DNA of 31,041 nt from a virus, in the IMG/VR virus record IMGVR_UViG_3300021356_000101, positions 1-31,041 of that record. The stretch is one strand, 5' to 3'. This document shows positions 1-31,041 of the stretch, one piece after another (positions within the stretch are counted from its first letter, which is position 1; every line of letters starts with the position of its first letter). The position numbers and the translations under genes are program-made. Under the pieces are notes generated by a model. The model was given only the letters and a program-made list of their open reading frames with translations, was not told the origin of the DNA and did no database searches.

Positions 1-152
1 ATGTCCACATTGTTATCATCTGGATAGTGTTGACGTAGTTGTTCCATGAGTATTTCCACCAAAGATTCATATGAATAGATAACAACATCACATTCATAAT
101 CTTCTTCCAAGATGGCTTCATCATATAGTTTTCTTGGTTCCAAGTGTATCAT
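1..152 (-). CDS. Partial small acidic hypothetical protein (cut by window edge)
   Basis: An open frame starts at the ATG at 152-150 (MIHLEPRKLYDEAI...) and runs off the left edge after 50 codons. Its ATG shares one base with the TAA of the upstream gene (TAATG), and GGAAG lies just upstream, so translation is probably coupled. The visible part is rich in Asp, Glu and Tyr, with no recognised domain. If the window is circular, the frame continues through 31041 and stops with TGA at 31034-31032, giving a 53-residue protein directly ahead of the small terminase gene. Function is unknown; the start call is well supported, the end is inferred. Confidence 0.6.
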   Translation of the reverse strand, partial: MIHLEPRKLYDEAILEEDYECDVVIYSYESLVEILMEQLRQHYPDDNNVD

Positions 153-526
153 TATTTCTTCCGGGGCTTCTTCTTATTGGTGGTGAATTGAACGGGGACA
201 TTGGTTCTATATTGTCTTGCGTAGTCGCCCACACTTTGGGCCTTGATGGGGTTGGTATCCACCACCATAGTTTTCTTGGGTTGTCTCTTTCGTTTCAGCT
301 GGGATACAGCAAAGGCCGCCACGGATAACTTTCCACTTCTTCTTTGGGAAGCCGTCCGAGTATCTCCACCCATCCCCAATTGGCCAACACTTTCAAGACG
401 AATAGCCACCGCCGTGGCTTGGCGCTTTCCATATCCAAGCTCTCTTTGAATCTTGGGAATAGCTCTTTCGATACGCTTATTAGCCGCCTTCCCAATGATG
501 TTTATGTTCTGTTTTCTTTTCGCCAT
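152..526 (-). CDS. Highly basic hypothetical phage protein, 124 aa
   Basis: The protein begins MAKRKQN and is full of Lys, Arg and Gln, with basic clusters at both ends (it finishes KKKPRKK). The central part (about residues 15-45, IERAIPKIQRELGYGKRQATAVA) looks helical. The charge suggests nucleic-acid binding or a packaged virion protein, but no catalytic motif or known fold is visible. GGAG precedes the ATG by 11 bases, slightly far. It is divergent from the plus-strand gene at 593 and overlaps the next minus-strand gene by one base. Two other genes here also encode small lysine-rich proteins with MAKRK- or MATPRKK-type starts (2131-2610 and 26595-26774). The function is not known. Confidence 0.7.
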   Translation of the reverse strand: MAKRKQNINIIGKAANKRIERAIPKIQRELGYGKRQATAVAIRLESVGQLGMGGDTRTASQRRSGKLSVAAFAVSQLKRKRQPKKTMVVDTNPIKAQSVGDYARQYRTNVPVQFTTNKKKPRKK

Positions 527-592
527 CGTGGTATAATCTCCATGTGTGTATAACTATATCACAAGATTATCTATGTATGAGGTTTAATTAAC
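527..592. promoter_or_regulatory. Short divergent intergenic region with a DnaA-box-like site
   Basis: This 66-bp gap separates divergent starts at 526 (minus) and 593 (plus). It contains TGTGTATAA at 545-553, which matches the relaxed DnaA-box consensus (TTWTNCACA on the opposite strand). A TATAAT at 532-537 could be a plus-strand -10, but there is no good -35. GAGG before 593 is the ribosome site of the plus gene. No copy of the 17-bp early operator is present. Confidence 0.4.
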
Positions 593-949
593 ATGCCAGT
601 ATCAAGAATTCCACCCGTTGTTGTAAAGAGAAACGCCCAAAAAGGTTTGGAGATTCGTTCCAAGTCCGTCCCATCCAAGAAGGCGATGGTGGGGGAAGAT
701 GGGAAACCTTCGAAGGGAGTATTCACCGCACGCGCCCTTATATCTGGAAAGCCTATATCTGAGGAACTTCTTAGAACCATGGTGGCTTGGTTCGCACGTC
801 ACGACAAAAGCGAAATGGAAGTAGCCAATCGAAGGGACAAAACATCCAAGGCATACCAAGCTTTTTTGGCTTGGGGTGGAGCTGAAGGAAGAAGTTGGGC
901 TAAGAAAACCATCCGAAGATTGGAAGCTGAAAAGAAGCGCAAAGAATAG
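593..949 (+). CDS. Conserved-looking hypothetical phage protein with WFARHD / WGG motifs, 118 aa
   Basis: A single plus-strand gene of 118 residues. GAGG lies 9 bases before the ATG. The N-terminus is basic (MPVSRIPPVVVKRNAQKG). The C-terminal half carries MVAWFARHDKSE (about 62-73) and AFLAWGGAEGRSWAKK (about 90-105). From memory, a paired 'WFARH ... WGG..GR.WA' pattern recurs in uncharacterised phage virion or replication-associated proteins, but I cannot name the family with certainty. It is transcribed against its neighbours and lies directly beside the TGTTCCAA repeat array, so a role connected with that site is possible but is only inference. Confidence 0.72.
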   Translation: MPVSRIPPVVVKRNAQKGLEIRSKSVPSKKAMVGEDGKPSKGVFTARALISGKPISEELLRTMVAWFARHDKSEMEVANRRDKTSKAYQAFLAWGGAEGRSWAKKTIRRLEAEKKRKE

Positions 950-1168
950 GGTTGGTTCCAGTGTTCCACGAATATTTCCCGTATATATAATAATAGTAAT
1001 TATAATTAGTTATTTGTAGTATTTATTGGAACATTGGAACACTAGAAGATTATTGGCCTTGTAGCTATCTGTATGGGTGGTGCATGTTCCAAAAGTGTTC
1101 CAAAGATGTTCCAAGGTGTTCCAATCCAGCAATAAAAAAGCCCCATCATGTGGGGCTATCGGTTCCAA
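950..1168. repeat. TGTTCCAA iteron-like array around an AT-rich core (candidate origin or protein-binding locus)
   Basis: Copies of (T/G)GTTCCA occur at 954-960 and 962-968 (8-bp period). A 55-60 bp AT-rich stretch follows (about 969-1026). Inverted copies TTGGAACA lie at 1026-1033 and 1034-1041 (again 8-bp period). Four direct TGTTCCAA copies start at 1085, 1096, 1107 and 1117 (periods 11, 11 and 10), and GGTTCCAA is at 1161-1168. About nine copies in 215 bp, with helical phasing of the right-hand group, indicate a cooperative protein-binding site. Iterons beside an AT-rich segment are typical of replication origins. A terminase or partition-type site is an alternative. There is no gene inside the block except the terminator of the next operon. 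Confidence 0.65.
1134..1157 (-). terminator. Rho-independent terminator of the 1948-1181 operon
   Basis: On the minus strand a perfect 7-bp stem (AGCCCCA / TGGGGCT, 1151-1157 with 1139-1145, loop of 5) is followed directly by a run of six T (1139-1134). It lies 24 bp downstream of the stop of the last gene of the operon and within the TGTTCCAA repeat array. Confidence 0.85.
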
Positions 1169-1180
1169 TGTTATGGGATG

Positions 1181-1465
1181 TTATGAAATCATCTCGGCTT
1201 CCATCACTTCATATATCATGTGATGTTCATGGATAAGAACCTCGAGAAGCTCCTTGGAATCTTTACGGTATACATTCACCATACCAGATTCCCAAGTAAT
1301 CACTACGACGGTATTACTAGATTCTTTGGGAGCTTGTTCGGTTGTTCGGTTGTTGTTCGGTGCTTGGATGATGCGGTGGCCGGTGTCTTTTGTCATGGTT
1401 GTTTCCTTGGGTGTGTATGGTGTTCGTGGGCTATCTTCTGAAATGATGTGTTCTAGTTCGTTCAT
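1181..1465 (-). CDS. Small hypothetical early protein, 94 aa
   Basis: The frame starts at 1465 with an AGAGGAAACC ribosome site and ends 24 bp before a terminator. The first third is polar and disordered-looking (Ser, Pro, Thr). The C-terminal half, VVVITWESGMVNVYRKDSK..., looks like a compact beta-alpha fold ending in an acidic helix. A second in-frame ATG at 1399 (MTKDTGHRII) also has a good site (AAGGAAACAACC), so a shorter 72-residue product or internal initiation is possible. It is the last gene of an operator-controlled early operon. I do not recognise the family. Early small proteins of this type often modify the host, but nothing specific is visible. Confidence 0.65.
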   Translation of the reverse strand: MNELEHIISEDSPRTPYTPKETTMTKDTGHRIIQAPNNNRTTEQAPKESSNTVVVITWESGMVNVYRKDSKELLEVLIHEHHMIYEVMEAEMIS

Positions 1466-1495
1466 GGTTTCCTCTATTGGTTGGTTGTTGGTTAT

Positions 1496-1675
1496 TTAAT
1501 CTAATTTCAAGTAGTGAGTTATTGCCAATAAAACATCTTCTTCATCACACCAATATTGCGCATAACCACAAAGATAGGATTCATATAGATAGTAAAACAC
1601 ACTATCGAGATACTCACTTGTTTCTTTGGTTAATAATAGTACTTCAATTGATTGTCTTATTGTGATTGTTTTCAT
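1496..1675 (-). CDS. Small acidic/aromatic hypothetical early protein, 59 aa
   Basis: A 59-residue frame starts MKTITIRQSIEVLLLTKE with GAGGAAACC directly before the ATG, and stops with TAA at 1498-1496. It is rich in Tyr, Leu and acidic residues (YLDSVFYYLYESYL..., then YWCDEEDVLL) and is predicted to be mostly helical. It is the middle gene of the 1948-1181 operon. The sequence upstream of its start (TTGGTTGG-type repeats followed by GAGGAAACCATG in coding orientation) resembles that of the downstream gene, supporting both starts. The function is unknown. Confidence 0.65.
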   Translation of the reverse strand: MKTITIRQSIEVLLLTKETSEYLDSVFYYLYESYLCGYAQYWCDEEDVLLAITHYLKLD

Positions 1676-1710
1676 GGTTTCCTCGTTGGGTTGGTTGGTT
1701 GTGAAGGGGT

Positions 1711-1724
1711 GCCCCCGAAGGGGC
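1711..1724 (-). other. UUCG-tetraloop hairpin between early genes
   Basis: On the minus strand GCCCC-TTCG-GGGGC forms a 5-bp GC stem closed by a UUCG tetraloop, in the 60-bp gap between the genes ending at 1736 and starting at 1675. No T run follows, so it is more likely an RNA-stability or processing element than a terminator. It could reduce read-through to the two downstream genes. Confidence 0.5.
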
Positions 1725-1735
1725 GGGGGTTGTTA

Positions 1736-1948
1736 TTATCCTTTTATCCACATATTAATCCAAAATTCTCCACCTACGTTATATTCAATTATCTCACAGT
1801 CGAGATTATAATGCTCTAACCAGCATGTTACCTCATCGGCTTGTTCCCATGAAAAACACTCTATACATCCATCTGGATAGGAAGATGCTATACCCATTTT
1901 CATGATTTCGTAGGCAAGTTGGATTTTGATTTCGTTTGTGATAGTCAT
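1736..1948 (-). CDS. Small hypothetical early protein, 70 aa, first gene of an operator-controlled operon
   Basis: The frame is open from 1978, but the promoter -10 lies at 1985-1990, so an ATG there would be leaderless. The ATG at 1948 has AAGGAG 8 bases upstream and is preferred (MTITNEIKIQLAYEIMK...). The product is acidic, with three cysteines in the middle (GCIECFSWEQADEVTCW) and Trp/Tyr-rich ends. It has no recognised domain. It is the first gene after the promoter/operator at 1985-2014 and is followed by two more tiny genes and a terminator. Its last codons contain a perfect DnaA-box sequence (TTATCCACA, 1744-1752), which may be chance. Confidence 0.72.
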   Translation of the reverse strand: MTITNEIKIQLAYEIMKMGIASSYPDGCIECFSWEQADEVTCWLEHYNLDCEIIEYNVGGEFWINMWIKG

Positions 1949-1984
1949 GATGTAATCTCCTTTTGTTTTGTTCATCATGTACTT

Positions 1985-2014
1985 ATATTAGCCAGTACTT
2001 GACACCGTGTCAAA
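1985..2014 (-). promoter_or_regulatory. Sigma70-type promoter with 17-bp palindromic operator over its -35
   Basis: On the minus strand TTGACA (2013-2008) and TAATAT (1990-1985) are separated by exactly 17 bp. The -35 is one arm of the palindrome CTTGACA-CCG-TGTCAAA at 1998-2014 (one mismatch from the CTTGWCA-N3-TGWCAAG pattern seen at 7158, 7192 and 23131). A bound repressor would block the -35 directly. This promoter serves the genes at 1948-1181. Confidence 0.8.
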
Positions 2015-2130
2015 CTATAGACAAAGAAAAACACAAAATAATCTAATCTTTTTTACAAATCGCCGTTCTAGGGTGTTTCTTTGGGGGTAATGAAGCGTAA
2101 TTATTTTAGCCACATAAAGCCATCAGCTAA

Positions 2131-2610
2131 TCATTTTAGCTTCATATATCCACCAGCTCTTTGTTGCTTCTTGGCTTTCCGGTATAGTTCCCCATCTTGT
2201 CCCTTGGTGACGGTGTTTCCTTTTCGTAGGAACGAATAAACCCGCGCTTTTGCCCATTGTGCTTGGGTAGCCCCCGGCCTATGGGACACCGCCCAAGCCG
2301 CTTCCCCTCTTTTGTACACTTCACGGACAATAGAAGATGGAATCTTCATTTCCATGGCTACACTTCGGATGAACTTATCTCGAGATGTTCCCGCTTTGGA
2401 CTTTGCGCTTCTTTCGCTCACTCGAGAACGGAATCTTTTCAAAGATGTCGTGTATTTGGATGGACGTGTTTTGGCTCCCTTATCACCCGCCAAAGGTGAA
2501 TATGATGGCTTCTTTTGGGTGGCGCGCCTTCTTATTTGGGCGGCTCTTTTCGCAGCTGTCTTTCCGCTCAATCCACTTAGATTCTTCTTTGCTACTTTAC
2601 GCTTGGCCAT
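2131..2610 (-). CDS. Basic hypothetical phage protein with SHRPGATQAQWAKAR motif, 159 aa
   Basis: A lysine/arginine-rich protein starting MAKRKVAKKN. The first 70 residues are low-complexity and basic. The rest has a helical core (FIRSVAMEMKIPSSIVREVYKRG) followed by AAWAVSHRPGATQAQWAKARVYSFLRKG at about 108-135. The 'HRPGAT..QWA.ARV.SFL' pattern recurs, from memory, in uncharacterised phage proteins. AAGGAAGGAATA precedes the start, and the ATG shares one base with the upstream TAA. It ends the minus-strand replication operon. The charge suggests nucleic-acid binding or a virion-core role; neither is proven. Confidence 0.75.
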   Translation of the reverse strand: MAKRKVAKKNLSGLSGKTAAKRAAQIRRRATQKKPSYSPLAGDKGAKTRPSKYTTSLKRFRSRVSERSAKSKAGTSRDKFIRSVAMEMKIPSSIVREVYKRGEAAWAVSHRPGATQAQWAKARVYSFLRKGNTVTKGQDGELYRKAKKQQRAGGYMKLK

Positions 2611-3188
2611 TATTCCTTCCTTGTTAGTTTCTTCTTTGCTACAAATGAAAATGCGATTTGGTCCATCTCCCCCATGATGGAAGATGTGATGTTGGACTTC
2701 ATGCTTCTAGCCACACGAAGGGGGATAATCCAAAGCTTCAAACCTTGGTCCCCACCTTGGACTTCTTTACAATCTGGACGATATACACACAACCATTCCA
2801 GCTCTTTCCTCAAGTAGTCCACATCATGTCCACACTTGAAGAAATCCACGCGAAAATCACGATGGTTCACATAAGCCAAAAACATGTTTCCCTTCTTGTG
2901 CGCTTGGCTCCATGCCTTCAATCTCAATAGACAATGTTCTTCAATAGCAATGTTGCCAGTTTTCCCACACATCAAATCTTCTTTCACTTCGATGGTGGTT
3001 TTGGGGTTCTTCTTGCTGTGTATATCTGGAACATGCCACCCATTATCTTTTCCCACCTTTTGGAGCTCATGACTAACTAGATGGAAACCAAAGCCGTGCT
3101 TAGATTCGAGATAATGACAAACCAGTTCTTCACTGGCTTGGGCTTCTTCCGTCATCCGTTGGAATCTTTGTTGGGGTGTTTCCTCCAT
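2610..3188 (-). CDS. Putative PD-(D/E)XK-type nuclease, 192 aa
   Basis: PD at residues 54-55, followed after 11 residues by E-V-K (67-69, in TTIEVKED), fits the PD-(D/E)XK nuclease core: Asp and Glu coordinate the metal and Lys is catalytic. The next segment, TGNIAIEEH, resembles the strand after the core in phage members of this superfamily. An upstream Glu at about 20-21 could complete the site. The start at 3188 is chosen because its ATG overlaps the TGA of the upstream gene (TGATG); a GTG one codon earlier is the alternative. Its place beside primase, helicase and resolvase genes suggests a role in replication, recombination or host DNA breakdown. The superfamily is divergent, so this call is moderate. 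Confidence 0.62.
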   Translation of the reverse strand: MEETPQQRFQRMTEEAQASEELVCHYLESKHGFGFHLVSHELQKVGKDNGWHVPDIHSKKNPKTTIEVKEDLMCGKTGNIAIEEHCLLRLKAWSQAHKKGNMFLAYVNHRDFRVDFFKCGHDVDYLRKELEWLCVYRPDCKEVQGGDQGLKLWIIPLRVARSMKSNITSSIMGEMDQIAFSFVAKKKLTRKE

Positions 3189-3475
3189 CACTCTTCACCA
3201 TAATCCACTTGGGTGTTCACCTTCAAGAAGTTCTTCAAAAACTTATCCGCCATCAAATCAAAGACTTCCTTCATTTCCTTGGGGCCAAGCTCTTGATGGT
3301 GCATCTCCAAGATGGCGATAAATAACGCCATCCGGATTACCTTCATGGGATTTTCCCCATCTTCAAGAAGTGAATAAGCCGTATCAAGTAATTGAAAAAC
3401 ACTATCATCATCTGAAAACAATTCTTTGTTGTACTTATCCACGGCACCATCTCCAAAGGGGTTTTGTGGTTCCAT
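3188..3475 (-). CDS. Small acidic helical hypothetical protein, 95 aa
   Basis: An acidic, helix-forming protein (LLDTAYSLLEDG..., MALFIAILEMHHQELGPKEMKEVFDLMADKF) with no catalytic motif. It overlaps the 3' end of the VapE-like gene by 41 bp and ends in a TGATG overlap with the nuclease gene, so it sits inside a translationally coupled block. The ribosome site is weak. A small accessory subunit of the neighbouring helicase or nuclease is conceivable but unsupported. Confidence 0.62.
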   Translation of the reverse strand: MEPQNPFGDGAVDKYNKELFSDDDSVFQLLDTAYSLLEDGENPMKVIRMALFIAILEMHHQELGPKEMKEVFDLMADKFLKNFLKVNTQVDYGEE

Positions 3476-4718
3476 CCGGTTGTGGAACCCTCACTTTGTT
3501 TTTACTATACCCTAATTCACCCAATATATCTTGGATAGTATTCTTCAAAGCAAAGGTTCTTTGGGCTACTGGAATTTCCATACTTCCAATGATGTCTTCA
3601 AGCTGAAAATGATGGGTGTTATTATGATGGAGATTGTCCAATATAGTCTTCACCAAAGGGGTGTAGGGATGAAGAGAAATAAACGCGTCCCGTCCCTCTT
3701 CTCGATTCTCTTCTTCCATATCTGTGAGATAGTGAATTTGGGTTTCATCCTTGGCATAGTGAAGAGCTTCAAGCCACAATTGGTCACGGATAGCCTTGAG
3801 GCCTTCCACATCAATCTTCCGTGATTTTGGCCACGGGAACATATTCCCCACATCATCCCAATCATAGCCACACATAACGGGCCACCATCTTCTTGAACCC
3901 GTGGAATCGTTCAAAATGTCCAATCTGTTGGTGGTGGCAATGAATGAAGTTTTCCGTGGGATGTCCACCCTCATCTTCCCATATGGAAGTCGAAGAGAAT
4001 CCACTTTTTGGTCAATGAAAGCCTTCTCCATCTTCTTATCCTTGGCACGTTTGGCCATTTCCTTCATCTCGTACAATAGCCGCCCATTCAGATGAAGAAC
4101 ATAATCTTTGTTGGTGATGTCCAAAGGTGTGTCCCCAAACCATTCCGGCTTCAATGCCAAGGTTTCTATGGATGTGGACTTTCTCAATCCTTGCCTACCA
4201 AAGAGCACCAACACGGAATCATGTTTGACGGGCTTTTGGATGGTGGAGTGGAGCGCGCGCCGTATTGCACCAATAAAGAACTTCTTCGAATATGCGCGGT
4301 TGATTATCGAGGGTTGAGCACCAAAATAATCTTCCAACAATGTTTCCAATCTTGGGACGCCATCCCACTTCTTCCCTTTGAAGTATTCCGCCAATGGATT
4401 AAACTTCTTGTCTTCCGCTACTTGGTTCACACATTCGAGCATCAAAGCCACGGAAGGCCGCACATCATAAAGAGATTCCATCCATGTAGCCATCCGGGAT
4501 AGCTGATTATCATCTATGGGCTTTCCCTTCCAATATACCAATCTGTCAAATTCATTCATCCCCAAGCTACTGAAATATGGGTGTTTATAGAGAAGTGTAA
4601 CCACATTAAAACGGCTATTTCGTACCGTCTCGATAATGTTTCCTGATACCACTTTCACGGTGGTTTTCAATCCCAAGTCATTGGGTTCTATATATTCATT
4701 CATTTGTACCTCATACAT
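3435..4718 (-). CDS. VapE/VirE-family ATPase, probable replicative helicase, 427 aa
   Basis: The central region carries a P-loop (GRQGLRKST, about 174-182) preceded by HDSVLVLF. Then come the strand LLYEMKEM with the Walker B acidic residue (about 214-221), the sensor-like FIATTN (about 259-264), and GSRRWWPV (about 274-281) with likely arginine fingers. This order is typical of virulence-associated E (VapE/VirE) P-loop ATPases of phages and islands, which act as superfamily 3-like helicases. The N-terminal 110 residues match the usual VirE pre-domain (KKWDGVPRLETLLEDYF). The start overlaps the stop of the primase gene by one base (TAATG), so the two are probably made together as a primase-helicase pair. 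Confidence 0.9.
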   Translation of the reverse strand: MYEVQMNEYIEPNDLGLKTTVKVVSGNIIETVRNSRFNVVTLLYKHPYFSSLGMNEFDRLVYWKGKPIDDNQLSRMATWMESLYDVRPSVALMLECVNQVAEDKKFNPLAEYFKGKKWDGVPRLETLLEDYFGAQPSIINRAYSKKFFIGAIRRALHSTIQKPVKHDSVLVLFGRQGLRKSTSIETLALKPEWFGDTPLDITNKDYVLHLNGRLLYEMKEMAKRAKDKKMEKAFIDQKVDSLRLPYGKMRVDIPRKTSFIATTNRLDILNDSTGSRRWWPVMCGYDWDDVGNMFPWPKSRKIDVEGLKAIRDQLWLEALHYAKDETQIHYLTDMEEENREEGRDAFISLHPYTPLVKTILDNLHHNNTHHFQLEDIIGSMEIPVAQRTFALKNTIQDILGELGYSKNKVRVPQPDGTTKPLWRWCRG

Positions 4719-5641
4719 TATAACACCCCCTTATCACGTCCAAGCTGGAAGAGGGAAAACCACTCCCCACATGAATTCATATGTCCACATTGGGCGGTGG
4801 TGCGATTTCCCAAGGGATTAATATAAAAATACGTGGCATCATTTCTACCACAAGATGGGCAGCTCCACCCAATCATTCTTGGATTGGCTCCCCCACTGTT
4901 CTTTCCTCCAATCTTGATTCCAAGCTGTTCCCGATAATGGGCATCCGTTGCAAGCTTCAAAGCCAAAGATTCTTTGGGATTTTGCATATACGCGGGAAGA
5001 GACTGGATTGCATTATAGCGCCTTTTCATCCGTTCTATCTTCTCTTTTTGTTCCATCTCCAATTGGGCTTTGTAGTTTTCACACTGTTGGAAATCTATGG
5101 AAAATGTGGAACCGTAATTTATATGAACCAAGTATTCATCAAAACCGTTCACATAAGTGACTGGTTTGGAACCCATCACCGGTACACCGGCCCCAACAAA
5201 ATAGAACCTTCTGGCATCCTTACACTTTTCATCCATCACTTTTCCGGTGTGCTCGAAGAAGAAGCGCTTACATTGAAGCCAAGCACCTTCCCAAAGATGA
5301 GATGGAACCGGCTTTTCGAAGGGAATCACAAGGCGCCACTTGTGCAAGGTGTCGGAATGGGAAGAACTTGTGTGGGCTATATATTGGTACTTCTTGAAAT
5401 CTTTGTGTGTATCCCATTTCAATCCCTCGTCAATGTCGAACACGGCACAAGAGATTTCCACCACGTTGTCATTTGTGAGCTTCCCACCTTTGAAGATTGC
5501 GGGACTCCAAGCTGGAATCTCAATCTTCTCTTTTGCGTCCCGTGGGGTGATGATAAATTGGGCTAGCTTCTCAAAGGAATAATCTAGAAATATTGGGTTG
5601 TTTGGTTTGTATATTTTTTGGAGTGCTGTTATCTTATACAT
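4718..5641 (-). CDS. Archaeo-eukaryotic-type primase (AEP-like) with C-terminal zinc motif, 307 aa
   Basis: Residues 60-150 show an AEP-like catalytic arrangement: FDIDEG (about 68-73) with two metal-binding aspartates, HTSSSHSD...KWRLVIP (about 90-107) giving His and Arg/Lys, and KDARRFYFVG (about 141-150). The C-terminal part has CPSC (about 261-264) and C-GHMNSC (about 285-291), a likely zinc-binding element as found in primases. AAAGGAAAG precedes the ATG. It is immediately upstream of and coupled to the VapE-like ATPase, the usual phage primase-helicase pair. The fold assignment comes from motif order and context; divergence leaves some doubt. Confidence 0.78.
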   Translation of the reverse strand: MYKITALQKIYKPNNPIFLDYSFEKLAQFIITPRDAKEKIEIPAWSPAIFKGGKLTNDNVVEISCAVFDIDEGLKWDTHKDFKKYQYIAHTSSSHSDTLHKWRLVIPFEKPVPSHLWEGAWLQCKRFFFEHTGKVMDEKCKDARRFYFVGAGVPVMGSKPVTYVNGFDEYLVHINYGSTFSIDFQQCENYKAQLEMEQKEKIERMKRRYNAIQSLPAYMQNPKESLALKLATDAHYREQLGIKIGGKNSGGANPRMIGWSCPSCGRNDATYFYINPLGNRTTAQCGHMNSCGEWFSLFQLGRDKGVL

Positions 5642-5679
5642 GAACTTTCCTTTTGTTTATTGTTCGTTGTGATTTTCTA

Positions 5680-5703
5680 GTGGGGCGTGTGATGGCGCCC
5701 CAC
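5680..5703 (+). terminator. Strong GC hairpin in the RusA-primase gap, U-tract on the plus strand
   Basis: GTGGGGCG (5680-5687) pairs perfectly with CGCCCCAC (5696-5703) around an 8-base loop. The T-rich tail (ATCTTTTTAG) follows only on the plus strand, opposite to the genes on both sides. It may stop antisense transcription. In the gene direction it would be an intra-operon hairpin that could affect mRNA stability or attenuate the primase-helicase genes. Confidence 0.45.
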
Positions 5704-5709
5704 ATCTTT

Positions 5710-6294
5710 TTAGTATGTTATTGTACACGTGATTTTTGGGGATGGTCCCCAATACTTGTTGGCGTGGATGGAATACACCACGGAATCATCCACCAACATT
5801 CCACCATCTTGGGCGGCATCCATGAACGCCTTCACGAGATTGTCCACATCTGGCTTTTGGTGGTGCGGTCCCCACGGTTTGTTTTCGCTGTAGAAGATAA
5901 AGTCGAGCTTCATCTTTATGGGATGATTCAAACCGTGTTGTTTATCCTCCATCATCTTCACAAGTTCCTTCTTCCAATCCATATATTTCTTGGGCATGTA
6001 TGGGCGTCCGTATTTCGTGAATCGTGGACGTGGACACGCCATGGGATGAACTGGAAATTCGTGGAAGTGTATTCCCTTCTTTTGGAACTTGGTGGAGATT
6101 CGAAACATGGCTACACGAAAATAGTTTTTGTTCACATCATCCACTGGAAGAAGCCCAATAATCTTTTCCATCTGTTTATGGGTGGGGCTTTGTCGATTAT
6201 CCAACCACTTTTCCCACAATGGTTTGGTGGTGGCTTTTCGTATTTCTGGATATGTCTCGAGAAGATACTTCAAGTAGCTGTGTATGTTATACAT
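5710..6294 (-). CDS. RusA-like Holliday junction resolvase with N-terminal extension, 194 aa
   Basis: The C-terminal domain (about 78-194) contains PMACPRPRF and the signature KPDVDNLVKAFMDAAQDGGML-VDDSVV, with Asp at about 149, 151 and 170-171 as expected for RusA metal-binding residues. RusA cuts four-way junctions made during recombination or replication. The frame is open to 6387, but that part overlaps the HTH gene out of frame. The ATG at 6294 overlaps the HTH stop by 8 bp, the same overlap used by the previous gene pair. Even from 6294 the protein has about 75 extra helical residues before the RusA domain, unlike the roughly 120-residue stand-alone form. Confidence 0.88.
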   Translation of the reverse strand: MYNIHSYLKYLLETYPEIRKATTKPLWEKWLDNRQSPTHKQMEKIIGLLPVDDVNKNYFRVAMFRISTKFQKKGIHFHEFPVHPMACPRPRFTKYGRPYMPKKYMDWKKELVKMMEDKQHGLNHPIKMKLDFIFYSENKPWGPHHQKPDVDNLVKAFMDAAQDGGMLVDDSVVYSIHANKYWGPSPKITCTITY

Positions 6295-6496
6295 CGAGCT
6301 TCCCCATAGCTTCCAAGATTTCTTCCACGGATGTTTCAAAGAGAGAAGCCAATTTGATGATGTTGGGAAGGGTTGGCATCCGTTCACCCTTCATCCATCT
6401 GGAAACCAAGCTTTCATGAACCCCCATCTTCCCAGATAGTTCGCGTTGAGTCCAATCTCTTTTGTGTAGCTGTTTATTCAAGTACTTTTTAAACAT
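6287..6496 (-). CDS. XRE-type helix-turn-helix regulator, 69 aa
   Basis: TQRELSGKMGVHESLVSRWMKGERMPTLPNIIKLASLFETSVEEIL is a clear XRE/Cro-like HTH (recognition helix around HESLVSRWMKG). The protein consists of little more than this domain. An in-frame ATG at 6508 exists, but the ATG at 6496 has GGAG 6 bases upstream and overlaps the previous stop by 8 bp, so it is preferred. The gene lies in the leftward operon from the divergent promoter at 7154-7208. It is a good candidate for the protein that binds the 17-bp operators there, i.e. an autoregulating Cro-like repressor. That link is inference. Confidence 0.85.
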   Translation of the reverse strand: MFKKYLNKQLHKRDWTQRELSGKMGVHESLVSRWMKGERMPTLPNIIKLASLFETSVEEILEAMGKLDV

Positions 6497-6641
6497 CTTT
6501 ATCTCCATGTTTGTCGTTCATCATCTTCTTCCACTTCTTATATTCTGCGGTTTTCACTACTTCTTTGTTGTAGATTTCCGCAGCTTTCACGCGTCCAATG
6601 GCTTTCACCATCTCACGAAATTTTCTGTATTCATCACTCAT
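6489..6641 (-). CDS. Small charged hypothetical protein, 50 aa
   Basis: The frame extends upstream to 6791 but then overlaps the previous gene. The ATG at 6641 (MSDEYRKFREMVKAIGRVKAAEIYNKE...) has AAGGAC 7 bases upstream and leaves a short gap to the preceding stop at 6652. The product is a highly charged helical mini-protein without a known domain. It ends 8 bp inside the start of the HTH gene, so the two are probably coupled. Confidence 0.65.
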   Translation of the reverse strand: MSDEYRKFREMVKAIGRVKAAEIYNKEVVKTAEYKKWKKMMNDKHGDKDV

Positions 6642-6651
6642 TGTTTTGTCC

Positions 6652-7125
6652 TTATTTTCGATAGATGAAATTGTTGATAATCTGTTGATGTTTTCCAATC
6701 GTGGTTTCCAGCTTGGAAAAATGGCTTTCTCGTGTTGGGCTGTCCTGTTCACATACATAGATAACCTTTTCACAATGTTCATAGATTTCATGTGTAAAAG
6801 CTATTATTTGATTTTTGGGGTCTTTCCATCCATCATATACAATAACGATTTCCCCTTGTTTCATATCTTCCAAGATGTCACCCGCTGTATCAAACCATTC
6901 TTGGAAGCTCATAGTATCCGCTAATACACCGGCGGGATTCGATGGGACTTCTTCATGGATAATTGTTTGTTCCAATAGATGATTGATAAGAATGTTTTGT
7001 TTGTGAACTATATCTCTAAGGATAGATAGCTGTTCATTATCGGTACCCGTCCAATAATCCATATCATCATAGATTGCGGACACCGTTTGTCTAATTTTCA
7101 ATGGCAAGCAATTTTTTAACTTCAT
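6652..7125 (-). CDS. Hypothetical early protein, 157 aa, first gene of the leftward replication operon
   Basis: This is the first gene downstream of the leftward promoter; GGAG lies 9 bases before the ATG. The N-terminal half is helical and polar. The part from about 90 on (GEIVIVYDGWKDPKNQIIAFTHEIYEHCEKVIYVCEQDSP) reads as alternating strands and helices, as in a small alpha/beta fold. I see no catalytic signature or HTH. Its position makes it the first product of the leftward early transcript, so a regulatory or host-takeover role is possible but unproven. Confidence 0.75.
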   Translation of the reverse strand: MKLKNCLPLKIRQTVSAIYDDMDYWTGTDNEQLSILRDIVHKQNILINHLLEQTIIHEEVPSNPAGVLADTMSFQEWFDTAGDILEDMKQGEIVIVYDGWKDPKNQIIAFTHEIYEHCEKVIYVCEQDSPTRESHFSKLETTIGKHQQIINNFIYRK

Positions 7126-7153
7126 TGTTTTTTCTCCGATTGTGATTTTTTTG

Positions 7154-7182
7154 TTGACTTGTCAAAGTGACAAGAATATAAA
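7154..7182 (+). promoter_or_regulatory. Rightward early promoter
   Basis: TTGACT (7154-7159), a 17-bp spacer and TATAAA (7177-7182) form a near-consensus sigma70 promoter, with a start point near 7189. The spacer contains operator 1 (7158-7174) and operator 2 covers the start point, so one regulator could shut it fully. It serves the plus-strand operon 7245-9699. Confidence 0.75.
7158..7174. promoter_or_regulatory. Early operator 1, perfect 7-3-7 palindrome
   Basis: CTTGTCA-AAG-TGACAAG is perfectly symmetric. It lies between the -35 and -10 of the rightward promoter and at the start point of the leftward promoter. It matches the operator pattern CTTGWCA-N3-TGWCAAG found at 1998, 7192 and 23131. 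Confidence 0.8.
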
Positions 7183-7207
7183 TAGTTGTGTCTTGTCATG
7201 ATGTCAA
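7179..7207 (-). promoter_or_regulatory. Leftward early promoter
   Basis: On the minus strand TTGACA (7207-7202), a 17-bp spacer and TATTTA (7184-7179) form a promoter for the operon 7125-2131. Its -35 is an arm of operator 2. Its -10 overlaps the -10 of the rightward promoter by four bases, so the two promoters cannot be occupied together. Confidence 0.72.
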
Positions 7208-7208
7208 G
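7192..7208. promoter_or_regulatory. Early operator 2
   Basis: CTTGTCA-TGA-TGTCAAG is a palindrome with one mismatched pair (the two arms use the two W alternatives). Its centre is 34 bp from operator 1, about three helical turns, so two dimers could bind on the same face of the DNA. It overlaps the leftward -35 and the rightward start point. Confidence 0.78.
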
Positions 7209-7244
7209 ATATTTTTATCACAAAAACAAAACAAGAGAAAAACC

Positions 7245-7379
7245 ATGTATATCGAGCTATACCAAATCCACCTATTTATGAACGCCATGAAACCCTATAT
7301 CATTGGAGCTTCCATCCCCGTCGGAATCATCTGTTTTGTGCTATATTACGCATGGAGCCAAAACGAAGGAAAACGATAA
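7245..7379 (+). CDS. Single-span membrane mini-protein, 44 aa
   Basis: The frame is open from 7188, at the expected transcription start; the first usable start is the ATG at 7245, preceded by AAGAGAAAAACC. The 44-residue product has one hydrophobic segment (YIIGASIPVGIICFVLYYAW, about 18-37) flanked by charged ends, so it is a likely inner-membrane peptide. It is the first gene of the rightward operon, with its stop overlapping the exonuclease start (TAATG). Superinfection exclusion or interference with host membrane functions is a common role for such early peptides, but nothing specific is visible. Confidence 0.65.
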   Translation: MYIELYQIHLFMNAMKPYIIGASIPVGIICFVLYYAWSQNEGKR

Positions 7380-7948
7380 TGTTACTCAAAGATAAGCCCA
7401 TTCTATTCGTCGACTGTGAAACCACGGGACTAGATGATGAATACCACGAAATCATCTCGGTGGCTTTGGTACGCCGCCACGATGGAAAGACATGGACATT
7501 CAAAGCCAAACCCAATTGGCCCGACCATATCGACGCGCGCGCCGTGGCTGTGAACGGCTACACCCCAAGCGCTTGGATGGATGCCATCTCCCAAGAAGAA
7601 TTAGCCAATAAGCTGGGAATCTTGATGAAAGATTACATCATTGTGGGACATAACCCCCGCTTTGATGTTGGATTCATCAAGAATCTATTGTGGCGTCACA
7701 AGATAAAGACATGGATTGACCCCCGCGCCATCGACACCACCACCTTGGCCTATTTGTATCTTGTCCCTTATGGATTGGATTCTTTGTCCATGGATTCCAT
7801 CCGGCGCTTCTTGGGTTGGAAAGTATACCCCACCCACGCCGCGCTTCAAGATACCAAAGATGTGGAACGTCTGTATAATACTTTGGTTCATCCCATCCGC
7901 CGTTTTTCGCTGAAAGTGAAACTTTGGATGAAGATGTGGAAAAAATAA
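7379..7948 (+). CDS. DnaQ-like 3'-5' exonuclease (DEDD family), 189 aa
   Basis: The three exonuclease motifs are present in order: ExoI FVDCETTG (Asp about 12, Glu 14), ExoII GHNPRFD (Asp about 96), and ExoIII HAALQD (His about 153, Asp about 158), making it DEDDh type. Such proteins remove 3' nucleotides and may proofread or degrade host DNA or RNA. There is no polymerase gene here, so it would work with the host polymerase or in nucleotide scavenging. The start at 7379 is chosen over 7352 because of AAGGA upstream and the TAATG overlap with the membrane-peptide gene. The basic tail (about 170-189) may aid DNA binding. Confidence 0.9.
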   Translation: MLLKDKPILFVDCETTGLDDEYHEIISVALVRRHDGKTWTFKAKPNWPDHIDARAVAVNGYTPSAWMDAISQEELANKLGILMKDYIIVGHNPRFDVGFIKNLLWRHKIKTWIDPRAIDTTTLAYLYLVPYGLDSLSMDSIRRFLGWKVYPTHAALQDTKDVERLYNTLVHPIRRFSLKVKLWMKMWKK

Positions 7949-8193
7949 GAGCGCCAAACTTCTCGATGTGGCTATGTACACAAAAGAGAATACACAAGTT
8001 CCGATGGAAGGATATGGCCTCCCATCTGGGTGTCTCTTCTCAATGTGTGCATAGCTACGCAAACGGGACATCACACCCCCAAATCATGAAATACTATGGG
8101 CTATGTGAATTCATAGCCCTACATACAAAGCAACCAATAAACACAATCATCATCAAAGGAATGATGGAAATAGACAAGGATAGAAAACCATGA
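7924..8193 (+). CDS. Putative HTH DNA-binding protein, up to 89 aa
   Basis: The segment WKDMASHLGVSSQCVHSYANGTSHPQI has the spacing of an XRE-like helix-turn-helix: helix 2 MASHLGV, turn, recognition helix SQCVHSYANG. The start is uncertain: TTG 7924 and GTG 7936 overlap the exonuclease gene, and ATG 7966 (MWLCTQKRIH) lies after it but with a poor ribosome site. The HTH is retained whichever is used. The stop overlaps the next start (ATGA), so the two genes are coupled. It could be a regulator of the early operators. Confidence 0.68.
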   Translation: MDEDVEKIRAPNFSMWLCTQKRIHKFRWKDMASHLGVSSQCVHSYANGTSHPQIMKYYGLCEFIALHTKQPINTIIIKGMMEIDKDRKP

Positions 8194-8519
8194 GAAAAAC
8201 CATTAACCCACGCGTACTAATTACCCAATGGCCCCCACCATCTGGAAATCTGTACGCCAAAGAATGGAATCCGGAACGCTTTTCCGCTTGGGTACGTTAC
8301 ACCATGCAAGCGCACGAAATGAGGAACCAAAACTTCATTGACTTGGGGATGGATGAACAAACCATCATTTCGATGAAGATGGGGAAATCCAAACCCCGTC
8401 CCAAGACACTCCACAAATTTGTCATGTGCATCTTGCAACATAATCCCATGGGAAGGAATCGAAATGGGCTATTGAAAGAAGCATCCATGAACATGAAAGA
8501 CTACAAAAAACCACAATAA
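8190..8519 (+). CDS. Putative HTH-like regulator, 109 aa
   Basis: RFSAWVRYTMQAHEMRNQNFIDLGMDEQTIISMKMGKSKPRPKTLHKFV resembles a degenerate XRE-like HTH, with helix 2 around QNFIDLGM and a recognition helix around EQTIISMKMGK. The layout parallels the preceding gene (a helix, then an HTH followed by a Pro-containing loop), so the two may be distant paralogues. It starts with an ATGA overlap to the preceding gene. The N-terminus is Pro-rich (QWPPPSGN). No enzymatic motif is visible. Confidence 0.62.
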   Translation: MRKTINPRVLITQWPPPSGNLYAKEWNPERFSAWVRYTMQAHEMRNQNFIDLGMDEQTIISMKMGKSKPRPKTLHKFVMCILQHNPMGRNRNGLLKEASMNMKDYKKPQ

Positions 8520-8534
8520 ACAAGGAAAAGAACC

Positions 8535-9179
8535 ATGATACACCTATATAATCAAGATTGCATGGAAGCGATGGCATCCATGGAAGATAACCAATTTGAC
8601 TTGGCTATTGTTGACCCTCCCTATGGAATAAATATGGATGGTGGAAAGATGGGTGGGGATGTATTAGCAAAAAATACAAATTACACAAAGAAAAAATGGG
8701 ATTCATCTCCACCCCCACAAAAATATTTTGATGAATTACAACGTGTTTCCAAGAAACAAATTATTTGGGGAGCCAATCATTTTATTTCAAGAATACCCAT
8801 AGATTCATCATGTTGGATTGTATGGAATAAAGAGAATGGGGAAAATAATTTTGCTGATTGTGAATTGGCTTGGACATCTTTCAAAACTGCGGTTCGCATG
8901 TTCTCATTTAGATGGCAAGGAATGCTCCAAGGGAACATGAAGAACAAAGAACATAGAATCCACCCCACCCAAAAACCCGTGGCCCTATATACTTGGCTAT
9001 TGGATAAGTATGCACAAAAGGGATGGAAGATACTGGACACCCATCTGGGAAGTGGTTCTTCTGCCATAGCCGCCCATGATATGGGATACGAGTTCCATGG
9101 ATACGAATTGGATGAAGAATACTTTGAAGCGGCATCTAAAAGACTAAAAGAACATCAAAAACAACTACAACTATTTTAA
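8535..9179 (+). CDS. DNA amino-methyltransferase (beta class), 214 aa
   Basis: The catalytic motif DPPYG (about 27-31) comes first. HPTQKP (about 143-148), LDTHLGSGSSAIAA (AdoMet site, about 167-180) and YELDEEYF (about 191-198) follow. This order is that of beta-class N6-adenine or N4-cytosine DNA methyltransferases. No target-recognition domain of normal size is seen, so it is a compact stand-alone enzyme without a cognate nuclease nearby. It probably protects phage DNA against host restriction. The target is unknown; because GATC seems absent from the genome, GATC is not likely the site being protected. The gene is visibly more AT-rich than its neighbours. AAGGAAAAGAACC precedes the start. 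Confidence 0.9.
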   Translation: MIHLYNQDCMEAMASMEDNQFDLAIVDPPYGINMDGGKMGGDVLAKNTNYTKKKWDSSPPPQKYFDELQRVSKKQIIWGANHFISRIPIDSSCWIVWNKENGENNFADCELAWTSFKTAVRMFSFRWQGMLQGNMKNKEHRIHPTQKPVALYTWLLDKYAQKGWKILDTHLGSGSSAIAAHDMGYEFHGYELDEEYFEAASKRLKEHQKQLQLF

Positions 9180-9194
9180 CAACAGGAAAGAACC

Positions 9195-9524
9195 ATGATA
9201 CTAATATGCAATGAAATTACCGACTATTCGAGCTATGCAAAGAACCAAAGCCCCCGCGCCGTGAAATCCGTGGGCATAAACACCAATGAGATAATCACCA
9301 TCCGCCCATTGGAGCTTTGGAAATCTCATGAAGACACCATCCATATCACGGAAGTGAACGTGGGTGGAACAGCTGTATATCTGGAACACTCGTTTGAAGA
9401 AGTGCGGGCTATGTTGTTTGGGATGACGTTGGTTCATGATTATCGTGTGGAGCATGGAACCCACTTTGTGAGAAGTGAACCCTACATGACACCGGAAGAA
9501 GAAGATGAAGATTCTTGTTTCTGA
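9195..9524 (+). CDS. Hypothetical early protein, 109 aa
   Basis: CAGGAAAGAACC precedes the ATG. The N-terminus (MILICNEITDYSSY) is followed by a region of alternating strands (IITIRPLELWKSHEDTIHITEVNVGGTAVYLEHSFEEV), a likely small beta-rich fold. The tail is acidic (PEEEDEDSCF). I do not recognise the family. It overlaps the SWIM mini-protein gene by 20 bp and lies in the same rightward early operon. Confidence 0.65.
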   Translation: MILICNEITDYSSYAKNQSPRAVKSVGINTNEIITIRPLELWKSHEDTIHITEVNVGGTAVYLEHSFEEVRAMLFGMTLVHDYRVEHGTHFVRSEPYMTPEEEDEDSCF

Positions 9525-9699
9525 GAAGTACACCATAAGCGGGAAAGAATATATCTTTCTCGTTTATTCGGTGGGGAACTACTTTGTATTCGCACGAAAG
9601 AACCCCAATGGGAATCTATGGGGTTCATGTCAATGCGATGGGTGGTGGTATCGAAAGAGCTGTAAACACTTGAAGATGGTTATCCAATCTCTTTCCTGA
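9505..9699 (+). CDS. SWIM-type zinc-finger mini-protein, 64 aa
   Basis: The C-terminal half contains C-Q-C-D...C-K-H (about residues 43-55, in CQCDGWWYRKSCKHLKMV), matching the SWIM pattern CxCx(n)CxH that binds zinc and mediates DNA or protein contacts. The N-terminal half forms short strands (ISGKEYIFLVYSVGNYFVFARK). The protein is essentially one SWIM module. It is the last gene of the rightward operon, overlaps the preceding gene by 20 bp, and its 3' end overlaps the convergent holin-like gene by 20 bp. No terminator is visible between them. Confidence 0.72.
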   Translation: MKILVSEKYTISGKEYIFLVYSVGNYFVFARKNPNGNLWGSCQCDGWWYRKSCKHLKMVIQSLS

Positions 9700-10051
9700 T
9701 TTCCTCTTTCATCTCAATCTTTGTAATCTTCTCTTTCACTTCACTGAGCTCCCCAAGGAGATGGAAGATTTTCTTTTGGCCACGTTCCAATGCATCTATG
9801 CGGTTAGAGAATCCTTCCACCAATAGCTTTCTGTCATTGTTCAAATCTTTGATAACCTTCTCAAATCTATCACGAACTCTTTCTTCCTCTTCCTTGGCTT
9901 CCGTCCGTATTTCGCGCGCTTCTTGTCTTGATTGTTCACGGGTTTCTTTCAAGTCTTTGTTGGTTTGTACGTAGCTATAAATCATCCACGCCAAGAAGGG
10001 ACTGTTGGTGGCTAAGTTTATCATCAAATCGTGGTATGTTGACGGGTCCAT
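9680..10051 (-). CDS. Holin-like protein (BhlA/UviB-type layout), 123 aa
   Basis: An N-terminal hydrophobic stretch (INLATNSPFLAWMIYSYVQTNKDLKE, about 11-36) is followed by a long, highly charged coiled coil to the end. One N-terminal membrane segment followed by a helical, charged tail is the plan of BhlA/UviB-like small holins. GGAG lies 8 bases before the ATG. It is directly downstream of the lysin-like gene at 10056-10628, as in a lysis cassette at the end of the late genes. A membrane-anchored structural or spanin-like role is the alternative. Confidence 0.62.
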   Translation of the reverse strand: MDPSTYHDLMINLATNSPFLAWMIYSYVQTNKDLKETREQSRQEAREIRTEAKEEEERVRDRFEKVIKDLNNDRKLLVEGFSNRIDALERGQKKIFHLLGELSEVKEKITKIEMKEEIRKEIG

Positions 10052-10055
10052 GGGG

Positions 10056-10628
10056 TTACTCCGCTATAAGTGTGAATGTAAAAGTGTGGTATCCCATGGT
10101 TCTTTTTTGCTTGTGTACAAGTTCCATAAATGCTTCCCAATCTGCCATCTTCGAGAAGACAATACATCCGGCGCTATATTTGTTTATTTCATCACTATCG
10201 TGGATGGAAGAACGGTGGATGTTTAATCCTATGGTATCTTTGAAGACTTCCCCACCATAATCCGCCTTTTCATCTTTGTTTCCATCCCTCCAATACTCCA
10301 CGGGGCGCCATTGAACCAACGCTTCATAGTTCCCACGGTGTAGTCCCACTTTGTACGCTCCACGCGCTTGTTGGGGATGCTTATATACTGCGCACGCTTT
10401 GTAATCTTCCTTTTCCAACCAATAGCGGCCGGGGTCTGTGGACACTTGAAAGATGTCTTCTTTCCAATGTCCATCTTCTGACAAATAGCACACATGCAGC
10501 TTATCATCATATTGGTTTGCGTTGTTCTCTAGATTTCGAACCCCAATAATGTTCAAATCATAGGGTCCATCTGAAAAGACTTTGAATCCATATTGTTCAA
10601 TCTTTGCTAGTATTTCAGGTTTCCACAT
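10056..10628 (-). CDS. Putative lysin with L,D-transpeptidase-like His/Cys motif, 190 aa
   Basis: The region GLNIHRSSIHDSDEINKYSAGCIVF (about 134-158) places His138 14-17 residues before SAGC (Cys155), the spacing of the YkuD-type L,D-transpeptidase motif (H...S-x-G-C). The preceding YKVGLHRGNYEALVQ also fits such phage proteins. YkuD-like enzymes act on peptidoglycan peptides through the Cys. In a phage late operon next to a holin-like gene, a cell-wall hydrolase role is likely. No other endolysin (lysozyme, amidase, CHAP) is visible in the window, which supports this. It could also be a tail-associated wall enzyme. It overlaps the preceding gene by 14 bp. Confidence 0.62.
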   Translation of the reverse strand: MWKPEILAKIEQYGFKVFSDGPYDLNIIGVRNLENNANQYDDKLHVCYLSEDGHWKEDIFQVSTDPGRYWLEKEDYKACAVYKHPQQARGAYKVGLHRGNYEALVQWRPVEYWRDGNKDEKADYGGEVFKDTIGLNIHRSSIHDSDEINKYSAGCIVFSKMADWEAFMELVHKQKRTMGYHTFTFTLIAE

Positions 10629-12348
10629 TTCGGTTCCATTTCATGGGGTTATCATCAATTTTCACTTCCAAAAGCCATCTTCCATCTTCGAATAGCTTGG
10701 AAATAATTTGGGCTTTGTGAGAATCCAACCCAATGTCATAATCTGTAATTTCCACTATATCACCCAAAACAAGGTATCCATACCGTAATGATACACTATA
10801 TTGAATCATCTTGGTGGGTAGTGCTTCCCGCTCCAATATATCTTGGGCTATTCTTTGCGCGGTGCCATTGTCATAGCAAAAATCCAGCTCCACCACCTTC
10901 TTCTTCTCCCCATATCTTTGGATGGAAATCATGGATTTAGGATGGGCTATGTATGAGATGGAAGATAATGTTCCCGCCGCGGGAATCTTATTGGAGACTT
11001 GAACAAATGTTGAATAATCTTCCACCACTCCATTCATGGCATAACGCACCGTGACGACGTTGGAAACATCTTCCGGTGTGTTCAATGATACCACCGGTCC
11101 CACACGCTGAAATTCAGGCCCTTCCGCGATGGATAGACGTGGTTGGATGTCCACTTGAGATTGGAACATATCAATAACCGGCTTCAATCCGTTGGGACCG
11201 TTCACAATATGGATGGGAAGATATGCCACAATGTTCTTTTGGAGCCACTGAAACACCGTTATCTTGTCATCATTGACGTATCCCGCGAATAGGTATTGAT
11301 TCAGAAAAGGCCTTAGCGCGTTCCATGAATCATAATCCACATCCGTGGTTAGCTCACTCAATAGCCAAAGACATATATCACCACCACCTTGAAGATTTCC
11401 TTCCCCCACTGGATTGGGATAAGCTCCCCCATCATCCCATTCCACCCAAACTTCTCTATCATCATTGGCGGCTACACTTTGGGGAATGGTGGAACCGTTG
11501 GGAAGTTCAAAATAGGTTAGCGTTCTATTGTCGATGTTAACAAATGTGGAAATGGTGGCGGTGTCGGTTTCCCCCGTGTTCGAGAAGAGATTAACACTAG
11601 CCGCGTTGGTTACATGTCCCGCTGCCAAGTAAAAAACCGGTTTATGTCCCGCGCTTGGGTCGTATGCTATCGCATAAGCCGGCGTGATGGGGATGGAACT
11701 TGTGGAACCGCTGGAATGCTGTACACCTTGAAGCTCCCCAAATACCCATGGAATAACCTTCCCACGGTGTATATCTTGAACTTCCGTCAATCCCCTGTCT
11801 TGTGGCCACTCCGGTGATACATACAAAGCATTAGAACATGAAACATCTTCAATATACATGTTCTCCCCCAAGATGGTAGCCAATAGCCCTTGGGATGAAA
11901 TCATGGCTTTGTTCTCTATGGAAAACTCTACATATCCTTGGGGCCGGTTGGGGTGCCCATATACGGGGCCGGTGATGATTCCTTGGAAGATGGTGGGGCG
12001 TCCATCATACTGGGTTTCAATCTCCCCATTCTTCATCAATACATATCCAATCTTGGCGTGGGAACCTTCGATGAACTTTCCATCCATCTGGAGTTGGGCG
12101 ATATTTTTGTTTGGAAAGGTGATGGCTATGGATACGCTGTCACTTTCCGCGCTTATATCTCCCACTCTTTGAAGGGAAGTGGAAACCACCACATCTTCCA
12201 ATCCTCCGGTATATGGATAGCTCTTCCCAGCTCCATCCACCAAATCCAAAGTGATGGTGGCGAATCGGTATTCTTCCCCAAGATATGAGATTTCCAACGT
12301 CCAAAGGATGTCCACTTCTTCCCAATCATTCCGCGTTCCGTAATACAT
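10615..12348 (-). CDS. Tail tip/hub-like protein, 577 aa
   Basis: A beta-rich protein following the large tail protein, with its start overlapping that gene's stop (TAATG). The N-terminal part (WTLEISYLGEEYRFATITLDL) and the C-terminal part (LRYGYLVLGDIVEITDYDIGLDSHKAQIISKLFEDGRWLLEV) resemble tail hub/tip proteins of siphoviruses, which end in OB-like or fibronectin-like segments and initiate the tail. No enzymatic motif is visible. Its position after the tape measure and before lysis genes supports a distal tail role. Confidence 0.72.
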   Translation of the reverse strand: MYYGTRNDWEEVDILWTLEISYLGEEYRFATITLDLVDGAGKSYPYTGGLEDVVVSTSLQRVGDISAESDSVSIAITFPNKNIAQLQMDGKFIEGSHAKIGYVLMKNGEIETQYDGRPTIFQGIITGPVYGHPNRPQGYVEFSIENKAMISSQGLLATILGENMYIEDVSCSNALYVSPEWPQDRGLTEVQDIHRGKVIPWVFGELQGVQHSSGSTSSIPITPAYAIAYDPSAGHKPVFYLAAGHVTNAASVNLFSNTGETDTATISTFVNIDNRTLTYFELPNGSTIPQSVAANDDREVWVEWDDGGAYPNPVGEGNLQGGGDICLWLLSELTTDVDYDSWNALRPFLNQYLFAGYVNDDKITVFQWLQKNIVAYLPIHIVNGPNGLKPVIDMFQSQVDIQPRLSIAEGPEFQRVGPVVSLNTPEDVSNVVTVRYAMNGVVEDYSTFVQVSNKIPAAGTLSSISYIAHPKSMISIQRYGEKKKVVELDFCYDNGTAQRIAQDILEREALPTKMIQYSVSLRYGYLVLGDIVEITDYDIGLDSHKAQIISKLFEDGRWLLEVKIDDNPMKWNRNVET

Positions 12349-15300
12349 TATTTCACTTCTCGTAATGTGATGGTTGCAATCCGGAATACTTCACCGGTTT
12401 CATTTTGGAGCTCATCTCCCACCACGTGTTCTATCTGCACATCATTATCCAACGTCACAAGCGCTTGTTCCTTTTCACGGTTCAAATAACGCTTGTCTTC
12501 GGATGAAGATGTGGACTTGGAAATATTGGGGAGATATACAAAATGTTTCTTGGCACCTTGGACATATCGAAGAAAGCCCATCATCAAATCCGGCGCTTCA
12601 TTTTGGACGGCTATGGGTTCCGCTCCACTTTGGTTTGATGCCATCCAATAATCAATGTCGGGTTCATCTCCTTGGAGCTGGGAAACATCAATTCCATCCG
12701 TCCACGCTAGATTGAAAACTCTTGTGGGGGGCTTCACTTCTCGAGAATAACGAATTCCATCTTGTGTTTCTATGGTGGTTGTTCCGCTTTCAATGGAAAT
12801 GGTTCTTCCTCTTCCATACTGCCTTCCGGGAACAATCACCGGCCCCATCACCACTTCCCCAATCCGTATATCATCATCATAGGTTTCTTGGGCATCTGTT
12901 CTTATCTGGAATCCGCTGGCTTGGATGCCGTTCATCGACACCACCACGGAAAACACGGGTGGGATGAAATAGATGGTTCCACTTCCTTGGGGTGGGTTGG
13001 TTTCAAATTGTACGGTGCATTGTTTTGTTCCCGTGGCCGTTCCACCAAAGATTCCCTCTGTATTGGAAACAATCTTTCGATGAACTTGGTCCAATCCGGA
13101 AGTGATATAGGCAGTCCATCCCGCCAATTCATTCAAAGTGAAATATGGTTCACTCAAACCCGTGGCCCCACGTGCGCTTCTTCCCGTCACAACAGCTGAA
13201 CATCGGATTTGGTTGTTTATCGCCGCCAATTGAACCCATGAGCTTCCGTTATGATAATAGATGTCTCCCAATCTCCAGTTTACACCATTCAGATGAAAGC
13301 CCATCAAATCATTGGCTTGAGCTTCTATTAAAGATGTGGCCGTGTCTGGATTCAATTTGATGGATAGGGTTTGTTGGGGAATGTTTCCACTTGTCGTCTT
13401 TTCGCTTCTCCACTGGATTCGTGGGGATGGAGCTTGAGAAGGAAAGATGTTGGATACCGGATAATCATATTGGGGGATAATCTGGAACTCTTCCCCTTCA
13501 TAGCTGGGACCGTCCGTTGTGGAGATGGATACACCATCATATACATAAGCATATTGCCCAAGTGGGGGATATGGACGGGATGCCAAATCATTGGGATTAT
13601 CGAAGCCACCCGCCAATCCCATTCCGGTAGCTTCCAATGTGGAAACATGGAATTCATTCCAATTTGTGGATAGTGTTCCAGAATTATATGTGAGATGCCC
13701 CCATTCAATGATGTGTCCCGCCGCGCTGGATGCCGCGCTTCTGATTGCGTAATTGTCCACCAAATTGGTGTAGTCCCTCAATTCACCATTTCCCATTGTG
13801 CGATACCAAGCGGAAAGCTTGTCACCATCACCGATTGAACACACTATATCCACCCCTTGGGTGTTATCATGGGAAACCGTGGTGAGGTCGCCCCCTCCTG
13901 TCACATCTCGAACTCTTATTTGTGTAGTGGTAATGTATACCGCTATTTTGTATCTGTTTGTTCCGTTGTCCATTTCCAAGGTGAATCCACGTTGGTTCAA
14001 TGTGAAATCTCCCCCACTGTCAGCAATACAAGAAGAACGGATAATGATTCCTTGGTTGGTATAGTCGGAACCGGTGATGGATGTGGGGAGATTGTTCCAT
14101 CTATAATACCGGTTACTTGGATATGTGATGGAACTTGTGATGGACAAATAGCCATTAAGAATTCTATCGTCACCCGTTCCTATCACCAATAAGCCGGTGA
14201 TGTTTGATGGTTCATCCAATGGCATATAGTTACGAATAAAACCGGCGCGCGTCCAATCCGCTTCCGCAGCTCCATAGGATGTCTTGGGAAGATTCAAATC
14301 TGAGTATCCACCCAAGAATGTGAACAATAGAGACAAATCGAAAGAAGTACTTGAATTCATGTTGGATACAATGAATCCACGCCCCAACCAATGAACCCCA
14401 TGAAGGTTTGATAATCTCGTAAAGGAATCCGCACAATTCAAAGTGGAAGCTTGGGCAACGTTCACGCGTCCATTGGTTAAACGGAAAAACTCCCCATCAT
14501 AGTATTGGGAGATAATGAAATCATTGCTTCCCCCACTATACGCATATACATAAACCCCGCCATCATCATCTACAATCATGGCGGTGTCTCCACCTGTCAT
14601 ATAATCATTGGTACCCGTGGAAGCATTGGGAATCGCTGAAAGCGTAATATAACTATTGGCATCCCTCAAAAGATGGATGTTGGAAAATGGGTTGGGAAGC
14701 TCCATATAATCCATTCCACCCGTGGATGAAATGTATGAAACAACATATCTTCCCAATCTCTTCCCAAGGTTCACTTTTCGGAAGCTATTCGATTCAAGAT
14801 TATCAGTGGTGGACAACAAAGTGAAGGTAGCGGCCCCATCGATGGACACATATTGGAAGAGCTGGTTTCTTTTGGTTGTCCCGGTGTCGTTATATTCTGT
14901 CTCCACCAATAGCACCACGGAACCGGTGATGGATTCCAAGCGCATCCGGATAACTTCATACGTATCTACACCCGCGCCGGCGGTTACTCCCACCGGTATT
15001 GTTTCATTCCATCCTTCACGGCTTACAACGTCCCACGTGGAACCATCATCTTCACTTCTGAGAACTCGAACATTGGCTTCATCTGCATCTTCCAAGATAT
15101 GAACCAAGATAATGGAACCATCTTCCAATTCACACATGCAAGGATGCATAAATTGATTGGTGGAAAGAAATGTGGGGATGGAATAAAGATTGGTAGCTGT
15201 GGATTCATTTCCATCTTTGTCTATCCGTAACACCTTCAAGACGTTCCCCGTGGTGGTTATTTGTTGGTATGCCACCAAAAGCGTGTCACTAGATGTCACC

Positions 15301-15668
15301 AAAGAAGTGGGGTTTCTGTATGAAGTGGATGTGATGGTGTTTCCAATGAGCTTATACTCAAAACCGCTTATGGCGTTCATCGCATCCCGTCCATATTCCA
15401 CGGATGTGGATGTGACGTTATCTTTGAACGTGAACCGTGAACCATAACCAGCGCTTCCCGCTTTTCGTGTAACTATCGACAAATCGCCACTATCACTTTG
15501 GTTTCCCGTGGCTAATAGTCTCATCTTGGAGGGTTGTTGGGGGATGGGGTCCCCCGCGCTTGGATTCTGTTGCGATATGGTGGTTTCATCTTGCCAAATG
15601 TTGTCCACTCCCACATCCAAGGGAAGAATGAAACCTCTTATATATTCCGGTGTTACGTTGTTACCCAT
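12348..15668 (-). CDS. Large tail tip / adhesin-like protein with Asp-box motifs, 1106 aa
   Basis: This is the largest gene of the window. Residues about 100-400 contain Asp-box-like turns: SEDDGSTW at about 205-212 (a good match to SxDxGxTW) and SIDGAATF at about 275-282. These turns are common in sialidase-type beta-propellers. About 540-700 reads as a jelly-roll, with long strands such as GFTLEMDNGTNRYKIAVYITTTQIRV. The remainder is strand-rich and similar in style to distal tail proteins. It follows the tape measure by two bases. A host-recognition or baseplate scaffold role at the tail tip is likely; sugar binding through the propeller is inference, and catalytic residues were not identified. 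Confidence 0.72.
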   Translation of the reverse strand: MGNNVTPEYIRGFILPLDVGVDNIWQDETTISQQNPSAGDPIPQQPSKMRLLATGNQSDSGDLSIVTRKAGSAGYGSRFTFKDNVTSTSVEYGRDAMNAISGFEYKLIGNTITSTSYRNPTSLVTSSDTLLVAYQQITTTGNVLKVLRIDKDGNESTATNLYSIPTFLSTNQFMHPCMCELEDGSIILVHILEDADEANVRVLRSEDDGSTWDVVSREGWNETIPVGVTAGAGVDTYEVIRMRLESITGSVVLLVETEYNDTGTTKRNQLFQYVSIDGAATFTLLSTTDNLESNSFRKVNLGKRLGRYVVSYISSTGGMDYMELPNPFSNIHLLRDANSYITLSAIPNASTGTNDYMTGGDTAMIVDDDGGVYVYAYSGGSNDFIISQYYDGEFFRLTNGRVNVAQASTLNCADSFTRLSNLHGVHWLGRGFIVSNMNSSTSFDLSLLFTFLGGYSDLNLPKTSYGAAEADWTRAGFIRNYMPLDEPSNITGLLVIGTGDDRILNGYLSITSSITYPSNRYYRWNNLPTSITGSDYTNQGIIIRSSCIADSGGDFTLNQRGFTLEMDNGTNRYKIAVYITTTQIRVRDVTGGGDLTTVSHDNTQGVDIVCSIGDGDKLSAWYRTMGNGELRDYTNLVDNYAIRSAASSAAGHIIEWGHLTYNSGTLSTNWNEFHVSTLEATGMGLAGGFDNPNDLASRPYPPLGQYAYVYDGVSISTTDGPSYEGEEFQIIPQYDYPVSNIFPSQAPSPRIQWRSEKTTSGNIPQQTLSIKLNPDTATSLIEAQANDLMGFHLNGVNWRLGDIYYHNGSSWVQLAAINNQIRCSAVVTGRSARGATGLSEPYFTLNELAGWTAYITSGLDQVHRKIVSNTEGIFGGTATGTKQCTVQFETNPPQGSGTIYFIPPVFSVVVSMNGIQASGFQIRTDAQETYDDDIRIGEVVMGPVIVPGRQYGRGRTISIESGTTTIETQDGIRYSREVKPPTRVFNLAWTDGIDVSQLQGDEPDIDYWMASNQSGAEPIAVQNEAPDLMMGFLRYVQGAKKHFVYLPNISKSTSSSEDKRYLNREKEQALVTLDNDVQIEHVVGDELQNETGEVFRIATITLREVK

Positions 15669-15669
15669 A

Positions 15670-17862
15670 TCAATATCCTTTTCTTCCGGTTCCTTGGATG
15701 GAGCTCATGCCCATGGCATCCCGTCCACGTATAAATCTATCATAATGTTTAAAGGGATTCATGACAATTATCTTGGGAGTTATTCCACCACCTGTTTCCA
15801 AGCTTCTCACCCCATCTTCACCTATTCGATTCACGGCGGCGGTGGAAAGTATGGCTTCCCCTCTTTTGGCGGTTACCATCGTTTCATCCGGTGCCAATGT
15901 GCCACCACCTCCAATCATACCACCCATGTGGAACTTGGGTTGTTCACTTGCAACCAAAGCACCTTGAGCAATACCCAAAGCCGTGGCCCCCGCCATCAAG
16001 AAGGGATTGGGGAACACTTCCACCACATTTTGGGCGGTTGCTATGGCGATTTCAGCAATGGCGGCGGCTTTTCGGATGTTAAACACCAGTTCCGCATTTT
16101 TCTTGTTCTTCATTGCGTTTTGGTCTATCAAATCGGCGGCTACATTCAAACCTTCCACCACCATATCGGCGCCCATCATGTATTCACGGAAGACTTCCCG
16201 CGCGCTTTTCTTCAATCGGTTATCATTTTCCAGCTGCTTTTCTGTGACTTCACTATTCTTTTCTATCTCCAATTCACCGGTTTCTAGAATAAGCGCTTGT
16301 TGTTCATCAAATGCTTCTTTGATGATGTTCCTTCTTTCCTCTTTGAGACGTGCCATTTCATCTTCATGGACGAATTCAAGATTGGCGATGGTGTCCAATA
16401 CTTCTTGGGTTTGTTCCATGGCTTGGTGCTTTTCGATTTGGGTTTGAACGGAATCTTCCAAAGCCATCTTTTCTTCATGAATCTTTTGAAGTGCTATATC
16501 TCGAAGCGCTAGAATCTTTTCTTCACCGGATAATTGGGCCACCTTTTCATCCCGTGCCTTCAGCATGGCGGCCAATGTCTTATCTTCAATCTCTTCCACC
16601 ATCTTCATGGCTCGGGCTAGTTCATCCACGGCTTTGGTGGTTTGTTGCGTGGCTTGGGATGCACCACCACCGCTTCTTCTTGGAGCACCACCACCCGTTC
16701 CACCACCTTGGGAAGTTTGCATGGTGGCCTTCAATAGCTTGTTGAACTTCTCCAAGCGTTCACTAGCCGCCCCAAAGGGGTCCAAAAACTTGTCCCCATG
16801 TTGGGCTATCTCGTTTCCTATCTCATTGAAGACAATTTGGGCGCGTTCAAGTTCATCCGCCGTTCCTGTTATGCTAGTAATGGCTACATTCAATCCAGCC
16901 AAAACAGCCCCAAAGGATTGTTGTAATCCCTTCAAAGTGTTCCCAGCAATTTCACCGAATACAATAAACGCTTTTGTGGCTCCCAACATGATGTCATTCA
17001 ATCCACCACCGGCGCCAGCCTCACCACCCGCCATCACATCTAACAAGCGCATGAATTCACCGGTTAGAACTTCCGTGGCCGTGGCGCTTATTCGTTGGAA
17101 ATCTGCCATTTGTTTTTGCATCTTGGGGCCGCTTGCCACACCGAATTCATTGGCCAAAGATACGAAGTTTTCAAGATTGTCTATGGCTCCAGATTGGATG
17201 AACTTGGGGCCGGCGGTACGTCCAAAGATGTCCGCGGCGCGCGCGGCTCTTTCTTCCGCGCTCTCTATCTGTCTCAATCCTTCCAACACTTCTTTGAAAG
17301 CCGTGTCAGCGTCACGAACTTTCATAACACCATCACGCATTTCACCAGCTTGAACACCAACGGCTTCAAATGCTTGTTGTGCGGCCTTGCTTCCATCCAC
17401 GGCATCTTGAAGCATAGATGGGAACTTCACCAACCCCGTTTCCAATTCCTCAAAGGATACACCCGCACCCGTGGCGGCCAATCTCAATCCATGAAGGGTT
17501 TCTGTGTTGATACCTGTCTTTGTGGAAGCATCCACCAATTGATTGGATAAGTCGGCTATGTGTTGTCCAAAGGATAGAACCGCAATGGCGGCGGCTCCAG
17601 CTGCGATAGAGATGTTGGAAAATGAAGCTTGGATTCCCTTCCCCACACCTTGGGCAGTACTCCCAACCTTCTTCAATGCTCTTTCTTGTTTGGCGGCGCT
17701 TTTCTCAGCATCCCGCGCGGCTTTTGTGTATGCCTTATCTAAATCATTTACAAGCTTTTGGGCTTCCTTCTCTGAGACTTGCCCAACCTTCTTCAAACCA
17801 TTGATAAGATTCTGGACTTCCGCACGGTATTGGATGCTAATCGTCTTATTTACGTCACTCAT
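15670..17862 (-). CDS. Tail tape measure protein, 730 aa
   Basis: Long helical protein with repeated Ala/Lys/Glu-rich coiled coils, beginning MSDVNKTISIQYRAEVQNLINGL and carrying the tape-measure-like segment TGINTETLHGLRLAATGAGVSFEELETGL (about 117-145). Hydrophobic stretches (ISIAAGAAAIAVLSFG; AAIAEIAIATAQNV...) could enter the host membrane. Tape measures set tail length at roughly 1.5 angstrom per residue, so this suggests a tail of about 110 nm. There is a Gly/Ser/Gln-rich hinge (about 390-405). It follows the chaperone and one small gene, as expected in siphoviruses. Confidence 0.92.
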   Translation of the reverse strand: MSDVNKTISIQYRAEVQNLINGLKKVGQVSEKEAQKLVNDLDKAYTKAARDAEKSAAKQERALKKVGSTAQGVGKGIQASFSNISIAAGAAAIAVLSFGQHIADLSNQLVDASTKTGINTETLHGLRLAATGAGVSFEELETGLVKFPSMLQDAVDGSKAAQQAFEAVGVQAGEMRDGVMKVRDADTAFKEVLEGLRQIESAEERAARAADIFGRTAGPKFIQSGAIDNLENFVSLANEFGVASGPKMQKQMADFQRISATATEVLTGEFMRLLDVMAGGEAGAGGGLNDIMLGATKAFIVFGEIAGNTLKGLQQSFGAVLAGLNVAITSITGTADELERAQIVFNEIGNEIAQHGDKFLDPFGAASERLEKFNKLLKATMQTSQGGGTGGGAPRRSGGGASQATQQTTKAVDELARAMKMVEEIEDKTLAAMLKARDEKVAQLSGEEKILALRDIALQKIHEEKMALEDSVQTQIEKHQAMEQTQEVLDTIANLEFVHEDEMARLKEERRNIIKEAFDEQQALILETGELEIEKNSEVTEKQLENDNRLKKSAREVFREYMMGADMVVEGLNVAADLIDQNAMKNKKNAELVFNIRKAAAIAEIAIATAQNVVEVFPNPFLMAGATALGIAQGALVASEQPKFHMGGMIGGGGTLAPDETMVTAKRGEAILSTAAVNRIGEDGVRSLETGGGITPKIIVMNPFKHYDRFIRGRDAMGMSSIQGTGRKGY

Positions 17863-17866
17863 TGTC

Positions 17867-18361
17867 TTATCCCTTCTTCTTTTGGTCGGCTATGAAAGCA
17901 TCTGCCAATTTCTTCACAAGCTTGTCCACGCTTTTCCGCGCGGGTTTCCACATGGTTTCTTCTGCTAGACTTTCCCCTTCTGGAACCGTGGAAGCGCTTC
18001 CATTTTCTCTTTTGGAATATGAAGCGGGTTTGATGGCATAGGCATATTGGGCACCGTTACGAAAGAATCCTTCAATGGCTTTTCCACCTTGGACTATTCG
18101 AATCCCATTGGTGAACTTATCGATGGAACGCTTGGATTTTTGTTTCTTGATGAATGTTCTTCCATCTTTGGTTGTGATGGGCTTTCCATATCTCACAATC
18201 CAATTTTCCTTGGCATATTCCACGCGGGTGTCAATCTCGGCTTCCAACACCTTCATCGTTTCACCCGCTACTTCTCGAAGCGCTTGTTCAAAAAGTTCAC
18301 GTTGGGGACCGGTGATTTCAATGGAGCCTTTCCCTTTTCCGTATCGTATTCTTCTAGCCAT
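17867..18361 (-). CDS. Basic tail-region protein, possibly HK97 gp10-like completion protein, 164 aa
   Basis: A basic protein between the tail assembly chaperone and the tape measure, overlapping the frameshifted chaperone end by 8 bp. The centre (KFTNGIRIVQGGKAIEGFFRNGAQYAYAIKPASYSKRE) and the C-terminal helix (PARKSVDKLVKKLADAF) resemble HK97 gp10-type connector/tail completion proteins in style, but the position after the chaperone is unusual for them. No catalytic motif. The morphogenetic role is inferred mainly from position. Confidence 0.62.
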   Translation of the reverse strand: MARRIRYGKGKGSIEITGPQRELFEQALREVAGETMKVLEAEIDTRVEYAKENWIVRYGKPITTKDGRTFIKKQKSKRSIDKFTNGIRIVQGGKAIEGFFRNGAQYAYAIKPASYSKRENGSASTVPEGESLAEETMWKPARKSVDKLVKKLADAFIADQKKKG

Positions 18362-18943
18362 CTAGCGCTCCCCTTCTTTTAAATCTAGCATGATTCTTTT
18401 TCAGATTTTGAATTTGGAAACGCTTCTTCTTTTTCTTCACATCATCCGGTTTCATATTGGCCAATCTATAATCCGCTATAAGCTCCGCTTGAAGATTCTT
18501 GGGAAGATGGAAGAACCATGTTGGTTCTTGGTGCCAATACCGTGATATGATGAACCCCGTCCGGACTATTCCGCCGGCGGGGGTGAAGTAAAATTTTCCG
18601 CGGCTTCCACTTCTTCATCCGTGGAAATGTGCTCTGTCATCATCTGGAAGAGTTCCGTTCCCACTTGAAGAACTTGGATGGGGTTCACCTTCTGAGATGA
18701 TAGCCATTCTTGAACCTTCCCACCATAAGCCATCAAATCACAATCTGATAGACTGTATTTTGGGCATGATGGATAATTTTGGATGCAGATTCCCACCAAA
18801 GCCGCGAACAATCGCCCAAGCTGGGCGCGGTTGGGATTGGTGGAAATCATATAAAACACATCCCACATTGTGGACATAGATTTGGGAAGCCCAAATTCAC
18901 AATCAAGTTTTCCAATGGATTTTTTCATGGTTCCGCTCTCCAT
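18354..18943 (-). CDS. Tail assembly chaperone, long form by programmed -1 frameshift (about 196 aa)
   Basis: The 0-frame product (18943-18566) stops with TAG, but the -1 frame is open from the slippery site at 18596-18590 to a TAG at 18356-18354. It reads YFTPAGGIVRTGF, IISRYWHQEPTWFF, LPKNLQAELIADYRLAN and a lysine-rich tail. The W..LP...Q..L.ADYR pattern is typical of the second domain of gpG-T-type tail chaperones. The fusion would be about 118 + 78 residues. Long and short forms guide tail tube assembly around the tape measure. The 3' part has no ribosome site of its own, supporting synthesis only as a fusion. Confidence 0.82.
18566..18943 (-). CDS. Tail assembly chaperone, short form, 125 aa
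   Basis: This is the G-like product between the tail tube gene and the tape measure. It is acidic and mainly helical, ending in EVEAAENFTSPPPAE, where the frameshift site lies. The frame opens at 18943, but a second ATG at 18928 (MKKSIGKLDCEFGLP) has GGAG 9 bases upstream and may be the true start; the first ATG has no close site. The position and the frameshift into a second domain identify it; the sequence alone would not. Confidence 0.78.
   Translation of the reverse strand: MESGTMKKSIGKLDCEFGLPKSMSTMWDVFYMISTNPNRAQLGRLFAALVGICIQNYPSCPKYSLSDCDLMAYGGKVQEWLSSQKVNPIQVLQVGTELFQMMTEHISTDEEVEAAENFTSPPPAE
18590..18596 (-). promoter_or_regulatory. Slippery heptamer for -1 frameshifting
   Basis: On the minus strand the 0-frame reads ...GCG-GAA-AAT-TTT-ACT, containing A-AAT-TTT, an X-XXY-YYZ heptamer. 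Slipping back one base gives AAA-TTT and continues as TAC-TTC-ACC with no stop for 78 codons. The following CCCCCGCCGGCGG is GC-rich and can fold (CCGCCGGCGG is self-complementary), a possible stimulator. The 0-frame stop lies 21 nt downstream. Confidence 0.75.
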
Positions 18944-18945
18944 TA

Positions 18946-19428
18946 TTAAACTTCAGCTCTTACGATAGAACCGTATACTTCACCGGTTACGCTAATTGTG
19001 TCGGGGTTTCCTTCTGCGATAGAAGCGAAAAGAAGAACCTTGTTGAAGGTTACTTTTGTATTTGAACCGCTTAGCGCGCTCATATTCGCTTGGAATTCTA
19101 CAGTACAAAGGAATTGTTCAAAGCCGGCTCCACCTGTTGATGTGGCCGCGCTAGAATTTCCAGTCTTATAGATGAAATCAAGAAGTGTGTCTTCTGTGGA
19201 ATCTGCTAATTCTCGAAGATGAACGCTAAAAGAGATGCTTGGAACGGGGTCATTTCCCTGTCTGAGCCCAACAATTGAGCCCCTATCATATATGATAATT
19301 CTCTCAGCTAGGTCTAGATTCATGCTCATGTCGCCATTCTCGAAGCTGACGGTATAAGTTGTTGCATCTCCGTTGGTGATTGAGATGGTTCCGTCACGTG
19401 GGACGGCTACGACGGTGGATTCAGCCAT
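18946..19428 (-). CDS. Major tail tube protein, 160 aa
   Basis: A small beta-rich, low-charge protein with patterns such as DGTISITNGDATTYTVSFENGDMSMNLD, MTVEFQANMSALSGSNTKVTFNKVLLFASIAEGNPDTISVTGEVYG-like strands and no cysteine cluster. It is immediately upstream of the tail assembly chaperone, which is the standard place for the tube protein. Length fits the usual 140-250 residues. Polymerises into the non-contractile tail tube. Confidence 0.85.
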   Translation of the reverse strand: MAESTVVAVPRDGTISITNGDATTYTVSFENGDMSMNLDLAERIIIYDRGSIVGLRQGNDPVPSISFSVHLRELADSTEDTLLDFIYKTGNSSAATSTGGAGFEQFLCTVEFQANMSALSGSNTKVTFNKVLLFASIAEGNPDTISVTGEVYGSIVRAEV

Positions 19429-19448
19429 TGGAAGCTCCTATTGGTTGA

Positions 19449-19898
19449 TTATGAAAGTGGAATAAAATGAAGTGCTTCAAAAGATAACGTGGAAAGAATA
19501 TACTCCCCACTATCTGTCAAAGCTCTATTGGTTGAAATTAGTTTGATATGTAGGTTTGGATATAGAACGGCGTTAGTTCTATCCAATAAAGCGGTGATGA
19601 TGGTATTTTCAAGATTCAATTGGTTGTCCACATCTGTGAGTTGGTCCAAGGGTCTGAGACGATACGCAAAGGTTATATCCAAGTCCGTTTGGAGCATCGC
19701 CCCTTCTGTGGGACGCTGTCTATCATCCATGGCATTGGAACCACCTATTCCCACTGAGAAGGCTTTGTGGGCTATGGAATTTGGGGTTCTTCCAAATGCA
19801 TCAAAAGGAAGCGGGGATTCTTTCAATCCCGCCCCCGTGATGGCTTCCAAAGCCGTGGCCACCCGTGAACGAATAGATGATAATTGAACCGTTGCCAT
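19449..19898 (-). CDS. Tail terminator / minor tail protein-like, 149 aa
   Basis: Small protein starting MATVQLSSIRSRVATALEAI, with a helix followed by strands (LQTDLDITFAYRLRPLDQ) and a C-terminal strand ILSTLSFEALHFIPL. Such proteins just before the tail tube gene usually cap the tail or join it to the head. The start at 19898 is used because the ATG overlaps the preceding TGA (TGATG) with GGCGG upstream; a TTG one codon earlier is the alternative. Confidence 0.68.
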   Translation of the reverse strand: MATVQLSSIRSRVATALEAITGAGLKESPLPFDAFGRTPNSIAHKAFSVGIGGSNAMDDRQRPTEGAMLQTDLDITFAYRLRPLDQLTDVDNQLNLENTIITALLDRTNAVLYPNLHIKLISTNRALTDSGEYILSTLSFEALHFIPLS

Positions 19899-20677
19899 CA
19901 ATACCGCCTGTATTTGAAACGGTGATACCGTGATGGGGGATTGGTGGTGGAAATCATTGGGAACCCGGCTTTCCGTTTGTCCACATCATCAGCTCTTCCA
20001 TCTTCATCCATATCGTAACGAAACGATATTTGTTTGAACTGGTATTCATAGCTTTTGATGTGTTCTCGATATAAGTCCAAGTAGCGTCCGTTAGATTGGC
20101 CTAGTGAACTGTGCATATTTCGCCATATCAAAGCCAATGCCAATTCAAGATGGGAAGAGCGTAGCGCTTGGGGTTCCGTGATAAGATACGGAAGATTTCC
20201 AAGCTGCCTAAGACGTTCAATGATACGAACCCACGCTTCATCAATGTATCTTTGCCATCCATCTGTATATGAATCTGGAAGAAGGTTTTCCAAGTCGGAA
20301 TAGCTGGCTTCCAAATCGATATCAGATATGCAAGGGTACAAAGGCCGGCGGCATAGATACGCTGGACGTTGAAATGTATAATCCAACCCATCAATCTCTA
20401 CTTCCCAAAGTTCAAAGAGACCGTCACTTAGGGTCATTGTTTGAGGAACCACTGAAGAATTTATTGTGTATTGGATTTTGTTTCCAACGATGGAAGCGCT
20501 AGATGTGGAGATGATTTCCGTTCCATCTTCATCCAAAAGTTGGTATGTGGCGCCGGCGGGGGTTACTTCCTCACCATTGCGATATATGATAAGCTCCACG
20601 ATTTGAGTTTTTCCCCGTTGTATCATCTGGGGAACTCTTATCCGTGGGGCATAGTATGTATCAAGAAGCGCCATCAT
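19898..20677 (-). CDS. Head-tail connector/adaptor-like protein, 259 aa
   Basis: The N-terminal half is beta-rich (VELIIYRNGEEVTPAGATYQLLDEDGTEI...). The second half is helical (SDIDLEASYSDLENLLPDSYTDGWQRYIDEAWVRIIERLRQLG...), with the helical style of head completion adaptors. Position between capsid-side and tail genes supports a neck role. The tail has DMDEDGRADDVDK, a DxDxDG calcium-loop-like sequence. AAGGA lies before the ATGATG pair at 20677/20674, the second of which has the better spacing. It overlaps the next gene by one base. Confidence 0.68.
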   Translation of the reverse strand: MMALLDTYYAPRIRVPQMIQRGKTQIVELIIYRNGEEVTPAGATYQLLDEDGTEIISTSSASIVGNKIQYTINSSVVPQTMTLSDGLFELWEVEIDGLDYTFQRPAYLCRRPLYPCISDIDLEASYSDLENLLPDSYTDGWQRYIDEAWVRIIERLRQLGNLPYLITEPQALRSSHLELALALIWRNMHSSLGQSNGRYLDLYREHIKSYEYQFKQISFRYDMDEDGRADDVDKRKAGFPMISTTNPPSRYHRFKYRRY

Positions 20678-20692
20678 TCAATCCTTGGAATT

Positions 20693-21007
20693 CTAGATGA
20701 ATTGTTTCCATGCGTCGCCATCACAAGCGAATAAACCACCTTCACCAAGTGAAAGAACTTTGACGGTTACACCAGCTCCATCTTTCACGGTGAAGCTGTT
20801 TCCTTGGCAATTGATGACAAAGACACCACCATTCTTTTCTTCTGGAAGAATGACTTCTAATCCACCACTTTGGGCATCCAATCTTTGAAACATTGAATCT
20901 TTGTATGTCAATGTTTTGTTTCCTGATATCGCTTCAATGTTCACCCCATCCTTGAAACGGATGTGACGGGGGATAGTGAAGGCTTGTTTTGCGTTATATT
21001 CTGCCAT
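20693..21007 (-). CDS. Probable capsid decoration/accessory protein, 104 aa
   Basis: Small beta-rich protein with repeated Gly/Asn-containing turns: TLTYKDSMFQRLDAQSGGLEVILPEEKNGGVFVINCQGNSFTVKDGAGVTV. It resembles short head-decoration or trimeric spike modules in style. It lies between the capsid-linked genes and the connector gene, with AGGA upstream. No catalytic motif is visible; the virion role rests on context. Confidence 0.6.
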   Translation of the reverse strand: MAEYNAKQAFTIPRHIRFKDGVNIEAISGNKTLTYKDSMFQRLDAQSGGLEVILPEEKNGGVFVINCQGNSFTVKDGAGVTVKVLSLGEGGLFACDGDAWKQFI

Positions 21008-21029
21008 TTCGAAATCCTATTGTTTGAGG

Positions 21030-21173
21030 TTATTTCCCGCTGTTTTTGCGGTCGTGGCGTATTGCGACTTTGGCGGCTATTTTACGCGCTTCTGTCTCAC
21101 TCATCTTACCACCATTTTTCTTTGATTGTTCCATTAATCTTTTCGTGAACGCTTCAAATTTTTCTCTAGACAT
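21030..21173 (-). CDS. Basic mini-protein, 47 aa
   Basis: A short frame starts MSREKFEAFTKRLMEQSKKNGGKMSE and stops with TAA at 21032-21030. It is strongly basic and helical. It overlaps the stop of the preceding gene by 8 bp, and AAGGTGAAAAGAG precedes the ATG. The same 8-bp overlap occurs elsewhere in this genome (6641/6496, 6496/6294), supporting it as real. A small virion or DNA-binding protein is possible. Confidence 0.6.
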   Translation of the reverse strand: MSREKFEAFTKRLMEQSKKNGGKMSETEARKIAAKVAIRHDRKNSGK

Positions 21174-21807
21174 CTCTTTTCACCTTCTTGGCTTTTGGTT
21201 TGGTTCCTTCTTTTGTAACCGGTCCACCAAGCTCAATATATTTTTGCATCATCTCGAGACGTTCCAAATCCTTTTCATATTGCTTTTGGATGCGGGGTGT
21301 CATGTTCTTTCCCTCGTTACGCTCCACGCGCTTTTGTTGCATGTCCACAAAGAAGGATAAGATGTCCAAATCTGGGAAATCAATCACACCTTCTTCCATA
21401 AGCTCCACACGCCAATCATTAAAGGCTAGGGTGTCCACTTTCCACACAACACGGTTTCCAATCACTTTTGGGGAATCCCATATACTTGTATAGTAATAGC
21501 CCCCACTTCTTGTCATGTGTCGGGTTTGATAACCAAGGTCCCATTCGAGAACTTCAAATCCGTTATCCATCATTCTCACGCGCGCCATCTGGGAGTCAGT
21601 CCCACCGCGTGGAACCATCCGGACTCCATTCACACCAGCAAGTTCGAAAAGACGGCGGAAGGTGGGAACGAACATCCACTTATCACGATGTTGGATGAAC
21701 TCCCAACACGTGTTGGGGTGGTGCATATACCAAAATGGGGAATTTGGTTTGATGGGTAGGGCGCTTGTTTTGCTTACATCGCCGCCGGTCCAAGGTTGAT
21801 TTGTCAT
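21166..21807 (-). CDS. Hypothetical structural-module protein, 213 aa
   Basis: Soluble protein just downstream of the major capsid gene and a terminator-like region. TAGGAAAAAACC precedes the ATG. The first half is aromatic-rich (FWYMHHPNTCWEFIQHRDKWMFVPTFRRLF), the middle is beta-rich (GYQTRHMTRSGGYYYTSIWDSP), and the C-terminus is a charged coiled coil ending KPKAKKVKRDV. I do not recognise the family. Its location suggests a virion or head-assembly role. Confidence 0.7.
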   Translation of the reverse strand: MTNQPWTGGDVSKTSALPIKPNSPFWYMHHPNTCWEFIQHRDKWMFVPTFRRLFELAGVNGVRMVPRGGTDSQMARVRMMDNGFEVLEWDLGYQTRHMTRSGGYYYTSIWDSPKVIGNRVVWKVDTLAFNDWRVELMEEGVIDFPDLDILSFFVDMQQKRVERNEGKNMTPRIQKQYEKDLERLEMMQKYIELGGPVTKEGTKPKAKKVKRDV

Positions 21808-21833
21808 GGTTTTTTCCTAGGGTTTCATGGTTT

Positions 21834-21879
21834 AAAAAAGGGATGGTGGGGGATATACATCCCCCCAAAGGCTTGGGGG
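21834..21879 (-). terminator. Terminator region after the capsid gene with competing hairpins
   Basis: On the minus strand CCCCCAA (21868-21862 partner of 21879-21873) can pair as CCCCCAA-GCCT-TTGGGGG. The same G run can instead pair downstream, as GGGGGAT-GTAT-ATCCCCC (21865-21848) or GGGATG...CATCCC (21863-21840), the last directly followed by six T (21839-21834). The upstream hairpin and the terminator hairpins are mutually exclusive. This would let capsid mRNA end here while some transcription continues into the next genes. Confidence 0.62.
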
Positions 21880-21923
21880 CTTGGAACCATGAAAACAGCC
21901 CCAAAGCCACCCATTCAATGTTT

Positions 21924-22847
21924 TTATGCGTCTGTGAGAATCTGTACGGCGCGTGCCTGCTCTACCACGGAAGCGCCTGTGTACGCCGTCCCGACTATGC
22001 GCGTCAAGCTGTACGCCGAGTCCCGCTCAAGCTCCACGAGTACGGGGGTTCCAGCTGGGCGAATCTCACCGCTTGGAGCTGCAAGTGGAACCGGTGTTCC
22101 AAGTGCATAAGCAATAGCGCCCGCGCTGAACATAGCACCTTCACGGCTTCCCGCGTTGTCCACTACAAAAGAAGACTTGTGTACCTGTACACCCATGAAA
22201 TCACCAACGTACCCTTGCCCAAGAGATTTCATGAGGTCGTGGTGTGCTGGGTTAAAAGCGATGGCATTTGCGGTCTCATTGCGGATAGAGGACTGCAAAT
22301 CGGCAATTTGGCGTGGGTGGAGGACTGCGAAAAGCTGAGATGGGTTATCTGCGATTTCGAGCAAATACAGGGCGTCCATAAAATCGTCCACTGACATATC
22401 TACACCGGCGGTTCCGGCTTGTGCTGAAATACCTGTGAATGTTCCACAAACCATTTCCATGAAACGAGATTCGAAAGCGCCGGCCATAGATTCAGCTAGA
22501 CGGAACACATCAATGTCGTTTCCAAGTTTTGTCAATGCCGCCAAATCTGTGATGTCATATCGAAGGCCGATTCTACCCACAGCTATATCAGTGGTGTCCA
22601 TAGTGAGGTTTGAAGAAGTAATTTCCGCACCGTCACCCACTGTATTCATAGCTTCATAGCCGTCTAAACCAGCGTAACGAAGTGTTAGTGTGTCAGAGCC
22701 AACACCAGCGACATCACCAGCGAAAAGAAGCGCTCCAGAGTTACGAATAGAAGCCGCGTCATGAAGAAGTGCACGAACTTCATTTTCTATCATTGCATCG
22801 AGGCGAATTCCACCTGTATTTAATGCTGAGTAATCAATAGTAGCCAT
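21924..22847 (-). CDS. Major capsid protein (HK97-fold type), 307 aa
   Basis: Features of HK97-fold coats: an N-terminal helical arm (MATIDYSALNTGGIRLDAMIENEVRALL), the E-loop-like strands SDTLTLRYAGLDGYEAMNTVGDGAEIT with TDIAVGRIGLRYDITDLA (about 75-105), the spine-helix region AESMAGAFESRFMEMV (about 118-133), FAVLHPRQIADLQS and a conserved-style P-domain end (SAYSLTRIVGTAYTGASVVEQA). At 307 residues it has no fused scaffold; a separate scaffold-like gene is at 26835. AGGA lies 7 bases before the ATG. It has its own promoter and a leader hairpin. Codon usage looks different from its neighbours (more GC, fewer of the TTGG/CCATC words), as expected for a highly expressed gene. Confidence 0.87.
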   Translation of the reverse strand: MATIDYSALNTGGIRLDAMIENEVRALLHDAASIRNSGALLFAGDVAGVGSDTLTLRYAGLDGYEAMNTVGDGAEITSSNLTMDTTDIAVGRIGLRYDITDLAALTKLGNDIDVFRLAESMAGAFESRFMEMVCGTFTGISAQAGTAGVDMSVDDFMDALYLLEIADNPSQLFAVLHPRQIADLQSSIRNETANAIAFNPAHHDLMKSLGQGYVGDFMGVQVHKSSFVVDNAGSREGAMFSAGAIAYALGTPVPLAAPSGEIRPAGTPVLVELERDSAYSLTRIVGTAYTGASVVEQARAVQILTDA

Positions 22848-22892
22848 TTTATTATCCTAATATGGTTTTGGGTTATCCGTGGTTCCTACGTT

Positions 22893-22912
22893 GTTACGGG
22901 TACGACCCTAAC
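22893..22912 (-). other. 5' leader hairpin of the capsid mRNA
   Basis: GTTACGGGT and ACCCTAAC pair over 8 bp with one bulged C and an ACG/CGT loop. The hairpin begins about five bases after the predicted capsid transcription start, where such stems commonly protect long-lived phage mRNAs from decay. Confidence 0.5.
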
Positions 22913-22923
22913 CACACAAGTGT

Positions 22924-22951
22924 ATTATACAAGGTTTTTGTATCCTGTGTA
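22924..22951 (-). promoter_or_regulatory. Capsid-gene promoter overlapping a DnaA-box
   Basis: On the minus strand a perfect TATAAT (22929-22924) has a 4/6 match to the -35 (TACACA, 22951-22946) at a 16-bp spacing. The predicted start is near 22917, about 70 bp before the capsid ATG. The -35 lies inside the first DnaA-box-like site (22946-22954), so binding there would compete with polymerase. Confidence 0.6.
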
Positions 22952-23130
22952 TAACCTGTGTATAACTTTTTTTCATAGCCTGTGAATAACTTGTGTATAA
23001 CTTTTTGGAATCGGCTTTTGTGGCAGCTGGAAGCGTGGTTTGGCCTGTGGAAAACCTGTGGATAACTTCACATGATAATCTATGCGAAAGTTTTAAAAAT
23101 GAACTTATTTTGTTTTTCTTTCCTTATTCG
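22946..23130. promoter_or_regulatory. Cluster of six DnaA-box-like sites in three pairs, beside an AT-rich stretch (candidate origin)
   Basis: All six sites read in the plus direction: TGTGTATAA at 22946, TGTGTATAA at 22957, TGTGAATAA at 22981, TGTGTATAA at 22992, TGTGGAAAA at 23046 and TGTGGATAA at 23057. Each is a match to the DnaA box (TTWTNCACA, reverse), and the last is the perfect consensus. They form three pairs with an exact 11-bp period. An AT-rich stretch (about 23087-23130) follows, a plausible unwinding element. This is the layout of a DnaA-dependent origin. DnaA titration or DnaA control of the capsid promoter are alternatives. This is the only gene-free stretch of more than 300 bp (22848-23190). 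Confidence 0.72.
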
Positions 23131-23160
23131 CTTGACAAGGTGTCAAGTTTAAAGTAATAA
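23131..23160 (+). promoter_or_regulatory. Promoter with perfect early operator for the lone plus-strand gene
   Basis: CTTGACA-AGG-TGTCAAG (23131-23147) is a perfect 7-3-7 palindrome. Its left arm contains the -35 TTGACA (23132-23137), and TAATAA (23155-23160) follows after exactly 17 bp. Start near 23167, 24 bp before the ATG at 23191. It is the same operator-over-promoter design as at 1985-2014. Confidence 0.82.
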
Positions 23161-23190
23161 TAGAGTATCACCCAAACAAAAGAGAACATT

Positions 23191-23838
23191 ATGAAATCAG
23201 TTATCGACACACCAAACAACGTTCCCGCACCAATAACAATCCAAGAGCTTTTTTCCATCCGTAAAATGGTTAATGAGAAGTATCCCCATCTTTCACCATG
23301 TAAAAAATGGAACCGTGAAATGAAAGAAATCGCATCTGAAATAATTCGTGCGCAAGTGAGAAAATTAATTTCTGAAAAGAAATGGGAAAGAGCACGTTTG
23401 TTATCTTATTCGGCTAAGATGGCCACTGTAACATTTTCGGGCATGCGTACCCCCACTCGAATAATCACATCTGAACAGGCTGTTAGATTCCACAAATTCA
23501 TTCTAAACTCCCTTAAAAATGAGGATTTCATGGTATCTCGTTCTCGCCACTTTGGAACCATCGAGTGCATATCATGGCCACTTATGGAACGCGGGTTTCC
23601 TGTGAATGGGCAAGAAATGAAAGAAAAAGGGGTTATTGAGTTTTCAGAAGGTGAACAAACTTTTTATTGGCACCCTAAAAAATCAATCTGGGTTACTAAT
23701 ACCACTTACAATTTCCCATGTGAACTTAGAGGATGTAAGGAATATAAAACCCAAGATATAAATACATACATCCCTTTGAAATACAGAAATGATGAAACAA
23801 AAAGAAAAGAATCAATAACAGGTTATTATCTCAAATAA
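23191..23838 (+). CDS. Hypothetical early-type protein under the shared operator, 215 aa
   Basis: A plus-strand gene within the minus-strand late genes. AAGAGAAC lies before the ATG. It is AT-richer than neighbours, basic, mainly helical at the N-terminus (ITIQELFSIRKMVNEKYPHLSPCKKWNREMKEIASEII...) and mixed alpha/beta at the C-terminus (SEGEQTFYWHPKKSIWVTNTTYNFPCELRGC). No catalytic motif or HTH is recognised. It has a shared operator with the early transcripts, so it is probably an early gene rather than a late one, and it sits next to the DnaA-box cluster. A replication-initiator or a moron-like added gene are both possible. It ends 13 bp from the convergent gene, with no terminator visible. 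Confidence 0.75.
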   Translation: MKSVIDTPNNVPAPITIQELFSIRKMVNEKYPHLSPCKKWNREMKEIASEIIRAQVRKLISEKKWERARLLSYSAKMATVTFSGMRTPTRIITSEQAVRFHKFILNSLKNEDFMVSRSRHFGTIECISWPLMERGFPVNGQEMKEKGVIEFSEGEQTFYWHPKKSIWVTNTTYNFPCELRGCKEYKTQDINTYIPLKYRNDETKRKESITGYYLK

Positions 23839-23851
23839 TCTTAGATGGCTT

Positions 23852-24238
23852 CTATATTCCACGCCGTTGGAATAAATCTATACACTTGGCTATATCTTCC
23901 GCTTCTGAATGTTGGGAACCACAAAAGGAAATTATCGCCTTTTTGTTTCTGAGATTCGTAATGTTGTCACACGTTGTCCCACTCACTTCACCCGTGGCGC
24001 TATTGGTTTGAGTCATACACATAAGTTCTCTACAAAGCCCATCTCCCTTCTTCTCGATAAACTTGGGTTCACAAATGGGAAGAACCACATCCAATTTCCC
24101 CAGCTCTTTGGCCACGGGGTCCGATGGAACCACGATGGGGGCCGGTGCTTCTTGGGTTCCCTTCATCAATCCAAAAGTGAGGGAACCACCCACAATCATT
24201 CCACCAATAATCAATCCAATCATTTCTAACATTTTCAT
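23852..24238 (-). CDS. Membrane-anchored cysteine-rich protein, 128 aa
   Basis: A hydrophobic N-terminal segment (MIGLIIGGMIVGGSLTFGLM, about 6-25) is followed by a Pro/Ala linker and a soluble domain with six cysteines (about residues 56, 69, 74, 90, 107, 118). That suggests export to the periplasm or cell surface and disulphides. It lies between a terminator and the convergent gene. A spanin-like or virion-entry role is conceivable; neither is shown. AAGGATATG precedes the start (the ATG at 24238). Confidence 0.66.
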   Translation of the reverse strand: MKMLEMIGLIIGGMIVGGSLTFGLMKGTQEAPAPIVVPSDPVAKELGKLDVVLPICEPKFIEKKGDGLCRELMCMTQTNSATGEVSGTTCDNITNLRNKKAIISFCGSQHSEAEDIAKCIDLFQRRGI

Positions 24239-24249
24239 ATCCTTGTAAA

Positions 24250-24279
24250 TAAAAAGGGGTGGGGCACCAACCCCACCCC
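24250..24279 (-). terminator. Strong rho-independent terminator after the fibre gene
   Basis: On the minus strand GGGGTGGGG and CCCCACCCC (24279-24271 with 24264-24256) form a perfect 9-bp stem with a 6-base loop, followed by TTTTTATTT (24255-24247). It lies between the fibre gene stop at 24300 and the next start at 24238, so the packaging/fibre transcript probably ends here. Confidence 0.9.
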
Positions 24280-24299
24280 AACAGGAGAATTATGGAGGA

Positions 24300-26003
24300 T
24301 TAAACAGAAATCGCCACGGTTACAGTTACACCAACGGCGCTTTCTACTGTGAGGGCAGAAGTGGAAGAATAAACAACGTCCAATTCAATCTTGTTTCCAC
24401 TTGCATCCATAGCGGACACGTGAACAAGCTGCTTCCCAAGATTGTGGGTGATGCTTGTAGCAGTATTCGCGGAAAGAGTAATGGATGTTTCATATCGCAA
24501 ATCTTGAAGGCGAAGTGAGAATTCACCATTCGAAGAATTGTAATTGATAAGCTCATCCGCTTGGCTGGATACGGTTACAGCTCCACGTGCTCTTGCTTGT
24601 GTGAAATACTGGTTTGTACTTCCTTCGCTCACTTGGTCGGTGTTGGCAGAAAGTGAGAACTCACCATATCCATCATAGCTTAGACCGGTTCCCGCTGAAA
24701 ATTCACCAACAACATCAGAAAGAAGAACTTTAAAAGCTCCGGTGGTTCCGTTGTATTGAAGAAGGTTGGAATCTTGTCCACTTACAGTTTCAGCAGATAC
24801 CGCACCGCGCGCGCGCGCTTGTGTGAAGTACTGGTTGGATGAACCTTCTGAAACATCATCACTATCACCATTGAAAGCAATAACGCCGTTTGTGATTCCA
24901 ATAGCGGTTCCCGCGCTGAAAGCTCCACGAACTGAAGATGTGGAAACAAGAAGGTCACCAGTGGAAGAAGCATAAGAAAGAAGGTTTCCAGCTTGTGAAT
25001 CCGCTTGGATGGCTCCACGCGCTCGAGCTTGTGTGAAGTATTGGTTTGTACTTCCTTCACTCACATCATCAGAATCACCATTGAAAGAGATGGTGTTTCC
25101 AGAAATTCCAATAGCAGTTCCACCAGCCAAATCGATAGCAATCGCACCGGTCAAAGCTGTGTAGGAAATACCAGTTCCACCGGAAAGAGCACCGCGCGCG
25201 CGTGAATCTGTGAAGTATAGGTTGGATGTTCCTTCTGTTACTTGGTCACTTGTAGCGTTCAAAGAGAATTCACCGTATCCATCATATGAAAGTCCGGTTC
25301 CCGCTGAAAATTCACCCGTGATGTCAGAAAGAAGAACCTTCATTTCACCGGTGGAAGAATTGTATTGCATCAAGTTGGCATCTGGACTTGCCACGGTTTC
25401 CAAAGAGATAGCGCTTCTTGAACGGCTATCAGTATAGTAAAGGTTGGAGCTTCCTTCGCTGATTTCGTCACTTGTTGCATCTACTGCAAAGGTGATTTGA
25501 CCGTTGGAAACACTTGATGAAAGTCCGGTTCCAGCTGCGATGTTTGCGCTGATTGTAGCGTTGGAAGCATTGACGCTAATCCCATCACCAGCTTGAAGAA
25601 CTGCCCCAACTTCCGCCGCACTCAATGGGCTTTCAATCTGGGTGTAGTTTCCAGCGCTTGAACCATTCGCACCGCTTACAATGTATGTTTCTGTTCCATC
25701 GCTCGGTGCTGTAAGAATCAGAACATCACCTTCAGCAAGTGAAGCCGCCGTGGAAGATTCGTTGGCGATGAAGTTAGCCAAAGATGTTTGGGTGTTGTCC
25801 ACGTGAACGTCTGTGATTGCAAGATTCGAGATTGAAAGTTCACCGTTGGAAACGGAAAGCATTGAAGAAGAACCGGAAGCAATAGCGGAAATGTAAGATA
25901 AATCTGCTACGTCTTGTTTTCTTACAAGATGTCCATTCTCGGTTGGTGCGTTGTCACATTTTACGCCGCCTTTAAAGACGACTTCTGGGTTATAAAATTG
26001 CAT
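24300..26003 (-). CDS. Repeat-built fibre protein, 567 aa
   Basis: Five copies of a unit like SDxVSEGSxNxYFTxARARGAxS occur at about 178-200, 252-274, 311-333, 381-403 and 455-477. A larger block (LLQYNxxTG..KVLLSD..GEFSAGTGLSYDGYGEFS) occurs twice, about 211-248 and 413-450. This 'EGS.NLYFT.AR.R.A' repeat is well known in trimeric phage fibres. The C-terminus (about 506-567) is a separate beta domain, TSITHNLGKQLVHVSAMDASGNKI. It is encoded in the head module between the scaffold-side genes and the capsid gene, so it may be a head fibre as well as a tail fibre. DNA-level repeats make it prone to recombination. Confidence 0.85.
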   Translation of the reverse strand: MQFYNPEVVFKGGVKCDNAPTENGHLVRKQDVADLSYISAIASGSSSMLSVSNGELSISNLAITDVHVDNTQTSLANFIANESSTAASLAEGDVLILTAPSDGTETYIVSGANGSSAGNYTQIESPLSAAEVGAVLQAGDGISVNASNATISANIAAGTGLSSSVSNGQITFAVDATSDEISEGSSNLYYTDSRSRSAISLETVASPDANLMQYNSSTGEMKVLLSDITGEFSAGTGLSYDGYGEFSLNATSDQVTEGTSNLYFTDSRARGALSGGTGISYTALTGAIAIDLAGGTAIGISGNTISFNGDSDDVSEGSTNQYFTQARARGAIQADSQAGNLLSYASSTGDLLVSTSSVRGAFSAGTAIGITNGVIAFNGDSDDVSEGSSNQYFTQARARGAVSAETVSGQDSNLLQYNGTTGAFKVLLSDVVGEFSAGTGLSYDGYGEFSLSANTDQVSEGSTNQYFTQARARGAVTVSSQADELINYNSSNGEFSLRLQDLRYETSITLSANTATSITHNLGKQLVHVSAMDASGNKIELDVVYSSTSALTVESAVGVTVTVAISV

Positions 26004-26030
26004 GGGTGAAATACTCCATAGTGTGGTTGG

Positions 26031-26255
26031 TTAGGTTAGATATACCGTACCCGTTACATTGGTACAAAAAGTTATGGTGATGGAATTCGAAAAATATTGT
26101 ATGTCTCCCATAATCACTTCACCACTAGAATCTACTATAATCACGCGGGGTTTATGACTGAAATTGTGGGAAATTGATACACTAGATTGATTCAAAAATT
26201 CCGTGGTGGTTTGAGTAATCCCCCCACCACCGGGGGAGTAAATAGGGATGGCCAT
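26031..26255 (-). CDS. Small structural protein resembling the fibre C-terminal domain, 74 aa
   Basis: SVSISHNFSHKPRVIIVDSSGEVIMGDIQYFSNSITITFCTNVTGTVYLT aligns by eye with the last 60 residues of the neighbouring fibre (SITHNLGKQLVHVSAMDASGNKIELDVVYSSTSALTVES...): His-Asn, then strand, D-S-G turn, strand. It is therefore probably a stand-alone copy of the fibre tip domain. The N-terminus is MAIPIYSPGGGGITQ, a Gly-rich linker. AAGGATAAAGAACC precedes the ATG. It may form an alternative or additional tip, or a separate spike. Confidence 0.68.
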   Translation of the reverse strand: MAIPIYSPGGGGITQTTTEFLNQSSVSISHNFSHKPRVIIVDSSGEVIMGDIQYFSNSITITFCTNVTGTVYLT

Positions 26256-26273
26256 GGTTCTTTATCCTTATGT

Positions 26274-26582
26274 CTATTCAAAAATGAGATATATGGTAGC
26301 GGTTCCGGTGGAACTTGCAATGAAAATGCTTCGTTCACCGCTTGTTTGTACTGGGTTGTATTGAATCACCGCATCCACGGGATGGGGGAACGCGTGCGAT
26401 GTTGGCGCGGCTCCATCCGTTCCAGTATATGAGAATAATACATCTTGTCCCGCTGGTTTCACGGTTACAAGCTTGGCCCATTTGGGAAGCTTGAATTCTT
26501 GGTTTGTTACTCCCACACTAGCTTGTTTCCAATTGGCTCCACCATTGTTCCAATTTAGGTCTGTTAAATCTACGGCTGCCAT
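26274..26582 (-). CDS. Small beta-rich virion-type protein, 102 aa
   Basis: Beta-rich, low-charge protein (FKLPKWAKLVTVKPAGQDVLFSYTGTDGAAPTSHAF...SIFIASSTGTATIYLIFE) similar in style to phage decoration or fibre-base modules. It lies in the run of small genes between the scaffold-like and fibre genes. AGGAGGTG precedes the ATG. The product is probably in the virion, function unknown. Confidence 0.65.
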   Translation of the reverse strand: MAAVDLTDLNWNNGGANWKQASVGVTNQEFKLPKWAKLVTVKPAGQDVLFSYTGTDGAAPTSHAFPHPVDAVIQYNPVQTSGERSIFIASSTGTATIYLIFE

Positions 26583-26594
26583 GATGACACCTCC

Positions 26595-26774
26595 TTATTT
26601 TCTTCTTCGGTTAGTTTTTGTTCTTTGTCCCCTTTTGGGACGGGTTGGTTTTTTGCGCTTCTTCCCAGCCATCGATAAAGCTATAGCTATGGATTGCTTC
26701 ATGGGCTTCCCCTCGCTTCTTAGCTTCTTGATTTTCTTGGATACGGCGCTTGATTTTTTTCTTGGTGTTGCCAT
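26595..26774 (-). CDS. Lysine-rich mini-protein (KIKKLRSEGKPMKQSIAIAL motif), 59 aa
   Basis: MATPRKKSSAVSKKIKKLRSEG-KPMKQSIAIALSMAGKKRK has the look of the short phage proteins with 'KI..L..EGK..KQAIAIAL' cores. GAGGGAACGCCC precedes the ATG at 26774; the open frame extends to 26807, but without a good site. The tail is almost entirely Lys/Arg/Pro. It is likely a nucleic-acid-binding or packaged protein. It overlaps another open frame in a different phase (26838-26611). Confidence 0.65.
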   Translation of the reverse strand: MATPRKKSSAVSKKIKKLRSEGKPMKQSIAIALSMAGKKRKKPTRPKRGQRTKTNRRRK

Positions 26775-26838
26775 TGGGCGTTCCCTCGTGAAGATAGTAT
26801 TCACCATCTATTTGATATGCGGTGATGTCTCTTATCAT
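26611..26838 (-). CDS. Possible overlapping gene, 75 aa
   Basis: The frame begins with an ATG overlapping the stop of the scaffold-like gene (ATGA) and reads MIRDITAYQIDGEYYLHEGTPNG before it enters the region of the lysine-rich gene in another frame. The first 22 residues fill the otherwise non-coding 60 bp between the two genes and look protein-like. The rest (KKKIKRRIQENQEAKKRGEAHEAI...) could be only a shadow of the lysine-rich gene. The ribosome site is weak. It is listed as a possibility only. Confidence 0.35.
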   Translation of the reverse strand: MIRDITAYQIDGEYYLHEGTPNGNTKKKIKRRIQENQEAKKRGEAHEAIHSYSFIDGWEEAQKTNPSQKGTKNKN

Positions 26839-27506
26839 TGTTTGAATCTGTTGTTTCTCTTAGCATAGTACGCTTTTCTTAGTTCCGCGCGGTTTTGTTG
26901 GTAGAACTCAAAATCAGAAGCCGCACGTTTCCACACATCCCCACTTGTGGAATGGTTGGTGGCTTGGGCTACACCTTGATTCGTGGATGGACGTGGCGTG
27001 GACTGTGTGGCATCTCCAAGCGCTTGTAGCTGACTTCTATCCACATTGGCGGGAACGGATTCTTGGGGCGCGTTCTGTGGGGCTTCTTGGGCTTGGAAAT
27101 ATGGCTTCAAAACCGTGGGAACTTCCCCACCCTCTTTCATGGTTGCCATCCATTCACCCATGGGAACTCTATCCTTCTTGGCTTTGGAATCCATAGCTTT
27201 GTTATACTGCCATTCCACCAAATCCCTCACTTCGGGGTCCGTGATTCCTTGGGCGGCTATCGCTTGATGGCGTTCATATCTTTGATTGGAAACCGCCAAT
27301 TCATCTTGCAAGCTTGCAAGCTGGGAAGCCATCGCTTCCGCTCCCTTCACTTTGGATGACATATCTTCCAATTGTGCTTCCAATTCTTGAACACGTTTTT
27401 CCGCGCTTCTCTTGTTTTCCGTGACTTTGGATAGTCGTTCTCGAACGATTCCATCCACTTCACTTTTCAAAATGTATTCTTGGCCTTCATGGGTTATTGT
27501 TTTCAT
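26835..27506 (-). CDS. Probable capsid scaffolding protein, 223 aa
   Basis: N-terminal strand-like MKTITHEGQEYILKSEVDGIV, a long coiled coil (about 25-85), a helical section (VRDLVEWQYNKAM), a Gln/Ala/Pro-rich disordered stretch (about 140-185) and a basic C-terminal end (ELRKAYYAKRNNRFKQ), which often contacts the coat. This design and the position directly after the portal gene fit scaffolding proteins. The capsid gene is not adjacent as usual but about 4 kb further downstream, with fibre and regulatory genes between. Confidence 0.75.
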   Translation of the reverse strand: MKTITHEGQEYILKSEVDGIVRERLSKVTENKRSAEKRVQELEAQLEDMSSKVKGAEAMASQLASLQDELAVSNQRYERHQAIAAQGITDPEVRDLVEWQYNKAMDSKAKKDRVPMGEWMATMKEGGEVPTVLKPYFQAQEAPQNAPQESVPANVDRSQLQALGDATQSTPRPSTNQGVAQATNHSTSGDVWKRAASDFEFYQQNRAELRKAYYAKRNNRFKQ

Positions 27507-27526
27507 GGTTTATACCTTGGTTGGGG

Positions 27527-28975
27527 TTATGCAAATTCAATCTTTTGTTGTCTGATTGTTCGTAGTTTTTGGATGGCTTCTTCTTCCGTTGCCAAATCTG
27601 GATAGAGCTTGAACATGGCATCCACTGGAGACAAAAGCCCCTTATCCAATAGCGCGATGATGTTTTCACGCTGGGACTTTTGTTCCATCTCGGAAAGCTC
27701 GATGGATTCATATTGGATAACATAGCCGGTTTCCGGATACGATGTTTTCAAGATGGCGTTGGAAATCATGGCGGCCTTCTCGATTGCTTCTATATCTGAG
27801 ACACGAAACACCGGTTCATATCTTTCCTGTGCTTCCCTCATCGACTCCTTGGACATCGCGATGGAATAACCGCTTCTAGGGTCGGAAGATACCTTCTGAA
27901 CACTAGCGGGGTCTATCCCCATCTGTGTGGCCAATCGTCGTTCATAGGTGGTGATGGCTCCCAACATTGTAGCGGGGTCACTCATCCCAGCTTGGAATTG
28001 GCCAATCAATGGTTGGGTGGTGCTGTCAGGGTCGGCGGTGAAACATAGGATGGATGAAGGGTCCGTGGAAACACTCATTCTTTGGGAAGCCATGTTGGTG
28101 TCCATGGTATTCAGTCCCGCCAATTGTAGGGACGCTACATAGCGCTGGGGAAACGATGCATCAAACATTAGATGTTTCAGATATGTGTAATACGTGGAAG
28201 CCACCATGGAACCCGCCACCACTTCAGATAATTCATAAGGGGAAAACAATTGGCCATCTATAGCCGCATGATAGAACACCCATGGAAGAAACGGTTCACC
28301 CTTGGAATCACGATATGGATAATTGGCCCCACTCATGTTTCCACCCAAAAACATTTCCGTCATCTCTTCACCCAAAAGCCCATCCGCTTCCACATAATGA
28401 ACTTTGTATTGTGGATTGGCTTTGTCCCTCAAGTCATAGACATCCGCCGTCCAAAACATTTCACCCGTGGAATCATTCTTTCGTAGTCGCAGCTCATAAA
28501 GATAGTTTGGTTTCATGGGGTCCCCAGCTGGAGCCGTTGCAAAGACCATGTCAGGCGTGACGGGTCGGAACATGATTTGGTTGGAATCTGATATGTCTAT
28601 TCTCATGAGCATTTCACGAAGCCCAATTGTTTTCATCTGGACGGTGGCCATCATCTCGAAGTAGTGGGATTTATCCAAGGTTCCATTGGGGCCAATGAAA
28701 TCCCGCGCGGCTTCCGCGTTTTCTCGTTCTATGCCCACGGATGGTTTTCGTGAATAGAGAACGGCTAGCGCTTCACATCCTTGTTTGAAAACGTTGGATG
28801 ATGTGTCCAAAGCTCCCCATATCGCACGTCTATCGAGCGCCACGGAATCCGTTATGAAGTCTTCCAAGTCGGAAGCCCAATTTCCTTCCAACAATCTTCT
28901 TCTTCTTGCTGTGGTTTCACTTCTGTCGTTTGACGCCTTATCTGGAAAGATGGGCTTGGCTGGCATTGTTAACAT
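27527..28975 (-). CDS. Portal protein, 482 aa
   Basis: It lies three bases after the large terminase gene and its size fits portal proteins (about 450-550). The N-terminal part is charged and helical (ARRRRLLEGNWASDLEDFI). The middle has strands typical of the wing/stem (LREMLMRIDISDSNQIMFRPVTPDMVFA), and PWVFYHAAIDGQLFSPYELSEVVAGSMVASTYYTYLKHLM. The C-terminal section (RSGYSIAMSKESMREAQERYEPVFRVSDIEAIEKAAMISN) resembles the stem helix region of portal proteins of this class. GGAAG precedes the ATG; a second ATG follows after three codons. Confidence 0.82.
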   Translation of the reverse strand: MLTMPAKPIFPDKASNDRSETTARRRRLLEGNWASDLEDFITDSVALDRRAIWGALDTSSNVFKQGCEALAVLYSRKPSVGIERENAEAARDFIGPNGTLDKSHYFEMMATVQMKTIGLREMLMRIDISDSNQIMFRPVTPDMVFATAPAGDPMKPNYLYELRLRKNDSTGEMFWTADVYDLRDKANPQYKVHYVEADGLLGEEMTEMFLGGNMSGANYPYRDSKGEPFLPWVFYHAAIDGQLFSPYELSEVVAGSMVASTYYTYLKHLMFDASFPQRYVASLQLAGLNTMDTNMASQRMSVSTDPSSILCFTADPDSTTQPLIGQFQAGMSDPATMLGAITTYERRLATQMGIDPASVQKVSSDPRSGYSIAMSKESMREAQERYEPVFRVSDIEAIEKAAMISNAILKTSYPETGYVIQYESIELSEMEQKSQRENIIALLDKGLLSPVDAMFKLYPDLATEEEAIQKLRTIRQQKIEFA

Positions 28976-28977
28976 TT

Positions 28978-30438
28978 TTACTTCCTATGAATTGGGATTT
29001 TTGAGAATTTGGGGGCGCTATACTTGGAATCCAAGATGGGAACGCACGCATAGCGCAAACTATCAACTGCATGTTTCCATTCGGATACGCGGTCAATTGC
29101 ACCGGATTTTTTTAACGTCCATGATGAGAGTGAACGAATAAGCCTTTTACATTTTGGGTGGACGATGAACCGCCCTTGAACCATGGCTTCACTGATAAGC
29201 TGACATCCGTAGTACACGGACCACCGGGGCTTGTGTGCTGTGTGAATTCGGAAGGGACATGAATTGGCGGGATAATCCAACACGTGTTCCAAAGCGGAAC
29301 GCAAAAGAGAATTGGACATCCTCCCACCGTGCTTCCCACCGCCGTGGGGTCTATCCCCCGTCCATCGGTTTATCTGTAGCGGTTCCAACCCGTTTCTTTT
29401 AATCATCGCAACGATGGCGCGCGCGTGTCTTCTTGCCGTGGCCTTCTGTTGTTCACCACCGGCGGCGAAATACTCATCCAACACATATATGGTTTTGTCA
29501 TCTTCTGAGATTGCAACCAAGATAGCACACTGTGAATTTGGATGATGTCCATGGTCGATTCCTATGGAAAACTTGTATTCACCCGTTGGGCATGGTGCAT
29601 CACTGATGTGGTCTTCACCAAAGTGTTCAAAGATACGTCCATCCATGGGAACCCCAACATCCCAACTTCCTTCCAAGCGGGCCGCCCTATCGATGGAAAG
29701 ATATGTATCGGCTATTCTATCCACATCCGATTGAAGAAGAAGCGGTTCCAATGGTGTTCCATCCAAATCGATGGGGGTTGTGTTTTCCACGGATAAAGGC
29801 GCGTGTATATCCTTCACCCGTGGGGGCTTTGTTTCTGTGAGCTTCTTCAGCCAAGACAAATCACCACCGCCAATTGGGGTCATGGTCATGAGCATCCGCC
29901 CACGATTCCGAAGAAGTCGAGCTGCCAATTCCCCAAATAGCGCTTGTGGGCAGGGTTCATCTATCCAACAGAAATCAATCGTTCCAGATGCCGCGCCAAG
30001 TGTTCCTTGGTTGGCGGTTTTGAAGAACAACATGGAACCATTCTTGAGCTTGAACCATGGATTCTTAGCACGGTATCCACGCCCTTCTAGAAAGTCGGGG
30101 GAGTCTTCCGCATATTCATTTTTCCCAATCAAGCTATGTATCTTGGCTTGGATAATCTTGGATTGTTCCCAGCTGTGCACAATAGCCCACACAATGATGG
30201 GTGGTTTGATGTGGGACAAATCTTTATAGGGACTCCATCCCTTCATCATATAGAGACATTCAGCGGCCCCCACATAGGTTTTCCCTAGCTGGTTAGCCGC
30301 GCGAAATAGAACAATGTTATCTTCCGATTCCAATACCTTCCTTTGGGGTAGGGATGGACGGAAGAAGTCCAATGGACATTCATCCACAAGATTCTTCAAT
30401 TCCTTGGCTTTCTTTGCGGCTTGGAGTAGTGCAATCAT
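28978..30438 (-). CDS. terL: Terminase large subunit, 486 aa
   Basis: An ATP-binding motif (RAANQLGKT, about 46-54) is followed by Walker B WIDEP (about 158-162) and the coupling motif LMTMTP (about 183-188). The nuclease domain begins with the strand FSIGIDHGHHP (about 291-300) with its metal-binding Asp, then YVLDEYFA (about 318-326) and a later Asp-rich end. It cuts concatemeric DNA and powers packaging through the portal. The start overlaps the small subunit stop (ATGA). It ends directly before the portal gene, the standard order. Confidence 0.93.
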   Translation of the reverse strand: MIALLQAAKKAKELKNLVDECPLDFFRPSLPQRKVLESEDNIVLFRAANQLGKTYVGAAECLYMMKGWSPYKDLSHIKPPIIVWAIVHSWEQSKIIQAKIHSLIGKNEYAEDSPDFLEGRGYRAKNPWFKLKNGSMLFFKTANQGTLGAASGTIDFCWIDEPCPQALFGELAARLLRNRGRMLMTMTPIGGGDLSWLKKLTETKPPRVKDIHAPLSVENTTPIDLDGTPLEPLLLQSDVDRIADTYLSIDRAARLEGSWDVGVPMDGRIFEHFGEDHISDAPCPTGEYKFSIGIDHGHHPNSQCAILVAISEDDKTIYVLDEYFAAGGEQQKATARRHARAIVAMIKRNGLEPLQINRWTGDRPHGGGKHGGRMSNSLLRSALEHVLDYPANSCPFRIHTAHKPRWSVYYGCQLISEAMVQGRFIVHPKCKRLIRSLSSWTLKKSGAIDRVSEWKHAVDSLRYACVPILDSKYSAPKFSKIPIHRK

Positions 30439-30974
30439 TTCGTGCTCAGTCTCACAACGTTGGAATTATCCACCATCAATTCATCCATTACTTGTTTCTT
30501 CAATAGTGGGGGAAGAGATTGGATGGCATCCACGATTTCAATCTTGAGTTGTTCCGGTGTGGCGCCGTGAGCTTCTTTGGTGGCATCTACAAAAGTACGA
30601 AGTTCATCATGAAGAGATAGATGAAGTTTGTGCAAAGAACCCAAGGTGTGAATAACTTTTTCATCACGTGCAAATTGGATGTCCCCTTCAATCTCCAGTA
30701 TCTTCCCAATCCGGAATTTGATGGGGTCCGTTGGATAGGTGTGGGGATTCTTGGTGGCTTGTTCCTTCTTCACCTTCTTCTTCTTCTCGATAAGTTCATT
30801 ATCCCGGTGATACTTGTTCATCATATAGGTGATGTTGGGAACGGAACACCCATATTTTTTTGCTATGGCGGTCCGTGTCATCTTCCCATCTAAGCAAAGC
30901 TGGATAATCTCTTCACGTTGCTTTTGTGTGAGCTTGGCGTTCTTGCCTTTTTTGGTTTTGTCGCGTGTTGTCAT
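30435..30974 (-). CDS. terS: Terminase small subunit, 179 aa
   Basis: An N-terminal HTH (TQKQREEIIQLCLDGKMTRTAIAKKYGCSVPNITYMMNKY, about 16-56) would recognise the packaging site. A basic linker (KKKKVKKEQ) and helices for oligomerisation follow (FARDEKVIHTLGSLHKLHLSLHDELRTFVDA). It directly precedes and overlaps the large terminase gene by 4 bp. No Shine-Dalgarno is clear before the ATG; the AAAACC context seen at several other starts is present. Together with the C-terminal tail these features fit small terminases. Confidence 0.82.
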   Translation of the reverse strand: MTTRDKTKKGKNAKLTQKQREEIIQLCLDGKMTRTAIAKKYGCSVPNITYMMNKYHRDNELIEKKKKVKKEQATKNPHTYPTDPIKFRIGKILEIEGDIQFARDEKVIHTLGSLHKLHLSLHDELRTFVDATKEAHGATPEQLKIEIVDAIQSLPPLLKKQVMDELMVDNSNVVRLSTK

Positions 30975-31041
30975 GGTTTTATGGGCCTGTATTAAGGTTT
31001 AATTTGGAGGGATGGAGAGAAAATATGGTGGTCATAAATAG

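Follow-up and report, generated by a model that had tools for sequence, protein, structure and literature searches.

Directly upstream of its major capsid protein (MCP) gene, an uncultured phage carries an ordered array of boxes of the kind bound by DnaA, and this array is, as judged from sequence comparison, a real, selected element. We consider it a binding platform for host DnaA that most likely serves as the phage's replication origin, or as part of one, a reading to which we give slightly less than an even chance. The window, by which is meant the whole 31,041-nt stretch analysed, is a 31-kb IMG/VR phage record; besides the structural genes of a tailed phage it encodes a VapE-like helicase, a primase and a resolvase of the RusA type. 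All genomes compared are uncultured contigs.

The window contains 11 matches to the motif TTWTNCACA where 3.9 would be expected, and none of 100 shuffles reaches this number. Six of the 11 are minus-strand sites, at 22946, 22957, 22981, 22992, 23046 and 23057. These six form three pairs spanning 22946–23065, each with a start-to-start spacing of exactly 11 bp, and one box (23057–23065) is the perfect consensus TTATCCACA; the recomputed positions agree with the original prediction, made from the letters of this DNA, of six same-strand boxes in three 11-bp pairs with one perfect member. The paired pattern TTWTNCACA-N2-TTWTNCACA is present three times, compared with a mean of 0.0 in 300 windows simulated with matching dinucleotide content, and a control pattern read backwards is absent from the window and from 18 related records. 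The array lies between the MCP gene and a plus-strand gene at 23191–23838, and in the window, as in several relatives, it is the sole noncoding repeat cluster detected:

21924–22847, minus strand: MCP gene (PHROG 544, E 1.8e-9), downstream of the array
22946–22965, minus strand: box pair 1 (TTATACACA-GG-TTATACACA), closest to the capsid gene, its 3′ box overlapping the −35 of the capsid promoter; clade-A relatives have it in the same position
22981–23000, minus strand: box pair 2 (TTATACACA-AG-TTATTCACA), from the motif match and the alignment of relatives
23046–23065, minus strand: box pair 3 (TTATCCACA-GG-TTTTCCACA), from the motif match and the alignment of relatives

Within coding DNA, repeats of 39–76 nt recur at ~180–220 bp in window positions 24576–25264, inside a fibre-like gene (24300–26003).

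A search with the MCP returned 18 close loci, 15 of which have boxes within 300 bp before the MCP gene. Boxes spaced by 11 bp stand upstream of the MCP gene in clade A (MCP identity 68–98%) and in clades B (L069, L083, L084, L136) and C (L043, L077, L079, L113, L117, L132, L138), with MCP identities of about 35–42%. Most close relatives have four pairs, or eight boxes, at nearly constant distances; the fourth, ~34 bp beyond pair 3, has been lost in the window at an insertion. The unit of clades B and C is an imperfect palindrome of ~34–45 bp, in which two forward boxes are followed by inverted copies, mostly TATGAATAA and in some cases TGTGNAWAA. The full unit occurs in 33 stretches of viral contigs, of which all that were examined belong to this phage family, and it has no match in bacterial genome contigs. 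An RNA hairpin was considered as the cause of the palindromic unit and rejected, because the inner inverted copy remains TATGAATAA even where the facing box differs; a terminator-like hairpin, identified by eye, stands just before the array in clades B and C. In L007 and L008 (MCP 93%) the array is gone except for one mutated pair, and the MCP tree requires four gains or losses of the capsid-side array.

The variation tolerated within the boxes bears on what binds them. Across 165 paired slots from 28 contigs, each of which had to fit TTWTNCACA, the boxes read TTATACACA in 85 cases, TTATTCACA in 47, TTTTCCACA in 21, TTATCCACA in 10 and TTTTTCACA in two, and a looser count, with up to two mismatches permitted, differed little from this. 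Within this set C at position 5 accompanies T at position 3 in 21 of 23 boxes, against 10 of 142 with A at position 3 (Fisher P 5e-17, a value inflated by relatedness). Measurements on E. coli DnaA have found good binding among TTTT-type boxes only where C occupies position 5 (PMC5835720); freedom at positions 3 and 5, with T3 mainly beside C5, is thus the published preference of the E. coli protein. The low-affinity arrays of E. coli oriC have 2-bp gaps and a single orientation (PMC4451416), and the window's boxes likewise share one direction and exact 2-bp gaps. The resemblance to oriC (R5M–I2 and C3–C1) extends to TTWTNCACA-type boxes and a mixture of strong and weak sites, whereas the phage array differs in having no recognised DNA-unwinding element (DUE) at a fixed place and no dnaA gene, in being built of separate pairs rather than a continuous row, and in standing before a capsid gene.

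No gene with DnaA domain IV (PF08299) was found in the 10 phage records searched, and across the clades no phage gene consistently accompanies the array, the best being RusA (9 of 10 with the array, 4 of 18 without). Given these absences and the DnaA-like variation of the boxes, host DnaA is most likely the protein that would bind. The RusA-like resolvase itself is encoded at 5710–6387 in the window, and its clade A version has an extra N-terminal part, HTH-like by eye. A protein other than DnaA might bind the sites, for instance a small Cro/C1-like regulator of the phage itself, whose genome encodes at least one clear HTH_3 protein along with several that are HTH-like; such a binder would suit the constant inner TATGAATAAC of those array units that are imperfect palindromes; however, no such regulator gene tracks the array across clades, the degeneracy and coupling of positions 3 and 5 match DnaA, and the same 9-mer recurs at other spacings in the family and in many other phages, all of which makes a non-DnaA binder improbable.

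The array is mobile within the family, which argues for a position-independent role. G021, G022 and G024 have 8–10 perfect TTATCCACA boxes between the scaffold gene and the next gene, spaced 12 and 20–21 bp; seven TTATCCACA boxes stand just 5′ of the primase-helicase genes in G032 and G034, and five and three, respectively, lie directly 3′ of the helicase in G029 and G031. The reading that relatives without 11-bp pairs have no boxes was rejected on account of those spaced 12 and 20–21 bp. In the last four genomes the array adjoins the primase-helicase genes, which is not the case in the window or in clades A–C, the helicase genes being ~18 kb from the array in the window's clade:

3435–5641, minus strand: VapE-like helicase (3435–4718) and primase (4718–5641), the phage's own replication genes

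The boxes of these seven relatives and of clades A–C are mostly oriented along the late and replication genes. A same-strand array that reappears at different intergenic sites, including beside replication genes, is best accounted for by an origin and, after that, by a DnaA sink.

The original prediction had held such clusters to be rare in this kind of phage, a claim that does not survive comparison: clusters of at least three boxes occur in 16 of 28 family genomes, and the pattern of two tandem pairs in at least 119 viral-contig stretches (43 flank-similarity clusters), with none for the backwards control. No cluster of at least three boxes was found in G010, G023, G025–G028 and G033, although their structural genes are the same, as are their replication genes so far as these were read. 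Iteron-like noncoding repeats were observed near the 3′ side of the helicase in G025 (1996–2052), G026 (25718–25978), G028 (3267–3309) and G029 (24977–25039), their sequences being TTTATCCCA, TGTCCCTACCT, ACGTGTGAA and TTTCACACCAG; these are candidate origins of those phages.

Were the array to act as an origin, its tandem same-direction boxes, 2 bp apart and on one face of the helix, would allow DnaA to bind cooperatively, and the bound DnaA would distort or open the DNA or recruit replication proteins, after which the phage primase and VapE-like helicase (or host DnaB) would load. DnaA occupancy, melting and the start of a fork at the array are what we infer; the sites, their conservation, their DnaA-like variation and their relocation were observed directly.

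The T/A-rich stretch that had been likened to an origin element (~23072–23130) is real, and ranks among the lowest 0.3% of 50-bp windows in duplex stability, but it is unconserved: it is part of an insertion peculiar to this phage, and no conserved DUE was found. At this position relatives have the coding end of a 128-aa gene and the fourth box pair instead; the insertion carries the T/A-rich stretch in and takes the place of that pair:

23191–23838, plus strand: 215-aa gene of the window-specific insertion (~23066–23851), absent at this place from relatives
23852–24238, minus strand: 128-aa gene, whose end directly abuts the array (fourth pair) in relatives of clade A

The promoter of the insertion gene, TTGACA-18-AATAAT (TTGACA at 23132, AATAAT at 23161), sits within the palindrome TTGACAAGGTGTCAA; the 215-aa gene is divergent, with no assigned family, and has a homologue in the early region of the relative G029. 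A duplex-stability scan revealed unstable spots near many of the arrays, yet at no shared position, and no one site flanking every array is AT-rich or of low stability.

A GC-skew switch at ~23 kb had been suggested as a check. Skew at fourfold sites has no sign change at the array and follows transcription, hence it is a weak test of an origin. The array is also dispensable or replaceable, having been lost in L007 and L008, with no box cluster in several other relatives. The absence of a skew switch and of a conserved unstable segment, together with the cluster-less relatives, keeps the origin reading near the balance point.

The capsid promoter offers a second possible role for the boxes:

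22924–22951, minus strand: capsid-gene promoter TACACA-16-TATAAT, its −35 (22946–22951) inside the box at 22946–22954 and its −10 at 22924–22929

Throughout clade A the TATAAT is invariant, and the last box ends 16–18 bp before it and overlaps a weak −35; in L017–L020 and L109 the −10 itself lies inside an inverted box. The array-less L007 and L008 have a better −35 (TTTACA) at the same distance, 18 bp before TATAAT, and may represent a natural loss of the array offset by the better −35. These features, and the fact that DnaA is known both as an activator and as a repressor (PMC8203912), favour a DnaA-controlled capsid promoter, in which DnaA bound at the pairs would activate this strong internal promoter, or repress it until titrated by phage copies, and so tie late expression to DnaA state or copy number. 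Fixed box-to-promoter geometry is, however, confined to clade A: the promoter lies 40–190 bp past the array in clade B, a DUF5824 gene and ~700 bp intervene in clade C, and the arrays of G021, G022, G024, G029, G031, G032 and G034 are away from the capsid gene. The distances in clades B and C indicate that a fixed promoter role is not the shared function; a simple activator site for the capsid promoter was rejected on these clades and on the relocated arrays, and control of this promoter by DnaA is, on balance, unlikely to be what the array is for. In the window's own clade the capsid promoter has extended into the end of the array, such that DnaA occupancy would there also affect capsid transcription.

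Two further observations concern the region before the capsid gene. In array-less relatives L204–L249 (e.g. L204, L217, L231), operator-like TGACA-n-TGTCA palindromes lie between a divergent gene and the MCP gene. The capsid transcript also has a leader, which is found in array-less relatives too:

22878–22919, minus strand: structured capsid leader RNA, ~42 nt, with an outer stem, a hairpin GGGU-CGU-ACCC and a pseudoknot CGU/ACG

The hairpin has 4 bp and the loop pseudoknot 3 bp, with the variants CGU/ACG, CAC/GUG and CGC/GCG (leaders in L170–L249), and the outer stem varies in sequence while its pairing is kept. Among 37 distinct leaders, 96.9% of hairpin and pseudoknot cells are paired, with 41 double changes, as against 28–44% when the columns are slid by 1–3. 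The leader has no match in Rfam and, given its strong covariation, may be a new cis-regulatory RNA acting on phage capsid genes.

A DnaA sink, in which multiplying phage genomes would bind free DnaA and halt new rounds of host chromosome replication, accords with the many boxes per genome, their position-independence and their loss and regain among relatives. Titration of DnaA by boxes present in many copies, with a rise in initiation mass, is known (PMC5835720), and datA and other titration loci likewise consist of clustered boxes able to soak up DnaA; datA, though, has an IHF site and irregular boxes, in contrast to the regular pairs of the phage array. The capsid-side boxes mostly have A or T at position 5, rather than the C of the tightest boxes, and conserved synteny and fixed pair spacing would be needless for a sink. 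These points lessen the case for titration, to which we still assign a minor share of the likelihood. The original prediction had offered an origin, a sink and plasmid-like maintenance: the finding of DnaA-like boxes under selection upholds the origin (or sink) as best, and plasmid-like maintenance is unsupported, with no partition or integrase module recognised among the genes searched, which were a part of the phage's genes.

Searches also matched arrays of a similar kind in Microviridae and in named phages of the T7-like (Berlinvirus) and T5-like groups. Tandem DnaA-box-like arrays, many of them in noncoding DNA close to terminase genes or terminal repeats, were seen in H34, H36 and H50 (Berlinvirus), H60 (Sugarlandvirus), and H37 and H40 (small ssDNA phages). 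The window has no nucleotide match in named phages, its MCP and TerL matches there being weak, and a TerL alignment scan of bacterial genome contigs, made in search of a host, gave no relative. According to a published description, repeats and DnaA boxes abound in the T5 injection-stop region (PMC13250531), and as noncoding phage DNA of this composition that region resembles the array; with T5-like phages among the array-search matches, a site at which repeats and DnaA boxes hold DNA entry was considered. The T5 region is terminal and T5-specific, whereas the array is internal, mobile and at varying mid-genome places in the family, and no T5-like terminal repeat was found, making an injection stop very improbable indeed.

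Among origins of other kinds, the iteron origins with DnaA boxes (P1 oriR, pSC101, RK2) also have several boxes, and those of G029 and G032 stand beside other repeats and a helicase or primase gene; unlike these plasmids, the window has the boxes as its only repeats and a helicase 18 kb away, and no gene for a Rep initiator adjoins its array. Phage lambda (ori/pR/pO) similarly has host DnaA boxes bearing on replication and transcription, but relies on phage O iterons with few DnaA boxes, as opposed to the ordered array of 6–8 in the window's family. The array kind is already known; what is new is its relocation within one family and its fusion with a capsid promoter, for which no earlier report was found in the literature searched, most subscription journals lying outside it.

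It is conceivable, if some way from probable, that a mobile host-DnaA array serves as the replication start in this family of small phages, and that in a single lineage this array has become joined to the capsid promoter, such that the state of DnaA would time both replication and capsid production. If true, many uncultured phages would start replication with the host initiator despite having their own primase and helicase, and a phage origin would be recognisable from its sequence, with its use tied to the growth state of the host. The family constitutes a natural experiment, in which the same structural genes are accompanied by an array at several places or by none, opening the role of the DnaA boxes to comparison and swapping.
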